Shown piece by piece: positions 1 to 64,000 of a stretch of 64,000 bases of DNA; the first letter of the stretch is position 1; the number at the start of each line of letters is the position of its first letter. A model generated the notes under the pieces. That model ran no database searches. It saw nothing but the letters and a program-made list of their open reading frames with translations, and was not told the origin of the DNA. Origin of the DNA: Candidatus Zhuqueibacterota bacterium. Lineage in GTDB: Bacteria; Zhuqueibacterota; Zhuqueibacteria; Thermofontimicrobiales; Sulfurfontimicrobiaceae. Position numbers and translations under genes: made by a program. The stretch lies in NCBI GenBank assembly GCA_016927835.1, contig JAFGMA010000011.1, positions 1 to 64,000 on the forward strand, read 5' to 3'.

Positions 1-48
1 ACTTTTTTATATTTATCGCCTTAATTCTTAATACGTTATACTTTTCGG

Positions 49-511
49 TCAGACACTATATAATACATCCATTGAAGCAAATCCATTGTCAACAGAATCT
101 TCCCAGCTTGTATAGCCCGGACCGCCACTTGGCTGTGCGATTGCCAGCCAGACTTCATATGCTTGTGCTGAAGATGCATTAGGTGGTGATACTGCCATGG
201 TTGTCTGAAACTCGCCGTTTTTTCAATGCCGAAGTTGCTCATTGCCACTTCACCATCTGTGGTACTATTTGGATAATTCCCTGTGCAGGCAATCATATAG
301 TTCAGACCCAGGTTTTCGAGAAGGATCTGTTCGCTATTTTCCAGTACCCAATTGCCAGAATTCGGAGGAACTTCATCAATGATATCATATAAATTAGTAT
401 GACCAGTCAGGCACCAATTTGAAAATCTTGAGCAAACAAATTACATGAAACAAGAAGAAATAAAGCAACCATAATTGCTACAGAGCGACTTCTGGTTATT
501 TGAGTCTTCAT
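49..511 (-). pseudogene. frameshifted small secreted protein
   Basis: No single frame covers this gene, but the pieces join well. A GGAGGTG ribosome site precedes an ATG at 511. The start encodes a signal peptide (charged start, then a hydrophobic run and 'NLFAQD'). The frame hits TGA after about 33 codons, at roughly 406. A shifted frame then continues protein-like (NWCLTGHTNLYDII, ENSEQILLENLG). After about 210 a second shift is needed to read AQAYEVWLAIAQPSGG and DNGFASMDVLYSV, ending at 49. The rebuilt product is about 150 residues, secreted and of unknown function. Either the gene is decaying or the assembly has two indels. Splicing the frames is my inference; the signal peptide and ribosome site are visible directly. 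It lies just downstream of the secreted FG-GAP protein on the same strand. Confidence 0.6.
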
Positions 512-537
512 AATACACCTCCATTTGTTATTTGATA

Positions 538-2358
538 CTATTGAAGAAACAATATTTTTTTGGTGACTATTTCCAAGTCAGTTTTTGCCTGTACAAAATA
601 AATCCCGCTGCTAAGTTTTTTATAGTGCTCATCCGTGCCATCCCAATTTAATTGTACTGGTCCAGTCGATAAAATGCTGATATCCCAGGATCTTACCAGA
701 TGACCCATGAGGTTGAAAATTTTCAGACTGACATTTTTATGAATCGGTGTACCTGAAATGCTGATTCTGGTATGTTGGTTAAATGGATTCGGATAATTTG
801 AAATTTTTAATGCTGATTTCACAGGCAAAGGCAGATCGAAATCGTTTATATCAGTAACATAAGTCTCATTGGCAATCACCATAAACTGCCCGCCGCCGCG
901 AAGCATAATGTCCAGATCGCCATCCAGATCGAGATCAACGAGATGTGTTTGATTACCATATCCTGAGTTGGTTGAATCAAACGGCAATGCTCTCTCTGTC
1001 AGCAAATCGAAAATACCATCACTTTGATTTATCGCAAATGTATATTTATTTGCAACTAGTTCAGGCATTGCAGAGTAGAGAATACTACTCATCATAAAGA
1101 AATCAATATCCCCATCACCATCGATATCACCGCCTGTTCCGCTCTGATAAGCTTTATTTGTATCAACATGAACTCCTTTGGGCATTAATAATCCGGTACC
1201 ATCATTCATATTCGTCATAAAATAAGGCTGGGAAGGATCGATGTATCCGCCAATAAAGGCATAATCAATAAATCCGTCATTATTTAAATCATTTGCATAA
1301 GTCACAAAAGAAAAAATATCATTATTTTCGATTTGGAACAATTCAAGCGGCGTTGTGTTTTTCATTTTAATTGTTGCAAATCCTCTGAAGCTGCGGTCGG
1401 GCAGACTTTTTCCGGGAGCGATGATATCACGTTTTCCATCGTTATCCAAATCATACAATTCTATTGGGAAATTATACTTAGGCTGAAATGGTACTGAAAT
1501 CGTCTGGCTATCAATAAAGGCCTCTCCACTTTTACTAAGCGCGACTTTTATCCCATGCTTTTGATTGGGTACATTCGCAACTACATCGAAAATACCGTCA
1601 TTGTTAAAGTCATAGAGCCTATATCCTTCAACCCATTCGGGTAGTATTTCTTCTGATGTAAATTGTGCTTTACCATCGTTGAATTTAATAATCCGGTACC
1701 CGATTGGAATATCTATGCCACCATTTCTGTCGTAATCTACTGTTTGCGTACCGCCTCCAGCGCCCCAACCAGGAATCATATAAGCGAATTCAAATTTGCC
1801 ACGACCATCATTCAGAAATAATGCGACTTGTTTTTGAAATGAATCATGGGCAGCGAGGTCTGGCGCACGGTCACCGTTGAAATCAGCAATATAATAAGGC
1901 TGAAGCTGTATTGCGCCGAAAGTCGCTATCGGCGTAAAATTGCCCCCATAATTCTGCCGCACCGCCACCGTGTAATGCCAGGTGAAGCCCTCGAATTGCT
2001 GTCCGTCCGCATAGCGCAGACATGTTGTAAGCGTCACCGTCACCCTCTCGCCGGCGTTGAAGGGCACGTCGCCTACGCCCCACCAGTGTTTCGGCTGCAA
2101 ATACAACGCTTTACCGCCATTTTCCAGCCTGTATTCCCACTTGTGCAAACCGGTAATATCGGAATAAATATAAATCGATGAATCGCAGATCGAACCCGTG
2201 TCAAGCGCTTTCTGTAAACCGATGTGTATTTCAGCATCGGCGGGAATATTCAACCCGTGCTGGGGCGGATAGAGCGCGGTTATGAATGCCGGCTGAGCGA
2301 AGAGGTGTGGCAATTGAAACAGCAGGATCAAGAGAAAGATGAATATTATTTTTTGCAT
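538..2358 (-). CDS. secreted FG-GAP/VCBS repeat protein with C-terminal sorting domain
   Basis: A 606-residue exported protein. Residues 1-21 form a signal peptide ending in LFAQ. Residues 22-130 look like a bacterial Ig-like (Big_5) domain. About 150-500 carry repeated acidic FG-GAP/VCBS motifs such as DFNGDRAPDL, DFNNDGIFDV, DLDNDGKRDI and DLDLDGDLDI, which are expected to bind Ca2+ in a beta-propeller. From about 520 the protein ends in a sorting-type module with SNYPNPFN, KIFNLMGHLV and SSGIYFVQ, as in type IX secretion cargo or FlgD-like Ig domains. The start is set by GGGAGGTG just upstream of ATG 2358. No catalytic residues are recognised; surface binding or adhesion is the likely role. 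The frameshifted secreted gene follows 26 bp downstream. Confidence 0.85.
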   Translation of the reverse strand: MQKIIFIFLLILLFQLPHLFAQPAFITALYPPQHGLNIPADAEIHIGLQKALDTGSICDSSIYIYSDITGLHKWEYRLENGGKALYLQPKHWWGVGDVPFNAGERVTVTLTTCLRYADGQQFEGFTWHYTVAVRQNYGGNFTPIATFGAIQLQPYYIADFNGDRAPDLAAHDSFQKQVALFLNDGRGKFEFAYMIPGWGAGGGTQTVDYDRNGGIDIPIGYRIIKFNDGKAQFTSEEILPEWVEGYRLYDFNNDGIFDVVANVPNQKHGIKVALSKSGEAFIDSQTISVPFQPKYNFPIELYDLDNDGKRDIIAPGKSLPDRSFRGFATIKMKNTTPLELFQIENNDIFSFVTYANDLNNDGFIDYAFIGGYIDPSQPYFMTNMNDGTGLLMPKGVHVDTNKAYQSGTGGDIDGDGDIDFFMMSSILYSAMPELVANKYTFAINQSDGIFDLLTERALPFDSTNSGYGNQTHLVDLDLDGDLDIMLRGGGQFMVIANETYVTDINDFDLPLPVKSALKISNYPNPFNQHTRISISGTPIHKNVSLKIFNLMGHLVRSWDISILSTGPVQLNWDGTDEHYKKLSSGIYFVQAKTDLEIVTKKILFLQ

Positions 2359-2763
2359 GTTTCACCTCCCGGATTTGAAGTGGTTGATAGATTTCAAATG
2401 TTCTTGACAACAGGCAATAAACAAGCATTGGGGACTATCGAAAAGTCAGAAGCGAACCGATGGAACGATATTTCTAAGATAAGCTATACCGGAGCAACGC
2501 AGGCGAGACAATCTAAAACCGGAATCAGTTCAGCAGAACACAAGTGTTGGTGTTGTAAATGTAAAGAAAAAAAAAAGCGAGAATGTCAAGGACTTTTTTA
2601 AATATTTTAAAATTTTTCTCTAATATGTGCTTATTAAATGCAGTTCATTCATTATTTAACAGGTATTATCGGCGGTTTATTGTTGAATTTTTGTGGCAAT
2701 ATGTCACTTATGACTCAGGTTATTGCGGGGCAGCTTCAAGAGGTTGGGAATATTACGATTCCG
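2359..2763. other. intergenic spacer, 405 bp
   Basis: Holds the leader of the FG-GAP gene and an AT-rich stretch with a run of ten A at about 2566-2576. A TTGACA reads on the minus strand near 2585-2590, but the -10 position (CTTTAC) is poor, so no promoter is called. Open frames here do not look like protein. Confidence 0.4.
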
Positions 2764-3048
2764 CTATTTCACCAGCACCAGCTTGCGGTGTGCCACATAT
2801 TGCCGCCGGGTGGTTTCGTCGATTGCCGTCATCCGGCAGAAGTAAATGCCACCGGGGAGATGCTGTCCGTTCCACCGAATCCGGTATCTGCCGGCAGGTT
2901 GCGCTTCATCTGCCAGCACAGCGACTTCCTGCCCCATGAGATTGAATATTTTGATGCTGACGCGGCAGGCTTCGGGCAATTGATAGCTGATACGGGTTTC
3001 GGGATTGAAGGGGTTGGGGTAGTTTTGAAACGCCTGGAAAGCTGTCTT
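2764..3048 (-). pseudogene. orphan C-terminal sorting-domain fragment
   Basis: A 94-codon open frame with no plausible start; it opens directly after an in-frame TAG at 3049-3051. It reads FQNYPNPFNPETRISYQL, then SIKIFNLMGQEVAVLAD, then LPGGIYFCRM and HRKLVLVK. This is the complete C-terminal sorting/FlgD-like module seen at the end of secreted proteins in this phylum, without any protein body. It sits 39 bp past the stop of the URO-D gene on the same strand. The likely origin is a secreted gene whose 5' part was deleted or replaced. It is probably not translated. Confidence 0.75.
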
Positions 3049-3087
3049 CTATCAAGATTCAGATTTAACGACACCAAAAAATTCATT

Positions 3088-4146
3088 TCACCTGCGGCAG
3101 CGTTCTTCATAAACTTCATTATAATAGAGCACACTTTCAACCGGTGTATTCGCCGGGATATGATTGCCAACCGCCATGAAAAATCCGGGGCAGGACTTGC
3201 CGATTTTCATGCAACGCTCCACCTCGGCACAAATCTGTGCTTTCGATCCATAGAGCAAAATCCGCGTATCGGCATTCCCGATGAAGACGTGGGTTCCGCC
3301 ATATTTTTCCGCAATCAATGCCATATCTGTCAGCGGTTCCAGCACGAATCCATGCACGCCAGATTGTGCCAGATCATCGACGAATTCAGTGTAGTTGCCA
3401 TCAGACGTGTAGAGGATTTTCTTTCCGCTGGCAAGTAACGGCTCATAAAACCTTTTGTAATTCGGGAACACATACTGCCGGTACCATGCCGGCGAAATAA
3501 ACGGACCTGCGGTCCAGACAATATCATCGTGGGACATGATCACCGGCACATCGGCAGTCGCCAGCGCGTCATAATATTGCTGAATCCACGAAGCATAACG
3601 ATTCGCCAGTTCACCGAACGCCCGGGGATCGATGCCGGCTGCCAGGAGCAGCATTTCCCAACCGAAAAGATCGATCAATCCGGAAATGAGGGTGACGTAA
3701 ATGCCGGTCATATTCACCGAATCGGGATTTGCCCGGCAATTTTCGCGATAGCTCAATTCGAATCGCTTTTTCAGTTCGAGCTGGTCTTTTTGCCCGAAGG
3801 CTTCCCAGGGATCGAAGGCAAGCACCTGTTCGGGAGTTTCGAAGGGACAAAAAATATTGGTATTCCAGTCGACGGCACCGGCGGCATACTCTGCATGTCC
3901 CATGCTGGTGCGGATATCACCGAATTCGCCGCTCCCGATAAGCGTTGACCAATTCAAATCAAAATTCCATGCTCGTTGAAAAGCTTGCCTGGCGCGCCGT
4001 TTCACATCATCCGGGCTGGTAACGCGCACATCGATGCCGGTAACCCGGCTGACGACCTCCCAATGCTCTGAGACCGAATATTCAGTTCTGGGCACACGAT
4101 CCGGCATGTCAAGGTTCAACGCTGCCCAGCCATCATGATACGACAT
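3088..4146 (-). CDS. uroporphyrinogen decarboxylase-family protein
   Basis: A 352-residue soluble protein without signal peptide, matching the URO-D/MtaA fold in length and pattern: VPRTEYSVSEHW near the start, MSHDDIVWTAGPFISPAW in the middle, and ILYTSDGNYTEFVDDLA, GFVLEPLTDM and FIGNADTRILLYGS near the end. In such clades these proteins are mostly corrinoid-dependent methyltransferases or demethylases, not heme enzymes; no heme genes lie nearby. The 'HIPANTPVESVLYY' ending is typical of the methyltransferase-like branch. AAGGATT lies upstream of ATG 4146. It follows the PhoD-like gene by 132 bp on the same strand and may share its transcript. Exact substrate unknown. Confidence 0.8.
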   Translation of the reverse strand: MSYHDGWAALNLDMPDRVPRTEYSVSEHWEVVSRVTGIDVRVTSPDDVKRRARQAFQRAWNFDLNWSTLIGSGEFGDIRTSMGHAEYAAGAVDWNTNIFCPFETPEQVLAFDPWEAFGQKDQLELKKRFELSYRENCRANPDSVNMTGIYVTLISGLIDLFGWEMLLLAAGIDPRAFGELANRYASWIQQYYDALATADVPVIMSHDDIVWTAGPFISPAWYRQYVFPNYKRFYEPLLASGKKILYTSDGNYTEFVDDLAQSGVHGFVLEPLTDMALIAEKYGGTHVFIGNADTRILLYGSKAQICAEVERCMKIGKSCPGFFMAVGNHIPANTPVESVLYYNEVYEERCRR

Positions 4147-4278
4147 AAGATTAATCCTTCATTTGATAAGATACACATTGCCCACGAAAAACACGAAAGT
4201 GCACGAAACAATCTGGTTCATTTTATAAACCAGCAACCGTTTTCCAGCTTCAAATTGCTCAATCGACCGGATCAAGCA

Positions 4279-5763
4279 TCAGTTCTTAGTCACTGCCTGC
4301 CGGGTTACCACATAAACCGGTATGCCATCGACATCGCGAAAGATGAAACGCACTTCCGGCTTTTCCGGCGTACCGCACAGCTTCACATGCAGAAAGCCAC
4401 CGTAGCCATCCCGGAAATAGGGCTGCCTGGCTTTGTCCCAATGCGGTTGATTGCTCGCGGCATGAGTATCGCTCACGCATCCGCATGATAACTCCTCGAC
4501 GCCAGTGGAATCGATGGAATGAAATTGCCAGTGTCGATCGCCGCAGATAATATAAAAATTTTCAATACGGCTTTCATTGATCCAGTTGAGAAATTCCCTG
4601 CCTTCGGTTTTGAATCCCCGCGGATTGGCGTGATTATCGATTTTGGATTCGCGATCGGGTCCTATGATCGGTGTCGGCGAAACCAGCAGTTTGAACGTGC
4701 AGCGGCTTTGAATTAGTCCATTTTTCAACCACTGTTTTTGCTGCCTGCCCCAGATGCTTTTCTCGGGTCCGTCGGGCATGGTATTGGGGGAACGGTAATC
4801 ACGTCCTTCGACCAGCCAGATTTGAACGCTTCTTCCCCACACAAATGTCCGGTATGTTTTATCGCCCATTGGAACAGCCTCGAGGAAAAGCTCTCTCCCG
4901 AGTTCATCGGTGATCATCGAGGATCCGGCGCGCAACGGATGCGGCACTGGTTGCTGAGGGAAGCAGTCGTCCCAGCGATAATCGTGATCATCTTTTATAA
5001 AATAGATCGGAATTGTTCGAAAAAAATCTCTCACGCAGGGCATGCTGTGCATTCGGTGCCACTGGTAGCGTCCGAGTTCCTTCTCCGTCGCAAAGGGTGG
5101 ATCGTTATCATAGTAAACGTTATCACCAGTGTGGATGAAAAAATCGGGTTCAATGGCTTTCATCGCCTGAAATGATTTGAAGCCCCAGGGCACGCCATTT
5201 ATGAAGATGTCCCGGCTGCGAGCAGCAGTGCCGGTGATGATCGTAAATTCCACCGCGGCGAATACGCTTTCAGCAGGCGCGGTGGTAAAAGACTGCACTT
5301 CGCTGAAACGCGTCCGCGAATGCGATTCGTCAGCGGAGATCTCAGTTTTATAAAAATAGTGAGTCGAGGGCTTCAATTGATCCAGCCTGAACTGCGCCGA
5401 AAAATCGCGTTCAGGCGTCACCTGTTTCCAGGGCGTTTTGCTTACAAGATTCATGTCGGGCTGTTCGCTAAGTAAAATTCGCACCCAACCTTCGCGCCCG
5501 GGCACTTCCTCCGGCAGATCCGGACTGTATGGCAGCCATTCGAATTCACCCTTTTTCCAGAATCGGGAAGTGGGATTGCGTTCAGGATTGGCTGTCAGTC
5601 GAACGCGAATAATGGCTGACGTGGCGGTCACTTCACCGGTAATGCAACCCTGCGCAGTATACGGAGGGATTGATTCACCTGCATCGAGCGCAACTGATTG
5701 CAGACTGAAAAAGATGATGCATAAAAAGAAAACGCCAGCCAAACGTGCAGTGCAATGAACCAT
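4279..5763 (-). CDS. secreted PhoD-like phosphatase
   Basis: A 494-residue exported metallophosphatase of the alkaline phosphatase D type. Residues 1-27 are a signal peptide (VFFLCIIFFSLQSVALDAG). An N-terminal Ig/Fn3-like domain covers about 30-150 (GEVTATSAIIRVRL). The metal-site motifs are HTGDNVYYDND (about 209), KDDHDYRWDD (about 256) and CGDRHWQFHS (about 405). The frame stays open upstream to 6138, but that part overlaps the preceding gene; GGAGGAAACGAAA before ATG 5763 plus the signal peptide decide the start. It begins 22 bp after the stop of the glycosidase-like gene, so the two form an operon. Probable role: phosphate release from phosphodiesters or phosphomonoesters outside the cytoplasm. 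Confidence 0.85.
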   Translation of the reverse strand: MVHCTARLAGVFFLCIIFFSLQSVALDAGESIPPYTAQGCITGEVTATSAIIRVRLTANPERNPTSRFWKKGEFEWLPYSPDLPEEVPGREGWVRILLSEQPDMNLVSKTPWKQVTPERDFSAQFRLDQLKPSTHYFYKTEISADESHSRTRFSEVQSFTTAPAESVFAAVEFTIITGTAARSRDIFINGVPWGFKSFQAMKAIEPDFFIHTGDNVYYDNDPPFATEKELGRYQWHRMHSMPCVRDFFRTIPIYFIKDDHDYRWDDCFPQQPVPHPLRAGSSMITDELGRELFLEAVPMGDKTYRTFVWGRSVQIWLVEGRDYRSPNTMPDGPEKSIWGRQQKQWLKNGLIQSRCTFKLLVSPTPIIGPDRESKIDNHANPRGFKTEGREFLNWINESRIENFYIICGDRHWQFHSIDSTGVEELSCGCVSDTHAASNQPHWDKARQPYFRDGYGGFLHVKLCGTPEKPEVRFIFRDVDGIPVYVVTRQAVTKN

Positions 5764-5785
5764 TTTCGTTTCCTCCTTCAAGCGG

Positions 5786-8700
5786 TTAAAATTCCCACAA
5801 AGCCCGGTTATAGTCATCCGGAGGCTGCGGATCCCATTGCCAGAACGTACCGCGTTCGATGTTCGTATTCCATTGAGTTCGCGCCGCTGACGGTTGCGCC
5901 GCATCCCACGATGGTATATGCTCATAAGGCGTTGTGAACCGGATATCGGGATAACATGTTGCCATGCCGTTATGATTCGCAGCTTCGAGATAAAATAATG
6001 CGCCCCGATGATCGACGACGAATTCGGTTTCCCAGACATCCGCCGATTCGACCGACATCGGAATCTGGTGCCAGGGCATATACGAGGGCAGCGGTTTGAA
6101 ATATACTTTAGCCCATTGAATGCCCAATTGATCTTCAATTCGGGCGCGCAAGGTTAGTCTGAAGTGACTCTCATCAAGCCATTGGATTTTTGAAGGTAGA
6201 AGCGATATTGCCGGGACGTGATCGTCGGCGGCAACCGTCACCGAATACCAATTTTTGCCTTCGCCTTCCGGAAAATAGATGCGCGCCCCGACCGAATCAT
6301 ATCGAAACCAGATTCCCTCCCAGGGACGTTCAATAATCTCCGGCGCTTCCAGATTGGGACCGTGCGTCTCAACCCTGAGAAAATATTCGAGCTTTCCGGT
6401 TTTTATTTCGGCTGCCGGTATCATGGCTTCATAGACGCCGTATAATTCTTCATTGCGAAGCATTGGTATTTTTTTCATGTCGTCTGTCGGGAAACTTTTA
6501 TAATAGAGCGTCGCATGCACTTCGGTACGCGCATAGACAAAAGCGGAAAGCCGTAGCTCTTCCCCCGCCCTGGCAAAACGCCGGGGCGTATGGCTGACAA
6601 CCGGTGCATTTCCTCGCAAGGGGCGTTGTTTGCGCATGGCAGCCAGCGCCCGATCCAGGTCGTATTCATCGCGCTTCAGCTTTTCGCCTTCGCCAGCCCA
6701 GGTGAACGTGTCGGTTTTCATGCGCAGCCATTCGGGCAGGGGACCATAATGCGCATCCGCGATTTCGGCTAAATTCGACCAGGCTGATTGTGCCTGACGC
6801 AGTTCCTCATACGCGTTGAGTATCTGCTCCAAATCATTGTTTTCCATGAAAAAAGCATAGTGGAGTGCCACCTTTATTTTGTGCACATAATAGCGCCCGA
6901 GCCATTTCAAGGCATTCAAATCCTGCTCAAGACAGGTCAGTGCGGGCGACGGTTGTGTTGCAGCAAAGGGAAGCAGAGCATCGATGGCATCGGCGGTATG
7001 ATTCAGCGCATGAATGACTTCGTAAGGTCCGATTTTCCCTGTGGGCAGCCAATCGTGATCGGGGATTGCCGGCGAATCACCACCGGCGTGTACGTCACCT
7101 TTACTCAACGGATCATTTGGAGGATTATTCATCCAGGCGCGCACAAATTCCTGAATACTCTGAAAGGTTCGGGTATCCAGCGCCGGGCAGTGCACGAAAT
7201 CTTCGAGCGTTCCCGGCACGCGCATATCGGCAAGCGCAAACGCATCGTTACCGACTTCCATCTCGGGCGCCATTTGACGATGATCCGGTCCGAGCCGGTG
7301 GTACGAATAAATCAAGGGAACGATTTTACTCGCCTGGCGCAGCGCCTCGTATGCGCTCTCTCCGGCTTCTCCGAATTTTTCCGCGAACAGGGCTTTCCAG
7401 ACAGACTCGGGTGTGTCGGGATCATACGCGAACCGTCCCCAGAGATGATACCAGAACCAGGTTCGTTGATGGTTCCATCGATACCAGCGACCATCCGGGG
7501 CATCAGTCCGGTGGTAGGCGTCGTCAACGGCGTAATACGCGGAAAGAGGCTCAACCGTGTAGCCGATTCCGCGTCCGAGTTGACAACTGAGAACCGTCCG
7601 TCGCACAAAATCGGGATCTCCCCAGTTAAATATACGATGGGTCCCATTGGCGCGCACCTGCCAGAGAATTTGCCAGGGTTGGGGTTCCACAGGGTATGCT
7701 TCATAACTGTATGAGGGTGGTAAATTGGCTTCAATCGGAGACACGATACCCTGATAAGGTAATCCAAGCTGCTCGCCGTTATATTTCGGCTCGACGATGA
7801 ATTGTCCCGGGAATTGATGTCCCATCTGCATCAGCTTTTGAGCGATGGCTCCCCAGGTTCTCGTATAAACCTGAATGTGCGGCGCGATGTCCCGGATCGG
7901 CTCGAGATAGGCTCTTTCGAAAAAATCTTCGCTTTGCCCGGATTCGCCGACACGGAATCCAAATGCCCATAAATCAGGAGTCTCTTCGAGGAATTGCCGC
8001 ACGCAGCGTTGGGTATAATCCACCAGTCGTTCACCTGACAGTTCTTCTTCACCCGATGAAACACTGGCATTGTAATTCATGAATGCAACCCGGATACCCC
8101 GTTCCTTTGCCATTACAACGATGCGTTTGAAACGCTGGAAAATTTTGCGGGTCAGATAGGGTGGTATGCCGGTATCGGGATATTCATCGAAAGAGAAAAA
8201 ATATGGGAAGATATTGGGCATATTGGTGATCCGCAGATCAAAAACCGCATGGATATCCAAAACATTGTGCCGGGTTTCGGCGAGCAAGTTCAAATAATCC
8301 TGCCAGTATTCCTCGCAAAAATACCAGGAATTGGTGTCGAGCATTGCCTGTCGATGCAAAAACGGATTGACCGCACGCACCGCCAGGAATGGCGTTTCGG
8401 ATCGCTCCTGAATTTGTTTTACGCCGGATATTTTTTGTGCCAGACGAAACTGCTCAGCCAGATCGATGCAGGCGTACATGATACCGACGGCATCGGTTCC
8501 GGCAAGGACGATGGCATTTTTGGTTTTGCGAATGACGAACGATTCGGCTTGTGCAGGCAGCGAAATCTTGACGGATTTCAAGCAGTCGTTATTGATGTTG
8601 GATGAATCGCAAATCCAGATGTCGTGTGTGCTCCCATTTTGCGGGGGATCGGTTGTCAGACTCACCCGGAGCTCTTTTTTATGCATCGCATTTTGAAGCA

Positions 8701-8830
8701 CATTCACGCCATGGATGACGGGTGCGCTCTTTTCGGCTTTCAAAATTATTTGCCAGGTATTTGAGTTGCCTGTGGAATATGAAACGACAATGACTAATAA
8801 AGTAAACATCATGTTCCGTATTCTTTTCAT
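5786..8830 (-). CDS. large secreted glycoside-hydrolase-like protein
   Basis: A 1014-residue exported protein. Residues 1-23 form a signal peptide. About 25-145 resemble the small N-terminal domain of GH20/GH67 enzymes (AIVLAGTDAVGIMYACIDLAEQ). About 150-480 look like a TIM barrel (NSWYFCEEYWQDYLNLLAET, ERGIRVAFMNYN, WAFGFRVGES, IVEPKYNGEQ). The C-terminal 500 residues are helical and then beta-rich. Acid residues such as the Glu in FRVGES and IVEPKYN are candidate catalytic groups, but I cannot assign a GH family. An AAGGAGGTG site precedes ATG 8830. It heads a minus-strand operon with the PhoD-like gene and has its own promoter at 8956-8984, divergent from the kinase gene. Likely role: breakdown of uronic-acid or amino-sugar glycans (inference). 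Confidence 0.7.
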   Translation of the reverse strand: MKRIRNMMFTLLVIVVSYSTGNSNTWQIILKAEKSAPVIHGVNVLQNAMHKKELRVSLTTDPPQNGSTHDIWICDSSNINNDCLKSVKISLPAQAESFVIRKTKNAIVLAGTDAVGIMYACIDLAEQFRLAQKISGVKQIQERSETPFLAVRAVNPFLHRQAMLDTNSWYFCEEYWQDYLNLLAETRHNVLDIHAVFDLRITNMPNIFPYFFSFDEYPDTGIPPYLTRKIFQRFKRIVVMAKERGIRVAFMNYNASVSSGEEELSGERLVDYTQRCVRQFLEETPDLWAFGFRVGESGQSEDFFERAYLEPIRDIAPHIQVYTRTWGAIAQKLMQMGHQFPGQFIVEPKYNGEQLGLPYQGIVSPIEANLPPSYSYEAYPVEPQPWQILWQVRANGTHRIFNWGDPDFVRRTVLSCQLGRGIGYTVEPLSAYYAVDDAYHRTDAPDGRWYRWNHQRTWFWYHLWGRFAYDPDTPESVWKALFAEKFGEAGESAYEALRQASKIVPLIYSYHRLGPDHRQMAPEMEVGNDAFALADMRVPGTLEDFVHCPALDTRTFQSIQEFVRAWMNNPPNDPLSKGDVHAGGDSPAIPDHDWLPTGKIGPYEVIHALNHTADAIDALLPFAATQPSPALTCLEQDLNALKWLGRYYVHKIKVALHYAFFMENNDLEQILNAYEELRQAQSAWSNLAEIADAHYGPLPEWLRMKTDTFTWAGEGEKLKRDEYDLDRALAAMRKQRPLRGNAPVVSHTPRRFARAGEELRLSAFVYARTEVHATLYYKSFPTDDMKKIPMLRNEELYGVYEAMIPAAEIKTGKLEYFLRVETHGPNLEAPEIIERPWEGIWFRYDSVGARIYFPEGEGKNWYSVTVAADDHVPAISLLPSKIQWLDESHFRLTLRARIEDQLGIQWAKVYFKPLPSYMPWHQIPMSVESADVWETEFVVDHRGALFYLEAANHNGMATCYPDIRFTTPYEHIPSWDAAQPSAARTQWNTNIERGTFWQWDPQPPDDYNRALWEF

Positions 8831-8955
8831 AATAGCAGCACCTCCTTTTTGTAAAATGACAGGTTCGGATTAAAAATTCAACGACAGTGGCACAACTCCA
8901 GATTCAGATCGCGTCTTTTTCGATTCGTTATTTTAATGCTTTAAAATAAAATTCT

Positions 8956-8984
8956 AATGTAACTTATTTCCCCTCTAAAGTCAA
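8956..8984 (-). promoter_or_regulatory. sigma-70-like promoter for the glycosidase-like operon
   Basis: On the minus strand TTGACT (8979-8984) and TACATT (8956-8961) are 17 bp apart. Transcription would start about 125 bp upstream of ATG 8830. Confidence 0.55.
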
Positions 8985-9002
8985 GAATGAAATGGGTTGC
9001 TA

Positions 9003-9031
9003 TTGACATTTTGCTGAAAAAATGCTATTAT
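9003..9031 (+). promoter_or_regulatory. upstream sigma-70-like promoter of the kinase gene
   Basis: TTGACA (9003-9008), a 17-bp spacer, then TATTAT (9026-9031): a near-consensus promoter. The transcript would begin just before a short hairpin and run into the second promoter at 9145. Confidence 0.6.
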
Positions 9032-9055
9032 TGATGCTTTCCCTCAGTTTCTGGT

Positions 9056-9075
9056 TTCCAAACTTCCGTTTGGAA
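9056..9075 (+). repeat. short perfect hairpin in the kinase leader
   Basis: TTCCAAAC, loop TTCC, GTTTGGAA: an 8-bp perfect stem between the two promoters. No T-run follows, so it is not a normal terminator. It may be an operator or an RNA structure. A tiny frame MKPTRN lies just after it. Confidence 0.35.
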
Positions 9076-9144
9076 TCCAAAGGGTATTGTAAACCATGAA
9101 ACCAACCAGGAACTGAATCCCTGCCTTTATTTTGAATTTTTAGC

Positions 9145-9173
9145 TTGACTTTTATGAAGCTGGTTATTATACT
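9145..9173 (+). promoter_or_regulatory. proximal sigma-70-like promoter of the kinase gene
   Basis: TTGACT (9145-9150), 17 bp, TATACT (9168-9173). The predicted start is near 9180, giving a leader of about 28 nt before ATG 9209. Confidence 0.6.
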
Positions 9174-9208
9174 GTAATAAATATAAGATATTGAAAATAT
9201 TCGACAAC

Positions 9209-10747
9209 ATGGAAACGGGCTTGCTGGAAAAGAAAATATTACATTACGAGATATTGGAACAGATCGGCAAGGGCGGGATGGGCGTGGTGTATAAAGCCCG
9301 CGATACCCGGCTGGAACGGATTGTGGCGATCAAAGCCCTGCGGCAGGATGCGCTGCAAGATGATGAAGCACGTATCCGATTCAAACGGGAAGCTATTGCT
9401 GCTTCAGCATTGAATCATCCCAACATTACGACAATCTATCAAATCGAAGAGATTGAGAACGCCCTTTTCATCGTGATGGAGTACGTGGAGGGTCAAACTC
9501 TGGGAGACCGGCTGGATGACGGACCACTCGAACTGAAAGCGGGTCTGGAAATCGCGATCGAAGCTGCCGAAGGAATTGCCGAAGCGCATCAACACCAGAT
9601 CATTCATCGCGACATCAAGCCGGATAATATCCTGTTATCCAGCCAGGGGCATGCAAAGGTGATGGATTTCGGTCTGGCAAAGGAACTGGAAAAAACCAGT
9701 GTGACTCCGGATGGTTTCTCCATGGGAACCGTGGATTATATGTCGCCCGAGCAAGCCCAATCGATTAAAGTCGATGCGCGGAGTGATATTTTTTCTTTCG
9801 GTACGCTCCTCTACGAATTATTCACCTGCGATGTGCCGTTCAAAGGTGAACACGACCTGGCGGTGCTTTACGCCATCGTCAATGAAGACCCCATTCCACC
9901 GCAGAAAGTGAATCCGCAGTTGCCGGTACGCCTGGCTAAACTGATTATGCGGGCGCTTGAAAAAAAGCCAGAACATCGCTTTCAATCCATGACCCAAATT
10001 ATTCACGAATTGAGATCGATACGAAAACAGAGTCTGCAAATTCGGAAACGAGAATCGCGACGAAAGAAGATAGTCGTACTGGCAGCGGCAACTTTGACAT
10101 TGATGTTGGCGTGTATTATCCTCTGGTTCGCCACAGGAAATCGTGCTGAGTCGCACATTAAAAAAGCAGTTACATTGATCAATGAACGGCAATTGGCAGA
10201 CGCCAAATCAGAATTGGACGCTGCATTCAAGTATGAGCCAGACAATTCAATGCTCTGGTATTATCTGGCAATTATTCAGCAGGAAACCGGAGACATTGAG
10301 GGAGCCATTCGAAGCAACGAAAAAGCTATTTCGCTGGATCGCACCAATAAAAGTGCATATTATGCGCTGGGATGCGCGCAGGCGGAATTGAAGCGATTCG
10401 AACAGGCAAAGAAATCATATAAAAAAACAATCGCCTGTGACTCGAGTTTTGTACTGGCGTATAGTTACCTGGCTCATCTTTATATCAACGAAGCGAAACC
10501 GGATTCTGCTATACAATGGCTGCAAAAGTCGCTCGAAATTTCGCCCAATTCACCGGATAATGTCCATATTTACAGGAATCTGGGTAATGCTTATTTCGAA
10601 AAGGATCAATTTGATCTGGCGGCGGAATATTATAAAAAGGCGCTTGCATTGGAACCGGAAAATACTGGCTTACAGCAATTATATGCGCTTGCACAATCAA
10701 AATATCACTCCAATCAAAGACCCGCGGGAAAGGACATCCGTCCATAG
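9209..10747 (+). CDS. membrane Ser/Thr protein kinase with TPR sensor region
   Basis: A 512-residue eukaryotic-like kinase. The glycine loop GKGGMGVVYKARD spans 20-32, with catalytic Lys42 (VAIKAL). HRDIKPDNILL, the DFGLAKE motif and GTVDYMSPEQA follow, so all catalytic motifs are intact. A single membrane helix (VVLAAATLTLMLACIILWF) lies near 287-307. Then come several TPR units to the end (ADAKSELDAAFKYEP, SAYYALGCAQAELKRFEQAK, AYFEKDQFDLAAEYYKKALAL). The kinase would sit in the cytoplasm and the TPR region outside, sensing or binding partners. The frame extends to a TTG at 9191, but ATG 9209 is preferred because it lies closest to the motifs. No clear ribosome site is visible. Two promoters precede it. 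Targets unknown. Confidence 0.9.
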   Translation: METGLLEKKILHYEILEQIGKGGMGVVYKARDTRLERIVAIKALRQDALQDDEARIRFKREAIAASALNHPNITTIYQIEEIENALFIVMEYVEGQTLGDRLDDGPLELKAGLEIAIEAAEGIAEAHQHQIIHRDIKPDNILLSSQGHAKVMDFGLAKELEKTSVTPDGFSMGTVDYMSPEQAQSIKVDARSDIFSFGTLLYELFTCDVPFKGEHDLAVLYAIVNEDPIPPQKVNPQLPVRLAKLIMRALEKKPEHRFQSMTQIIHELRSIRKQSLQIRKRESRRKKIVVLAAATLTLMLACIILWFATGNRAESHIKKAVTLINERQLADAKSELDAAFKYEPDNSMLWYYLAIIQQETGDIEGAIRSNEKAISLDRTNKSAYYALGCAQAELKRFEQAKKSYKKTIACDSSFVLAYSYLAHLYINEAKPDSAIQWLQKSLEISPNSPDNVHIYRNLGNAYFEKDQFDLAAEYYKKALALEPENTGLQQLYALAQSKYHSNQRPAGKDIRP

Positions 10748-10892
10748 TGCTAGATTTTTTTCCATCCTCACCGTGCCCATTCCGGTGCGCCCCATGCAAA
10801 CGATACTTTTTCAAAAATTTCTGCATCAGTTTATCAATTTTAAATTGCGCAAAAAACATACATTTCAATGAATAGTAATTTCACGATTTGCT

Positions 10893-10941
10893 GCAAAAAA
10901 GAAAATCGCGGCGTCAATACATCGAACACCACGATTTTCTT
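10893..10941 (-). terminator. rho-independent terminator of the LysM gene
   Basis: On the minus strand a 10-bp stem (AAGAAAATCG / CGATTTTCTT, 10899-10908 with 10932-10941) is followed by six U. It lies 52 bp past the LysM stop codon. Confidence 0.6.
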
Positions 10942-10992
10942 CGTTGGGAGGGGGATTGTCAGATTTCATGCATCAGCAGCGCAAGCCGGGCA

Positions 10993-11511
10993 TCAGAAAA
11001 ATCCGCTGTTTTGCCGTTTGCGTCGGAGGTGATAAGAATATTGCTGGGAGCTGTATTTCGTCTGTCGATTGACTGCATGTACGAGAATACCATCGAGTGG
11101 AATAAGCAATGTTTGTCCTGCGCGTAATCGATAAGGATATTTCAGGCGATTCAGTGAAATGATTGCACGTGTTGTTGTACGATAGTGTTGAGCAATTTCG
11201 CGGAGAGTTTCACCATGCGAAACAATATAGTAAAGCACATCCTGATATGAAGTAAGCTGCGGATTCGTGCGCGCCTTCTGCCTGAACCGCGTCGTAACAA
11301 AATCAGGTTCAGAATCCACCGGAACAGCAGCGTAGTCGTTGCCAGGTGGAAGTGGTTCAGCGTTTCTCCCAAAACTTTGTATGGCATCGATAACCGGTCG
11401 AGGATTCAGATCGATACCGATAACACCTATTCCCAACAGAATTCCGATAAAAGCGGACCAGAACAAGACTTTTACTATGCTCACGAAAATTTTTGAAAAT
11501 TCGACAAACAT
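10993..11511 (-). CDS. single-pass membrane protein with LysM domain
   Basis: A 172-residue protein. Residues 10-33 form a membrane helix (VSIVKVLFWSAFIGILLGIG). A linker follows, then one LysM peptidoglycan-binding domain at about 94-138 (YIVSHGETLREIAQHYRTT ... LRAGQTLLIP). The tail is basic. GGAGGC lies just upstream of ATG 11511. It is expected to anchor in the inner membrane and contact the cell wall. It is convergent with the kinase gene and divergent from the lyase gene. No enzymatic domain is present. Confidence 0.85.
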   Translation of the reverse strand: MFVEFSKIFVSIVKVLFWSAFIGILLGIGVIGIDLNPRPVIDAIQSFGRNAEPLPPGNDYAAVPVDSEPDFVTTRFRQKARTNPQLTSYQDVLYYIVSHGETLREIAQHYRTTTRAIISLNRLKYPYRLRAGQTLLIPLDGILVHAVNRQTKYSSQQYSYHLRRKRQNSGFF

Positions 11512-11849
11512 AAAAGCCTCCTTCTACAGATTTAGAGAATGGTGATTGCCTGAGATTCGCGTTATTAGCTCTAGCGAATTTCACCTGGATATACGCAAGC
11601 ATTGTACCAGAAATCAAATTACCGGGGAAGATTCTTTATAACCTTCTGATATTTATTTGGATATTAGATGCAAAGTGATTCTGACATCGCGTATCCAAAT
11701 CTGCCCCAATTGGGGTGTTGCGGAGCTATCAATGGGGTATCCAAACATCACCAGATGCATAATATCATAATCGAAAGGATAGATTGAGATGAATCGGGAT
11801 GCACTAGTTGAAGTCTGAATGACTTTTTAACAAACTTTAAAAATATCGT
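11512..11849. other. divergent spacer between LysM and lyase genes
   Basis: Holds a perfect palindrome CCCCAATTGGGG (11704-11715) flanked by two copies of GTATCCAAA (near 11692 and 11739). This layout could be an operator for one of the divergent genes. No gene is seen. Confidence 0.4.
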
Positions 11850-11879
11850 TTGACAAAAGGGGCAAAGTATTGCTATATT
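11850..11879 (+). promoter_or_regulatory. sigma-70-like promoter of the lyase gene
   Basis: TTGACA (11850-11855), 18 bp, TATATT (11874-11879). The start would fall near 11886, about 50 bp before ATG 11937. Confidence 0.6.
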
Positions 11880-11936
11880 TTTTAATAAAAGTAATCTCAT
11901 CAGTTGCTATTTACCAAAACCAGGGCTGAGAAATCA

Positions 11937-14900
11937 ATGCCACCACCACAAAATCCGATAAAATCGCAGACGCGCAAAGATACAGCAAAAACCGGTTCCA
12001 TAGTCCCAGATCCTGTTCCGCCGGCTTATGGCAGGCTCAAGCCGTTGCATCTGAGTACATCGCTCGCAATCGAAGGTCAACCCTCCTGCACGATCGTTCT
12101 TCCGGCGGATGGGCGCTACAATGGACTCGCTAACCGCATTCAAAACGCCATCCGTGAACCGACTGGCGTCAGACTACCGGTGGTACCCGATACATCACCG
12201 AAAGCCGCCGTGCCCATCCGCGGAAATGTGATTCTGCCGGGTAATCGCTCAACCAACCGGACAATCAGCGAGCTTTACAACCGTTATTACACATTACTCG
12301 ATTTGAGATATCCCGGTCCCGGCGGTTATGTTTTGAGAACCTTACACAATCCTTTTGGTAACGGCTGCAACGTGATTTTTCTCGGCGGCAGCGATGACGC
12401 GGGCGTTGAACAGGCGGCAAATCTGTTTATCGACGAATTGGCGAACACAACCTCTCTAAATGCTTCCCTCGCCGTCGGCAGATTGATGAAAATTCAGATC
12501 GGATCCGACGTCCGAATTCCAGAAAAATTGGAACAATTCGAAACCTGGGAAGACTCTGCGAAATATGGTTCGATCGGTTATTTCGGCTGGAACAGCATCA
12601 GCAAGCGCATGGCGATGTACTATATGACCGGTGATGATTTCCACGCGAGAGAAGTCATCCGACTGGCATTTCCGGATGAAAAGGCGTTCGGTGAAATCGC
12701 TGAAATCGATGGCGAGCGTATTGAAAATAAAGCTGAACCTCTCAGCGGACCTTACCACTATAACGCACATCTCATGATTTTATTTTGGGACCTGATCGAG
12801 GAAAGCCCGGTATTTTCTGACGAAGAGCGATTGCGCGTCACCAATGCATTTTCCAGGCAGTTATTGCACCGGCTGCGCGAACATGTTTACGGAACAACCT
12901 CGGAACCGCCTTATGTCGGAAGCCGGCACGGGCAATGGTCGGCGATTTCGTTGTATTGCCTGGGGCGATATTTTCAGAAGGATTATCCGCACCCAATCTG
13001 GCAGCATTGCCTGGATAGCGCCAGGCTCCAGTTTCAACCGCTAAAGTCGCATGCATGGGTCGCCGGCGAAAACGATAACCTGTTCTGGTACAACACGGGC
13101 ATCGCGCCTATTTTGACTTATATGTTGCTCACCGGGGATAGAACACCGCTTGAAAATGGCAACGTGAGTGACTTGCTCCGAGGTCTGGAAATCCTTATTT
13201 CAGGGCGCATACCGGACTGGGCGTTAGCAACCGCATCGATCGGTTTTTTGCACAAAGCAGCATACCTGTTACAAGACGGGCGTTATCCAGCCTATTTGCA
13301 GCGTACGAGTCTCGACCTTTCAATCTTCCGGCTCGGACAATCATTTTATCCGGAGCCATGCCTGTCCGCCAAACCGCCTGTGGATTTGATGGGTAAATGG
13401 TCTGTCAAAGCAATGCCTGAGCCGATGTGGCGCGCTCGCAAAAGCCGGATAGCGCAAGAGAACTCATTCATGTTTGCCAGTTTTCGGAGCGCTGGCGATG
13501 CCTCCGGCGATTTCATTCTCGTGGATGGTTTCAATGGTGCCTCCCGGAACCCATACCACACGTTTCCCATACTCGAGCTGCGACTGAATGGTTACACGCT
13601 GTTGAAGGGGCACCAAAATCAGCTTTTAATCCGGTCTGACGGGCTGGTGGAGCCTCACATTGCCATGGATTCGGGTATCCTGCAGAAACAGGCTATCGGA
13701 AGCGTTGCCAGCATCACCGGCGAAGTGCCGGATGCTGCATTCTGCTGCTGGCGCCGGACATTGGTGCAACGATTGGAAAAATACGCCTTGATCGTGGATG
13801 AACTCGATTTCCGCGAATCCGGCGAAAATATGGACGTTGAATTCAACTGGGAGACCGAATGCGTGCCGAAATCATCGGGAAATGGCTTTATCGCGTTCTC
13901 CGCCCCGATTGAATCGCCGGCGTGCCAAATTGTCTCCGGGGGGCAAACCTGGTCTTCCGATCCGCTACCAACGAAATGCAAGGGAAATGTTGCTTCGATG
14001 AATTGGACGGGGAAGGTGGAGGCGGGCGAACGCAAATATTTTTTTTCGCTAATCGGGATGCAGCCCGGGATTGAAACGCCGACATTGGGCTGTCTCCGAC
14101 TGTCGGAAAATGCTGCCGTCCTGAAATTGCCTGCCCCGGCAATCGTGGTATCCGGTGACTTTGAACATCTGCGGGCGCAGGTGATCACACTGGCTGAAGA
14201 TCATTTATACGCTAAGAATTTGACAGACGTGCGATTCGCTGAAAACAATGCTGAGAAAACAATCATCTCTGCAACGGATCCGGTGGATGTTGACTGGAAC
14301 TTCACCGCTGGTTCGTTGCATTTGCATACGCCAACCCAAATCACATTGCGGTTGGCACTGTCGAACGAATCAGAAAAGCAATTGCGGAGCGAAAATTTTT
14401 CGACTCAAAAAGCGGGAAAGCTTCTGGAAATCGACATTCCGGCAGGCAAATGGCAATTTGAAGGCATCAAGCCCGATGCGATTAGCATGTCACTGATCAA
14501 CTCGCAACTTCGGGCGTATCTTTATTTGGCGCTCGATGTGCGAAAGAAGGCGGAAACAAAACAGACACATGCCAGGCAGCATATTCCGCAATTGCAAACT
14601 CGATTTGAAACGACGCTGCCCGGGGAAGTGACGGATATGATTTCAGTTCCGCTGTCAGGCGAAAGCTTGATTGGGGCAGCTTCGGGCAATACGATTTACC
14701 TGCTTGATTCAAAGGGCAATTTGCTGCCGCAAATGGCGACCGATGGATCGATTCGGATGCTGCGATGGTGGCACGAAGCTGCGCTGCTACTCGCCGGATG
14801 TGCTGATGAGCAGGTTGTGGCGTTCAACCTGGATGGCAGCCGGCGCTGGGCATTCACCTCCGTAATGGATCCGGCTGTTTTTCAGGCTGCCAAGACCTAT

Positions 14901-15752
14901 TGGTTCAAATCGGAGCCGGGTCACGAAGGCATTCATGGGCTTTATACCGGCAGCTTTTTGAACGGTGAAAGTCAGGCATTCGTCGGCAGCGCCTGCACCC
15001 TGGAAATTCTTGATGCTAATGGAAACCTCATCAAACGCTTACCCCAGTTCTGGGGCAAAGTCTCGCATTTCGCACTCATCGATGCACCAGACGGTTCGCT
15101 GAATTTGCTGGCTGCCCGTAAATATAATGGGGTGAATCGCGTGGCGATCATCAACAACAGAACGCTCGATCCATCGCCGCGCGGATTCGACAGCGTACCC
15201 CCGGGGCACACATTCATGGGCGGCTGGTCTGCCATGAATCGCCACCACATTTTCTACGAAGACATGGATGGCGATGGCATCAAAGAGGTGATCAGCGACA
15301 TTAACGGCACCTGGAATCGTGTGACTATCTGGCGCGCTGATGGCAGCGCATTGTATGACGTCAGCCTCGGTCCCGGCGATTTTATACCCGCAAAAAATAT
15401 CCGGGATATGGACATTTGCGATCTCAATGATGACGGCAAAATGGAAATAGTGGTGGCAACATCCGCCGGCACGATCATCGCCCTGGATCATCGATGCCAG
15501 AAAATCTGGGCTCGACGCCTGGATGAAATCCCGGTTGTGATGAAAGGTGTTCATCTGCAACCCGCACGCATCGTTATCGGCTGTGAAAGCGGAGCAGTCA
15601 TTGCCCTCGATGCGAGCGGCGAATTCTGTCGCCGAGGACAGGTGAAGGGAATACCGACCTGCATCGATGCATTCGTTGAATCTGACGGGAAGGTCGTCGT
15701 CCCGATCAGTACAAAGGGAGGTGAAATAAAAGGTTTCCTAATCGGAGACTAA
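11937..15752 (+). CDS. heparinase II/III-like lyase fused to a beta-propeller
   Basis: About 1271 residues. After an extended N-terminal region come a helical toroid (about 190-460; HYNAHLMILFWDLIEE, GSRHGQWSAISLYCLGRYF, ENDNLFWYNTGIAPILTYM) and a beta-sandwich (about 480-800; MFASFRSAGDASGDFILVDG, LRLNGYTLLKGHQNQLL, RTLVQRLEKYALIVDEL). This is the architecture of heparinase II/III-type and alginate-type polysaccharide lyases. From about 880 a propeller follows (GNTIYLLDSKGNLL, EQVVAFNLDGSRRWAF, DMDGDGIKEVISDING, GTIIALDHRCQKIWARR). No signal peptide is visible at ATG 11937 or at the upstream TTG 11904, which is odd for a lyase. Family and substrate are inferred from pattern only. A promoter lies directly upstream; the M1-like peptidase follows 127 bp on. 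Confidence 0.65.
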   Translation: MPPPQNPIKSQTRKDTAKTGSIVPDPVPPAYGRLKPLHLSTSLAIEGQPSCTIVLPADGRYNGLANRIQNAIREPTGVRLPVVPDTSPKAAVPIRGNVILPGNRSTNRTISELYNRYYTLLDLRYPGPGGYVLRTLHNPFGNGCNVIFLGGSDDAGVEQAANLFIDELANTTSLNASLAVGRLMKIQIGSDVRIPEKLEQFETWEDSAKYGSIGYFGWNSISKRMAMYYMTGDDFHAREVIRLAFPDEKAFGEIAEIDGERIENKAEPLSGPYHYNAHLMILFWDLIEESPVFSDEERLRVTNAFSRQLLHRLREHVYGTTSEPPYVGSRHGQWSAISLYCLGRYFQKDYPHPIWQHCLDSARLQFQPLKSHAWVAGENDNLFWYNTGIAPILTYMLLTGDRTPLENGNVSDLLRGLEILISGRIPDWALATASIGFLHKAAYLLQDGRYPAYLQRTSLDLSIFRLGQSFYPEPCLSAKPPVDLMGKWSVKAMPEPMWRARKSRIAQENSFMFASFRSAGDASGDFILVDGFNGASRNPYHTFPILELRLNGYTLLKGHQNQLLIRSDGLVEPHIAMDSGILQKQAIGSVASITGEVPDAAFCCWRRTLVQRLEKYALIVDELDFRESGENMDVEFNWETECVPKSSGNGFIAFSAPIESPACQIVSGGQTWSSDPLPTKCKGNVASMNWTGKVEAGERKYFFSLIGMQPGIETPTLGCLRLSENAAVLKLPAPAIVVSGDFEHLRAQVITLAEDHLYAKNLTDVRFAENNAEKTIISATDPVDVDWNFTAGSLHLHTPTQITLRLALSNESEKQLRSENFSTQKAGKLLEIDIPAGKWQFEGIKPDAISMSLINSQLRAYLYLALDVRKKAETKQTHARQHIPQLQTRFETTLPGEVTDMISVPLSGESLIGAASGNTIYLLDSKGNLLPQMATDGSIRMLRWWHEAALLLAGCADEQVVAFNLDGSRRWAFTSVMDPAVFQAAKTYWFKSEPGHEGIHGLYTGSFLNGESQAFVGSACTLEILDANGNLIKRLPQFWGKVSHFALIDAPDGSLNLLAARKYNGVNRVAIINNRTLDPSPRGFDSVPPGHTFMGGWSAMNRHHIFYEDMDGDGIKEVISDINGTWNRVTIWRADGSALYDVSLGPGDFIPAKNIRDMDICDLNDDGKMEIVVATSAGTIIALDHRCQKIWARRLDEIPVVMKGVHLQPARIVIGCESGAVIALDASGEFCRRGQVKGIPTCIDAFVESDGKVVVPISTKGGEIKGFLIGD

Positions 15753-15879
15753 ATCCTGTTTTATGAAATCAATCTTTGGTTAAGGCTTTTCCAATTTAAT
15801 TTCAAGCCATGCGTAAAAGCCCTGCACGCAAATGCTGCTTCGATTTAGTGAAGCGCAACCTTCGGGAGGAACAATTGCG

Positions 15880-17616
15880 ATGAAACTTTCCAGACTATTC
15901 AAAGAAATCTGGTTCATCATACTCGTATTCGTTATTATCCTGCTCATAGCCGTTGGTTTCTTTATTCAGCATCAATACAAAAAACTCATCTCCGGTGAGG
16001 ATATTCGGCTGTTAAAATTCGTCGCTGCCCATATTAATACCCTGCTGGCTTCCCAGCACGTCGAACGTTACGATCTGCGCATGCTGCTTGATCCCCGGCA
16101 GGCACAATTGAAAATGACATCGGAGGTGGCGGTACACGCACCTGATGAAGACCGCCGCTGGCTGTTTTTCCTGTTCAATGAAGGACTCAAAATCAACGCA
16201 ATTCGGCAGGGTGATCGGGGCGCGAACTTCTGGCGCGTATGGCTGCTGACGATTATCCGGCTGCCAACTTCAATTCAGCAGGGGACGTCCGCAGTCGTCA
16301 CGTTCGAATACGAGGGCAGACCCAAACCAACCGGCATCAGCATCTCACCGTCATACATCACACCTGAAGAATGCCTGTTAACCGTAGACGAATTCTGGTA
16401 TCCGTCAACGCTGCAGGGCTTTTTTGAACTGGAATTCGAGCTTACGCTGCCAGTTGAACATGAGGTTGTCTTTGCCGGAGATTTAATCTCGAAAAGTATT
16501 CGGGACTCGTTGAAAACGCTGCGTTGTAATTATTCGCGTCCTATTAATGGTATTTCGCTGCTTACCGGGCATTTTAAGCTGCATGAACGATGCGATAGCG
16601 GCATCACCTATCGCGTTGCCCTGGCAGACGGAATCGCACTCGACGCCGGACAGATTCTGGATGATATGATCGAAACCAATAACCTGTTCTCGGAGTGCTA
16701 TGGTTCCTCAGCACATGCCGTATTTGCCTTAGCCGTCAGCCGACGCATGCGACGCGGATTTCACGAGGGAAGCGGATTTATCGGTCTGAGTGAGCGCTAT
16801 TTCGGCAACCGAAAAAATGAATTCGGCTTAATCGCCCACGAGATGGCACATAACTGGTGGGGCGGAACAGTGACGGCGCGCTGGCTGGCAGATGATCACT
16901 CCGCTGGTGAATGGCTGCTGGAAGGCTTCGCCGAATTTTCAAGTCTCTATGCGATGAAAAGGCATTACGGTGATGCTGCTGTCACTGGCAAGCTAAAGGG
17001 CTGGCGTTTTGATCCGCACCAGGCGCCGATGCCGCTCGAACAATTTACCGTGATTGAAAATTTGTTCGCCGAGCCGGCTCATCTGGCGAATATCTATAAC
17101 AAGGGCGCGTATGTGACTTACATGCTATTCAATAGTTTGGGTGAACAGAAATTTTTTGAGGTGTGCAAAAATTTTATAGCTCAACAGCGTTATCAAACAG
17201 CCACCGATGAGCAGTTCCAAAAAATTGCGGAAACCGTTGCTGCGGAATCACTGGACTGGTTTTTCGCGCAATGGCTCAGATCGATTCGCTACCTGGATTT
17301 GGGCATCGAAAATCCAGTCCGAATGCCGGAAGATGGTGAAAACGGAATACGCTTCACCCTTGTTAACAAAGGCGATTTGCAGATGCCCCTGGCGTGCGAT
17401 ATTATCACCATTTCGAATGGCGACACTGTCACCCACTCGCTGCGATTTAGCGGTACCGCTCAAAGCATTCATCTCCGAAGTCGGGAACCGATTCAAAAAA
17501 TCATCATCGATCCCGAGTTAAAATGGGCGGATATGTTCCGCGACAACAACAGATTTGAATTCGTGAGTTCGTCAGCGGCATCAATTCAGAAAAGCGACCG
17601 AATCGGCATAAAATGA
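15880..17616 (+). CDS. membrane-anchored M1-like zinc aminopeptidase
   Basis: A 578-residue protein with one N-terminal membrane helix (residues about 10-32; IWFIILVFVIILLIAVGFF) and a gluzincin catalytic core. HEMAH lies at 320-324 followed by NWWGG. The downstream Glu (WLLEGFAEF, Glu348) matches the third zinc ligand of M1 peptidases (WLNEGFA). The gap from the second His to this Glu is 23 residues instead of the usual 18, so there is a short insertion. No classical GAMEN box is recognised. GGGAGGA before ATG 15880 sets the start, 16 codons inside a longer frame. The active domain should face the periplasm. It may be cotranscribed with the lyase. Confidence 0.8.
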   Translation: MKLSRLFKEIWFIILVFVIILLIAVGFFIQHQYKKLISGEDIRLLKFVAAHINTLLASQHVERYDLRMLLDPRQAQLKMTSEVAVHAPDEDRRWLFFLFNEGLKINAIRQGDRGANFWRVWLLTIIRLPTSIQQGTSAVVTFEYEGRPKPTGISISPSYITPEECLLTVDEFWYPSTLQGFFELEFELTLPVEHEVVFAGDLISKSIRDSLKTLRCNYSRPINGISLLTGHFKLHERCDSGITYRVALADGIALDAGQILDDMIETNNLFSECYGSSAHAVFALAVSRRMRRGFHEGSGFIGLSERYFGNRKNEFGLIAHEMAHNWWGGTVTARWLADDHSAGEWLLEGFAEFSSLYAMKRHYGDAAVTGKLKGWRFDPHQAPMPLEQFTVIENLFAEPAHLANIYNKGAYVTYMLFNSLGEQKFFEVCKNFIAQQRYQTATDEQFQKIAETVAAESLDWFFAQWLRSIRYLDLGIENPVRMPEDGENGIRFTLVNKGDLQMPLACDIITISNGDTVTHSLRFSGTAQSIHLRSREPIQKIIIDPELKWADMFRDNNRFEFVSSSAASIQKSDRIGIK

Positions 17617-17640
17617 GTATATTGAAACACCAACGCTTCC

Positions 17641-17696
17641 ATCCTCACCTTAATCCTCTCCCCTGGGCGAGTGCTGGCGCGAGGGCAAGGATTGGA
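17641..17696. repeat. imperfect palindromic spacer repeat
   Basis: Contains AATCCT...AGGATT and a CTCTCCCC / CGAGGGC pairing. It resembles the CCTCTCCC-type palindromic spacers common in bacterial genomes. Function unknown. Confidence 0.3.
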
Positions 17697-17753
17697 ATTC
17701 AATTAACAATTTTGGCAATAATGCAGCACCACTTTGAATACACCTTAAAAAAT

Positions 17754-17781
17754 GATTTGCGAATTTAAGCCTTCGCAAATC
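17754..17781. repeat. perfect 10-bp hairpin downstream of the peptidase gene
   Basis: GATTTGCGAA, 8-nt loop, TTCGCAAATC. No T-tract follows on either strand, so it is a weak terminator at best. It may stabilise the 3' end of the peptidase transcript. Confidence 0.4.
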
Positions 17782-17889
17782 GTATATCGTTAATCCCTAT
17801 TCTGAAATCAAAAAAAATCAACAGCGGCAAACGATTTTTCGGCGATCCGCGCATTTGCATTGAAGTGACAACTATAACGAGGAAACGAA

Positions 17890-18600
17890 ATGGATAAACC
17901 GCTAACGACATTATTTATGCTGATGTCCCTCGATGGGAAAATATCAACCGGATGTGTTGATGAGCGTGATGTGGATAAAGATTTTCCGAAAATTGTAGGC
18001 ATACGGGAAGGATTGCATCAGTATTATGAAATTGAACAGCGGACTGATTTGTTTTCCATGAATAGCGGGAGAGTCGTAGCCAAAGTTGGTATCAATAATC
18101 CGCAGGAAGGCGTTCAAAAAACGCCTGTGAGTTTTATCATCATCGATAATAAACCGCATCTCACCGAACGCGGCGTTGTTAATTTTTTGAAAAAATCAAA
18201 AACTTTATTCATTGTGACAACCAATAAAAGCCATCCCGCATATCGAACAAGCGAGAGTGAAAACTTAGAAATAATCTATTTTGAAGACAAAATTGACTTT
18301 ACCAATTTGTTTCATAAGCTCAAGTGTGATTTTAACATACAGCGCATGACCCTGCAAACAGGCGGAACGCTCAATTCAATATTATTGCGGGAAAAACTCA
18401 TAGATAAAATTTCACTGGTTATTGCCCCCGCATTAATAGGCGGAAAAGATACGGCAACCGTGATTGACGGAATTTCATTGCAGTCTCTACACGAACTTGA
18501 TAAGATTAAAGCATTAAGACTCGTGAATGTTGTCACATTTGAGGACTCATATCTTCAACTCAACTATGATGTGATAAATGAAACCCGACTGATCACCTGA
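17890..18600 (+). CDS. RibD C-terminal / DHFR-like reductase
   Basis: A 236-residue protein covering the reductase half of RibD (PF01872 type). It reads LFMLMSLDGKISTG at the start, SFIIIDNKPHLTERG in the middle, MTLQTGGTLNSILLREKLIDKI and LVIAPALIGGKDT near the NADPH site, ending in VVTFEDSYLQLNY. The deaminase half of RibD is absent and no other riboflavin genes are near. It may be a stand-alone pyrimidine reductase or a pteridine/nitro-reducing relative. CGAGGAAACGAA precedes ATG 17890. The gene stands alone, convergent with the M23 gene. Confidence 0.85.
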   Translation: MDKPLTTLFMLMSLDGKISTGCVDERDVDKDFPKIVGIREGLHQYYEIEQRTDLFSMNSGRVVAKVGINNPQEGVQKTPVSFIIIDNKPHLTERGVVNFLKKSKTLFIVTTNKSHPAYRTSESENLEIIYFEDKIDFTNLFHKLKCDFNIQRMTLQTGGTLNSILLREKLIDKISLVIAPALIGGKDTATVIDGISLQSLHELDKIKALRLVNVVTFEDSYLQLNYDVINETRLIT

Positions 18601-18754
18601 TTGCTGCCTCTCCTCATGCGCACCATTGCTGAGCGATAATCCAGCCTGGTAATGTCCCAGATATTGGTTCTTTACATGATTAACAATGCCTCCTGGGTTC
18701 CCCAAAAGGGAGTTTCGGAACCAGCAACAGAGGGATTTCGTTGCGGCAGAGACT

Positions 18755-19531
18755 CTACCGGTTGATTTGCTGAAGCACGAAATATTTCGGATCATAAAAA
18801 TATTCATCAACCAGTTCAGGAGATGTGCAGTGAAATGTCATCCAGACATATTGCCCACTGATCACCGGCGGTAATTTTTTCATCACTTCGACATGAACAT
18901 GGTTATAATGCATGCCGTAACGTTCGAGTTCAGCGACACTCATTCTGCGGGCGATGGGTGTAAAAGCATCCACCCGTTGCCCCCGCTGAACCAGACTGTG
19001 GGTTACGTGCACATACGCTGTCCAGACTTTTCTTCCATCCCGGAGCAAATGCTCGATTACTACGCGCTGATCGGGGAGCTCCTCAAACGTACCCAGCACG
19101 ATGCCCGGTCCCATTGAATAAACCGGTTCGCCCGGACCGCCGCGCAATCCGCCCTCTCCTCCGTTTTGCATATCGATGCCGGTATGATAGCGCAGTTGAT
19201 TTCCCCGGTACCGTCGATATGCCATGAAGTGCGCATCCGATTCAAAGATGATGGAATTCCAATTAGTTCGATCTCCGGTATCGATAGGCAATCGCCAATC
19301 GGGCGAAAAATTCGATACTTCTGCCGGCAGGGGATAATTTCGCAGTGGATTCGACTTTTGCTGCGGGTATTCTGCAATTCGATTGGGCGATTGACGAGGA
19401 TTACGGGACGGTTCGATCATCGATCGCATCTTCTGCTTTGTTTCCGGATAAAGCAGAAATAGTCCCAGGAGGATAATCAGAATGAAGATACTGGGTTTTC
19501 CGAAAAAATGTGTAAAAAAATCAGATTTCAT
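18755..19531 (-). CDS. membrane-anchored M23 metallopeptidase
   Basis: A 258-residue LytM/M23-family peptidase. Residues 12-29 form a membrane anchor (PSIFILIILLGLFLLYP), followed by a Pro/Gln/Asn-rich linker. Zinc ligands His116 and Asp120 lie in HTGID and His213 in HVHVE; His175 (AYVHV) and His211 complete the site. The protein should cut peptide cross-links of peptidoglycan in the periplasm. It follows the AmrS-type gene by 21 bp and is the last gene of that minus-strand operon. Its function is unrelated to the two upstream genes, so cotranscription may only reflect packing. Confidence 0.88.
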   Translation of the reverse strand: MKSDFFTHFFGKPSIFILIILLGLFLLYPETKQKMRSMIEPSRNPRQSPNRIAEYPQQKSNPLRNYPLPAEVSNFSPDWRLPIDTGDRTNWNSIIFESDAHFMAYRRYRGNQLRYHTGIDMQNGGEGGLRGGPGEPVYSMGPGIVLGTFEELPDQRVVIEHLLRDGRKVWTAYVHVTHSLVQRGQRVDAFTPIARRMSVAELERYGMHYNHVHVEVMKKLPPVISGQYVWMTFHCTSPELVDEYFYDPKYFVLQQINR

Positions 19532-19552
19532 CGTTTGGTTCAGTTACGCTAG

Positions 19553-20593
19553 TCAGAGGGATTCATCACCGGATAATCCAATTCCATCAATTTTTGCGCC
19601 GCATGCAGGGCAGCTTTGATCCTTTTTTATTGAATTTTTTTTGATTATATAGCCCTGGCGTTCGATGAGTACGGTATTGCACTGGTGGCACAGCGTATCT
19701 TCGCGAGCGTCGAATGTCAGGTTGCCGGTGTAAATATATCGAAGTGCCGATTCCCGTCCAATCTCATACGCCCGCTTCAACGTTTTAAGGGAGGTTGGAT
19801 TCCTGTCGGGCATCCGGTACCGCGGGAAGAACCGGCTTATGTGCCAGGGTGTTTCGACGCCCAAATCATTCTTTATGAATTCGGCAATTGCCCTGAGTTG
19901 CTCATCGGTATCGTTATGCCCGGGAATGATCAGCGTTGTCACTTCAATGAAGATATTCAATTTCCGCATCAGTCGCAGCGAATCGAGAACAGCGCTTAAT
20001 TTACCCCCAACGATTTTTCGATAGAATGCCTCATCGAATCCTTTCAAATCGACATTCGCTGCATCCAGATAAGGGGCAATCGTTTTCAGCGCCTCGCCAC
20101 TGATGTAACCATTGGTGACGAAAACATTCAAAATACCCTGTTCATGCGCGAGTTTTGCGCAATCGAACGCGTACTCAAAATAGATGGTTGGTTCGGTGTA
20201 GGTATAGGCGATGCTTTTGCAATTTTTGAGGACGGCGGCAGTCACGATTTCCTCAGGCGTCACCTCGCGTCCGGGAATTTCGTGCGCGCGAATATTATCC
20301 GGCAGTTGCGAAATATCATAATTCTGGCAAAACTCGCATTTAAAATTACAGCCAACGGTTGCCATGGATAAAGACCTGCTTCCGGGATAAACGTGATACA
20401 GCGGCTTTTTTTCAATGGGATCGACATTCAGCGCAATCGTTTTGCCGTACACCAACGAATACAGAGTTCCCTCGATATTTTTGCGGACGCGACAAATCCC
20501 GATCTTTTCGGGCGCAAGGATGCATTGATGCGGGCACAAAACACAATGCACCCGTTGCCCTTTCAATTTTTCATAAAACGAAGCCTCTTTCAT
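19553..20593 (-). CDS. amrS: AmmeMemoRadiSam-type radical SAM protein
   Basis: A 346-residue radical SAM enzyme. The cluster motif is Cys82-Cys86-Cys89 (GCNFKCEFCQNYDIS). The N-terminus has HCVLCPHQC and GICRVR, and the C-terminus TLCHQCNTVLIERQGY and CPACGAKIDG, both typical of this family. ISQLPD, KSIAYTYTEPTIYFEYAFD and ANVDLKGFDEAFYRKIVGG are also family signatures. The reaction in the Memo/AMMECR1 partnership is not settled, and neither partner is in this window. Its ATG overlaps the TGA of queH by 4 bp, so translation is coupled. Confidence 0.9.
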   Translation of the reverse strand: MKEASFYEKLKGQRVHCVLCPHQCILAPEKIGICRVRKNIEGTLYSLVYGKTIALNVDPIEKKPLYHVYPGSRSLSMATVGCNFKCEFCQNYDISQLPDNIRAHEIPGREVTPEEIVTAAVLKNCKSIAYTYTEPTIYFEYAFDCAKLAHEQGILNVFVTNGYISGEALKTIAPYLDAANVDLKGFDEAFYRKIVGGKLSAVLDSLRLMRKLNIFIEVTTLIIPGHNDTDEQLRAIAEFIKNDLGVETPWHISRFFPRYRMPDRNPTSLKTLKRAYEIGRESALRYIYTGNLTFDAREDTLCHQCNTVLIERQGYIIKKNSIKKDQSCPACGAKIDGIGLSGDESL

Positions 20594-21216
20594 GGCGCAC
20601 TCCCGTTGTGCTTTTTACGGATTTCACGCTCGTTCCTGCTGAAAATGCATCCACAATAATCCTGCCGGTAAAGACCGAATTGGCGGCACAATTCCAGGCT
20701 TCGTTTGAAACCATCCTTTTTTTTGAAATTTGCTTCCAAAAAAGGAACCTGATATTTGATACCGAGTTGGCTGCCGATCAGATTGATAAGCTGCGCATTT
20801 TTGTGGGGACTAACCGTGAGCACCGTTGCAAACATATCGAATCCCTCAGATGCCGCAATCTGCGCCGTTTTTTCCAGGCGTTTATGAAAACAAACTTCAC
20901 AGCGCCTGCCGCCTTCGGGATCCGATTCGAGACCTTTGATCCAGTTGAACCAATCCTCGCAATCATAATCTGCCGGCTGACAGGGTAAATTCAATTTGTC
21001 TGCCAGTTGCTGCAATTCACGCAGGCGCAGATAGTACTCTTCTGCGGGATGAATATTGGGATTATAAAAAAACAGGGTGATATCATATTCATCCCGGAGT
21101 CGCTCGATTACCACTGTGGCGTCCGGGGCACAACAAACATGTAATAAGAGTCTGGGGATCATCGAAAAATCAGGCGAAACGCTGCACAATCGCTTTGCCT
21201 GCCTCAGCTTGTTCAT
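20590..21216 (-). CDS. queH: epoxyqueuosine reductase QueH
   Basis: A 208-residue protein of the QueH (former DUF208) family, which reduces epoxyqueuosine to queuosine in tRNA without cobalamin. Conserved cysteines are visible: Cys28-Cys29 (HVCCAPDA), Cys106 and Cys109 (RRCEVCF), Cys188 and Cys190 (DYCGC), expected to bind an iron-sulfur cluster and metal. Other family patterns are FYNPNIHPAEEY and TVLTVSPHKN. The usual family start matches Met19 (MIPRLLLHVCC), so the true start may be 21162; neither ATG has a good ribosome site. It is first in an operon with amrS. A 101-bp repeat lies 49 bp upstream of the longer start. Confidence 0.9.
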   Translation of the reverse strand: MNKLRQAKRLCSVSPDFSMIPRLLLHVCCAPDATVVIERLRDEYDITLFFYNPNIHPAEEYYLRLRELQQLADKLNLPCQPADYDCEDWFNWIKGLESDPEGGRRCEVCFHKRLEKTAQIAASEGFDMFATVLTVSPHKNAQLINLIGSQLGIKYQVPFLEANFKKKDGFKRSLELCRQFGLYRQDYCGCIFSRNEREIRKKHNGSAP

Positions 21217-21264
21217 GTATTAAATGTAAAATCCATTTTGAGCCAGGATTTCGGATTGTAATTT

Positions 21265-21365
21265 AGGAGGTGGGATTAAATAACTTGGACATTTTGCTTA
21301 AAAATTATTTTGATAAATAGTCACTTAAGAAAATTAAATGGGTAATTTATTTTATCCCACCTACT
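21265..21365 (+). mobile_element. 101-bp inverted-repeat element (MITE-like), copy 1
   Basis: Starts AGGAGGTGGGATTAAATAA and ends in its imperfect inverse (TTATTTTATCCCACCTACT). The terminal repeats span about 20-24 bp. Two more copies of exactly the same length lie at 36715-36815 (inverted) and 39142-39242, and the interior is also conserved. It lies between the ompA-like stop and queH. Confidence 0.8.
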
Positions 21366-21453
21366 TAACTTGTCGAAAAATCGCGCATGTATGTGGCGCG
21401 GGCTCCCGCCTGATTGAAGCGCCAAATCATCCACCCACATCAGGCAGCTTTCG

Positions 21454-21562
21454 TCCAGCAAACCTCGAAGGCAGTTTGCTGGATCTGTTCTGTTTTGCGG
21501 ACATGCGCTAGATAGCAGACTGCCTGCAAAATGACACTCAATCGAGCATCCATTTGCAGGCA
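21454..21562. repeat. pair of nested inverted repeats
   Basis: Two perfect 10-bp inverted repeats: TCCAGCAAAC/GTTTGCTGGA (21454-21463 with 21474-21483) and TGCCTGCAAA/TTTGCAGGCA (21521-21530 with 21553-21562). Together they fill the spacer 3' of the ompA-like gene. No T-tract is present. Possibly decayed mobile DNA. Confidence 0.4.
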
Positions 21563-21729
21563 ATCACCAGGGGATTTCAGAAGGAAACGATAAAGAAATT
21601 GGCAATTCAGGATAAAATCAATCCACGAGCGTTGTCAATACACGCTGCAACCATATCCTGACCGAGACCTTTGAAACGACGCGCTGACTTGAATGTGCAG
21701 CGTCCCGGATAGCCCAATAAACAACATTC

Positions 21730-23280
21730 TTATTTGTTGGTCACTGCATCCGTTTTGCTAAGGTCGAGAAGCACATCAATGCGCCTATTCATGCTTCTTC
21801 CGTCTTCAGTTTCATTGGTCGCGATAGGTTTGCTCTTTCCATAGCCCACAGCCTGAATCCTGCTTTCAGGCAATCCCATATTTACCTGGAGATATGTCTT
21901 GACAGAATTCGCCCTTTCATTAGACAACCGCATATTGCTGACGTCCCTGCCTCTTGAATCGGTGTGTCCCTCGATGGTAATGTGGCATTCGGGAAATTCA
22001 CGGATCGCCTGCTGGACTTTTGTCAGAATGCTAAAATACTCAACGCCAATCGTGGTTTTGCCCGAAGGGAATGAAAGCCCTACCAATCGGAGAATCAGGT
22101 TCGTGCCTTCCCGGATGACTTTTGCTTCAGAGGCAGAAAACAGCTCTTCAATCCGCTTGAGCTTGGCTTCTTTGCGTTTTTCCGCTTCGAGTTTGGCATT
22201 TTTTTCGCGAAGGTCGGATTCGGTTTTATCCAGTTTACCAAGCAGGCGCTTTACTTCTTGCTCCTTGCCAGCAACATCGGCATTCAATTCGGTGAGATTT
22301 TGTGAGAGTCGTTTGTTATCATCTTTGAGATTGGTGATCGCAAGCCGAATAGAATTCAATGGTTTCTCCAGACCGCTATCGAATCGTGGGTTGAAATTCA
22401 ATTCGCCGGCGACTTTTTGCACATTTTCTTCATAGGACAGGATGAGACGTTCCCAATTTTTCTCATCTGCTTTATATTCCTGAACCAGATTTGAAAGATA
22501 GATCGCGTGGCTGGCTTCGTATTCGGCTTCTTCGGCCTTCTGCCGCGCGGTAGCCTGGGCACGACGATTGGTATTCAAAATCTTTTCTGATTCTGCCAAT
22601 AATGACTTCGCTTTAGCCAATGTGACGGGAGCGTATTTTTCTGCCTTTGCTTCATCCGCTTGCTTCAGCACGGTGTGCACTTTTCCGATGATGCTGGTTT
22701 TTATTGCCAACAATTCCGCATCACGAAATTTATCTTCGCTTTCTTTTCCCTTTTTAAGCGCGGAATTGATATCGTTATCTTCAATTTCCTCCATTGCACC
22801 TTTAAACTGCTCTTCTGCTTCGTCATACAATTCCAGGGCATATTCCGGCGCATCCGCAGCAAGCGCATCCTCGCGTGCTTTGATCAAATCGGGAAGTTGC
22901 TTGCGGGCTTCACTGGCATTTCTCAAAGCCAGCTTGAGTTGGTCTTCAACTTCATTCAGACGTTCAGCCAGCTTGTCTACGCCTTTGCGCTTTTCGAGTT
23001 CGGTTTTTGCCCGGTCGAGATTTTTGCGGCTCTTCAGGAATACGACCGGCGAAAGCAGATGTACTTGATCGGCTTGCGCTTTGTCCATTTGACTTTCGAG
23101 ATCAGCTATTTTCTCGGTGAGTTGGGCGATAATACCCTGAAACAGCGGAGGTTCGGCTGCCCTGACCAGGCTTATATGAGCGACGACAGCGAGAACAATC
23201 GCAGAGATTACGGCGATGCTTAAACCTGTACCACTTTTCCTACATGAGCGGCTTTGATGCTGATGCGTTTGATTAACCAT
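21730..23280 (-). CDS. OmpA-family protein with long coiled-coil
   Basis: A 516-residue envelope protein. Residues 20-42 are a membrane segment or signal sequence (LSIAVISAIVLAVVAHISL ... RAAE). About 45-375 are nearly continuous helical coiled-coil rich in Glu, Lys and Ala (DUF4398-like in part). About 400-505 are an OmpA C-terminal peptidoglycan-binding domain with IEGHTDSRG, NMRLSNERANSVKTYL, AVGYGKSKPIATNETEDGRSMNRRIDV. The Asp and Arg that hold diaminopimelate are conserved. AAGGAGGG lies upstream of ATG 23280. It likely links envelope layers through the wall. It has its own promoter far upstream. Confidence 0.88.
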   Translation of the reverse strand: MVNQTHQHQSRSCRKSGTGLSIAVISAIVLAVVAHISLVRAAEPPLFQGIIAQLTEKIADLESQMDKAQADQVHLLSPVVFLKSRKNLDRAKTELEKRKGVDKLAERLNEVEDQLKLALRNASEARKQLPDLIKAREDALAADAPEYALELYDEAEEQFKGAMEEIEDNDINSALKKGKESEDKFRDAELLAIKTSIIGKVHTVLKQADEAKAEKYAPVTLAKAKSLLAESEKILNTNRRAQATARQKAEEAEYEASHAIYLSNLVQEYKADEKNWERLILSYEENVQKVAGELNFNPRFDSGLEKPLNSIRLAITNLKDDNKRLSQNLTELNADVAGKEQEVKRLLGKLDKTESDLREKNAKLEAEKRKEAKLKRIEELFSASEAKVIREGTNLILRLVGLSFPSGKTTIGVEYFSILTKVQQAIREFPECHITIEGHTDSRGRDVSNMRLSNERANSVKTYLQVNMGLPESRIQAVGYGKSKPIATNETEDGRSMNRRIDVLLDLSKTDAVTNK

Positions 23281-23772
23281 TGATCAAACCCTCCTTTGTT
23301 TTTGATTCACCAGACTTCTGCAAAATAGGCATTTTTCGAGCCCTATCATGGTTCGATTCCGCTATCCATGAAGTCATTCTTTCTTTAATTTTAATGCAAG
23401 CAAGCTCCATCGGCGCGTTTTCAAACACAAATCTGATTTAGCTCTTGTCTGCAGAACGTTTGATTCACCGGTTGAATTAATTGCATGAATTGAGTCAGTC
23501 AGATTTTATCCAAATGATCCCTCAATCCCGCACGCGCAAAGCGGTGGGCTGCGGGCGAGAATCCGCTATTCGCTGACTAAAATGTAAATGCTTCCGACCG
23601 GGAGATCATCGAATATTCCTGCCGACGTATCAGTCGGACAAGCTCAAAACGGGTAAGTCGCTTTTGATTCTAAACTAATTTTCAAAGAGCGTTCCTGATT
23701 GGAACAGAAGCGAATTGGTATAAGGCGATAAAAAAGCGATTTCTATATCCGCCAGCTTTTTAGTCAACACAT
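23281..23772 (-). other. long untranslated leader of the ompA-like gene
   Basis: About 490 nt lie between the predicted promoter and ATG 23280. Small hairpins are visible, for example CCGAC/GTCGG near 23625 and GTTCC/GGAAC near 23695. I recognise no riboswitch class. No gene is seen. Confidence 0.4.
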
Positions 23773-23801
23773 TATATATTAAAAAAATACTAAAAAGTCA
23801 A
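23773..23801 (-). promoter_or_regulatory. sigma-70-like promoter of the ompA-like gene
   Basis: On the minus strand TTGACT (23796-23801), 17 bp, TATATA (23773-23778); a TATAAT at 19-bp spacing overlaps. The region is strongly AT-rich. Confidence 0.55.
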
Positions 23802-23853
23802 GCCGAAATTTCATATTGCGGGTAATGGTTCAGTTATTAGCAGCACAGCTTAG

Positions 23854-23882
23854 CCTTTCAAAGGTTCCGAACTTTTGAAAGG
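23854..23882. repeat. 13-bp hairpin with 3-nt loop
   Basis: CCTTTCAAAGGTT, loop CCG, AACTTTTGAAAGG: one mismatch in 13. No T-run follows. It lies just upstream of the ompA promoter and could be an operator or a 3' structure. Confidence 0.4.
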
Positions 23883-24051
23883 TTAAAAAGGTTAATTCTC
23901 TTCCCATAACTGAGGGGAAACAAAGTGCGATAAAACAGCGGTCTGGGCAATTTCGGTGGCTTAATGCTCTTGTTTGATTTCTCAGGGAATCTTTGGAAGA
24001 TATTTGTTAAGGGGGTATGCGGATACGAAGCAGTTGCTTCATGAAAGTTTT

Positions 24052-24105
24052 CACAAACAAAAACCCGTCTCCGTTCACACTAATTGAGCATGCAAAGAGA
24101 CGGGT
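24052..24105 (-). terminator. terminator of the V-ATPase operon
   Basis: On the minus strand a perfect 9-bp stem (ACCCGTCTC 24063-24071 with GAGACGGGT 24097-24105) is followed by TTTTTGTTTGTG. It lies about 150 bp past the stop of subunit K. Confidence 0.7.
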
Positions 24106-24255
24106 GTCATTTATCAATATCAACAATCAGGAATTAGCGAAATCGTTGATTATCCTTTCCGGGCATTATTTCATAAGAACAAAATCTTGAATTTTGTCTC
24201 GATGAATAGACGGTTCGACAAATGCCGATTAGCGAGACATTTGATCCGAAAGCCG

Positions 24256-24720
24256 CTAGGAAATGAGCAAGGATGCAACGATACAAAAAACCATCGCAAA
24301 AATAGCGAACGATTCGATAATTCCCGGACCAGCAGCAGTTTTGCCAAACACCGATGGATTTTTTGAGGTGGCTTTGATCGCAGTTGCACACGCCTTTCCC
24401 TGCATAATGGCGCTCATCATAATGCCCAATCCACCGAACAAGCCCAGCGCAAAAATGCTGAATCCGATGCCGATCGAAAAATCCGGCGTACCGACTTTGC
24501 CGATCAACATGAACATCAGTACGATCCCGTAGATTGATTGCGAGGACGGGAAGGCGGACAGGGCGACGAGCTTTCCATGCACGCTCGGATCAACTTTCTC
24601 GTTCTCCATTGCACCGTGTGAAGCCTGTGCTGCAAATCCGCATCCGAGAGATGATCCTATTGCGGGCAAACCAACTGCCATTGCCGGTCCCATGTAACCA
24701 AGAATTTGTGACCACTCCAT
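24256..24720 (-). CDS. atpK: V-type ATP synthase subunit K (membrane rotor ring)
   Basis: A 154-residue proteolipid with four membrane helices from two related hairpins, like the 16-kDa V-type K subunit. Helix 2 has SAFPSSQSIYG, helix 3 ends in IMQGKACATAI, and helix 4 has GIIESFAIFAMV with the ion-carrying Glu. Compared with Enterococcus hirae NtpK, the equivalents of Gln65, Gln110 and Glu139 are kept and Thr64 is Ser, which suggests Na+ as the coupling ion (inference). AAGGAG lies upstream of ATG 24720. It is the last gene of the operon. Confidence 0.93.
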   Translation of the reverse strand: MEWSQILGYMGPAMAVGLPAIGSSLGCGFAAQASHGAMENEKVDPSVHGKLVALSAFPSSQSIYGIVLMFMLIGKVGTPDFSIGIGFSIFALGLFGGLGIMMSAIMQGKACATAIKATSKNPSVFGKTAAGPGIIESFAIFAMVFCIVASLLIS

Positions 24721-24789
24721 GAATGTACTCCTTGTAATCTTTACTAATATGGTAAGTACGGTTATTTTTTCTATTGCATAAGAAAAAAG

Positions 24790-26595
24790 TTAACGCGATA
24801 ATTTCCGAAATGGATTGTATTTTTTACCACCGCCGTCGAGACACCAGTGATAGGACTCGATAAAATTTAACCTGAGTCCGTGGATGACGCCTCCCATGAT
24901 ATTCAAAACCAGGTTAATCACATGCCCGATGATCAGCACCAATCCGCCTAATATCAATCCGACGATGACACCACTTGAGTCGTAAATCATGCTAAAGAGC
25001 ATATTGAATGTCTCAGCCATTTTGGCTCCTGCCATTGCCAATGCAAAAATTCGAAGAAAGGAAAGCATATCGGCGATGAGTTGGATCACTGTGTAGAGGG
25101 ATGAGGCAAAGCCGGTAATCCTTCCGCCGAATGAAGCCCTGGTTTCGATGGCTGTACCCACTGCGACGAATAGTATGCCTCCGTATAACGGATACAGTTG
25201 TGCCGTTTTCTCCCACCCCGTCAACTCGACACCGAAGAGAATCTTGAATAAAGGGATCAAACCCACAAGTGCCGGAATCCACCCGAGCTGCGCGAATTTT
25301 TTATCGTGAATGACTTTATACAGATTAACCCAACTTAGATTAATAACGCCAACCCAGAGCGAAATAAACATTGCGTCGAGTAGTCCGCTTTTCGATGTGG
25401 TATCGCGGTACAAAGGCGCGAGCGTATAAATGAAACGACCGATGGTCGTCCCCGGATCGATTTTGACGGCAAAAAAACTGGCGGTCAATATACCGAATAA
25501 AATTGTAGAGAGGCTGATGGTAATCGAAAGCCTTCTGAAAAGCCGGAGACTATGTTTCTTGCCGCGTATCAAAGCAAGTGTCAATCCCAGCAGCATCAAG
25601 CCATAGCCGACATCGGCGATGATCATTCCGAAGAAAATCGAGAAGAACAGAAATACCGTTTTGCTGGGATCCAAATCGCGATACGCCGGTGTATCATAAA
25701 TATAAATCAACGATTCTCCGATTTGTCCGGCGGTCGAATTTTCGTGCGTTGTAGGTGGCTGTTCCGCTTCGTCCGGTTCATCGAGATGCAGCACGAATCC
25801 GGCGTCATCGGAAAGCTTGTTCAGCTCCGCCTCCCTGGTTTCGGGAACCCAGCCTTGCAGATAAAACAACTCATCTTCGATAACGTGCTGCGTCATCGCT
25901 TTCTGATAATTGAACTGATTTTCGGTCGAGATCCAGGCTTTTTGGAGTTCTTTTTTAGTTGAAGCGAGGTTGTTGAGTTCCTGCTGAAGTTCCTTTGTCT
26001 CCCAATTCATTGTCTCTACTTCGCGGCGCAAATCATTCAGGCTCTTCGCGGGCAACGAGATTTCTTCTGCCTGGGGCAATTCCAGGGATTTCGAACCCAT
26101 GGTACAAAAAAAGACTTTCTGATTGGTTCTGGAAATTTCATTCACGTCATAATCGGCAAGCGTTTCAGCCTGTGGATCGAAGCGCGTCTCCTGGATTTTG
26201 AAAAATTGAATATGGAATCCCTGTTCGCGAATGGATTCAATTTTCTGCGGATCGAATTCTCCCAGAGGTTCGAGCGTTTCGATCTGGTTTTGTATTTTGC
26301 GACGCTGTTCCTGGATTTCCTCCAACCGGCTCCGAATCTCAGCGACGCGAGCGATAACAGCTTGCGGCGCCAGGTTTCCGGACTTCCGTTTTCCTTCTGG
26401 TTCGGTTTGCGATAATATTTTCAGCGTGTTGATTATGGCAGATTTTTCCGCCTGTAGCTTATCGATGATTTCCGAGCTTTCGTCGGCTTTCAATTCGATA
26501 ATGTCAACGACACCTATATCCTGCAAGGATGCGGTGATTTTTTCTGCATTCTGATGCAATCCAATCACCGTAGCCTTTTTCATTTTAGCTAGCAT
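24790..26595 (-). CDS. atpI: V-type ATP synthase subunit I (stator/ion channel)
   Basis: A 601-residue subunit. Residues 1-300 form the cytoplasmic stalk with coiled-coils (IIDKLQAEKSAIINTLKIL, LRREVETMNWETKELQQELNN). The rest holds seven or eight membrane helices (VFLFFSIFFGMIIADVGYGL, ISLWVGVINLSW, LSFLRIFALAMAGAKMAETF, GLILGGLVLIIGHVINLVLN). The Arg in SFLRIFALAMAG is the conserved residue opposite the rotor Glu. Length fits the bacterial V-type I family. It is separated from subunit K by 69 bp. Confidence 0.93.
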   Translation of the reverse strand: MLAKMKKATVIGLHQNAEKITASLQDIGVVDIIELKADESSEIIDKLQAEKSAIINTLKILSQTEPEGKRKSGNLAPQAVIARVAEIRSRLEEIQEQRRKIQNQIETLEPLGEFDPQKIESIREQGFHIQFFKIQETRFDPQAETLADYDVNEISRTNQKVFFCTMGSKSLELPQAEEISLPAKSLNDLRREVETMNWETKELQQELNNLASTKKELQKAWISTENQFNYQKAMTQHVIEDELFYLQGWVPETREAELNKLSDDAGFVLHLDEPDEAEQPPTTHENSTAGQIGESLIYIYDTPAYRDLDPSKTVFLFFSIFFGMIIADVGYGLMLLGLTLALIRGKKHSLRLFRRLSITISLSTILFGILTASFFAVKIDPGTTIGRFIYTLAPLYRDTTSKSGLLDAMFISLWVGVINLSWVNLYKVIHDKKFAQLGWIPALVGLIPLFKILFGVELTGWEKTAQLYPLYGGILFVAVGTAIETRASFGGRITGFASSLYTVIQLIADMLSFLRIFALAMAGAKMAETFNMLFSMIYDSSGVIVGLILGGLVLIIGHVINLVLNIMGGVIHGLRLNFIESYHWCLDGGGKKYNPFRKLSR

Positions 26596-26705
26596 TCAGA
26601 TTCACTCACCCTAAAAAGCGCATAAACAGATTCAGCTTTCATTGACTTGTTTTTTTGCGAGGCAATAATTCTCCCGGACTCCCGTTGTCGCCGGCAAAAA
26701 TACCG

Positions 26706-27311
26706 CTACGCAGCAGTTGCAATTTTCTTTTTGGCGATTTTAGCGCGTCCAACCGCGTTTCGCTCTTCATCCCCGAGGTATATTTTGATCACGCGGATAT
26801 TTTCTTCGCAGCGCGGGATCATCACCTTCTCGAATAAATTCACGCGCTGCGTTGTTTTCCGAAGTTCATTTTTCAATGCCTGCACCGTCTCAGCCAGCAG
26901 TCGGACTTGCTCGCGCAATTTCAACAAATCCTTCAATCGCTGAATGGCAAAATCAAACCACGGTGGCGTTGAAAAATAAGAATACGGCTTGATCTGAAAA
27001 TCGATTGATTTGAAAATCTGGACTTTGACGCCGGCAATATTCACCGGATCGACGTGGATTTGTTGAACGGCAACCGCCTTCTCCCAATCCGCGACCTCGA
27101 AATCGGAGAACAACTCAATCCAGGCGGCTGTCGACAGTTTCAGCTTTTGATATTCTGAGAGTCTGTTCTCCCATTCCACATCAGCTTTGCGCACTTCGAG
27201 CTGCAACTGCTGCTTTTTCAATTGCAATGTAGGCAAATAGCGCTGGTATTTTTTCAATTCGCGCTGCTGACGTTGAAGCTCATTTTTTGTTAGTTTGGTC
27301 TTTTCTGCCAT
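26706..27311 (-). CDS. atpD: V-type ATP synthase subunit D (central stalk)
   Basis: A 201-residue, mostly helical shaft protein of the rotor. The start MAEKTKLTKNELQRQQRELK is the standard family opening, so ATG 27311 is chosen although the frame extends 24 codons upstream. The C-terminus has RVNLFEKVMIPRCEENIRVI and KIYLGDEERNAVGRAKIAK, the family signature. It turns inside the A3B3 head and joins the K ring. Its ribosome site is weak. It is separated from glnA by 238 bp that contain a strong hairpin. Confidence 0.93.
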   Translation of the reverse strand: MAEKTKLTKNELQRQQRELKKYQRYLPTLQLKKQQLQLEVRKADVEWENRLSEYQKLKLSTAAWIELFSDFEVADWEKAVAVQQIHVDPVNIAGVKVQIFKSIDFQIKPYSYFSTPPWFDFAIQRLKDLLKLREQVRLLAETVQALKNELRKTTQRVNLFEKVMIPRCEENIRVIKIYLGDEERNAVGRAKIAKKKIATAA

Positions 27312-27374
27312 TCGAATGAAAATCAGTTTTAGAATATTATTTTGATAAAAACGCGCATGGTTGTGTCCGGGTAA

Positions 27375-27413
27375 CCCTGTCATTTCGATGATATTTTTAT
27401 CGCAATGACAGGG
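27375..27413 (-). repeat. strong hairpin between glnA and subunit D
   Basis: CCCTGTCATT and AATGACAGGG form a perfect 10-bp outer stem, with an inner CGAT/ATCG pairing. There is no U-run, so it is not a clear terminator. It may mark a processing point between the inserted genes and the rest of the ATPase operon. Confidence 0.5.
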
Positions 27414-27549
27414 CGTTTCGGACCGACTTAAATTAGTGAAGACGTAAAATCACATTTTTTAACATGTTTTTCCGGTGCGTATCCCGGAAGCTGAATATCA
27501 TGAAATTGAAGGCTGAATATTGATACTTTCAACCTTCACTTCCGCACCA

Positions 27550-28878
27550 TTACAGGTAGCGTTCTCTTTCCCACTGTGTAACCTGCATTAAGAATTGCGC
27601 CCATTCTTCTGTTTTGGCACGAACAAAGTATTCGGTGATGTGGGAACCCAATGCACCGGTGAGGACGCTGCTATCCTCCAACGCTTTGACGGCTTCGTGC
27701 AGATTAGTTGGCAGCGTTGAGATATTCAATTCACTCAATTTTTTGTCATCAAAATCATAGACATTTTCTTCAACTGCTTTCGGCGGCTTCATTTTATTTC
27801 GGACGCCATCCAGTCCGGCAGAAAGCATTGCAGTGAATGCTAAATACGGATTGGCAGATGGATCGGGGCAGCGCAGTTCCAAACGTGTACCCACGGCGCG
27901 GCGGCTTTTTGTCACCTTTGGCACGCGAATCAAAGCCGAACGATTTACTCGTCCCCAGCAGATATAGACCGGGGCTTCAAAACCGGGAACCAGGCGCTTG
28001 TATGAATTAACCGTTGGGTCAACGATTGCAGCCAGTGCCTGAGCGTGTTTCAATTGCCCGGCTAAAAACTGGTATGCCACATCCGAAAGTCCGTAGGCAT
28101 CGGTTTCGTTATGGAATGCATTTTTGCCGGCAGCATCAGAAAAACTCTGATGCACGTGCATGCCGCTGCCATTGATTCCAAAAATCGGTTTAGGCATAAA
28201 CGTAACTCTCAAGTCCGTACCAGAAGCATGGGTTTTCAACGCATGTTTGAACGTAATCACTGAATCGGCAATTTTAACGGCATCATCATAGTGCAAATCG
28301 ATTTCATGCTGTCCGGCGCTTACCTCGTGATGATAACTTTCACAGGTGATGTGCATTGCCTTTAGCGAGGAAATCGTGCTCTGACAAATCTTAACCGCCC
28401 GGCTTTGAATAGCTAAATCGAAATAGCCTTTATTGTCATGCGGGACCAGGTCTGGCTCCTGCGTTCGATCAAGCAGGAAAAATTCGATTTCCGGACCAAC
28501 CAGGTAATGAAAGCCGAGATCTTTTGCCTTTTGCATGGCTTTCTTTAAAACGCCGCGCGGATCGCCAGGGAAAGGCTGCTCATCGGGCGTATAAATATCG
28601 CAAATAATTTGGGCTGCATTTCCGCTATCGAATGACCACGGCAACACTGAAAAGGTATCGATGTCAGGGATGAGTAGCATATCCGACTCGAAAATTCGGG
28701 TAAAGCCTTCAATCGATGACCCATCAAACCAAATACCGTGACGTATGGCATTTTCGAACTCATCAATTTTAATAGTGACCTTTTTGGACACTCCGGCAAT
28801 ATCGGTGAACAGGAGATACAAAAATTTAAGGTCCTGTTTTTTGATGGTTTCCCTGATCTTCTCAATTTTTGCTTCCAT
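27550..28878 (-). CDS. glnA: glutamine synthetase type I
   Basis: A 442-residue enzyme that makes glutamine from glutamate, ammonia and ATP. Motifs are FDGSSIEGFTRI, VGPEIEFFLLD, HHEVSAGQHEIDL, NGSGMHVHQS and NRSALIRVP with R(L)ELRCPDPSANPYLA. The short length, without the roughly 25-residue insert of the GSI-beta group, points to the GSI-alpha type, which is not adenylylated. AAAGGAG precedes ATG 28878. Its position inside the V-ATPase operon between B and D is unusual; a glutamate-synthase-like cluster lies 14 kb away on the other strand. Confidence 0.95.
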   Translation of the reverse strand: MEAKIEKIRETIKKQDLKFLYLLFTDIAGVSKKVTIKIDEFENAIRHGIWFDGSSIEGFTRIFESDMLLIPDIDTFSVLPWSFDSGNAAQIICDIYTPDEQPFPGDPRGVLKKAMQKAKDLGFHYLVGPEIEFFLLDRTQEPDLVPHDNKGYFDLAIQSRAVKICQSTISSLKAMHITCESYHHEVSAGQHEIDLHYDDAVKIADSVITFKHALKTHASGTDLRVTFMPKPIFGINGSGMHVHQSFSDAAGKNAFHNETDAYGLSDVAYQFLAGQLKHAQALAAIVDPTVNSYKRLVPGFEAPVYICWGRVNRSALIRVPKVTKSRRAVGTRLELRCPDPSANPYLAFTAMLSAGLDGVRNKMKPPKAVEENVYDFDDKKLSELNISTLPTNLHEAVKALEDSSVLTGALGSHITEYFVRAKTEEWAQFLMQVTQWERERYL

Positions 28879-28996
28879 GAGTTGACTCCTTTAAAAAGTT
28901 AATTTCCATTCCTTATTCATTCTATCAAAATGATGAATAGTAAGTGCATTATATTACAAAACATTGCTTCGATGCGCATTCATCAACTTACCGAGC

Positions 28997-29419
28997 TTAA
29001 TTTTCCAATGCTCGCTTCAACTCCTGTAATCCCTGGTTATAATCGGCTTTGAAATTTATGCCGCGCACCCTTCTCAAAATAATTGGCAAATCCACATCAT
29101 CGATCATCAGCGGGATAATGCTTTTGCGAGCCACCATGGCACTGGTGTATTCGAGATTCACATGCTCCGAATTTTTCGCATTTTCTGACCAGATTAAAAG
29201 CATGAAATCACACTTCTCGATACCTTGATTGATTTCATTTAGCCATATACTGCCGGGATTAATTTGTTGGTCATCGATCCAGATCGTATTTCCGTTTGTT
29301 CCGATATCCTGAGTTAACCTGAGCGCAAATGCATTATCTATACTTGAATGGCTAATGAAAATAACTCGATGGTTATTCGGTCGGGATCGGAAGCCGGAAG
29401 TTGTTATTTTCGAATTCAT
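28997..29419 (-). CDS. stand-alone TIR-domain protein
   Basis: A 140-residue protein that is almost only a TIR domain (TIR_2 type), about residues 18-138. It reads VIFISHSSIDNAFALRL, then IWIDDQQINPGSIWLNEI, CDFMLLIWSENAKNSEHV and NLEYTSAMV. Glu90 aligns with the catalytic Glu of TIR NAD+ hydrolases, so enzymatic activity is possible. GGGAGGAAG with ATG 29419 decides the start, five codons inside the longer frame. No effector, sensor or membrane part is attached. It lies between V-ATPase subunit B and glnA in the same direction. Possible roles: NAD+-cleaving defence toxin, signalling adaptor, or an inserted passenger gene. Confidence 0.88.
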   Translation of the reverse strand: MNSKITTSGFRSRPNNHRVIFISHSSIDNAFALRLTQDIGTNGNTIWIDDQQINPGSIWLNEINQGIEKCDFMLLIWSENAKNSEHVNLEYTSAMVARKSIIPLMIDDVDLPIILRRVRGINFKADYNQGLQELKRALEN

Positions 29420-29506
29420 TATACTTCCTCCCATTTTAAATTAGCACCTTCGCGCGCTCTAAGGATAAAGCGATATTTAATTATAGATTAGGAAAATCTC
29501 AATACA

Positions 29507-30808
29507 TCATTCCTTCCCGTTTTTCGACCAATATTTTTCGCACAGGTCCGGATCAATACCTGTCTCACGCGGTTCAAAACATTCTCCGAGAATGCCCCAA
29601 CACGTATCCAGCGCCTTTTTAAGCGGTATATTTATTTCCAGATTCATAATTCGATCTTCGAAGATACGCCCATATTTTAAAAATTTCTGATCGGCTTTGC
29701 TCATTTCGAATCCCATCGTCTGGGCTTCGAGCGTATCCCTGTATTTATCGTAAAGCTGAATCATGCCGTCCATGATTGCACGGTGATCTTCGCGAGTGTC
29801 TTTATTCACATTCTGTTTCAGCCGGGAAAGCGATCCAAACGGTTCGATTCGTCCATTGCGCAAATAGAACTGACCTTCTGTAATATAGCCGGTATTATCG
29901 GGAATCGGATGCGTCACATCATCGCCGGGCATGGTGGTCACCGCCAACACGGTTATTGATCCCGAATTTTCGATATCGACCGCTTTTTCATAACGCGCTG
30001 CCAATTGCGAATAGAGATCACCGGGGTATCCGCGGTTGGAGGGAATTTGCTCCATTGTGATTGCAATTTCCTTCAGGGCATCCGACCAATTCGTCATGTC
30101 GGTTAGCAACACCAGCACGTCTTTGCCTGAAACAGCAAATTTTTCCGCAACAGCCAGCGCGATATCCGGTGTCAGCAGACATTCGACTGTGGGATCATCG
30201 GCGGTGTGCACAAACATGATTGAACGGCTCATCGCACCGCTTTTTTCCAGCGTATCCCTGAAAAACAAGTAGTCATCAAAAGTCAATCCCATTCCGCCCA
30301 AAATAATAATATCGGATTGCGCCTGCATCGCGACGCGGGCGAGCAGCGGGTTATACGGTTCACCGGCAACCGAGAAAATCGGCAGCTTCTGCGATACAAC
30401 CAACGAATTGAAAACATCAATCATCGGAATACCTGTGTGCACCATTCGTTTCGGAATTATCCGGCGCGCGGGATTGAAACTTGGTCCGCCAATCTGGATA
30501 TCTTCGCCGGGCGGCATTGGTTTTTTATCGCGGGGTTCGCCGCCGCCGGTGAAAATGCGACCCAATAAATTTTCGGAAAAAGGAACTTCCAGATTGCGCC
30601 CTAAAAATTCAACTTCGTCGCCGGTGGAGATGCCTCGTGTGCCGTTGAAAACCTGTAGCGAAACTTCGTCTCCGGCTAGCTTAATCACCTGAGCCAGCGA
30701 CGGATTAGCGCCTTTTACAAAGGCAAGTTCCCCATAGGCTACTCCTTCGGCTCTCAATGTGATTACATTTCCGGCAATATTTTCAACGCGCGTATATGTT
30801 TTTTTCAT
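29507..30808 (-). CDS. atpB: V-type ATP synthase subunit B
   Basis: A 433-residue non-catalytic head subunit. Typical stretches are [76 protein letters not shown] and [22 protein letters not shown]. The P-loop of the catalytic subunit is replaced (SVAGEPYN), as expected for B. AAGGA lies upstream of ATG 30808. It follows subunit A by 58 bp. Confidence 0.95.
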
Positions 30809-30866
30809 AGGTCCTTACTCTTGAATTGCTCTTGATAATATTCGAATGATTTCAAATACTGTGTCA

Positions 30867-32585
30867 TTAGTTCAGTTGCGCTTCAAATTCGTCAAGCGAT
30901 TTTTTATATTCTTTCGATTGAAATTTCTGGGTATTCCAACGCAAGAATTTCTCCTGAAAATTCAAAAGCTGATCGCGTGCCTCATCTTTATTTTCGAAAT
31001 CAAACGCCTTGTCCAAAAACTTGATCATCACAATGAACACTTCTTTTTGTCGTTCAGCCGAACACGAAGCATCCACCGGATGAAAGGCGTTCTGCTGCAG
31101 GTAGACACGATCCAGGATTTCTGATTTTTGATACAGCGTGAATTCCTCGGTACTGATGCCCTCGCGACCAACAACCGTCATCATCTGGCTGATTTCATAG
31201 CCGCGCTGCAAAACGCTCCTGGCTTTACTCACAAATTGCGAAGAGATCGCGCCTTCTGCCTTGCTCCAGCTATCCAGCGGATCGATCGCCGGAAAACGAC
31301 GGGCATCCGAGCGTTCACGGCTCAGCCCATGGAACGCCTTCACGACTTTCAGTGTGGATTGCGTAACCGGCTCATTGAAATTACCGCCTGCCGGTGATAC
31401 CGTACCTCCGATAGTCAGTGATCCGATAGAGCCGTCATAGTTTCGCACGCGACCGGCGCGTTCATAGAATTCTGCAATTCGCGATTCAAGATATGCCGGG
31501 AACGCCTCTTCACCGGGAATTTCTTCCAGGCGTCCGGACATTTCGCGCAGCGCCTGAGCCCAGCGTGAGGTAGAATCCGCCAACAGTAACACGTCCAGCC
31601 CCATGCTGCGATAATATTCGCCAATGGACACCGCTGTGTAAACAGAGGCTTCCCTGGCAGCCACCGGCATGGATGATGTGTTGCAGATGATCACGGTGCG
31701 CTCGATCAGGGCTTTGCCAGTCCGCGGATCAGTCAGATGCGGAAATTCTCGTAAAATTTCAACCACCTCGCCGGCACGCTCGCCGCAGGCAGCAATGATG
31801 ACAATATCGATTGCCGCATGGCGCGAGGTGATATGCTGCAAGACCGTTTTGCCCGCGCCAAATGGTCCCGGAATGCAGTATGTACCGCCTTTATTCACCG
31901 GGAAAAATGTATCGATGATGCGTTGACCGGTGATGAGCGGATCCGTTGGCGCAAGGCGTTCCTGGTACATTTTATTCGACACTTTCACGGGCCATACCTG
32001 AACCATTGTAATTTTATGTACATTTCCCGCTGAATCTTTGACTTTCGCGATCACTTCATCAACGGTATACTCGCCGGGTTCGATGGTCCATTCGACTGTA
32101 TAATTGTCGCGCATCAAAAAGGGAACCTTGATTTGATGTGTGAATATCCCTTCCGGTGTCGTACCCAGGGTGGTTCCGCCGGTCACTTCATCGCCCACTT
32201 TGGCAACCGGTGTATAATCCCATTTCACAGATCGCGGTAGTCCGTCGAAATAAATCCCTCTCTTCAAAAAGAATCCGCTCTTTTCAGCCAGTTCCGGCAA
32301 TGGATTTTGCAAGCCATCAAATATACTCGTCAATAGTCCGGGTCCCAATTCAACAGCGAGCAGCTCATGGGTGAATTCCACTTTGTCGTCAATTTTGAGA
32401 CCACGCGTATCTTCGAAAACCTGCAAATCAGCAACATTGCCCCGAACGCGGATCACTTCTGATTTCAGCCGCATATCGCCCAACTTCGCATACCCAACTT
32501 CGTTCTGACGCACGTTGCCGGTGAATTCCACGGAAATCATATTACCATTAATTGCAACGATTTTTCCAGTGCCGCTATTCACCAA
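30867..32585 (-). CDS. atpA: V-type ATP synthase subunit A (catalytic)
   Basis: A 572-residue catalytic head subunit. It has the A-type bulge domain (DYTPVAKVGDEVTGG), the P-loop GPFGAGKTVLQ at about 238-248, CGERAGEVVEILREFP with the catalytic Glu region, and LADSTSRWAQALREMSGRLEEIPGEE. Start is GTG at 32585: AGGAGGT lies 7 nt upstream and the family start (SGTGKIVAINGNMISVEF) fits. It overlaps the end of the DUF2764 gene by 11 bp, so translation is coupled. Confidence 0.95.
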   Translation of the reverse strand: MVNSGTGKIVAINGNMISVEFTGNVRQNEVGYAKLGDMRLKSEVIRVRGNVADLQVFEDTRGLKIDDKVEFTHELLAVELGPGLLTSIFDGLQNPLPELAEKSGFFLKRGIYFDGLPRSVKWDYTPVAKVGDEVTGGTTLGTTPEGIFTHQIKVPFLMRDNYTVEWTIEPGEYTVDEVIAKVKDSAGNVHKITMVQVWPVKVSNKMYQERLAPTDPLITGQRIIDTFFPVNKGGTYCIPGPFGAGKTVLQHITSRHAAIDIVIIAACGERAGEVVEILREFPHLTDPRTGKALIERTVIICNTSSMPVAAREASVYTAVSIGEYYRSMGLDVLLLADSTSRWAQALREMSGRLEEIPGEEAFPAYLESRIAEFYERAGRVRNYDGSIGSLTIGGTVSPAGGNFNEPVTQSTLKVVKAFHGLSRERSDARRFPAIDPLDSWSKAEGAISSQFVSKARSVLQRGYEISQMMTVVGREGISTEEFTLYQKSEILDRVYLQQNAFHPVDASCSAERQKEVFIVMIKFLDKAFDFENKDEARDQLLNFQEKFLRWNTQKFQSKEYKKSLDEFEAQLN

Positions 32586-33369
32586 TCGTACCTCCTAAAA
32601 TTTTTTCTAATCTATCTTCACCTGTTTTTTTATCCAATCGACTCCAGCGCTCGCAGATAAGCAGCTTCAATGCATAACCCAGGACGACTTCATAGCTGAA
32701 ATAGCAGTTTGCGGTCAATCCATCAATGAAGTCCCATCGAAATTTATCTAATGCCATTTCAACGGTCACGGGATTATCCTGCTCGAACAACTCCCGGATA
32801 GTCGATGCCCAATCATATTCGTGTGCCAATCCGAAATCGGGCAGCCGGCTGGCAGCCAGGATGTCCAGGATCAATTCATTTTCACTCACTTCAAACACGC
32901 TACTTGCGGATGCGCGATCTTGTGCCGCGGCAAATCGTTCCCTGCGAAGCACCGCACAGGCAGTCCACAATGTGAGTTCGTGCTTGATCCATCGGCGGAT
33001 GAACGCATTTTTTGCGCGCATACCTTCATCAAAATAGCGCAGCCATAAGCTGTCAACCGGTATTGGCTTTTCGCCTTTTTGCGATAGCTGATACTGCTCC
33101 CATTCTTCAGCCACGTTCAATTCAGCACCCTCATCGATAAAGGCTTTCACATCTATATTTCCCAATGCGCGGAATGCCTGCCAATCTTCAGCTTTTGAAC
33201 GCAAATTTTCAATATCGCGGATGGTTCGCAGAAATTGAAGCAGCTTGACATCGTCTGGAGTGAGTTCAACGACGACTTTTTCAAATAATGGTTGTACAGC
33301 GACGCTGCTGAATTCACCGAATTCGAGCGTTGGCAGGCTGCTAACCAGGTAATAATAGTTTGCTCCCAT
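32575..33369 (-). CDS. DUF2764 protein of V-ATPase operon (probable subunit C)
   Basis: A 264-residue soluble helical protein starting MGANYYYLVSSLPTLEFGE, the signature of DUF2764. In Bacteroidota, spirochaetes and chlamydiae this family sits between atpE and atpA and is thought to fill the place of subunit C (the socket between stalk and ring). No other C, F or G subunit is present here, which agrees with that role. GGAGAG precedes ATG 33369. It starts 5 bp after atpE and overlaps atpA. Confidence 0.85.
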   Translation of the reverse strand: MGANYYYLVSSLPTLEFGEFSSVAVQPLFEKVVVELTPDDVKLLQFLRTIRDIENLRSKAEDWQAFRALGNIDVKAFIDEGAELNVAEEWEQYQLSQKGEKPIPVDSLWLRYFDEGMRAKNAFIRRWIKHELTLWTACAVLRRERFAAAQDRASASSVFEVSENELILDILAASRLPDFGLAHEYDWASTIRELFEQDNPVTVEMALDKFRWDFIDGLTANCYFSYEVVLGYALKLLICERWSRLDKKTGEDRLEKILGGTIGE

Positions 33370-33374
33370 GGTTT

Positions 33375-33983
33375 CTACTCTCCGGCAAAGATCTGCTTAT
33401 CGATGCGCTGCCCATAAGCAACCGAGAACAATTCGATCAAAGCCTCGTTCGAAAAATCATACACATACCCTTTCCCGGCAGGACCGATTTTGAAGCCGCC
33501 TTTGATTTTTGTGTCCTTCTCCACCTTGACGTCCGCCTGGATCATCTGGTGAGCCTTCTTTTGCAGTGCCTTTCCGAGCTTTTCAAACATTTCCGGACCA
33601 AGCAGAATTTTCAGCTCGCTTTTTTGAGTTTTCGCAAATTCGGTGCACATAGTCAATATCGCCTGCTCAACCGTTTTTTCATCTTTCATGACCTTCAACA
33701 CAGTTTCATCCAGAGTTTTCGTCAGCATGGCATTGATTGTTTTATCTTTGAGATCTATCAGCGCGTCGCGGATTGCCTGTTGTATTTTTTGCTCATGTGC
33801 ATCAAAACGCCGCTTGATCTCATCATCAGTGGCTTTGAGTTTTTCAATAGCCTTTGCCTGCGCATCATTCAAGATTTTTTGGGACTTTTCCTCGGCATCG
33901 TGAATGATCTTGGCTGCCTCATCGTTGGCTTCGCGAATTCGTTCCTGCAATTGCTCTATTATTTTGCTGACCTGTTCACTCAT
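33375..33983 (-). CDS. atpE: V-type ATP synthase subunit E (peripheral stalk)
   Basis: A 202-residue subunit. Residues 1-100 form a charged coiled-coil (IIEQLQERIREANDEAAKII, HDAEEKSQKILNDAQAKAIE). The globular C-terminal half ends GGFKIGPAGKGYVYDFSNEAL. Start at ATG 33983 with AAGGAGA upstream; the frame runs 29 codons further upstream but that part is basic and lacks a ribosome site. It is the first gene of the ATPase operon, about 135 nt after a promoter. Confidence 0.88.
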   Translation of the reverse strand: MSEQVSKIIEQLQERIREANDEAAKIIHDAEEKSQKILNDAQAKAIEKLKATDDEIKRRFDAHEQKIQQAIRDALIDLKDKTINAMLTKTLDETVLKVMKDEKTVEQAILTMCTEFAKTQKSELKILLGPEMFEKLGKALQKKAHQMIQADVKVEKDTKIKGGFKIGPAGKGYVYDFSNEALIELFSVAYGQRIDKQIFAGE

Positions 33984-34124
33984 CAAAGTCTCCTTAGCGT
34001 TCTTTTTTGCATGAGTTTTTTTTATCTTTAAATCGATAATCTTGCATCGCTGGATTTTTCCGGTATTCAAAAGGGGGTTGAATGTCGGGTAATGTAAGCT
34101 TACCGCAATGCTCGGAAAATACAG

Positions 34125-34153
34125 ATTATACGGATTAATTGCAAAATATGCAA
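34125..34153 (-). promoter_or_regulatory. sigma-70-like promoter of the V-ATPase operon
   Basis: On the minus strand TTGCAT (34148-34153), 17 bp, TATAAT (34125-34130). The transcript would have a leader of about 135 nt before atpE. The rest of the 33984-34645 spacer shows no gene. Confidence 0.6.
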
Positions 34154-34645
34154 GTGATTTATTTGAAAGAAATCGATCATCTTGTTCATGCCCTTCGAAT
34201 TAATATTAAATGTCTACAAACGACCGAAAGATTGATTGGGTTTCCATTTTTTTTAAAACTTGCATGAATTTTTAATCGCGTTCCAGTCGGCGCCATACCC
34301 GAATCCGGTAATCCCTTGAAAATTCTGAAACCATCTAAAACTTACGTTTTGCAAATTCTTGATTTCTAATTTATCGCTTTCTATTTTGAACTGGTATTCA
34401 GTCCAGGATAAAAATATCAAAAATCAGATAAAACGCAACTTTCATAACGGTTATAACGGTTAACGTCTCAAAATTATGAAAATTAGCTCTATTAGATTTG
34501 AGTCTTATGAACCTTCCCGGCACGATGCACTGATAGGTGGCTCAGGAACAGAAATCATTGTCCCAAATTGATCTTTCCTCTTGTTTTTCAATTGAAAAAA
34601 TCGTATGTTATGAAAACTGAAAGTTGCAAATGATGGATTTGGCGA
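34154..34645. other. divergent spacer, remaining part
   Basis: AT-rich DNA between the V-ATPase promoter and yigZ. A direct repeat TAACGGTTA occurs twice near 34446-34462. Nothing else is recognised. Confidence 0.35.
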
Positions 34646-35254
34646 ATGCAATCCGATGAGTTTATGGCACTCTCTTCATCCTGTGAAGCGGAAATAACCG
34701 TCAAAGGCTCCCGATTCATCGGGCACGCCATGGCGGTCGAAACGCGGGAACAAGCGGAAGCCGCCATCGCCGATATCGCTAAATGCTATTACGACGCCTC
34801 TCACAATTGCTTTGCATATCGCATCGGGCACGCGAGTGATTTGGTTTTTCGGTATAGCGATGACGGCGAACCTGCCGGTACTGCCGGCGCTCCGATTCAC
34901 AATGTCCTGGCGGGAAAGGGCATCAGTAATATCGCTGTCGTGATCACACGCTACTTTGGTGGTACAAAACTTGGAAAAGGCGGGCTGGTTCGCGCCTATG
35001 GCGAGTGCACCCGTCAAACGCTCATCGTGGCACGCGTTGAAAAAAAATATCATTATGCAAAGCTGCAGCTCAATTTCGACTATTCCCTGACCAGTGATGT
35101 CAGGCGAATTCTGTCGAAAATGGGGACAGTGGAGCTTGCTTCCGATTATGGCGCCGCGGTCGAATTAATCATTCAAGTGCGCAAAAGCTATCGCGATTCA
35201 CTTATTGAGCAACTGATTGATGCCACCGCGGCAAAGATCACTATCAAATCATAA
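34646..35254 (+). CDS. yigZ: YigZ/IMPACT family protein
   Basis: A 202-residue protein. The N-terminal UPF0029/IMPACT domain reads KGSRFIGHAMAV, DASHNCFAYRIG, SDDGEPAGTAGAPI and ITRYFGGTKLGKGGLVRAYGE, all strong signatures. The C-terminal DUF1949 domain (RRILSKMGTVELASDYG) is complete. Bacterial members have been linked to translation and peptide handling, but the precise job is unclear. The first Met has no ribosome site; Met7 (34664) is an alternative. Encoded alone, divergent from the V-ATPase operon. Confidence 0.92.
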   Translation: MQSDEFMALSSSCEAEITVKGSRFIGHAMAVETREQAEAAIADIAKCYYDASHNCFAYRIGHASDLVFRYSDDGEPAGTAGAPIHNVLAGKGISNIAVVITRYFGGTKLGKGGLVRAYGECTRQTLIVARVEKKYHYAKLQLNFDYSLTSDVRRILSKMGTVELASDYGAAVELIIQVRKSYRDSLIEQLIDATAAKITIKS

Positions 35255-35411
35255 CACGGGGATTGTCAAGTAATCCTCTCGAAATCAGATTTTTCTATTT
35301 CGTACAGGAACCAAAACAAGCATTTTCGTGCTGAAAGGCTTGGATCCTGGTCATAACTTTTTTAATGATCAACGAAAATCAAGAAGAATCCAATATCACC
35401 ATTACCTGAAA

Positions 35412-36617
35412 ATGCGAATTGCTCTGATTCTCATATCGCTTGCGCTCTCTGCTTTATTTTCCGGATCAGAAACTGCTCTCATCACCGCCAGCAGGCATCG
35501 GCTGGAAAATTTGATCAGAGAAAAAGTGAAAGCCGCTCAACTCGCCTTTGATTTTGTGAACGATCCTGAAAAATCGATCATCACCACACTGGTGGGCAAC
35601 AATATTAGTGTCGTGTTGTGCTCATCGCTCTCAGCTATTTATCTGGAGAAATATTTCACCGAACACATCATTGTGATTTTGTCCTCAGCCTTTCTGCTTA
35701 TTTTCGGGGAAATTCTACCTAAATCTATCTTTCGCGAACGTGCAAACCAATTGGTTATACCGCTTTCGTATACGATGCGTTTTTTTTACCTTTTGCTGCT
35801 TCCGATAATTAAAACCTTTGAGGGCGCTTCACGCTTGCTTTCCAGGCTACTGAAAACGGAAAGCTCGCAAGAAACCGTATTCATCAGCCGACGCATTATG
35901 GCACGCTTTGTCAGGGAGGGCTCAGAAAAAGGCGCTATTGAAGAAGAAAAAGGCGACATGCTCCTTAAATCGATTTGCGTCGGTCGCCGCCAGGTAAGGC
36001 GTATTATGCAACCACGCACCGAAATTATAGGTGTAGATAAGCAAACGCCAATTCAGCAGGTGCTAGAAATATTCGAATCGAGTGGGCTTTCCCAACTTGT
36101 TATTTATGAAAGCGATATCGATCATATCATCGGAAAAATACATATCAAGGATCTGTTCGATTTGCCGGAATCCATCGACCAAATCATCAGGGATATTTTG
36201 ATCGTTCCCGAAACCAAATCGGCAATTGAGATGATGACTGAATTTAAAGCCAGCAAAAACAATGTCGCCATTGTGATCGATGAACACGGCAGTACCTCTG
36301 GCATTATAACCCTCGAAGATATTATCGAGGAGCTTTTTGGTGAAATCGATGATGAGCATGATCCCGAGCGACGGCTCTACAGACGTCTTAATGCTCACAA
36401 CTTGCTCGTAAGCGGAAGACTGGAAATATCTTACGCGAACGATCAATTGGAGCTGGGATTGCCCGAAGGCGATTACGATACGATCGGCGGAATGATTGCC
36501 CATGAGCTGGGTCGTATTCCACAAGAGGAAGAAACCATCATCATCAAACCATGGAAATTAACTATTAAAAAAGCCGATAAGCGGCGCGTCCGATGGGTGA
36601 AAATGACGCGAGTTTAA
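35412..36617 (+). CDS. CorC/HlyC-type membrane protein with CBS pair
   Basis: A 401-residue membrane protein of the HlyC/CorC (CNNM/UPF0053) group. The N-terminal region has about three or four helices with the signature ALFSGSETALITASRHRLENL and FGEILPKSIFRERAN. About 180-310 are a CBS pair (RRIMQPRTEIIGVDKQTPI, LSQLVIYESDIDHIIGKIHIKDL). About 320-395 are a CorC_HlyC domain (DYDTIGGMIAHELGRIP). The family moves or senses Mg2+ or other divalent ions. ATG 35412 is chosen since it opens the first membrane helix; a GTG at 35328 would add an unlikely basic segment. Confidence 0.88.
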   Translation: MRIALILISLALSALFSGSETALITASRHRLENLIREKVKAAQLAFDFVNDPEKSIITTLVGNNISVVLCSSLSAIYLEKYFTEHIIVILSSAFLLIFGEILPKSIFRERANQLVIPLSYTMRFFYLLLLPIIKTFEGASRLLSRLLKTESSQETVFISRRIMARFVREGSEKGAIEEEKGDMLLKSICVGRRQVRRIMQPRTEIIGVDKQTPIQQVLEIFESSGLSQLVIYESDIDHIIGKIHIKDLFDLPESIDQIIRDILIVPETKSAIEMMTEFKASKNNVAIVIDEHGSTSGIITLEDIIEELFGEIDDEHDPERRLYRRLNAHNLLVSGRLEISYANDQLELGLPEGDYDTIGGMIAHELGRIPQEEETIIIKPWKLTIKKADKRRVRWVKMTRV

Positions 36618-36714
36618 ACGCAGCCAAACACCGCAGTTTCCGCAATATTAATCGCGCTTGACGACAGGTATAAATACCAGGCACTCTCGACGAGAGCAAT
36701 TCCGTATCAGCTTT

Positions 36715-36815
36715 CGGAGGTGGGATAAAATACGTTACCCATTTAAATGTCTATAGAGGGTATTCATCAATATTATAATTAAGCAAAATGTCCAGGTTAT
36801 TTTATCCCACCTCCT
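36715..36815 (-). mobile_element. 101-bp inverted-repeat element (MITE-like), copy 2
   Basis: Inverted relative to copies 1 and 3. It starts GGAGGTGGGATAAAAT (36716) and ends TTATTTTATCCCACCTCCT. It lies 98 bp after the CBS gene and 64 bp before the lipoprotein start, so it could influence either transcript. Confidence 0.8.
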
Positions 36816-36878
36816 TAATTAATTTAAAGTTATATCACTATGATATAACATGATTACCAATGCCGGACACTCTTTAAT

Positions 36879-37763
36879 ATGAAAAATCTTGCTTACCTCA
36901 CAGCCTTCGTTATCGGTTTGCTGCTGCTCGCTTGCAGCGGTCGGCAGTCATTGCCAGTGGATCGCTACTACGATTATGACCGGAATTTCCCGCTGGAAGA
37001 TTCTGTGCGGGTTGAGGTTGAAACCGATCAATCCACCATGTATTCGGTCAGCTATCGCAGTGTCCACGAGTCGATCGTAGCCGGCTTGTTGACGATTCCC
37101 AAAAAGAGCAAACAGCCGCTGCCGGTAATAATCTTTTTGCATGGGATCGGCGATCATAAACAGAAAGATTATATGGAAGCTGGTCATAAATTCATGGTGG
37201 ATAGCGGCTATGCCGTTCTGCGCATCGATATCGCCAATCATGGCGATCGGAAAATTCATAAATACAAGTACGATATGGTGACAGGGTATCGCTATTGGAC
37301 AAGAGACATCGTCGCCCAAACCGTATTCGATCTGCGGCGGGGGATCGATTTTCTCGAAACACGTCCGGAAATCGATTCCAGCCGTATCGGATTCTATGGC
37401 ATCAGCCTGGGCGGAATTATCGGAACCGTCTTTTGCGCGGTGGATGAGCGTGTTAAAGTTCCGGTGATTACGCTTGCCGGAGGTGGATTGCATCTGGCGT
37501 TCAAATTCAAGGCTTTTGCCGAAGAAACGCAGGTGTATTTGAGCATCATCGATCCCATTAATTTCGTGGATAAAATTGCGCCGCGCCCGTTGTTGATGCT
37601 CAATGCCGATAAAGACGAGGTGGTTCCGCCCATAACCAGCAAAATGATGTACAATAAAGCCGGCGAACCGAAACATATCGTGTGGTACCCGACGAAACAT
37701 CGACGGATTCCCATTGACCAGGCATTCCCGGAAGGCATCCGATGGTTTAATAAATACCTGTAA
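36879..37763 (+). CDS. alpha/beta-hydrolase lipoprotein
   Basis: A 294-residue lipoprotein with lipobox LLLLACSG (lipidated Cys19). The hydrolase fold is clear: PVIIFLHGIGDHKQKD (oxyanion strand), GFYGISLGGIIGT with nucleophile Ser176, LLMLNADKDEVVPP with the acid Asp, and His273 in WYPTKHRRIP. It resembles dienelactone hydrolase or acetyl-xylan-esterase-like proteins. Predicted to cut ester bonds at the periplasmic face of a membrane; substrate unknown. Copy 2 of the 101-bp element lies directly upstream. The asparaginase gene follows after 139 bp. Confidence 0.82.
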   Translation: MKNLAYLTAFVIGLLLLACSGRQSLPVDRYYDYDRNFPLEDSVRVEVETDQSTMYSVSYRSVHESIVAGLLTIPKKSKQPLPVIIFLHGIGDHKQKDYMEAGHKFMVDSGYAVLRIDIANHGDRKIHKYKYDMVTGYRYWTRDIVAQTVFDLRRGIDFLETRPEIDSSRIGFYGISLGGIIGTVFCAVDERVKVPVITLAGGGLHLAFKFKAFAEETQVYLSIIDPINFVDKIAPRPLLMLNADKDEVVPPITSKMMYNKAGEPKHIVWYPTKHRRIPIDQAFPEGIRWFNKYL

Positions 37764-37902
37764 GCCAAGATTACACGTGAGTAGTCTTCCTTCATGATGT
37801 TTGAAATCCTGGTTTGTCGCAGAAATGATATGATGATCATTTTCAATTTTCGCGTGAAGCCGCATCATCAACCACACGGCTATTCCAAATAAATGGTGCA
37901 GC

Positions 37903-38886
37903 ATGAAAAAACTCCTTATCATAACCACCGGCGGCACCATCGCCATGAAATGGGATCCTTTTACCGATGCGATTTTGTCCGCAAAAAGCGGCAAGGAATT
38001 GCTGGACTCGGTTCCCCAAATCAAACAAATTGCCCGCCTCGAACTGATCGAATTTTCCAATATCGACAGCACCGAAATGACACCCCTGATGATGTTTGAA
38101 TTGGCACAATTGGTCAGGAAACACATTGTGCGCCCGGATATTCAGGGCATCATCATCACCCATGGCACGGACACCCTCGAAGAGACGGCGTACATGCTCG
38201 ATCTACTCGTCGATTCATCCAAGCCCGTGGTCTGCACCGCAGCTATGCGCAGCTTCAATGAACTCGGTACCGATGGTCCGCGAAATCTGTTGGCGGCAAC
38301 GCGGGTCGCCGGTTCCCGCACATGCTGCAAACTGGGCACGCTGGTGGTTTTGAATGATGAAATTCACGCGGGTCGTGAAGTCCGAAAAACCTATACCAGC
38401 AATGTTGCCACCTTCGAATCGCTGGGTTATGGTCCGCTGGGCATCGTTGATGAAGATCGGGTGCTTATCTTCAGAAAATCTCTGAATCGGGAAACGATCG
38501 CCGCACAGCATATCGAGGAGCAGGTTCTGTTGATCAAAATGACTGCCGGCGATGACGGTTGCCTGGTGGATTATGCGCTCAAGCACCGGGTAAAAGGACT
38601 GGTGATCGAAGGGCTCGGACGCGGCAACATTCCGTCTCGAACGGCAGCAAAAGTGATTGAGGCGCTTCAATTAAAAATACCCGTCGTGCTGACGTCGCGT
38701 TGTTTCAAGGGGCGGGTGCTGGGCGTTTATGGCGGCGAAGGCGGGGGCAAACATTTGCGAGAGGCAGGAATTATTTTCGGCGGCGATTTATCGGGCACAA
38801 AAGCCCGCATCAAGTTGATGGTTGCACTCGGTAACACCCGCGATATTGCCGAAATCAGGCAGTTGTTCGAACAGCAATATTATTGA
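37903..38886 (+). CDS. L-asparaginase
   Basis: A 327-residue enzyme of the bacterial asparaginase family converting asparagine to aspartate and ammonia. Both signature motifs are present: LIITTGGTIA (catalytic Thr12) and ITHGTDTLEETAYML (Thr89, Asp90). Other features are AMRSFNELGTDGPRNLL and LNDEIHAGREVRKTYTSN. There is no signal peptide, so it should be cytoplasmic, and the C-terminal half is full length. The upstream ribosome site is weak. Ammonia released here could feed the glutamine synthetase in this window (inference). Confidence 0.92.
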   Translation: MKKLLIITTGGTIAMKWDPFTDAILSAKSGKELLDSVPQIKQIARLELIEFSNIDSTEMTPLMMFELAQLVRKHIVRPDIQGIIITHGTDTLEETAYMLDLLVDSSKPVVCTAAMRSFNELGTDGPRNLLAATRVAGSRTCCKLGTLVVLNDEIHAGREVRKTYTSNVATFESLGYGPLGIVDEDRVLIFRKSLNRETIAAQHIEEQVLLIKMTAGDDGCLVDYALKHRVKGLVIEGLGRGNIPSRTAAKVIEALQLKIPVVLTSRCFKGRVLGVYGGEGGGKHLREAGIIFGGDLSGTKARIKLMVALGNTRDIAEIRQLFEQQYY

Positions 38887-39141
38887 TGCTGACACCTGTT
38901 TCCCGGCGCTGTTCGTGTACCGAAAAGGGTGATTGATTTTTATCTCCTCAAGTTTCACACATCTTGCAATGGCTTGAGACGTATAAAAACAATATTTGAT
39001 AAGCTTCTAACTATTTTTTAAACTATCGCTTAAAACAAAATTCAAAAATAGACAAAAGTGAACTGCTATTATTAAAACAAACAAAATCGTCCTGAAAAAA
39101 TAATTTGAAAAGGCAGTTTAAGTTACACGGTTTAGCTATTA
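38887..39141. other. AT-rich spacer before repeat copy 3
   Basis: 255 bp between the asparaginase stop and the third 101-bp element. No gene, promoter or terminator could be supported. Confidence 0.35.
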
Positions 39142-39242
39142 AGGAGGTGGGATTAAATAACTTGGACATTCTGCTTAAAAATAATATTGATAAATAGCAA
39201 CTTAAGAAATTTTACTGGGTAATTTATTTTATCCCACCTCCT
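39142..39242 (+). mobile_element. 101-bp inverted-repeat element (MITE-like), copy 3
   Basis: Same orientation as copy 1 and highly similar through the interior (AACTTGGACATT, TTGATAAATAG, TGGGTAATTTATTTTATCCC). The ends AGGAGGTGGGAT / ATCCCACCTCCT are perfect inverses over 12 bp. Confidence 0.85.
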
Positions 39243-39248
39243 AAATTT

Positions 39249-39335
39249 AACGCAGAGGCGCCGAGGACGCTGAGAACCGCAGAGAAACGATTTCAATTTT
39301 TCTTATTCCTCTGTGAACTCGGCGGTCTCTGCGTT
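39249..39335. repeat. 87-bp palindromic GCAGAG-type repeat
   Basis: Left arm AACGCAGAGGCGCCGAG pairs imperfectly with right arm CTCGGCGGTCTCTGCGTT. CGCAGAG/CTCTGCG spacer repeats of this kind are widespread in bacterial genomes. It abuts copy 3 of the 101-bp element. Confidence 0.6.
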
Positions 39336-39724
39336 TCAAGAAGCTTTTAAAGATACTCTCATTTGAATAACCTTATTTTATGCTCAAAATGGAAAGTGTT
39401 CTTATACTTTAATTTTATTCATATTAAGGTTAATCATCAAAATTTTGTTTTATTGTTTTTTAATCGGTTAACAACTGCGAAACTTGAGTTATCTCTATTT
39501 TCACGTCATCACTATACTCATTTGGGAATAAAATGTAACTGTCGTGTCATTCTAGAGGAATCTTTTTTCTTATCTGATAATATACGAATTTTTAATCCGT
39601 TACATCTCATTAAAAAGATATTTCCGGAATAGCAAACCGCCAGGATGATTTACCTAAAAAAAACAAAATCATAATTAGTGACTATCGCTGACTTGAAAAA
39701 CCACATACTTCATCCGGAGGGAGC
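39336..39724. other. AT-rich spacer upstream of the acylase gene
   Basis: 389 bp. An 89-codon TTG-started frame (39363-39632) is rich in Phe, Leu, Asn and Ile as expected from AT-rich noncoding DNA and has no ribosome site. No gene is supported. Confidence 0.4.
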
Positions 39725-42034
39725 ATGAAAAAGGTTATCATTCGAATCGGTCTCATTGTGTTAATTCTGGCTTTAATCGCCTGGTTCGGCGGTCGCTGGA
39801 TACTGTCATTTTCCACCGCCACCTACAGCGGCAAAATCGAGCTTGATGGAATCCGGCAACCGGTGGAAATCACCTTCGACAGCAAGGGGATCCCTCAAAT
39901 CTGGGCAGAATCCGATAGCGATATGTACTTTGCACTCGGCTGGCTGCACGCATCAGAGCGCTTGTTCCAGATGGAGCTTGTGCGCCGGCTGGCTGGCGGC
40001 GAATTATCCGAGATTTTCGGTGCCGACCTGTTTCAAATGGATTTTCAGCACCGCAGAATCGGATTCGCGCGCAAGGCAAAGGCTGATCTGGCATCGCTGG
40101 AAAATCCATCCCTGGAGCGTCTTCAACGGTATTGCGATGGCGTTAACGCATGGATTTCGTACAAAAGCATCCTGCCACCGGAATTCATCATTCTGGGGAT
40201 CACGCCGCGTTCATGGAAACCCCTCGATTGTCTCAGCATCGCCATTTATCAAACCTGGTTCGCTCATGCATTGATGGATCATGATTTGAGTTATCAAAAA
40301 TTGATGAACGCGTATGGGGATGAATTGATACCATTCTTGAATGAGGTTAAAAAATGGTCGCCTCCCACCGTTCATAATCATCCGCTGAGCTATTTATTTC
40401 AAAACAATCGATTCCCGCTTCAAATGAGCGAGGCGTCGAATTCGTGGGTAGTTGCGCCATCGAAGTCAACTGCAGGCGCCGCCCTTCACGCCTCTGATCC
40501 GCATTTGCCTATTAATATGATACCCTGTTTCTGGTACATTGTCGGACTCCATTCGAACGAAGGCACAGATGTGCTGGGAGTAACCATTGCTGGCGTGCCA
40601 TTCGTTGCAATGGGACATAACGGGAAGATCGCCTACGCGTTTACGGTTGCGGCGCTGGACATAATCGATTATTATCGTGAACAGCGACATCCGGATGATT
40701 CGTTGCAGGTGCTGACGCCAAACGGTTACCAGAAAATGACTATTATTACTGAAAACATCCGCGTAAAAGGCGAGGAGCAATCCAGAAATGCCTCTTTCAT
40801 GATCAGCCCTCGGGGAATCGTGCTCGAAGCCGATTCAAGTTCCGTGCTTTCGCTGAAATGGGCAGGCATCGATTTTGCCGGTGGCTCGCTTTTTTCGTCG
40901 GCGTTCTCGTTGCACAATGCCGATAATTTTGATGATTTCCGGCGCGCAGTAACCGGACTGGGTGCGCTGAATGTCAATTGGACTTATAGCGATATAAACG
41001 GCAATATCGGGTATCAATTGGGCGCTCCCATCCCGATTCGTGAGTACGAGAATACATTTATGCAATTGCCGGGTGAAGATGCGAAGCATGACTGGAAAGG
41101 ATATCTTGAACTTGAGCAGACACCTCACGCCTTTAATCCGAAAGAAGGCTGGCTGGCGACATGCAATAACCAGATCGTCTCAGAGAGCAGGCATTCGGCG
41201 TTGCCCGGCTTCTATGACCCGTACCGTATCATTCGAGCGAAGATGCACCTGACCCAAAAACAGCAACATGCTCCGCATGATTTTAATCGAATGCAGCTCG
41301 ATCAAATATCAGCGATCGCATTGCGTTGGAAGGAATTGATGGCTGACGGAGCAGCCAAACTCGGCGAAGTCGATCTGGAACAGCGCATTCGGCACTGGAA
41401 CGGAAAAATGTCTGTCGAGGAATACCTGCCCGGACTATTCACATTCTGGGGCGAATTTTTCAATCAACAGCTTTTCGAGGACAACCTGGGTGCCGACTGG
41501 GGCGCCGGCAGAACCGCGACCGACATAATCCTCGATCATGATATCCCCGCGATCATCGATGATTTAACCACAGCAGATTACGAGGAAAATCTGGCGGATA
41601 TTTCAGCGAATGCGTTGAAGCTCGCGCTTGTAAAATATGGCACTCAAGTCTACGGTGATGTATGCCAACTCAAATTTTCACATTTGCTGTCACAAGCAAA
41701 AGTACTCGATTACTGGCTTAATCTGAATCGCGGTCCCTTCCCCGTCGGCGGCGATAATGGGGCACTGAATGCGAATTGGCGCGTTTACGACTCTGATAAG
41801 AACCGGTTCGATTGCATTGTCGGACCGAGTATGCGCTTTATAATGGACTGGTCAGACGTCGACGGATTCACAATTAACACTGCGCTCGGGCAATCCGGGA
41901 ATCCTTTCAGCCCCCATTATGATGACTTCCTCGAAATGTGGCGCAGCGGCGAACGCTGGATTGTGCCCTTTTCAAAGGAAAAGGTGTATCGACGAAAAGC
42001 GAATTTGCTGGTACTGACTCCCCTGGCAAATTGA
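39725..42034 (+). CDS. penicillin acylase-family Ntn hydrolase
   Basis: A 769-residue self-processing amidase. Residues 5-28 are a membrane or signal segment (IIRIGLIVLILALIAWFGGRW). About 40-220 form the alpha chain (SDMYFALGWLHASERLFQMELVRRLAGG), and a spacer precedes Ser238. Ser238 in EASNSWVV aligns with the SNNW nucleophile that becomes the N-terminus of the beta chain. HASDPHLP, VPFVAMGHNGKIAYAFT, LNWTYSD-like and ALGQSGNPFSPHYDD are family features. The substrate could be an acyl-homoserine lactone, an acylated amino acid or an antibiotic; sequence alone cannot tell. GGAGGGAGC immediately precedes ATG 39725. Confidence 0.9.
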   Translation: MKKVIIRIGLIVLILALIAWFGGRWILSFSTATYSGKIELDGIRQPVEITFDSKGIPQIWAESDSDMYFALGWLHASERLFQMELVRRLAGGELSEIFGADLFQMDFQHRRIGFARKAKADLASLENPSLERLQRYCDGVNAWISYKSILPPEFIILGITPRSWKPLDCLSIAIYQTWFAHALMDHDLSYQKLMNAYGDELIPFLNEVKKWSPPTVHNHPLSYLFQNNRFPLQMSEASNSWVVAPSKSTAGAALHASDPHLPINMIPCFWYIVGLHSNEGTDVLGVTIAGVPFVAMGHNGKIAYAFTVAALDIIDYYREQRHPDDSLQVLTPNGYQKMTIITENIRVKGEEQSRNASFMISPRGIVLEADSSSVLSLKWAGIDFAGGSLFSSAFSLHNADNFDDFRRAVTGLGALNVNWTYSDINGNIGYQLGAPIPIREYENTFMQLPGEDAKHDWKGYLELEQTPHAFNPKEGWLATCNNQIVSESRHSALPGFYDPYRIIRAKMHLTQKQQHAPHDFNRMQLDQISAIALRWKELMADGAAKLGEVDLEQRIRHWNGKMSVEEYLPGLFTFWGEFFNQQLFEDNLGADWGAGRTATDIILDHDIPAIIDDLTTADYEENLADISANALKLALVKYGTQVYGDVCQLKFSHLLSQAKVLDYWLNLNRGPFPVGGDNGALNANWRVYDSDKNRFDCIVGPSMRFIMDWSDVDGFTINTALGQSGNPFSPHYDDFLEMWRSGERWIVPFSKEKVYRRKANLLVLTPLAN

Positions 42035-42440
42035 ATTTCGTTCCGATAAATTGCAGTTGTTTCTGGTGAGATTCTCCCCAACGAGGCGAATTTCCCCAGT
42101 GTTCTTTCGCAGGGGCTGCTTATATTTACGTCACGTCTCCCCTCAATCCCGGATTTAAATTTTATTATTTCATTGATTTCATTAGATTTAATGCGTAGCG
42201 ATCATTCCGGCTTTCGCAAGGGGAATGGCAAATGCAAAATTGAAAAAAATGGTATGCAGATTGCCCTTCACTTGAAACGACCAGCAATCCTCTGGCTCGT
42301 TTTCCGTCGGCTTTTATGCATCACCCTGGTGAAGAAGGGCAGGAGACCAGCGTATTGGGATGGCAAGCGGGTATCATGAAGAAAATCATAAAAGGCGCAC
42401 TCGCTTAAATACAAGACCAGAACGAATTTTCATAAAATAT
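42035..42440. other. spacer between the acylase gene and the redox cluster
   Basis: About 400 bp. A 68-codon frame at 42173-42379 overlaps a second short frame in another phase (ending near 42408); neither has a ribosome site or recognisable similarity. Confidence 0.35.
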
Positions 42441-42502
42441 GGACAGGGAAAAGCATCTTAGATGTGTCCTCTCGATCGCGGAGGCGAGGGGGCGCCCTGT
42501 CC
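42441..42502 (+). promoter_or_regulatory. long stem-loop upstream of the redox cluster
   Basis: GGACAGGG (42441-42448) and CCCTGTCC (42495-42502) enclose an inner CCTC/GAGG stem. A TTATTTATTT stretch follows. It may end the acylase transcript or act as a leader structure, 45 bp before the first gene of the cluster. Confidence 0.45.
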
Positions 42503-42546
42503 CTTATTTATTTCAAATCGAAATATTTAAAAGGTGAGGTTAATTC

Positions 42547-42849
42547 ATGTCTGCCAAATCTCACGAATTAGGGCTTTGTATAACATGTATTCATTTACAC
42601 ACCTGCACCTCAAAAAGAAATATTTCAGAACCGATACTATTTTGTGAGCAATTTGAATACGATCAGCATATCGTTCCGGAATCATCGGCGGATGATTCTT
42701 CATTGGCACGTATCGCTCCGGAAGAAATCGTTACCGAAACCAGACCGGATGAGCAATTCAAAGGATTATGTGTTAATTGCAGCAACCGAAACCATTGCAA
42801 AATTCCAAAGCCCCCTGGCGGTGTATGGCACTGCGCGCAGTATGAATAG
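42547..42849 (+). CDS. small protein with duplicated four-Cys motif
   Basis: A 100-residue soluble protein made of two copies of one motif. Copy 1 has Cys11, Cys14, Cys20 and Cys33 (CITCIHLHTC ... FCEQFE). Copy 2 has Cys75, Cys78, Cys84 and Cys96 (CVNCSNRNHC ... WHCAQYE). The spacing is C-x2-C-x5-C-x11/12-C, each ending in an aromatic residue and Glu. Each set could bind zinc or an iron-sulfur cluster. AAAAGGTGAGG lies upstream of ATG 42547. It opens a plus-strand cluster of NuoE/F/G-like and glutamate-synthase-like genes. I know of no defined function for this type. Confidence 0.8.
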   Translation: MSAKSHELGLCITCIHLHTCTSKRNISEPILFCEQFEYDQHIVPESSADDSSLARIAPEEIVTETRPDEQFKGLCVNCSNRNHCKIPKPPGGVWHCAQYE

Positions 42850-42921
42850 GTTTCAGAATTAACTCGACACGGCGAACAGGGGTATATAATTAACTGTGAC
42901 CCGGATTGAGCGGATCAATGT

Positions 42922-43086
42922 TCAAGGTAAATGAGCCTTAGCGAATAAATTTTGATCGAGTTCTGGTTTGCTAGGGATTTTGCCCAATTGATGAAGAACC
43001 ACTTCCTGAACATCGGGCGCTGAAAGAGCAATATCGATTGCAACCACCAAACCGGGAATCCTGAACCTGAAACCGTTCAGTTCAGG
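42922..43086 (-). pseudogene. possible C-terminal gene remnant
   Basis: A 54-codon minus-strand frame between stops reads protein-like: GFRFRIPGLVVAIDIALS, PDVQEVVLHQLGKIPSKPEL. It has no start codon context and no recognised family. It lies in the spacer before the NuoE-like gene, pointing the other way. Could be chance. Confidence 0.25.
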
Positions 43087-43190
43087 TCATAATAACTTTA
43101 TGGTGAGCATGGTCGAACCACGATAAATCTCTAAAAGCAAAAATTTTAGAATCAGGTTGTATCTTTCATTTTTGATATCGGAGAGGAGCT

Positions 43191-44039
43191 ATGGAATCAG
43201 AAAGCATCTCGAGGATAATCGGCAAACACGACCGTAAACGGCGTGAACTCATCTCTATCCTCGAAGAAATTCAAAGCAAATATGGTTACCTTCCAATTGA
43301 AGCGCTGAAAGAAGTTTCCCGCGCGACACAATGTTCATTGGTCGACATTTACGGAATTGCAACGTTTTATAAGTCTTTCAGCCTTTCTCCACGAGGAAAA
43401 CATCTGGTTTCTGTTTGCATGGGAACCGCCTGCCACGTCAGAAATGCAGCCGCTATCTCTGAAGAATTTCAGCGCAAATTGGGCATCAAACCCAGGCAAA
43501 CGACATCGGACAAGGAATTCACGCTTGAAATGGTGAATTGTCTGGGTGCATGTGCCCTGGGACCGATCGTCGTCGTGGATGGCAAGTATCATTCTAATGT
43601 GAAAAAAACAATGGTCGATGACATCCTCGAACACGCCCGAAACGGAATGGCGGAGCAGGAAATAAGATCAGACCAGCGCGTTTTCCCGGTCGAACTCAGT
43701 TGTCCACATTGCAATCACAGCTTGATGGATCCTTCATATCTTATCGATGGTCACCCATCCATCCGGATGACCATGTCTTTCGGACGCAAACACGGTTGGA
43801 TCAGGCTTTCCAGCCTCTATGGAAGCTATACCATTGCATCCGAGCATGAAATCCCGATCGACACTATCGTTAATTGCTTCTGCCCACATTGCCATGCAGA
43901 ACTGATTGGCGCGACAAGCTGCCCAGAGTGTGGCGCATTGATGATACCGATGATCGTTCACAAAGGCGGAATGATTCAAATCTGCTCGCGCCGGGGATGC
44001 AAAAACCACATGCTGGATTTGGATGGCGTGAATTTTTAG
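43191..44039 (+). CDS. NuoE-like [2Fe-2S] subunit with zinc-ribbon tail
   Basis: 282 residues. Residues 1-150 are a NuoE/HydC-type domain: a helical start (LISILEEIQSKYGYLPIEALKEV), then a thioredoxin-like fold with all four [2Fe-2S] ligands, Cys76, Cys81, Cys117 and Cys121 (VCMGTAC, NCLGAC). Residues 165-282 are an added region with CPHC (171-174), CFCPHCHAE and SCPECGA pairs, probably zinc ribbons, absent from usual NuoE. NuoE-type subunits pass electrons between NADH dehydrogenase flavin and other clusters. GGAGAGGAG just precedes ATG 43191. It is followed after 350 bp by the NuoF-GltD fusion. Confidence 0.88.
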   Translation: MESESISRIIGKHDRKRRELISILEEIQSKYGYLPIEALKEVSRATQCSLVDIYGIATFYKSFSLSPRGKHLVSVCMGTACHVRNAAAISEEFQRKLGIKPRQTTSDKEFTLEMVNCLGACALGPIVVVDGKYHSNVKKTMVDDILEHARNGMAEQEIRSDQRVFPVELSCPHCNHSLMDPSYLIDGHPSIRMTMSFGRKHGWIRLSSLYGSYTIASEHEIPIDTIVNCFCPHCHAELIGATSCPECGALMIPMIVHKGGMIQICSRRGCKNHMLDLDGVNF

Positions 44040-44389
44040 CCCATGAATTTTTCAAACAAAAAAAACATCTAGCAAGCGATTCGGTGATGCCCGAACAGGG
44101 GCGAGTGTTGAACAACACCAATCGCAGTTTTTTGTTTATTTGTTTACCATGGATTGCAAACCGACATCGAAAGCCAACGCGCGAGCTACCATTTCTTGCG
44201 CTTTTGCGTTTGCCCAAAGTATGCGTGATTATGCTTCCATTTCAGCATACAAATCATTAAATACTTATATATTTTCGCAAGCCGACCGGAGTTTCTCAAC
44301 GCTCTTTCAATCGGCACTTTGTATAATTGCTAATGATTTATATCAGAATTTCCATCTGACATTTCCTATCAAATTTAAAGGACAGGTTA
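44040..44389. other. spacer between NuoE-like and NuoF-like genes
   Basis: 350 bp, unusually long for adjacent complex subunits. No gene, clear promoter or terminator is seen. Confidence 0.35.
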
Positions 44390-47300
44390 ATGAAAAGGCT
44401 TCAATCTATCGAAGATTTCAAGGCATTGCAAGGTCGCCTGATCGCCAGTTACGATTCCGCACACCCAACCATTATTATCCCGGCTGGCACATGCGGACAA
44501 GCCAGCGGCGCCAATGATCTGATCCGAATCACCAAGCGCGAGCTGTTGGAGAAAGCACTAACGGATCGTATCCACCTGCGTATTACCGGATGTCACGGAT
44601 TTTGCCAGGCGGAACCCTCGGTGCTGATTGAACCGGGAAGAATTTTTTATCCGAAGCTTGATATTGAGAGTATGAGGCAAGTCGTGGCTGCCGTTGCCAA
44701 TAATGCGATCCGCGATGACTTGCTCTATACTTCGGAAGAAACCGGTGAACGCATCGCGAAACAGGACGATATTCCGTTCTTTAAACATCAGGTGCGGTCG
44801 ATCCTCTCACGCAATGAGAAACTCGATCCGATTCGAATTTTCAATTACATGACCAGCGGCGGGTATTCGGCAATGACGCGCGTTTTCGAAAGCCGTGATC
44901 CCCGTTGGGTAATCGAAGAGGTGAAAGCTTCCGGACTCCGGGGTCGCGGTGGCGCAGGCTTTCCCACCGGGCTGAAATGGGAGATGCTGGCACAGCAGCC
45001 CAGCGGAAAAGGCAAATTTTTAGTATGCAACGCCGATGAAGGCGATCCGGGCGCGTATATGGATCGCAGCCTGCTGGAAGGCAATCCTCACAGCATCATT
45101 GAGGGGATGATCATCGGTGCGTATGGCACTGGCGCCACCGACGGGGTCATTTATGTGCGCAATGAATATCCGCTGGCAATCAAGCACCTGGTAATTGCCC
45201 TGCGACAGGCGCGCGAACTCGGTTTGCTGGGAGAAAATATTTTCAGCACCAGTTTCTCATTTGACATCAAATTAGTGCGCGGCGCCGGCGCATTTGTCTG
45301 CGGCGAAGAAACCGCGCTAATTCGATCAATTGAAGGCAAAATGGGTGAACCACGCCAACGTCCGCCGTTTCCCATTGAAAGGGGAATAAACGGTCAGCCG
45401 ACAGCGATTAATAATGTCGAAACATGGGCAAATATTCCCATTATTTTCGAAAAAAGCGCCGCGAAGTTCGCCAAAATCGGAACAGAAAATAATACTGGGA
45501 CCAAAATTTTCAGCCTCGTGGGCAAAATCAAAAACACCGGACTCGTCGAAGTGCCAATGGGGATGACTATCGATAAAATTATCAATGAGATCGGCGGCGG
45601 ACCTGTCGGCGACGCCAAAATTAAAGCAGTCCAAACCGGCGGACCTTCCGGCGGCTGTATTCCAACTGCCATGTTCCACTTGCCAATCGACTATGATCAT
45701 CTACGCGAGGCAGGTTCAATTATGGGTTCAGGCGGTATGATCGTGATGGACGAAAATACCTGCATGGTTGATGTGGCAAAATATTTCATGCATTTCTTGA
45801 TGGATGAATCTTGCGGAAAGTGCTTTACCTGCCGCAAAGGTATCCAGCGTATGCATGAAATTCTGGAAGATGTAAGCAATGGGAAGAATTCGCTTTCCAG
45901 GCTGAATCTCCTCGAAGAACTTGCAAATGTTGTCAAAGATACCTCAATGTGCGGTCTGGGGCAATCTGCACCCAATCCGGTCCTGAGCACATTGAAATAT
46001 TTTCGGAAAGAATACGAACGGCATATTTTTAATAAACGCTGCGATGCGTTCGTCTGCAAAAATATCGTGGGAGCGCCCTGTCAGTCGGCGTGTCCCCTGG
46101 GCACCGAAGCATGGCGCTACATTGCCCACATCGCACAGGGAGAGTATGAACAAGCCTATATCGCCATCAGGGAGTTCAATCCGTTTCCGTCAGTGTGTGC
46201 GCGGCTCTGCAACAGTCCCTGCGAAAGCAAATGCAAGAGCGGAACGCTTGGGGGCAATCCGATTGCAATCCGCGCTCTAAAACGCTTCATCACCGATCAG
46301 ATCGATCCGTCAATTTATAAACCGATTCCGATTAATGGCGCTGATAAGCCAGCCCCTGAGGTGGCGATCATTGGCTCGGGACCGGCTGGTCTTACCGCCG
46401 CACATTACCTGTCACTCGCCGGATATCGATCCACTGTATTTGAGGCAAGTGCCAGTCCCGGGGGAATGCTCGTCGCCTGTATCCCGGAATATCGCATGCC
46501 ACGGAATGTACTCCAGAAAGAGATTGAAGCTATCACCAGCGATAAAAATGTTTCCGTTAAATGCAACCAAATGCTGGGACGAGAATTCAGCCTGGATGAG
46601 TTATTTGACCGCGGATATCAGGCTGTTTTTCTGGCGATGGGCGCACATAAAAGCCGGCGACTGAATATTGAGGGCGAAAACTTGCTTGGCGTATTTCCGG
46701 CAATAGAGTTCCTGAAACAATATAATTTAAATGGAAAAAGCCTGGCGAAAGGTAACGTCGGTGTTGTCGGCGGCGGTGATTCTGCCATCGACGCCGCGCG
46801 CGTTGCATTGCGCCAGGAAGGCGTTGAAAGTGTCACCATTTTATACCGAAGAACCCAAAAAGAGATGCCCGCGCTGCCACACGAGGTGGCTGAGGCGATT
46901 CACGAGGGGGTGACACTGCAAGTATTGACTTCGCCAGTTAAAATTCTCTCTAAAAAAGGAAAGCTCATCGGCGTACAATGCATCCGTAACCGCCTGGGGA
47001 AAATCGATGCCAGCGGACGCCGAAATCCGGAGCCCATTCCGGAAAGCGAACACGAAATTCACCTGGATACGCTGATTGTAACCATCGGAGATGTACCGGA
47101 GGTGGATTATATCTCCTCAATGGGCATCGAGGTGGATCAATGGGGGACCTTGTGCGTTGATGAAGACACGCTTTGCACCAATCGATCCGGAGTATTCGCC
47201 GGCGGAGATGTGGTAACCGGTCCGAATACCATCGTAGAAGCCATTGCAGCCGGCAAAAAAGCCGCGGTGATGATCGACCGCTTTTTGCGGAATCAGGATT

Positions 47301-47527
47301 TGAAACAACCGGCGGAGATCAGGCTGCCTCAGAAATATGTGAAGGCTGTCGAGGTGGATGATGCAGAACTTGAAACTGGAAATCGAGTCATGCCTCCCAC
47401 CCTGCCGTTGGATGTCCGGCAAAGAAGTTTCAGCGAAGTAGAGCAGACATTGTCTGTCGAAGAAGCCACACGCGAAGCCAGACGGTGTCTTCGATGTGAT
47501 CTGGACTTTGCGCAGCCTGATGCATAA
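44390..47527 (+). CDS. NuoF-GltD fusion flavoprotein (NADH and NADPH modules)
   Basis: A 1045-residue fusion. Residues 1-110 are a thioredoxin-like domain with Cys35, Cys68 and Cys72 (PAGTCGQASG, TGCHGFC). Residues 125-560 are a NuoF/HydB core: GLRGRGGAGFPTGLKW (FMN/NADH), NADEGDPGAYMDRSLLEG, GAGAFVCGEETALIRS, an SLBB segment and [4Fe-4S] ligands in SCGKCFTC and MCGLG. Residues 560-660 are a GltD-type two-cluster segment (GAPCQSACP, VCARLCNSPCESKC). Residues 665-1030 are a GltD/NfnB-like FAD and NAD(P) module (IIGSGPAGLTAAHYL, VGVVGGGDSAIDAARVAL, GVFAGGDVVTGP), ending RCLRCDLDF. Two separate pyridine-nucleotide sites suggest transhydrogenase-like or bifurcating chemistry (inference). AAAGGA precedes ATG 44390; the next gene starts 28 bp on. 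Confidence 0.9.
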   Translation: MKRLQSIEDFKALQGRLIASYDSAHPTIIIPAGTCGQASGANDLIRITKRELLEKALTDRIHLRITGCHGFCQAEPSVLIEPGRIFYPKLDIESMRQVVAAVANNAIRDDLLYTSEETGERIAKQDDIPFFKHQVRSILSRNEKLDPIRIFNYMTSGGYSAMTRVFESRDPRWVIEEVKASGLRGRGGAGFPTGLKWEMLAQQPSGKGKFLVCNADEGDPGAYMDRSLLEGNPHSIIEGMIIGAYGTGATDGVIYVRNEYPLAIKHLVIALRQARELGLLGENIFSTSFSFDIKLVRGAGAFVCGEETALIRSIEGKMGEPRQRPPFPIERGINGQPTAINNVETWANIPIIFEKSAAKFAKIGTENNTGTKIFSLVGKIKNTGLVEVPMGMTIDKIINEIGGGPVGDAKIKAVQTGGPSGGCIPTAMFHLPIDYDHLREAGSIMGSGGMIVMDENTCMVDVAKYFMHFLMDESCGKCFTCRKGIQRMHEILEDVSNGKNSLSRLNLLEELANVVKDTSMCGLGQSAPNPVLSTLKYFRKEYERHIFNKRCDAFVCKNIVGAPCQSACPLGTEAWRYIAHIAQGEYEQAYIAIREFNPFPSVCARLCNSPCESKCKSGTLGGNPIAIRALKRFITDQIDPSIYKPIPINGADKPAPEVAIIGSGPAGLTAAHYLSLAGYRSTVFEASASPGGMLVACIPEYRMPRNVLQKEIEAITSDKNVSVKCNQMLGREFSLDELFDRGYQAVFLAMGAHKSRRLNIEGENLLGVFPAIEFLKQYNLNGKSLAKGNVGVVGGGDSAIDAARVALRQEGVESVTILYRRTQKEMPALPHEVAEAIHEGVTLQVLTSPVKILSKKGKLIGVQCIRNRLGKIDASGRRNPEPIPESEHEIHLDTLIVTIGDVPEVDYISSMGIEVDQWGTLCVDEDTLCTNRSGVFAGGDVVTGPNTIVEAIAAGKKAAVMIDRFLRNQDLKQPAEIRLPQKYVKAVEVDDAELETGNRVMPPTLPLDVRQRSFSEVEQTLSVEEATREARRCLRCDLDFAQPDA

Positions 47528-47555
47528 ATCCTGAAATTAAGATAAGGAGAATCGA

Positions 47556-48233
47556 ATGATAACTTTGAAAATAAACGGATTGGAAGTCACGGTCGAAAAA
47601 GGCACCACCCTGCTTGAGGCTGCTACCTTTTTAGGCTTTCCGATTCCAACGCTGTGCCATCATGAGGGTCTTTCGCCTTACGGCGCCTGCCGACTCTGCG
47701 TTGTCGAAATCGGTACCGGCTCGAAAACAAAACTCGTTAGCTCATGCACATATCCTGCGATGAACGGGCTGGTGGTCCGAACAGCTTCTGCACGCGTGAT
47801 ACAAGTCCGAAAAATGATTTTGGAATTGTTATTGGCATCCTGCCCTCAATCAAAAGTCATCCAGGATCTGGCTTCGGCGCATGAGGTCCGCCAGCAGCGC
47901 TTCCGACAGGAATATGAAGATTGTATTTTGTGCGGATTGTGCGTGCGTATGTGCGAGGAGCAGATGATGGCAAAAGCCATTGGTTTTCGAGGACGCGGCG
48001 AACACCGCAGCATCGGTACACCTTTCGACATACGCTCGGAGGAATGTCGTCTCTGCGGCGGATGCATGTATATTTGTCCCGCGTGTACACTCAGATGTAC
48101 GTATGCCGAACCTGAAAAGGCAATTTGTGGCGCATGTGCCAATATTAGTCCGCCATGCCTGGAAAAAGAAAAATTCAACGACATGATGTGCTACATGTCG
48201 CCTTGCGTTGCCTGTGAAATCACTAGCGAATAA
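47556..48233 (+). CDS. NuoG/HydA-like iron-sulfur subunit without H-cluster
   Basis: A 225-residue electron carrier. Residues 1-78 are a plant-type [2Fe-2S] domain with Cys34, Cys45, Cys48 and Cys64 (TLCHHEG, GACRLC, SSCTYP). Cys96 may be part of a NuoG-like linker (His109 nearby). Two [4Fe-4S] sets follow: Cys123/126/129/133 (CILCGLCVRMC) and Cys164/167/170/174 (CRLCGGCMYIC). A further tail with eight Cys (CPACTLRC, CGAC, MCYMSPCVAC) is unusual. The catalytic domain of [FeFe]-hydrogenase or of NuoG is missing, so this is a pure wire. It probably links the NuoF-GltD fusion to the FMN protein. Ribosome site AAGGAGAA. Confidence 0.88.
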   Translation: MITLKINGLEVTVEKGTTLLEAATFLGFPIPTLCHHEGLSPYGACRLCVVEIGTGSKTKLVSSCTYPAMNGLVVRTASARVIQVRKMILELLLASCPQSKVIQDLASAHEVRQQRFRQEYEDCILCGLCVRMCEEQMMAKAIGFRGRGEHRSIGTPFDIRSEECRLCGGCMYICPACTLRCTYAEPEKAICGACANISPPCLEKEKFNDMMCYMSPCVACEITSE

Positions 48234-48413
48234 CCGTAGATTTCTGGAAAATAATGGGAAAATGTCATTTTGAATGGATGAAGCCAGCACATTGTTTAAA
48301 GAATTTCCCCCCCGGCAGCTCGCGCAATACATCGCTCCGAAACATTCGAAATGATAATTGTTTGCTTATTTTACAGAAAGCTATGAATGATTGATAATAA
48401 GGAGGAGTAACCC

Positions 48414-50003
48414 ATGTCTCATTCACTTTCGAGAATAAATTCGACAGCAGCAACTTTGACAAAAAACAGAACCGAAGAATCAATCGTTCCGATTTCCGGG
48501 ATGTGCGTCACCTGCGTGGATGGCTGCATTGGTATGTGCGAGATCGGCAAATCAGCTTATCGGGGTCATGAGGTCATTTATCCCCAACCATTCGGAGTTA
48601 TCACCACTGCCGCAGAAAAAACATACCCGGTTGATTATTCTCACTTCAATATTATGGGGACCGCAGCCGGAGCGTACGGGATCGAGGCGGATAGCGATAA
48701 GGCAATTTTTCCGGCGGTCAATCTTGAAGTGGCGTTTGGACATGATAAAGCGCTTAAATTCCGCTATCCCTGGCTGATTGCCGGCATCGGATCCACCAAT
48801 ATTGCGAAAAACAACTGGGAAGGTCTGGCAATCGGATCGGCAATCGCTGGCACCGGATTGACAATCGGTGAAAATGTAGTTGGCATGGATCCCGAATCAA
48901 AATTCGCGAACGGACGGGCGGTGGATACAGTAGACCTGAAGAACCGCATTCAACTCTACAAAGATCACCAGAGAAATGGCTACGGTGCGATCATCGTTCA
49001 GGCGAATGTCGAAGACACCCGTCTGGGCACCCAGGAATATGTCATCGAAAAGTTAGGCGTCGAGTGTGTCGAATTAAAATGGGGACAGGGCGCCAAAGAT
49101 ATCGGCGGTGAGGTCAAGATTCGGGATTTGAAAAAAGCCCAGATGCTCTACAAACGCGGTTATATCGTCCTTCCCAATCCCACAGATCCGAACGTTATCC
49201 GGTCATTTGAGCATGGCGCCTTCAAGGAGTTCGAACGCCATTCTCGAATCGGAATGGTCTCAGAGGAAGCATTTGCCAAACGCGTTGAAGAGCTGCGGAA
49301 AATTGGTGCTAAATACATTTTCCTCAAAACCGGGGCATATCGACCGGTGGATCTGGCGCGTGCGGTGATGTTTGCATCGAAATACAAACTGGATTTGCTA
49401 ACCGTAGATGCTGCTGGTGGCGGAACTGGTATGAGCCCCTGGCGCATGATGAACGAGTGGGGAATCCCACCGGTTGAGCTCCATTCGCTGCTGTACAAGT
49501 ACGCTAAAAAACTGGCAGATAAAGGGATCGATTTACCGGCGCTGGCGGTTGCCGGCGGTTTTACTTTTGAAGATCAGATTTTTAAAGGGTTGGCGATGGG
49601 AGCGCCGTTCGTCAAACTCGTTGCCATGGCACGCGGACCGATTGCTGCCGCAATGGTGGGCAAAACTATCGGGCGCAGTATCGATGAGAATCAATTGCCG
49701 GTGTATGTAGAACGTTTCGGCAATTCAAGGGATGAGATTTTTATCACTGCCACACAATTGCGCAACGAATTGGGCACGGCTGAATTCGATAAAATACCCG
49801 CCGGCGCAATCGGGCTTTATACCTATTATGAACGACTCGCCCAGGGGCTTCGCCAGTTGATGTGCGGCAGCAGAAAATTCACGATGGACCATGTATCGCG
49901 AAATGATTTGTGTGCCCTCACGAAAGATGCTGCCGAAATAAGCGGAATTCCCTATGTGATGGATTTGGATGCAGAAAAAGCTGAGGAAATTTTAAACAGC
50001 TAG
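48414..50003 (+). CDS. FMN-binding glutamate synthase-domain protein
   Basis: A 529-residue protein built on the FMN barrel of glutamate synthase. An N-terminal cluster motif has Cys31, Cys34, Cys38 and Cys42 (CVTCVDGCIGMC). Core motifs are WLIAGIGSTNIAKNNWEG, VECVELKWGQGAKDIGGEVK, LDLLTVDAAGGGTGMSPW, ALAVAGGFTFEDQIFKGLAMG and KLVAMARGP. There is no class II glutaminase domain and no [3Fe-4S] Cys set of classic GltB, so the nitrogen donor is unclear and glutamate may not be the product. AAGGAGGAG precedes ATG 48414. It ends the plus-strand redox cluster and likely receives electrons from the three upstream iron-sulfur/flavin proteins. Confidence 0.88.
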   Translation: MSHSLSRINSTAATLTKNRTEESIVPISGMCVTCVDGCIGMCEIGKSAYRGHEVIYPQPFGVITTAAEKTYPVDYSHFNIMGTAAGAYGIEADSDKAIFPAVNLEVAFGHDKALKFRYPWLIAGIGSTNIAKNNWEGLAIGSAIAGTGLTIGENVVGMDPESKFANGRAVDTVDLKNRIQLYKDHQRNGYGAIIVQANVEDTRLGTQEYVIEKLGVECVELKWGQGAKDIGGEVKIRDLKKAQMLYKRGYIVLPNPTDPNVIRSFEHGAFKEFERHSRIGMVSEEAFAKRVEELRKIGAKYIFLKTGAYRPVDLARAVMFASKYKLDLLTVDAAGGGTGMSPWRMMNEWGIPPVELHSLLYKYAKKLADKGIDLPALAVAGGFTFEDQIFKGLAMGAPFVKLVAMARGPIAAAMVGKTIGRSIDENQLPVYVERFGNSRDEIFITATQLRNELGTAEFDKIPAGAIGLYTYYERLAQGLRQLMCGSRKFTMDHVSRNDLCALTKDAAEISGIPYVMDLDAEKAEEILNS

Positions 50004-50151
50004 CAGCGATGTTTATATCCGAGGTAATCATAACTTGTTATTGTTGCCAATCGCGGCTTGGGAAAAAGAGACGCCCGGCAAATCGCGGGTATCACGCACC
50101 CCTGCCTTTCAATCATCCGGCTTATTGTTAGCCCGGAATCGAGAGGATCAG

Positions 50152-52224
50152 TTATCGTGCGCGGGTGACCAGTACCTTCCCGTTCATATTTGCAAACACG
50201 GCAGCATTCCCATCGACAGCAGGGGAAGCGAAAATATAGCCATCACCTGCTTTAAACGACCAGCTTTTTCGAACTTGTTTCAAATCGAGCGCAGTGATAA
50301 TTCCGCCGACGGAACCGATAAGCGCCTTATCATTCCAGATAACAGGCGATGAGTCGAAGATCGGATCCTCTCGATTGATTTGAATTGCCCATTTTGTGAG
50401 ACCCGAATTAGCATCCAGGGCGAACAGGTGACCCGACAGCGATCCGAGGATGATGCAGTTCTCGTACCACGCAGGACTGGAGTATCCCGGCAACTGGTCA
50501 TCCTGTTTCGCATGGCGCCAGCGATTAGCGCCCGTTGCCAGATCAAAACAATGCACCACATGATCGTGCGACGCTACAAATACGCATCCGTTCTTGATTA
50601 ACGGATTGGATGTTGCCGCCGGAAAATACCGATTATCCGTGATTTTTACCTTCCATATCAGCGCACCGTCACTTGCACTCACTGCATAAAAATACCGATC
50701 CCACGAACCGAAGACAACTTTTTCAGCCTCATACGCTGGTTTGCATTTGATCAAACCTTGTGTCGGGAAACGCCAGAGAATCTCGCCGGTTTTCGTATCC
50801 AGCGCATACAGGCAGCTATCGCCTGAACCAAAATAAAGGCTGCCATTTCCCACCTCAGGTGATGAAAAAATCGCTTCCCCGGCTTGCCGCGACCATTGAA
50901 TCCGTCCGTCATTTTTATCAAACGCCAGACACTTCCCACCAGTGGTAGTGATAAATACCGCCCCGCCTGAAAGCGCCGGACTGGTTACGACGGCATCACC
51001 AACGTTGATCCGCCACAAACGTTCGCCGGATGTTGAATTTAGGGCTGTCACGTCACCATTCAAATCACCAATAAAAATGGCTTCGCCATTAACCAGCGGC
51101 GCACTCTGAATCCCGGCAGCAGATTCATATATCAATTGCAGATTCGTGCCGGATTGGGTGAGTTGTATGGGAGTCGACTCAAGCCAGGAGCAATTTTCCG
51201 CCAGTCTTCTCAGGCGTATCTGGTGGAATCCCGGAACAATCCTGCCAAAATCGATGCTTTGCCGATATGAACCAGTAGCCGAGAGAGAATCCCGGAATTG
51301 CAGTGTATCAACGAGCAATTCAAATTTGAATGGCTGCGAAAGCGTCAACGCCACTTCGAAATCGGCATTCAATTGTTGCCCGGAAGCCGGATATCGGATT
51401 TGACCCCTCGGCTGCTGCTCGCGACGAAGCGGTATTTTGCATTCAAACTCATGTGATTTGTTCGTGACATCGCGATTGAATATTGAAGCAGCGCCATCTT
51501 CGATTTTAAGAATCCTGTAGCCGGGTGCGTCTCCCATAGTTGCCAGGGTCATAAATAGATGCAACCCGTTAACGCACCAATGCGCATTCCGATGACCGTG
51601 CCCGCAGAGGATTATGGAAACATTATGCTCTCCAATCACTTGCAGAAGCTGCAAGTCATTATCCACATAGCGCGTTTCCCCAAGAACCGGATGATGCAGC
51701 GCCAGAATTACAGGTTGATTTTCCGGGAGGCTATCCAGCGTTTGCCCGAGCCAGGTAAGTTGATCGGCGGACAGGTGACCGTATTGTTCGGCAAACATGC
51801 TGGTATCGAGAATGACGAAAAGCACTCCTTTATACATAAATGAGCGAAAGCGCGGACCGACGAGTCGCTCGAAATCCTTTTTACCGGAATTGCACCAACG
51901 GGTTTCATGGTTGCCAATCGCGCTATATACCGGAATCCCGGCGGATTGCACAATTGTGTTGTATGTTGTCAATTCATCGATCGCTCCGAATTCAGTGACA
52001 TCGCCCGTATGGATGATGAAATCAGGTGCGACATCCGGACTTTTGATGTCAGCCAGCACCGCTTTCAATTTATCTTCAGTTTGACTGGCACCAATATGGG
52101 AATCACTGATGTGTACGAAAGTAAACCCATCGGCAAAAACGACATGAGCATTCAAAAAGATTACTGTGGCAATGGTGATAACAATCAGCGTATTAATTAT
52201 CCGGCGAATTATATCTGCTCTCAT
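50152..52224 (-). CDS. exported metallophosphoesterase with PQQ-type propeller
   Basis: 690 residues. Residues 8-31 are a signal or anchor segment (IINTLIVITIATVIFLNAHVV). Residues 35-260 are a calcineurin-like phosphoesterase with all metal ligands: Asp41/His43 (HISDSHIG), Asp75 (HTGDV), Asn105/His106 (GNHE), LHHP and GHGHRN. From about 340 a beta-propeller follows with repeated PQQ-like blades (NGEAIFIGDLNGDVTALNS, GGAVFITTTGGKCLAFDK, NGSLYFGSGDSCLYALDT). The frame is open to 52428 but Met at 52224 starts the signal. Ribosome site is weak. The propeller may bind a partner or glycan. Convergent with the FMN gene. Confidence 0.85.
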   Translation of the reverse strand: MRADIIRRIINTLIVITIATVIFLNAHVVFADGFTFVHISDSHIGASQTEDKLKAVLADIKSPDVAPDFIIHTGDVTEFGAIDELTTYNTIVQSAGIPVYSAIGNHETRWCNSGKKDFERLVGPRFRSFMYKGVLFVILDTSMFAEQYGHLSADQLTWLGQTLDSLPENQPVILALHHPVLGETRYVDNDLQLLQVIGEHNVSIILCGHGHRNAHWCVNGLHLFMTLATMGDAPGYRILKIEDGAASIFNRDVTNKSHEFECKIPLRREQQPRGQIRYPASGQQLNADFEVALTLSQPFKFELLVDTLQFRDSLSATGSYRQSIDFGRIVPGFHQIRLRRLAENCSWLESTPIQLTQSGTNLQLIYESAAGIQSAPLVNGEAIFIGDLNGDVTALNSTSGERLWRINVGDAVVTSPALSGGAVFITTTGGKCLAFDKNDGRIQWSRQAGEAIFSSPEVGNGSLYFGSGDSCLYALDTKTGEILWRFPTQGLIKCKPAYEAEKVVFGSWDRYFYAVSASDGALIWKVKITDNRYFPAATSNPLIKNGCVFVASHDHVVHCFDLATGANRWRHAKQDDQLPGYSSPAWYENCIILGSLSGHLFALDANSGLTKWAIQINREDPIFDSSPVIWNDKALIGSVGGIITALDLKQVRKSWSFKAGDGYIFASPAVDGNAAVFANMNGKVLVTRAR

Positions 52225-52412
52225 GGCTTTCTCGCAAAATAAATGATTGTTCGAATGTGCATTAAAGGAACAGTTACACGATACTTCTGAGTCCATCCAG
52301 TTGATTTGATGTGCCCTACATTGCCGATATTTTGCAAATGAATTGCATTTAATGATGTGCAGGCATTTCCATGTTCGATAAGCAAGTTGCAGTGCAATAG
52401 ATGTTTTCGATG

Positions 52413-52447
52413 AAAAACGCTCAAACACAACCCGGTGTTTGAGCGTT
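52413..52447 (-). terminator. rho-independent terminator of the PorV-OmpA gene
   Basis: On the minus strand a perfect 13-bp stem (AACGCTCAAACAC / GTGTTTGAGCGTT, 6-nt loop) is followed by TTTTTC. It lies 28 bp after the stop at 52475. Confidence 0.8.
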
Positions 52448-52474
52448 CAGGAGAGCGGTATTAAATATATCAAT

Positions 52475-55429
52475 TTAGCGTCCGGTATAAAAGAATACCA
52501 TAATTCGGCGATTCAATTGTCTGCCGAGTGGCGCATTATTGTCTCCCAGCAGAATCAGTTTGCCATCTTCCGACTTTATGCGGAAAGGTTCATCTTCCCC
52601 GAAGCCTTTTGGGCTGTCGAGCCGGCGTTTGATTTCGTCGTACAAATGGGGGTAAAGCTTGCCTGCATCCGAGAGAAATTTATTCTGGAAATCGTTGGCG
52701 CGCTTTTGGGATAGCCTGTTATTTATTTCATTGGATCCTGTAGCGCATCCATGTCCATGAAAACGCATTCGCGTTTTTGCGTCTTCGAGCAGGTATGGGA
52801 TGGCATCAAGCAAGCTGGTCCAGTAAAAATTGTAGAAAGGCGCGGTTGTGGCAAACTTTGCGAGCACATAATATCTTCGTTCGCGCCCGACAATTTTCGA
52901 GGTGACCAATGCAGTCTCGGGTCGGGATTTAAATTGCCGCCCCAAAGTGTCGTTCAAAACAACGTAGTAGGTCAATTCCTTGTCCAGCCAGTCGCCCAAC
53001 GTTGCCTCATCGAACTTATCTACCGACCAGAGAATATCCCCGACAACGCTGGCATCCTTGATCGCGTTTTGCATATTCAAGGCTTGCTGTTTTCCCTCTG
53101 CATCCAATTGGATGCCTCCGTTATCGAGCGGAACCACTCCGAAAATTTTCGAGGGAAATACCACCGGTAAATTCGTTTTTTCGATATAACGCGTTTGCAG
53201 CGGATCAAATATTGCCTGTTCCGATGCCTCATCAGTTGTAATATCCACACGCCGGCGCTCTTCCAAAACCCAGCGTGCGTCTTCGGCTTTACTCGGCAGC
53301 TTACGCAGTAGCAATGCTTCACCACCCAGAATTTTCATCTGGCTGAAGTTTACGCCAAGACTGAATAGCGTATCCCTGACGGCGCGCGCGCGCGCTTTCG
53401 CCAGCGCCAGGTCCTGCTCACCGGAATTGGGATCGATTGTCCCTTGCAGCGCAATTTTCACCTCGGGATGCTCTTTCAATCGCTTTGCAAAAATTGCCAG
53501 CGGAGGTTCGATTTCCCAGTCATCGATGTACCTGTTATCAACTTTTGCGCTGTTATTATCGAAATAAATTTTCCCGACATACGGAATATCATAAATAACA
53601 TGATATTGTTCCTGAACGATCAGCGAGTCATCCACGGCACAGACGCCTTTAGGAATGGAGTAAAACGCTGCGTTCAGCACATTGACCACTTTATCATTCC
53701 GTTTTGTATTTGCTATCTCGGTACCGATACGATGTAATCCGTGCAATCCCGTTTGCCACTCCAATTCCAGAATCACACTTTCGCCCGGATTGATATCAGG
53801 CAGCATCTGTCGGGATAACAAAGAATCCCTTACAGAACGCACCACCAGTGACTGCGCCAGGCTGGCAGGTTGCGCCATCAACGAATCATAAATTGCCAGC
53901 GAAAAATGTTTGGCAATACGGTCTCCGAAATTCTGAATTTTGAATTTCAGAATTCCCTGGTATGTATCCTGAGTAATCCAGGGACTGTACTCGAAGTTGA
54001 TCGCAATGACCCTGGGATCGGGCGCAGTTACGCGAAATTTCGCGATTGGATTCTGATGCATTTCACCGAAGCGGATATGGTTATCCATGTCATACGCCAT
54101 CACCGACCAGAAGTAGTTGCCCCCTTCAAGCTCGCTCATCAAGAAATCGGTCTGCTGCGTTTGCACATTCACCAGCAATGCTTCCTGTTTCAGGAAGGCG
54201 AATACCGAATCTTCATCCCCCTTCGCTATTTGCGTGATTCTGGCAAGTTTGGTGCTATCCTGGTCAACGATGAGCATCCAATCGACATCATCGTACAGAT
54301 CGGGATCGCGTGTCCATTCCCAATTCAAAGTGACAAAATCCCGGTGGATGAGCGCATTATAATCGGGCGCAATCAATCTGAAGGATTCCGGTCCGATAGG
54401 TTGATGCGTCATCGTGCCATGATACGGCGCTGCAAAATAGTCGTTATTTTGATTCGAAGCAAGGTCGAAACGCAACGCATTATTTCCGCCGGGAATGATC
54501 GTGTTCAGGAGTCGATCATCGAGTCGAAAGCCACCTCCGAATGTTAAATGTCCCAGCAAATTATCTTCAAAACTATACCCCATTCGGAGCGAAATCCACT
54601 GGCGCCATGAAAGCTCCGATCCAATAGTCAGGAAGCCATCTTCATCGCGAACCAGACGGTAATCGGTGGCAACGCTGAACTGAAGCCCGCGATGAGCGCC
54701 GATATTCACTGCTGCACCGGCGCGATACGTGCGGGGCAATGGTGTATCTTCCGAGATAAATTGGATCGACTGCCCCACATTATTCACCGATAAGCCAGTG
54801 GAAAAAATGATATAATCCATGAAACCGTTTGCTGGTCTGAAAAACGTCAATCGTGGGGTGCGCAAGAGGATGCCGGCGTCAAAAATCATGACATTCGCTT
54901 CGTATCCGGCGAGTTGGCTATTGAAATATTTGACGTTCGCCCCGCAGGAAACGTAGTCCGTCAAAAAACTAAGGGGCTGCCCCACGCTCGCTGCAACGAG
55001 AAGGTTATTTCCCGAAACCGGCAAGCTCTGATCTTCGGCGTTATTAAATTCGGGTATCCCGAGATAATTTACGCCCAATCCAAAACGTGTCCTGCGGCTC
55101 CATGGCATTCGAATATTTCCGCCGTAAAACAGGGATGCATCATAGATATCCGAAATCCAATTGGTGTACGTCGCCGACCACTGCCATTGCCGGAGAAAAC
55201 CGGTCGCGCCAGGATTGGCGTAAAACGAGTGCGTATGATCGAGTGCACCAGTCAAGGTACTGTATGTGGCGACTTCGCGAGCGCCATGCAGCATTTTCAA
55301 ATACCCGGAGCCAGCCCGGATCTGGGCACTGACTTGCATCGGAAGGAATGCAAATACAATCAGCAATATAACCCTGAAAAGCAGTTTGTCTGCTGCAAAA
55401 TCCGATTTGATGCAGCGCCTGTTTTTCAT
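52475..55429 (-). CDS. PorV-like barrel fused to two OmpA-type domains
   Basis: 984 residues. A signal peptide ends near MQVSAQ. About 40-310 resemble the PorV/UPF0164 outer-membrane barrel (MLHGAREVATYSTLTGAL, YANPGATGFLRQWQW, GLGVNYLGIPEF). Fn3-like and CARDB-like segments follow. About 640-750 are a first OmpA-like domain (KIYFDNNSAKVDN, KARARAVRDTL). About 880-984 are a second (FHGHGCATGSNEINNRLSQK, LGRQLNRRIMVFF). The gene is coupled to the upstream VWA gene by an ATGA overlap, which is why ATG 55429 is preferred over 55453. PorV acts as a cargo shuttle in type IX secretion; fused wall-binding domains are unusual. A terminator follows. Confidence 0.78.
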   Translation of the reverse strand: MKNRRCIKSDFAADKLLFRVILLIVFAFLPMQVSAQIRAGSGYLKMLHGAREVATYSTLTGALDHTHSFYANPGATGFLRQWQWSATYTNWISDIYDASLFYGGNIRMPWSRRTRFGLGVNYLGIPEFNNAEDQSLPVSGNNLLVAASVGQPLSFLTDYVSCGANVKYFNSQLAGYEANVMIFDAGILLRTPRLTFFRPANGFMDYIIFSTGLSVNNVGQSIQFISEDTPLPRTYRAGAAVNIGAHRGLQFSVATDYRLVRDEDGFLTIGSELSWRQWISLRMGYSFEDNLLGHLTFGGGFRLDDRLLNTIIPGGNNALRFDLASNQNNDYFAAPYHGTMTHQPIGPESFRLIAPDYNALIHRDFVTLNWEWTRDPDLYDDVDWMLIVDQDSTKLARITQIAKGDEDSVFAFLKQEALLVNVQTQQTDFLMSELEGGNYFWSVMAYDMDNHIRFGEMHQNPIAKFRVTAPDPRVIAINFEYSPWITQDTYQGILKFKIQNFGDRIAKHFSLAIYDSLMAQPASLAQSLVVRSVRDSLLSRQMLPDINPGESVILELEWQTGLHGLHRIGTEIANTKRNDKVVNVLNAAFYSIPKGVCAVDDSLIVQEQYHVIYDIPYVGKIYFDNNSAKVDNRYIDDWEIEPPLAIFAKRLKEHPEVKIALQGTIDPNSGEQDLALAKARARAVRDTLFSLGVNFSQMKILGGEALLLRKLPSKAEDARWVLEERRRVDITTDEASEQAIFDPLQTRYIEKTNLPVVFPSKIFGVVPLDNGGIQLDAEGKQQALNMQNAIKDASVVGDILWSVDKFDEATLGDWLDKELTYYVVLNDTLGRQFKSRPETALVTSKIVGRERRYYVLAKFATTAPFYNFYWTSLLDAIPYLLEDAKTRMRFHGHGCATGSNEINNRLSQKRANDFQNKFLSDAGKLYPHLYDEIKRRLDSPKGFGEDEPFRIKSEDGKLILLGDNNAPLGRQLNRRIMVFFYTGR

Positions 55430-58386
55430 CTTACGATCATTAATTTTTTCCATGCGTTAATCCCATCTGCCTGTAAAGTGATGATGTAAAAACCGCTGCC
55501 TACCTTCTGTCCATCTTCCGTGAGACCATTCCAGGTGTATGCATTCCAACCTGCGTTAAAATTGGCTTCAGTCAAAGTGGTAATTTTTGTTCCTGTGATA
55601 TCCCACAGATCGAGCTGTCCAAAGCGGCGAGATTTAATTTTAAAACGAATAATGAGATTGTTATCCTGTTCAGGAATGAAAACATTGCGATTGACATAAA
55701 AATCGTCGATGCGAATGACAGTCACCGATGCGCGCACACTCTTGAGAACACCAAAGGCATCTTTTGCGCGAAGCTCAAATACCATCGGTTCCTGCCCGGC
55801 TTCCGTGCGCATTTGAGTCACGTTATAGAGCGGTTCAATATTTACCCACGTATTCGATTCGAGGACCGTCACATCTATAAAATCATCAGCATAGCTTGAA
55901 TCGATTTGACCATTCGCAAAACGCACCCAGAGATCCCAGGTTTGAATCGGGACAGTGGTTTGCACCCGGACGGAAATATCGGCGCCCACTTCAACCTTCG
56001 GCGGCGTGGCTTCGATGAATGGCAGCCAATCGGAAGGCGGCTTCACAAGATTGTAAACCGTATCGATATCGACATTATTTGCCAGAAGCGCGGGATCTTC
56101 GTTTGATGCGCTGACCTTCACGAAGTTAATCAACAGATTTTTTCCAATCGGCATCTCGCCAGGTACCGTGGCATCAAATGCTATTTCCGCCGACGTACGG
56201 GGTTGCAGCGCTGCAAAAGTCCAGACAAGCGAATCACCGGTATTCACCGTCGGCGTTGGTTCGAAATTGTCGGTGGCAATCAAATCCGGTAGCAGATCGG
56301 TCACAACGACGTCCTTTGCCACCAATGTACTCAAATTCGTGACAGTGAGCGTGTACCTGTACACTTCGCCTTTGCGGACGAATCGCAGGGTATCGCCCCC
56401 GACAATCGCAACGGAATCCGTCGCCGCAACCTGGCGCACCGCGACGTCTACCAGTTTTCCTTTGGGATTCGGGATGACATAAATGGTGGTACTGGCGAAA
56501 TTGTTCGCTTTCGCCGTATCGTACTGCGCATCCACTGCACTGTTATTCACCAGCGGAAATGGTGTGAACGGAAGCTCAGCAATTGCCGCTGCTTCGAAAG
56601 AAATTGACAGCGTATCCCCGCTGGTTAAGGAATCAAATTTCCAGAAAACCGTATCAGATGTCATTGTCAAGGGCTGGTGGCTGAAACCAAAAAACAGCAC
56701 AGAATCCGGAATTGCATCCCACAAGGTGATGTCCTTTGCGGTTTCAGGTCCGCTGTTTTTTATCGTAAGCCGGTAATCATAGCTGTGTCCCAATAATACA
56801 GCCCTGACTATATTGCCTTCATGCTTAATTGTCGTATCGGTGGAGACCTCTTGTGTCAGGGAAAGATCATAAACCGGGGGCGGTGGTTTGACCCACGCTT
56901 TCACCATTTCAGACGCATAGTTATTTCCCGGCACAGTATCGTTGTTCGCTGTCACCTGAGCCTCGCTGAATAGATCAGTGAGTTGCAAGGGAAGAAGATC
57001 TTCATGCTGAACGGAAACGGAAATCGTGATTTCATTATCAGGGTAATATTTAAAAAATTCCCAGACAAGCGAGTCATCATTCGCCGATTGCGGCGGCAGC
57101 GATGCCTCGAGATAGCGCACCGAATCCGGCAGGCGATGTACCAGCTTCACCGTGTCAGCGATGAAGGGTCCGAGATTATCCAGTTTAATTTGATAATCAT
57201 ATGCGCTGCCCGGGTGAATTGCATTTATGGTGTCGCCAGCAATTTCGAGTGTTGTGTCTGTTGCCGATGCCAGGTCGACAGCCATATCAGCCAGCAAATA
57301 CGCGGGCGGACCATCAAAATAATAGCGCCCGATTCCCCTGCCCTTTTTATCATCTATGTCGACAGTGACATCAATGAGTCGCCAGCTTTTATCACGTCCG
57401 GGATCCGGGGAGCAATGCGCCAGCACATAATAATTCTGCATCACATCGGATAGCCTGGCATAAATTTGCTGCATCTCCTCGGCAGTCGCGGCTTTGAAAA
57501 AGATGCCGCCGGTTTCATCGGCAATTTGCTTCAATTCGTTTTCCTGAGTATCTTCTCCCAGGGCAATGGTAAAAATGGGCAAATTCAAAACATTCGCGCT
57601 ATCAATGATTTCGCGGGGGTAATCGCGCGTGGAATCGGAGAGGTTGTCTTTGCCATCGGTGTAGACAATAATGCCGCGTCGACCTGTTTCCTTGCTGATG
57701 CCGGCGACAGCAACCATCAACGCATCATAAAGCGCGGTTTTGCCACTGGGTCTGGCTCGGCGGATATCCGCTTTCAGCGCCGAGGTATCGGTTGTCATCT
57801 CGATAATGGACTCGACCGAATCGGAGAATTGAATAATCCCGCAGCGATCAACTGAGCGCAGCAAGTCGACATACAACAACAATCCGATTTTTGCCGCTTC
57901 CAGTTCTTCATTCATGCTCCAGGTAACATCCATAACCAACATCGTGCTCGTGGGCAAAGGCATTGATTCGCGCACTTCCGTCACCAGGGCTTTGGGATAT
58001 TGATTGTACAAATCGGAATCGGGCGTGGCAGCCTGGTTGTGCATATCATATTCCATGAGCGGATGCCAGATATCCATGATCGGTTTACCGATTTCAGCGG
58101 TATCTGCCGCTCCGAGCCATCGCAGCGTATCCGCTAGACCAAATACGATATTTGCCTGGCTATCGAGAACGGAAATTGTTGACATAATTGGGAACGGAAA
58201 ATCCGCTGTTAATCCCCGCAACGTCAATTCGCCGTTCATGACCACATTATTCACACTGATGATATATTCATCCTGAAGCGAGTAGGATTGAAGAAAGCTT
58301 TTCCCATTTGCCGTGTGAATGCCGAGGGTAAACATGAAGACAAGAGATAACACAATAGCCTTTCGGGAACGATTGATGTTCATCAT
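55426..58386 (-). CDS. secreted VWA/DUF11 surface protein with sorting domain
   Basis: 986 residues. Signal peptide 1-29. About 145-340 form a von Willebrand A domain with a metal site (DVTWSMNEE, Asp153/Thr155/Ser157; SGKTALYDALM; VYTDGKDNLSD). Three DUF11/CARDB-type repeats follow (SYDYRLTIKNSGPETAKDI, VYRYTLTVTNLSTLVAKDV and one more). The C-terminus is a FlgD/T9SS-like module (LDLWDITGTKITTLTE, WNGLTEDGQKVGSGFYIITL, KKLMIVR). It is an adhesin-type surface protein. Upstream ribosome site is weak (GGTGG). The PorV-OmpA gene follows with a 4-bp overlap, so the two are made together. Confidence 0.85.
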   Translation of the reverse strand: MMNINRSRKAIVLSLVFMFTLGIHTANGKSFLQSYSLQDEYIISVNNVVMNGELTLRGLTADFPFPIMSTISVLDSQANIVFGLADTLRWLGAADTAEIGKPIMDIWHPLMEYDMHNQAATPDSDLYNQYPKALVTEVRESMPLPTSTMLVMDVTWSMNEELEAAKIGLLLYVDLLRSVDRCGIIQFSDSVESIIEMTTDTSALKADIRRARPSGKTALYDALMVAVAGISKETGRRGIIVYTDGKDNLSDSTRDYPREIIDSANVLNLPIFTIALGEDTQENELKQIADETGGIFFKAATAEEMQQIYARLSDVMQNYYVLAHCSPDPGRDKSWRLIDVTVDIDDKKGRGIGRYYFDGPPAYLLADMAVDLASATDTTLEIAGDTINAIHPGSAYDYQIKLDNLGPFIADTVKLVHRLPDSVRYLEASLPPQSANDDSLVWEFFKYYPDNEITISVSVQHEDLLPLQLTDLFSEAQVTANNDTVPGNNYASEMVKAWVKPPPPVYDLSLTQEVSTDTTIKHEGNIVRAVLLGHSYDYRLTIKNSGPETAKDITLWDAIPDSVLFFGFSHQPLTMTSDTVFWKFDSLTSGDTLSISFEAAAIAELPFTPFPLVNNSAVDAQYDTAKANNFASTTIYVIPNPKGKLVDVAVRQVAATDSVAIVGGDTLRFVRKGEVYRYTLTVTNLSTLVAKDVVVTDLLPDLIATDNFEPTPTVNTGDSLVWTFAALQPRTSAEIAFDATVPGEMPIGKNLLINFVKVSASNEDPALLANNVDIDTVYNLVKPPSDWLPFIEATPPKVEVGADISVRVQTTVPIQTWDLWVRFANGQIDSSYADDFIDVTVLESNTWVNIEPLYNVTQMRTEAGQEPMVFELRAKDAFGVLKSVRASVTVIRIDDFYVNRNVFIPEQDNNLIIRFKIKSRRFGQLDLWDITGTKITTLTEANFNAGWNAYTWNGLTEDGQKVGSGFYIITLQADGINAWKKLMIVR

Positions 58387-58998
58387 AGTCCACCATTTTT
58401 CATGTTAGTATTGCGCAAAATAATAAAATATTCGCTGTTGCTGGAAATTAAATATATGCAAAAAAAACGAGAGATTGCGGAAAGTGAAATTCTTTTATCG
58501 CTGCCGTCATCCAAAGACTTGTTGAATATCTTTGCATTCAATCCTGCTTTCAAGGTGGTGATGTTGCGAATGCGACATTTCAGTATTTTAATATTGATAT
58601 ATTCTTGAATATTCAATTTCATATTAAACAATTATATAATCAGAAGATTTCGGCGCTGCAAATAATGTGCCTCTATTAACTTCAATAAAATCTTTTACAT
58701 CACATTCTGTGCTAATATATTTTAAAAAATTGTAAGGATCAAAAATCTGGCTAATTAACGGCAAAACTTTTAAAAAATGAAATTTATTATATAATGCTAA
58801 GTTAAGAAAAAAAAGATAAATGTCAAGAGGAATTTGTTCTGCATTGGTAAGATTTTTTTTGATTAAAATGGATATCCTGAAAATATCCACCATCAGATGG
58901 CAAATTATAATGAATTTCGATTGGAAAATAAAACGAGAATGCTGCAGGCATGGACTACCGCCTTTGCCTGAATCCAGGTCTGGGATACAGGAAATATA
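58387..58998. other. AT-rich spacer, about 600 bp
   Basis: Several short frames exist; the longest (minus strand, 58624-58893, 89 codons) reads IYLFFLNLALYNKFHF and ends FAAPKSSDYIIV. It has no ribosome site and no recognised family. It could be a gene remnant, but AT bias can also explain it. Confidence 0.35.
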
Positions 58999-59104
58999 TC
59001 ATTTCGAACGGAATATCGCCAGAGAAACGATAGACTTTTGATCGGGTATTCACTTTAAAAAGCATGAATGATGTTCTCACTCCGCCGTGATCCGTTCGAA
59101 ATGA
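58999..59104. repeat. 106-bp element with 14-bp perfect inverted ends
   Basis: TCATTTCGAACGGA (58999-59012) and TCCGTTCGAAATGA (59091-59104) are perfect inverses about 78 bp apart. The ends resemble the TCATTTCGA...-type spacer repeats common in many environmental genomes. It lies just 3' of the rubrerythrin gene. Confidence 0.6.
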
Positions 59105-59189
59105 CAATTGATGATAATTTTAAACTATCAGGTGTCGGGATAACACCCAATCATTGACCAATTGAACGGTGTAGGGACGTTATTCGAAT

Positions 59190-59714
59190 CTATAATACAT
59201 CCAGGTTGGCAGGTTCAAAATATTCGCGCGGATGCTTGCAGCTCGGGCATTTTCCCGGTGGCTCTGTGCCTTCGTGGACAAATCCGCAAACCCCGCATTT
59301 CCATTTGATTGGCTTGTCGCGTTTATATACGGTGCCATTTTCAACCATTTCCAACAACTTTTTATAGCGGTCCCGGTGATGGGCTTCGATTTTCAGAATC
59401 TGCTTGAATAATGTTGCTGCTTCGGTATTGCCTTCGGCTTCCGCTTCTTTGGCAAAAGTCGGGTACATTTCGGTGACTTCGTAATGTTCGCCTTCTATCG
59501 CTGCTTTGAGATTAGCAAGCGTATCGCCGATGCCCTGCAGCAATCTGAATTCATCTTTTGCATGTTGACTTTCATTATCGGCAGTTTCCTCGAAGATTTT
59601 AGCGATGTAGTGATATCCTTCTTTTCTGGCAGCTTTCGCAAAATAGGTGTATTTATTCCTTGCCTGAGATTCACCTGCAAATGCGGCTTGTAGGTTGTCT
59701 TGAGTTTTGCTCAT
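59190..59714 (-). CDS. rbr: rubrerythrin
   Basis: A 174-residue non-heme iron peroxidase that reduces hydrogen peroxide in anaerobes and microaerophiles. The diiron ligands lie in FAGESQARNKY, EETADNESQHA (Glu48, His51), FAKEAEAEG and KIEAHHRDRY (Glu110, His113). A rubredoxin-like C-terminus has Cys140, Cys143, Cys156 and Cys159 (CGVCG, CPSC). AAAAGGAG before ATG 59714 sets the start; the frame stays open far upstream through the regulator gene in another phase. It follows the PerR/Fur-like gene by 64 bp, with an imperfect operator in the gap. Expected to be induced by peroxide. Confidence 0.95.
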   Translation of the reverse strand: MSKTQDNLQAAFAGESQARNKYTYFAKAARKEGYHYIAKIFEETADNESQHAKDEFRLLQGIGDTLANLKAAIEGEHYEVTEMYPTFAKEAEAEGNTEAATLFKQILKIEAHHRDRYKKLLEMVENGTVYKRDKPIKWKCGVCGFVHEGTEPPGKCPSCKHPREYFEPANLDVL

Positions 59715-59745
59715 TCCAAAGCTCCTTTTAGTTGATGATACTTGG

Positions 59746-59760
59746 TAAGAACAATTATTA
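59746..59760 (-). promoter_or_regulatory. imperfect PerR/Fur-type box before rubrerythrin
   Basis: TAAGAACAATTATTA fits a 7-1-7 inverted repeat with two mismatches and resembles the perfect box at 60235-60249. It suggests separate control of rubrerythrin. Confidence 0.4.
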
Positions 59761-59778
59761 TTTATTAGGTAAATTTTT

Positions 59779-60222
59779 TTACTCAGTAATTTGACACCTC
59801 CGGCAAATACCGTTGAGGACGACCCGCCGATTAATGATCCTGAAGTTTTCCGGAAGGCATTCCGGCATCTCCAGTGAATCATATTTCTCATGGATAAAAT
59901 CCATAATTTTTCCGCACTTGATACAGTGCAGGTGGTGATGGTCCTCAGTATTCGGATCGAAGCGTCTCGCGCCGCTGTAAGATTCAACGATATCGATAAT
60001 GCGAATCTGCGCAAAAGTCAGCAGCGTTCGATTGACAGTATCGAACGAAATATTCGGATACTCATTTTTTACACTACGGTATATTTCATCAGCAGTCGGA
60101 TGCATTTTCGAAACGATAATCTCACGATAGATTGCGATGCGCTGCGGCGTCACCTTGAGATTATAACGCCGGCATTTGACCGTAAATTCTTCGAACCAAT
60201 TTTTTGATGGTGTTTTTTGCAT
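59779..60222 (-). CDS. PerR/Fur-family regulator
   Basis: A 147-residue winged-helix metalloregulator. The DNA-binding part covers 20-80 (KVTPQRIAIYREII, HPTADEIYRSVKNEYPNIS, TVNRTLLTF). The dimer part has ARRFDPNTEDHHHLHC and the zinc site Cys100/Cys103 with Cys140/Cys143 (CIKCGK, CRRC). The pairing with rubrerythrin and the DHHHLHC region favour a peroxide sensor (PerR) over an iron sensor (Fur), but metal choice cannot be read from sequence. A perfect palindromic box lies 13 bp upstream of ATG 60222, so autoregulation is likely. It is cotranscribed with rubrerythrin. Confidence 0.9.
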   Translation of the reverse strand: MQKTPSKNWFEEFTVKCRRYNLKVTPQRIAIYREIIVSKMHPTADEIYRSVKNEYPNISFDTVNRTLLTFAQIRIIDIVESYSGARRFDPNTEDHHHLHCIKCGKIMDFIHEKYDSLEMPECLPENFRIINRRVVLNGICRRCQITE

Positions 60223-60234
60223 GTTACTATTATA

Positions 60235-60249
60235 TAAGAATTATTCTTA
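60235..60249 (-). promoter_or_regulatory. perfect 7-1-7 PerR/Fur-type operator
   Basis: TAAGAATTATTCTTA is a perfect 7-1-7 inverted repeat, the typical layout of Fur-family operators. It overlaps the region where the regulator's promoter should be. Confidence 0.6.
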
Positions 60250-60277
60250 AATGCAAGTCTTTTTTTTGTAACCTGCT

Positions 60278-60420
60278 TTAAAAATGCAATCTGATGTCCC
60301 TGGCGTAGTCGAATTGTCGGAGATTCAGCAGAAAATCAACCCAATTTACAGGTTTTCGGGAGAAATTCAAGCCGCCATATCGCCGCTCAAGGCTGGCCTT
60401 TAAATCGAACAGATTATTCT
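60278..60420 (-). pseudogene. unrecognised gene remnant
   Basis: A 46-codon minus-strand frame reads DLKASLERRYGGLNFSRKP and VNWVDFLLNLRQFDYARDI before TAA at 60278-60280. The composition looks protein-like but no start, ribosome site or family is visible. Together with the neighbouring integrase piece it marks a debris zone. Confidence 0.3.
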
Positions 60421-60452
60421 TTCACGCCAGAGCGTACCACTCCCGTTGTGCA

Positions 60453-60761
60453 TGTTTTTGCCTTGCACTGGAGACCGGCATGCGCAGCGATGAAATCTCA
60501 ACACTTCTGTGGGAAAACATCGACGAAGCCATTGGGATAATTCACGTTAAATTTACCAGGACTCGCACTGATAGAGACCTCACGATTAATTCGTTCTCGG
60601 GTGAGATTATTGGAACCATTCCAAGGAATAGTGAGTATGTATTCGAGAATGAAAAAACAGGGAAACCTATTACATCAATCAAAAAATCATTTGGAACTGC
60701 AATAAATCGGGCAGAAATAAACACAACAAATTTCATTACAATAAGCAATAGCAACCATTGA
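60453..60761 (+). pseudogene. tyrosine recombinase (integrase) remnant
   Basis: About 100 codons read LALETGMRSDEISTLLWENI, then IIHVKFTRTRTDRDLTIN, YVFENEKTGKPITSIKKSF and AINRAEINTTNF. This matches the catalytic core of tyrosine recombinases from the first Arg (TGMRSDEI) to the point where the HLRH box should come; that box and the Tyr are missing. No N-terminal domain precedes it. It is therefore an inactive fragment. It lies 66 bp upstream of tRNA-Arg on the same strand, a usual target for such elements. Confidence 0.7.
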
Positions 60762-60827
60762 AAATTTAAAAAAATCTCTTGATTTAGGCTTAAAAATTGC
60801 TTATTTTTAAATCGTTTTAAAGCACCA

Positions 60828-60901
<74 letters not shown>

Positions 60902-60907
60902 CAAAAT

Positions 60908-60949
60908 AAAACCCTTGAGTCTATCAGGATTCAAGGGTTTTATTTTTTA
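60908..60949 (+). terminator. terminator of tRNA-Arg
   Basis: AAAACCCTTGA and TCAAGGGTTTT form an 11-bp perfect stem with a 12-nt loop, followed by ATTTTTTA. It lies 6 bp after the tRNA. Confidence 0.85.
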
Positions 60950-61634
60950 TAAAATAATAGTTTATACGGATAATTCTTAATCCATCCTTTTTGCTTCATA
61001 TCATTCACCACTGCTGTTCTGATATTATTTAGAATCCGTCGGTTTTTGTTATTCCCGCATGTTTTAAGCGGGGTGCCACCACAGGAATCCGTTATTCAGA
61101 TAGTCAAATAGATGCCCGACAGGCTTGTCTCTGAAAGTTTTTATCGGGGAAGCATTCGGGCATGACAGAACCGGATAGTGTTTTCAGATTATATTTTGAA
61201 TTTCAAAAATCACTATTTTTCGGACAGACTCCATTTAGGATTCGTAACCATAACGCATACGCTTCTCGGATTCTCAAACTGGTTTTGGGTATTAATTACT
61301 GGTGAAAACTTCAGCGAGGATGGTCATTCCGTGGGTATCGAAATGATCGCGGATTTCTGGATTGGGATTATCGAATCTCTCGGGAATGATGATTACACCT
61401 CTCATTTACATCTGCCTGGACTCTGGTAAAATAAATCAGGTAGCCCAATTTCCTTGGCAGGATTGCTTTGAGTGAGGCACCACCAAGCTGCACATCGTAT
61501 AGAATTTGCAGAAATCATAAAAACCGACAAGCTCTGAATAAAAAATCATGCATCAGGTTTATCATCGAAAAAAATTCAATCGAAGGAATGCGTTCCGGAT
61601 GAACCTTCAAATCTATGCAATTCTATAAAAAACC
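60950..61634. other. spacer without recognisable gene, 685 bp
   Basis: An 83-codon frame (61178-61429, plus) has no ribosome site and no recognisable family. No promoter or repeat stands out beyond short imperfect hairpins. It may be decayed DNA of the element that left the integrase piece. Confidence 0.35.
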
Positions 61635-64000
61635 CTATTTTTGCTTCCGCGGAATTGTTGTCCAATCGTCAATCGATGCCGACTGTGATGTCCAGTCGCC
61701 CGCGATCTCCCATTTTTCATTAAAGTGCGGATATTGGAATCCGCGATTGAGTTGACGCAGGAATTCGGCTGAGATCTTGCCCTCCGCCATTAGCACATCG
61801 AAAATAAATTGCAGCCGGGGCAGTGCATCCTCCTTGCGGATCACTTTATCATCCGGAACTGACCATTGCTGTTTGATGGTGGATTCCCGCTGCGCAATGA
61901 TCACCCGGCGTGCAGCAGCTATCCGCTGCTTCATAAATTCAACTTCACCAATTGGCGTTCCGTTTATGGCTTCGCACAGCTTCTGGCGTCCGCCGCTTTC
62001 AATCAAGTGCAAAATTTGTTCTGCGCATTTTAATTGAACAATTTCGCGGCTATAGCCGTATTTTGCATTTAAAGCTGAGTCCGCGAGCACTTCATTCATC
62101 TGCTCGTTTTCGATTTCCTCAATGTGAAAAACTCTGAATCTGTAGCTGAATGCAGGAGAACCATCGGGGAGATAAGCATACGCCCAGCCTTCGGTTTTTT
62201 CAACAGAGCGCAGCCAGAAGTAAGCCTTCCGCAGCAAATCGAAATATCTTTGTTCGCCGGTAATCGCGTAATACCAGCCGCACATCGGCGCAATGAATCG
62301 TGAGAATGCCCGCGGCTCAATCACCGCCATTTCAAAGTTCCTGGCGGAGATTGGTTTATTATCCAGCCCGTATTGCTGGCACCATCCGCGCACGTCGCCT
62401 TCACCGATCTGCGTGTCAAACATCCATTGCCCCAGATCATCGAAATGCAACAGGTATTTTTCATCACCGGTCAGATGATGCATTAGCAGCATCATCCGCA
62501 GACAATTGGTGGTTGCCCCATCGTTGAAGGAGCCACCCATTCGAACGCCACGTTGCGTACTTTGAGGACCTTCGCAGGGCGGTAATGAAAAATCCCATTC
62601 ATCAGGCCAACTGCCGTTTGCATTCCACAAGGAGTGGATGACATCCGCTACCCGCCTGGCGGCTTCAAAATAGCGCGGTTCCCCGGTTAATTGGTGGGCA
62701 TACAGCAAAAGCGCGAAAGGAAAGTATTGATAGCCATCCTGGATGCGACAGGTGGATTCAGGACCCACCAGCCATGGTTTTGCGTGCAGCCGCTCTTCGC
62801 GGGGAATATCAGTACTAAAATGCCGCATCTGAGCCGGCTTGATCGGCTCTCCGGGATTGACAATATAGGTTCGAGCCCAGAATCCCGGATCCAGTTGGGC
62901 GTTGACCAAAAAATCGCAGAATTTCAAGCCCGTATTCAGGAACCGTTTATCGCCCAAAATTTCATACGTACGAAGCAAAACTGCAGCCTCCCTGGCACTA
63001 TTCCCGTTGCGCATATCGACATGCATCCCGCCAGGCTCCACTTGATCATCGTACACAAATGGCGCTTGATGTTTGCGCCATACCAACGGATTCGGGATTA
63101 CGCCTTGCAGTTGTTCCTTCTCGATCAAGTCGCGCCAGTCATTCAAATCCTGAACAACTTGCTTGAAGAGCTTTTGATCGAACAATGCGATCAAGTTTGC
63201 CAATCGTGTTTTTTGATCCCGTTTCGGTCGCTGCAGCACATCGGCAGGAATATTCAACCAGTCTTTCACCGGATAGGCGATTTGGGTCCAGTTCTGCATC
63301 ACCTGCCAGGGTCCAAGCGCGCTTTTCCATTCCTCCCGCCAGGTACCTTTGAAGCCGCGGCTGTTTTGGAGAAAATCATCAGGTGAAATCTCCCCCCTGG
63401 CGAGCCGCACATCGTAGAGGAATTGAAGCTTGTTCCATATAATTTCAGCGCGTGGCATGCGCTCATGAGCTGCGGGAACGTTCCAGGAGTTCCTGATTTG
63501 CGATAATCTCTCTTCGTCCGTTGCTCGCCGGGCAGCGTCCAATCGTATTTTCGCGTACGCAACTTTCGTGATGCTTCCCGGACCATTGATCGATTGACGT
63601 ACCGCAGCCTGCCCACCGGATTGCATCAATTTCAGCGCGTGTTCCACATAATTCAAATTCGTTTCAATCGGCTCCCGATATTTCACCTGCCATTTGCATG
63701 GCTCATCCAGATCCTTTTCCGCGAGCCATGTTTCCGGATCATCATACCGGTAGAGTTGAAATTGGGTGCTGAAAACCGGCGTCCCATCGGACAGATACTG
63801 GTACGCCCAGCCATCGGGCTGCTCAACCGATTTAATCCAGGCGTAAGTTTCGCGCATGAGCCGGGCATACGCTTCATCACCGGTGATCGCATAAAACCAG
63901 GTCAGCATCGGTGCCACGAATTGGGTGAATGTCAAATTTTGGATCGCTGCCATTTCCTGGCTGCGTGCGGCGATGGGACGATTGGTAAGGTCATATTGCT
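61635..64000 (-). CDS. partial, internally duplicated alpha/alpha-toroid protein
   Basis: The 3' part (788 residues) of a gene that enters from beyond the window's right end; the start is not in view. It carries one full module and the end of another. Equivalent stretches are FYAITGDEAYARLMRETYAWIKSVEQPDGWAY versus YYAITGEQRYFDLLRKAYFWLRSVEKTEGWAY (compared piece by piece), and LYDVRLARGEISPDDF versus IFDVLMAEGKISAEF. The unit is about 540 residues. Helical pairs such as YFPFALLLYAHQLTGEPRYF and LRMMLLMHHLTGDEKYLLHF suggest a six-hairpin toroid as in polysaccharide lyases or glycosidases (pattern only). The catalytic family cannot be named. It fits with the other glycan-active genes at the left side. 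Confidence 0.7.
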   Translation of the reverse strand, partial: QYDLTNRPIAARSQEMAAIQNLTFTQFVAPMLTWFYAITGDEAYARLMRETYAWIKSVEQPDGWAYQYLSDGTPVFSTQFQLYRYDDPETWLAEKDLDEPCKWQVKYREPIETNLNYVEHALKLMQSGGQAAVRQSINGPGSITKVAYAKIRLDAARRATDEERLSQIRNSWNVPAAHERMPRAEIIWNKLQFLYDVRLARGEISPDDFLQNSRGFKGTWREEWKSALGPWQVMQNWTQIAYPVKDWLNIPADVLQRPKRDQKTRLANLIALFDQKLFKQVVQDLNDWRDLIEKEQLQGVIPNPLVWRKHQAPFVYDDQVEPGGMHVDMRNGNSAREAAVLLRTYEILGDKRFLNTGLKFCDFLVNAQLDPGFWARTYIVNPGEPIKPAQMRHFSTDIPREERLHAKPWLVGPESTCRIQDGYQYFPFALLLYAHQLTGEPRYFEAARRVADVIHSLWNANGSWPDEWDFSLPPCEGPQSTQRGVRMGGSFNDGATTNCLRMMLLMHHLTGDEKYLLHFDDLGQWMFDTQIGEGDVRGWCQQYGLDNKPISARNFEMAVIEPRAFSRFIAPMCGWYYAITGEQRYFDLLRKAYFWLRSVEKTEGWAYAYLPDGSPAFSYRFRVFHIEEIENEQMNEVLADSALNAKYGYSREIVQLKCAEQILHLIESGGRQKLCEAINGTPIGEVEFMKQRIAAARRVIIAQRESTIKQQWSVPDDKVIRKEDALPRLQFIFDVLMAEGKISAEFLRQLNRGFQYPHFNEKWEIAGDWTSQSASIDDWTTIPRKQK

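Follow-up and report, generated by a model that had tools for sequence, protein, structure and literature searches.

Two overlapping genes lie on the minus strand of the window, as we call the 64,000-nucleotide stretch of contig JAFGMA010000011.1 (Candidatus Zhuqueibacterota bacterium, assembly GCA_016927835.1) that was analyzed here (Table 1). The original prediction, a VWA/DUF11 protein gene joined through ATGA to a gene for a PorV-OmpA protein, was confirmed in that both open reading frames (ORFs) were located on this strand. We refer to the product of the upstream gene as the cargo and to that of the downstream gene as its partner. The ORF finder placed the partner start at 55453, giving a 992-aa ORF, versus 55429 for the start that creates the ATGA overlap; the methionine at 55429 is the position that aligns in all three paralogues of the source genome. 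The hairpin that follows has a folding energy of -22.4 kcal/mol for an 81-nt stretch (z -4.34) and was not among the results of a terminator consensus scan. Given the ATGA overlap and the position of the hairpin after the partner gene, the two genes probably form a single transcription unit.

Table 1. Features of the gene pair, with positions in the window
Feature	Position	Strand	Basis
Cargo gene, 986 aa: signal sequence (by eye), VWA, three DUF11 repeats, CTD	55426..58386	-	ORF and domain matches
VWA domain of cargo, residues 150-310	57457..57939	-	PF00092, E 1.5e-14
DUF11 repeat region of cargo, about residues 366-780	56047..57291	-	PF01345, E 1.6e-32, 3 stretches; outer limits from alignment with P0004
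T9SS-type CTD of cargo, residues 899-986	55429..55692	-	FlgD_ig, weak TIGR04183
ATGA overlap: cargo stop and partner start	55426..55429	-	Sequence
Partner gene, 984 aa: PorV-type barrel, Fn3-like, CARDB-like, OmpA-1, linker, OmpA-2	52475..55429	-	Domains and fold
PorV-type beta-barrel, residues 51-312 of 992-aa ORF	54518..55303	-	NF033709, AF2, best structural match PorV 8gl6_F / 6h3i_F
Fn3-like segment, about residues 346-475 (limits approximate)	54029..54418	-	No family match; guessed from sequence and low-confidence model
CARDB-like domain, about residues 479-600 (limits approximate)	53654..54019	-	CARDB in 33/49 family members; Foldseek 3idu
OmpA-1, residues 627-738; Asp674 and Arg688 kept, Asn of triad not	53240..53575	-	PF00691, Pal Z 13.9, motif
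OmpA-2, about residues 857-990	52484..52885	-	NF053585 and others; model strands and helices 849-982 (984-aa numbering)
Cys903 codon, replacing peptidoglycan-binding Asp; Asn911 and Arg918 kept	52745..52747	-	Motif
Terminator-like hairpin, 14 pairs and T-run, 27 nt past partner stop	52415..52448	-	Folding energy

Domains of the cargo and its partner

The cargo had been described as a CTD-bearing VWA adhesin. Its VWA domain, DUF11 repeats, and FlgD-Ig/T9SS-type tail agree with that description, but the tail itself scored below the curated cut-off of TIGR04183 (16.3 bits, cut-off 23). Against a CTD profile built from other genomes, the same tail gave E 5e-35. Thus, the single window sequence is insufficient to identify it, and its assignment as a putative CTD is secured by the family. 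The cargo has approximately 73 further matches in its own genome, to the CTD end alone. An AlphaFold model of the cargo (mean pLDDT 40.8) was too poor to judge the CTD fold and was left unused. We scanned 45 of 85 cargos, picked for completeness and length limits, and detected DUF11 in 44, FlgD_ig in 41, the T9SS type A tail (TIGR04183) in 34, and VWA (TIGR03436) in 20. The VWA domain is thus optional, and the stalk repeats and CTD are constant. CHU_C, the type B or gliding-associated CTD, was absent from the window matches and occurred in 2 of the 45 cargos. Repeat-rich stalk ectodomains are typical of adhesins.

The N-terminal region of the partner, predicted at the outset to form a PorV-type barrel, was examined by profile and structure. 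It matches the PorV/PorQ family NF033709 with E 3.8e-25 and 89.2 bits, just below the cut-off of 90, and this family was matched at E 0.001 or better by 49 of 49 fusions scanned (of 94 fusion ORFs, picked for completeness and length limits). AlphaFold2 (AF2), applied to the partner together with 31 relatives, modeled with confidence both a barrel of approximately 14 strands (most 10-residue blocks with pLDDT 72-96) and the OmpA folds; the linkers were poor, and the whole-chain mean pLDDT was 65. When the model was searched with Foldseek, the top two matches were PorV chains of the Flavobacterium T9SS translocon (4.7e-12). A second aligner also placed PorV closest, with Z 33.3 (rmsd 3.5 over 286 residues) and 32.7, versus 24.5-27.7 for FadL-type channels and 17.8 and less for other porins. 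A profile of the 49 fusions likewise found PorV in the PDB at 7.6e-17. Structure prediction and fold search therefore upheld the PorV-type assignment. PorV (8gl6, 6h3i), the type A carrier of the T9SS translocon, is the best match in both sequence and structure and shares the barrel fold; however, PorV is a free barrel for many cargos, whereas the window barrel is fused and paired with one gene.

Two other identities of the partner were rejected. The PorP/SprF family PF11751 was not found in the window and matched 1 of 49 fusions weakly (E 0.0097), which argues against a PorP/SprF carrier. Of the traits of PorE (TPR, propeller, CRD, OmpA lipoprotein), the sole sign in the partner was a match of 13.5 bits to NF052230, located in its OmpA region, and no lipobox was seen by eye at its N-terminus; the partner was thus not classed as PorE.

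One paralogue of the partner, at locus L010, ends in a propeller of the two-component-regulator type (Reg_prop, in 1 of 49 fusions), as might be expected if the VWA/DUF11 ectodomain sensed a ligand or contact and the carrier relayed the signal to the wall or periplasm. We regard such a sensor pair as very improbable: the cargo ectodomains are stalks of the adhesin type, and no kinase, sigma, or anti-sigma gene was seen by eye beside the pair within the window.

Conservation of the pair and covariation of its parts

The source genome (7.58 Mb, 452 contigs) encodes two further fusions, a full-length one on contig C291 with 38% identity and one on C364 that has 29% identity and is extended by a propeller. 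A CTD-bearing DUF11-type protein is encoded directly upstream of each, 21 and 15 nt away, respectively. A fourth PorV-OmpA protein, encoded on C422, is shorter and likewise lies downstream of a large CTD-like protein (CTD profile E 0.00065). Of the 82 genomes available for this phylum, candidate division KSB1, 70 have the fusion, as judged by a match with E no higher than 1e-40 to a profile built from the three own-genome fusions; among good genomes, the figure is 45 of 49. Fragments G067:C607, G014:C6, and G064:C136 were left out, three G040 rows were taken as one gene, and L049 and L050, which duplicate the contigs of L086 and L085, were excluded from the counts. The resulting 94 fusion ORFs comprise 91 fetched loci, the window, and the two paralogues. 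Six loci had no usable upstream sequence (L099, with 363 nt; L126, L146, L157, L158, and L169, with 0-1 nt), and the upstream ORFs of L133 and L159 were chosen by hand.

A CTD-bearing protein is encoded directly upstream of the fusion, on the same strand, at 85 of 88 readable loci. The cargo stop lies inside ATGA in 33 of 84 pairs, the window not being counted. The three readable loci with a fusion and no cargo are L162, where the neighbor is RNA methyltransferase-like by eye; L092, which has a divergent gene; and L148, where the fusion lacks the barrel part. A CTD profile made from two unpaired proteins of the source genome matched 84 of 85 upstream ORFs, the miss being L162, whose neighbor is no cargo; all 84 cargos other than that of the window were thus recognized. 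Among 166 other ORFs with a length of 300 aa or more, it matched 6. Conservation at 85 of 88 loci is far beyond chance, so we rejected the idea of chance neighbors, and the predicted conservation of the pair in KSB1 genomes holds. The fused architecture is held over great sequence distances, with a median end branch of 0.53 changes per column in the fusion tree (11 rows dropped; labels L010, L143, L144, and L162 set by hand).

Genomes reached through named loci gave a full-length fusion in 1 of 17, a KSB1 genome that is apparently G064; none was found in another KSB1-labelled record, L064. On a Gemmatimonadota chromosome, the same parts occur unfused and in the same order, as three separate genes. 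There, the CTD cargo is followed by a 492-aa PorV plus Fn3-like protein, which aligns with model positions 4-458 at E 6e-62. A separate OmpA protein, whose N-terminus resembles that of a lipoprotein, comes 13 nt later and aligns with positions 562-761 at E 1.7e-16; each E-value refers to a two-sequence search. This arrangement supports the scheme set out below, of a carrier that keeps its cargo and has the wall part fused to its barrel.

Pairing as such is not confined to the fusions. In the source genome, a profile search placed a CTD protein directly upstream of 12 of 19 free PorV-like barrels, and visual inspection suggested a similar neighbor for two others. The CTD profile was built from the fusion-paired cargos of other genomes; a two-sequence profile found few. 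The tails beside free barrels often end like GKFVIIK, and those beside fusions in WKKxIIVR. Pairing by itself therefore lends no support to a special status of the fusion: in this sample, barrels that are not fused often have a single cargo beside them as well, and the distinguishing trait of the KSB1 units is the wall part joined to the barrel. Named loci from other candidate phyla show the habit of pairing barrel and cargo in part.

Similarity among CTDs follows similarity among barrels. Across 84 pairs (L159 left out), the Spearman correlation was 0.758, versus a mean of 0.384 and a highest value of 0.669 when CTDs were shuffled within genomes; 0 of 300 shuffles reached 0.758. In the 16 genomes with at least two pairs, 143 comparisons agreed, 20 disagreed, and 101 were too close to call. 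Because joint inheritance of neighbors could produce the same pattern, this result establishes matched units rather than binding. The original notion of a dedicated device for one cargo is supported as far as computation reaches: covariation of CTD and barrel speaks for it, with the amendment that assignment of one cargo to one barrel is, in this genome, not peculiar to the fusion.

These observations also bear on a simpler reading, in which the OmpA part merely stabilizes a large outer-membrane protein and an ordinary PorV-like shuttle releases its cargo without display. The free barrels fit it, since they are paired without any OmpA domain and pairing thus needs no anchoring. PorU fits as well, being present in 82 of 82 genomes (73 over the cut-off). 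Against it, a fusion of approximately 980 aa with two OmpA domains has been held over very diverged members, and nearly all cargos are adhesin-like, as judged from DUF11. We consider the stabilizer reading unlikely.

OmpA domains and a conserved cysteine

OmpA domains were found in 49 of 49 fusions scanned. PorE binds peptidoglycan through the side chains of Asp576, Asn584, and Arg591 (PMC7192894), and OmpA-2 of the window partner has Cys903, Asn911, and Arg918 at equal spacing. In OmpA-1, Asp and Arg are present and Asn is not. The second OmpA domain had been noted to lack the usual Asp, reading GHGCATG (52736-52756). The Asp is indeed absent, but this is no mere loss: among 67 near-full-length fusions, 66 have a residue in the Cys903 column, which is Cys in 62 and Asp in 4 (L010, L104, L142, and L145), so that the motif is a conserved Asp-to-Cys variant, GHxC. 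It is the only conserved cysteine of the family, the next-best columns having Cys in 13 of 67 and 6 of 67. A pattern search for the last OmpA motif across the 94 ORFs gave Cys in 67, Asp in 10, and another residue in 1, with no motif recovered in 16. The Cys spans deeply diverged branches of the fusion tree. Elsewhere in the source genome, OmpA domains have Asp at this position in the 7 that were readable; 1 is degenerate and 3 were not read.

We therefore rejected OmpA-2 as a decaying copy, since Cys is present in 62 of 66 while Asn and Arg are retained. A single exact change in an otherwise preserved pocket argues for a new function over decay, and OmpA-2 appears to have taken on a changed role. 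We know of no family that explains the conserved GHxC cysteine. With OmpA-1 lacking the Asn and OmpA-2 the Asp, wall binding is not assured. The original description of the partner as wall-anchored draws on two features, the OmpA folds and the retained Asp and Arg of OmpA-1, which suggest that this domain binds the wall.

A single conserved periplasmic Cys on an adhesin carrier is suggestive of a parallel with SprF and PorG: in Flavobacterium, both are disulfide-bonded to GldK, and PorG of P. gingivalis has a single Cys, according to the passages of PMC12635249 that treat them. By this analogy, the partner might be a force-bearing or mobile adhesin carrier, with Cys903 forming a disulfide to a track or ring protein. 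Such a carrier seems improbable, given that Cys903 lies inside a folded OmpA domain rather than in a flexible tail. The search for ring components also speaks against it, though as a weak test: GldM was not found in the 82 genomes, with a silent GldM control; GldL was not found in the source genome, with a silent GldL control; and no GldK match lay above the cut-off in the 82 genomes, the sub-cut-off matches looking like a common sulfatase-modifying-type domain. With two controls silent and the GldK matches ambiguous, absence is not shown.

A probable export-and-anchor unit of type IX secretion

Of the 82 KSB1 genomes, 79 were found to have SprA. In Flavobacterium, the CTD binds loops of the carrier inside SprA and leaves together with the carrier (PMC10994853). 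On the strength of the evidence above, we think it probable that the window pair is a dedicated T9SS export-and-anchor unit for a surface adhesin. The VWA/DUF11 adhesin-like protein would pass through Sec, be recognized by its CTD, and exit via the SprA translocon. The neighboring PorV-type barrel would take over the cargo by its CTD and keep it on the outer membrane, which implies surface display, and the periplasmic Fn3-like/CARDB-like/OmpA-1/OmpA-2 part would attach the barrel to the wall or some other component of the envelope.

One precedent is the PorE-PorP-PG1035 complex of Porphyromonas gingivalis, in which, as PMC9143113 describes it, an outer-membrane barrel holds a CTD cargo at the surface and is linked to an OmpA-type peptidoglycan-binding protein. 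There, three separate proteins are involved, with a barrel of the PorP/SprF family and a type B cargo; in the window pair, in contrast, a PorV-family barrel and OmpA domains share one chain, and the CTD is FlgD/type-A-like. One chain would thus do the work that the barrel PorP and the wall-binder PorE do for PG1035. In F. johnsoniae SprB-SprF and other type B pairs, cargo and cognate carrier are likewise adjacent, with the carrier downstream and the CTD read by its own carrier, and five shuttle/cargo operons also hold a PorE-like gene, as reported in the relevant parts of PMC12618676. The SprF-type carriers differ in having no OmpA fusion, and the CxC tail of SprF is bonded to GldK (PMC12635249).

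Other systems share parts of this plan. In TraAB of Myxococcus xanthus, the gene of a C-terminally tagged surface protein overlaps by 4 bases with that of an OmpA-ended partner (PMC3325183); however, the tag is MYXO-CTERM rather than a T9SS CTD, the system serves membrane exchange, and the sections of PMC3325183 on TraB describe no homology for its N-terminus. The TraB model matches 4 of 49 fusions, presumably via the OmpA part, and the TpgA model matches 12 of 49. In Acinetobacter, the trimeric autotransporter adhesin Ata is served by TpgA, a separate wall-binding helper with an OmpA domain; the barrel in that case is that of an autotransporter, not of the T9SS.

Several observations count against the export-and-anchor reading. 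The window CTD resembles type A signals, and in Bacteroidota type A cargo is released or handed to LPS, anchoring on the carrier being known for type B (PMC10994853); cargo of type B is retained by its cognate carrier, partly together with proteins resembling PorE (PMC12618676; PMC9143113). The pairing of free barrels that have no wall part with CTD cargos, the three loci with a fusion and no cargo, and the outcome of the GldM, GldL, and GldK searches, with controls partly silent, also weigh against it.

A bolder extension of the export-and-anchor reading, speculative and on balance doubtful, is that KSB1 has a phylum-wide branch of the T9SS in which the PorV-type carrier serves as a permanent display post. 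OmpA-1-type domains would hold on to the wall, and the Cys that took the place of the peptidoglycan-binding Asp in the preserved second OmpA pocket would bond covalently, through a disulfide with either a partner in the envelope or a second carrier, locking each adhesin into the envelope together with its own carrier.

We found no description of PorV-OmpA fusions or of the T9SS of KSB1 in the open-access literature searched. The variant described here unites a T9SS carrier and a putative wall anchor in a single chain that is matched to one adhesin; it has been conserved throughout a phylum and is marked by a conserved cysteine. Work on the open question of how T9SS cargos are assigned to carriers and retained at the surface has been confined almost entirely to Bacteroidota. 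The present set adds over 80 matched cargo/carrier pairs from a different phylum, with several per genome in some cases, so that a code between CTD and carrier becomes testable by swaps. A barrel and a wall anchor in one chain make the postulated bridge from barrel to wall directly testable, and the conserved Cys in the OmpA pocket offers a simple target for thiol trapping.

Split and propeller-bearing relatives of the fusion

In a Gemmatimonadota genome, three consecutive genes encode a cargo protein, a PorV-Fn3 protein and an OmpA protein; this set is the unfused form of the cargo/PorV-OmpA unit. A paralogue of the fusion within the same assembly as the pair carries a Reg_prop-like propeller at its C-terminus, and its second OmpA domain has Asp instead of Cys.

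Flanking genes and other OmpA-domain proteins

The genes around the pair were assigned by eye, and a terminator-like hairpin separates the pair from the next gene on the same strand, which is phosphoesterase-like. Two further OmpA-domain proteins were noted, one of which, with VWA and OmpA domains seemingly in one chain, seems to be a second way to link VWA with the wall.

Coordinates of the loci discussed
Feature	Location	Remarks
Unfused set	L051:4609-10046	Gemmatimonadota
Propeller-bearing paralogue	L010:4076-8278	own genome
Phosphoesterase-like gene	window 50152-52428 (-)	PQQ-type repeats
Terminator-like hairpin	window 52415-52448 (-)	
Rubrerythrin-like and Fur/PerR-like ORFs	window 59190-60222	upstream of pair
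OmpA-domain protein	window 21730-23280	516 aa; normal GHTD motif
Apparent VWA-OmpA protein	L223:5140-6819	own genome; 559 aa

Secretion components and free barrels

SprA and PorU are almost universal among the 82 genomes of the phylum (candidate division KSB1/Zhuqueibacterota), and the GldM family model gave no match in these 82 genomes, with the controls silent. In the genome that carries the pair, most free PorV-like barrels (19 loci, L227-L245) are preceded by CTD proteins whose tails form a type of their own, which suggests that a single genome has many dedicated carriers.
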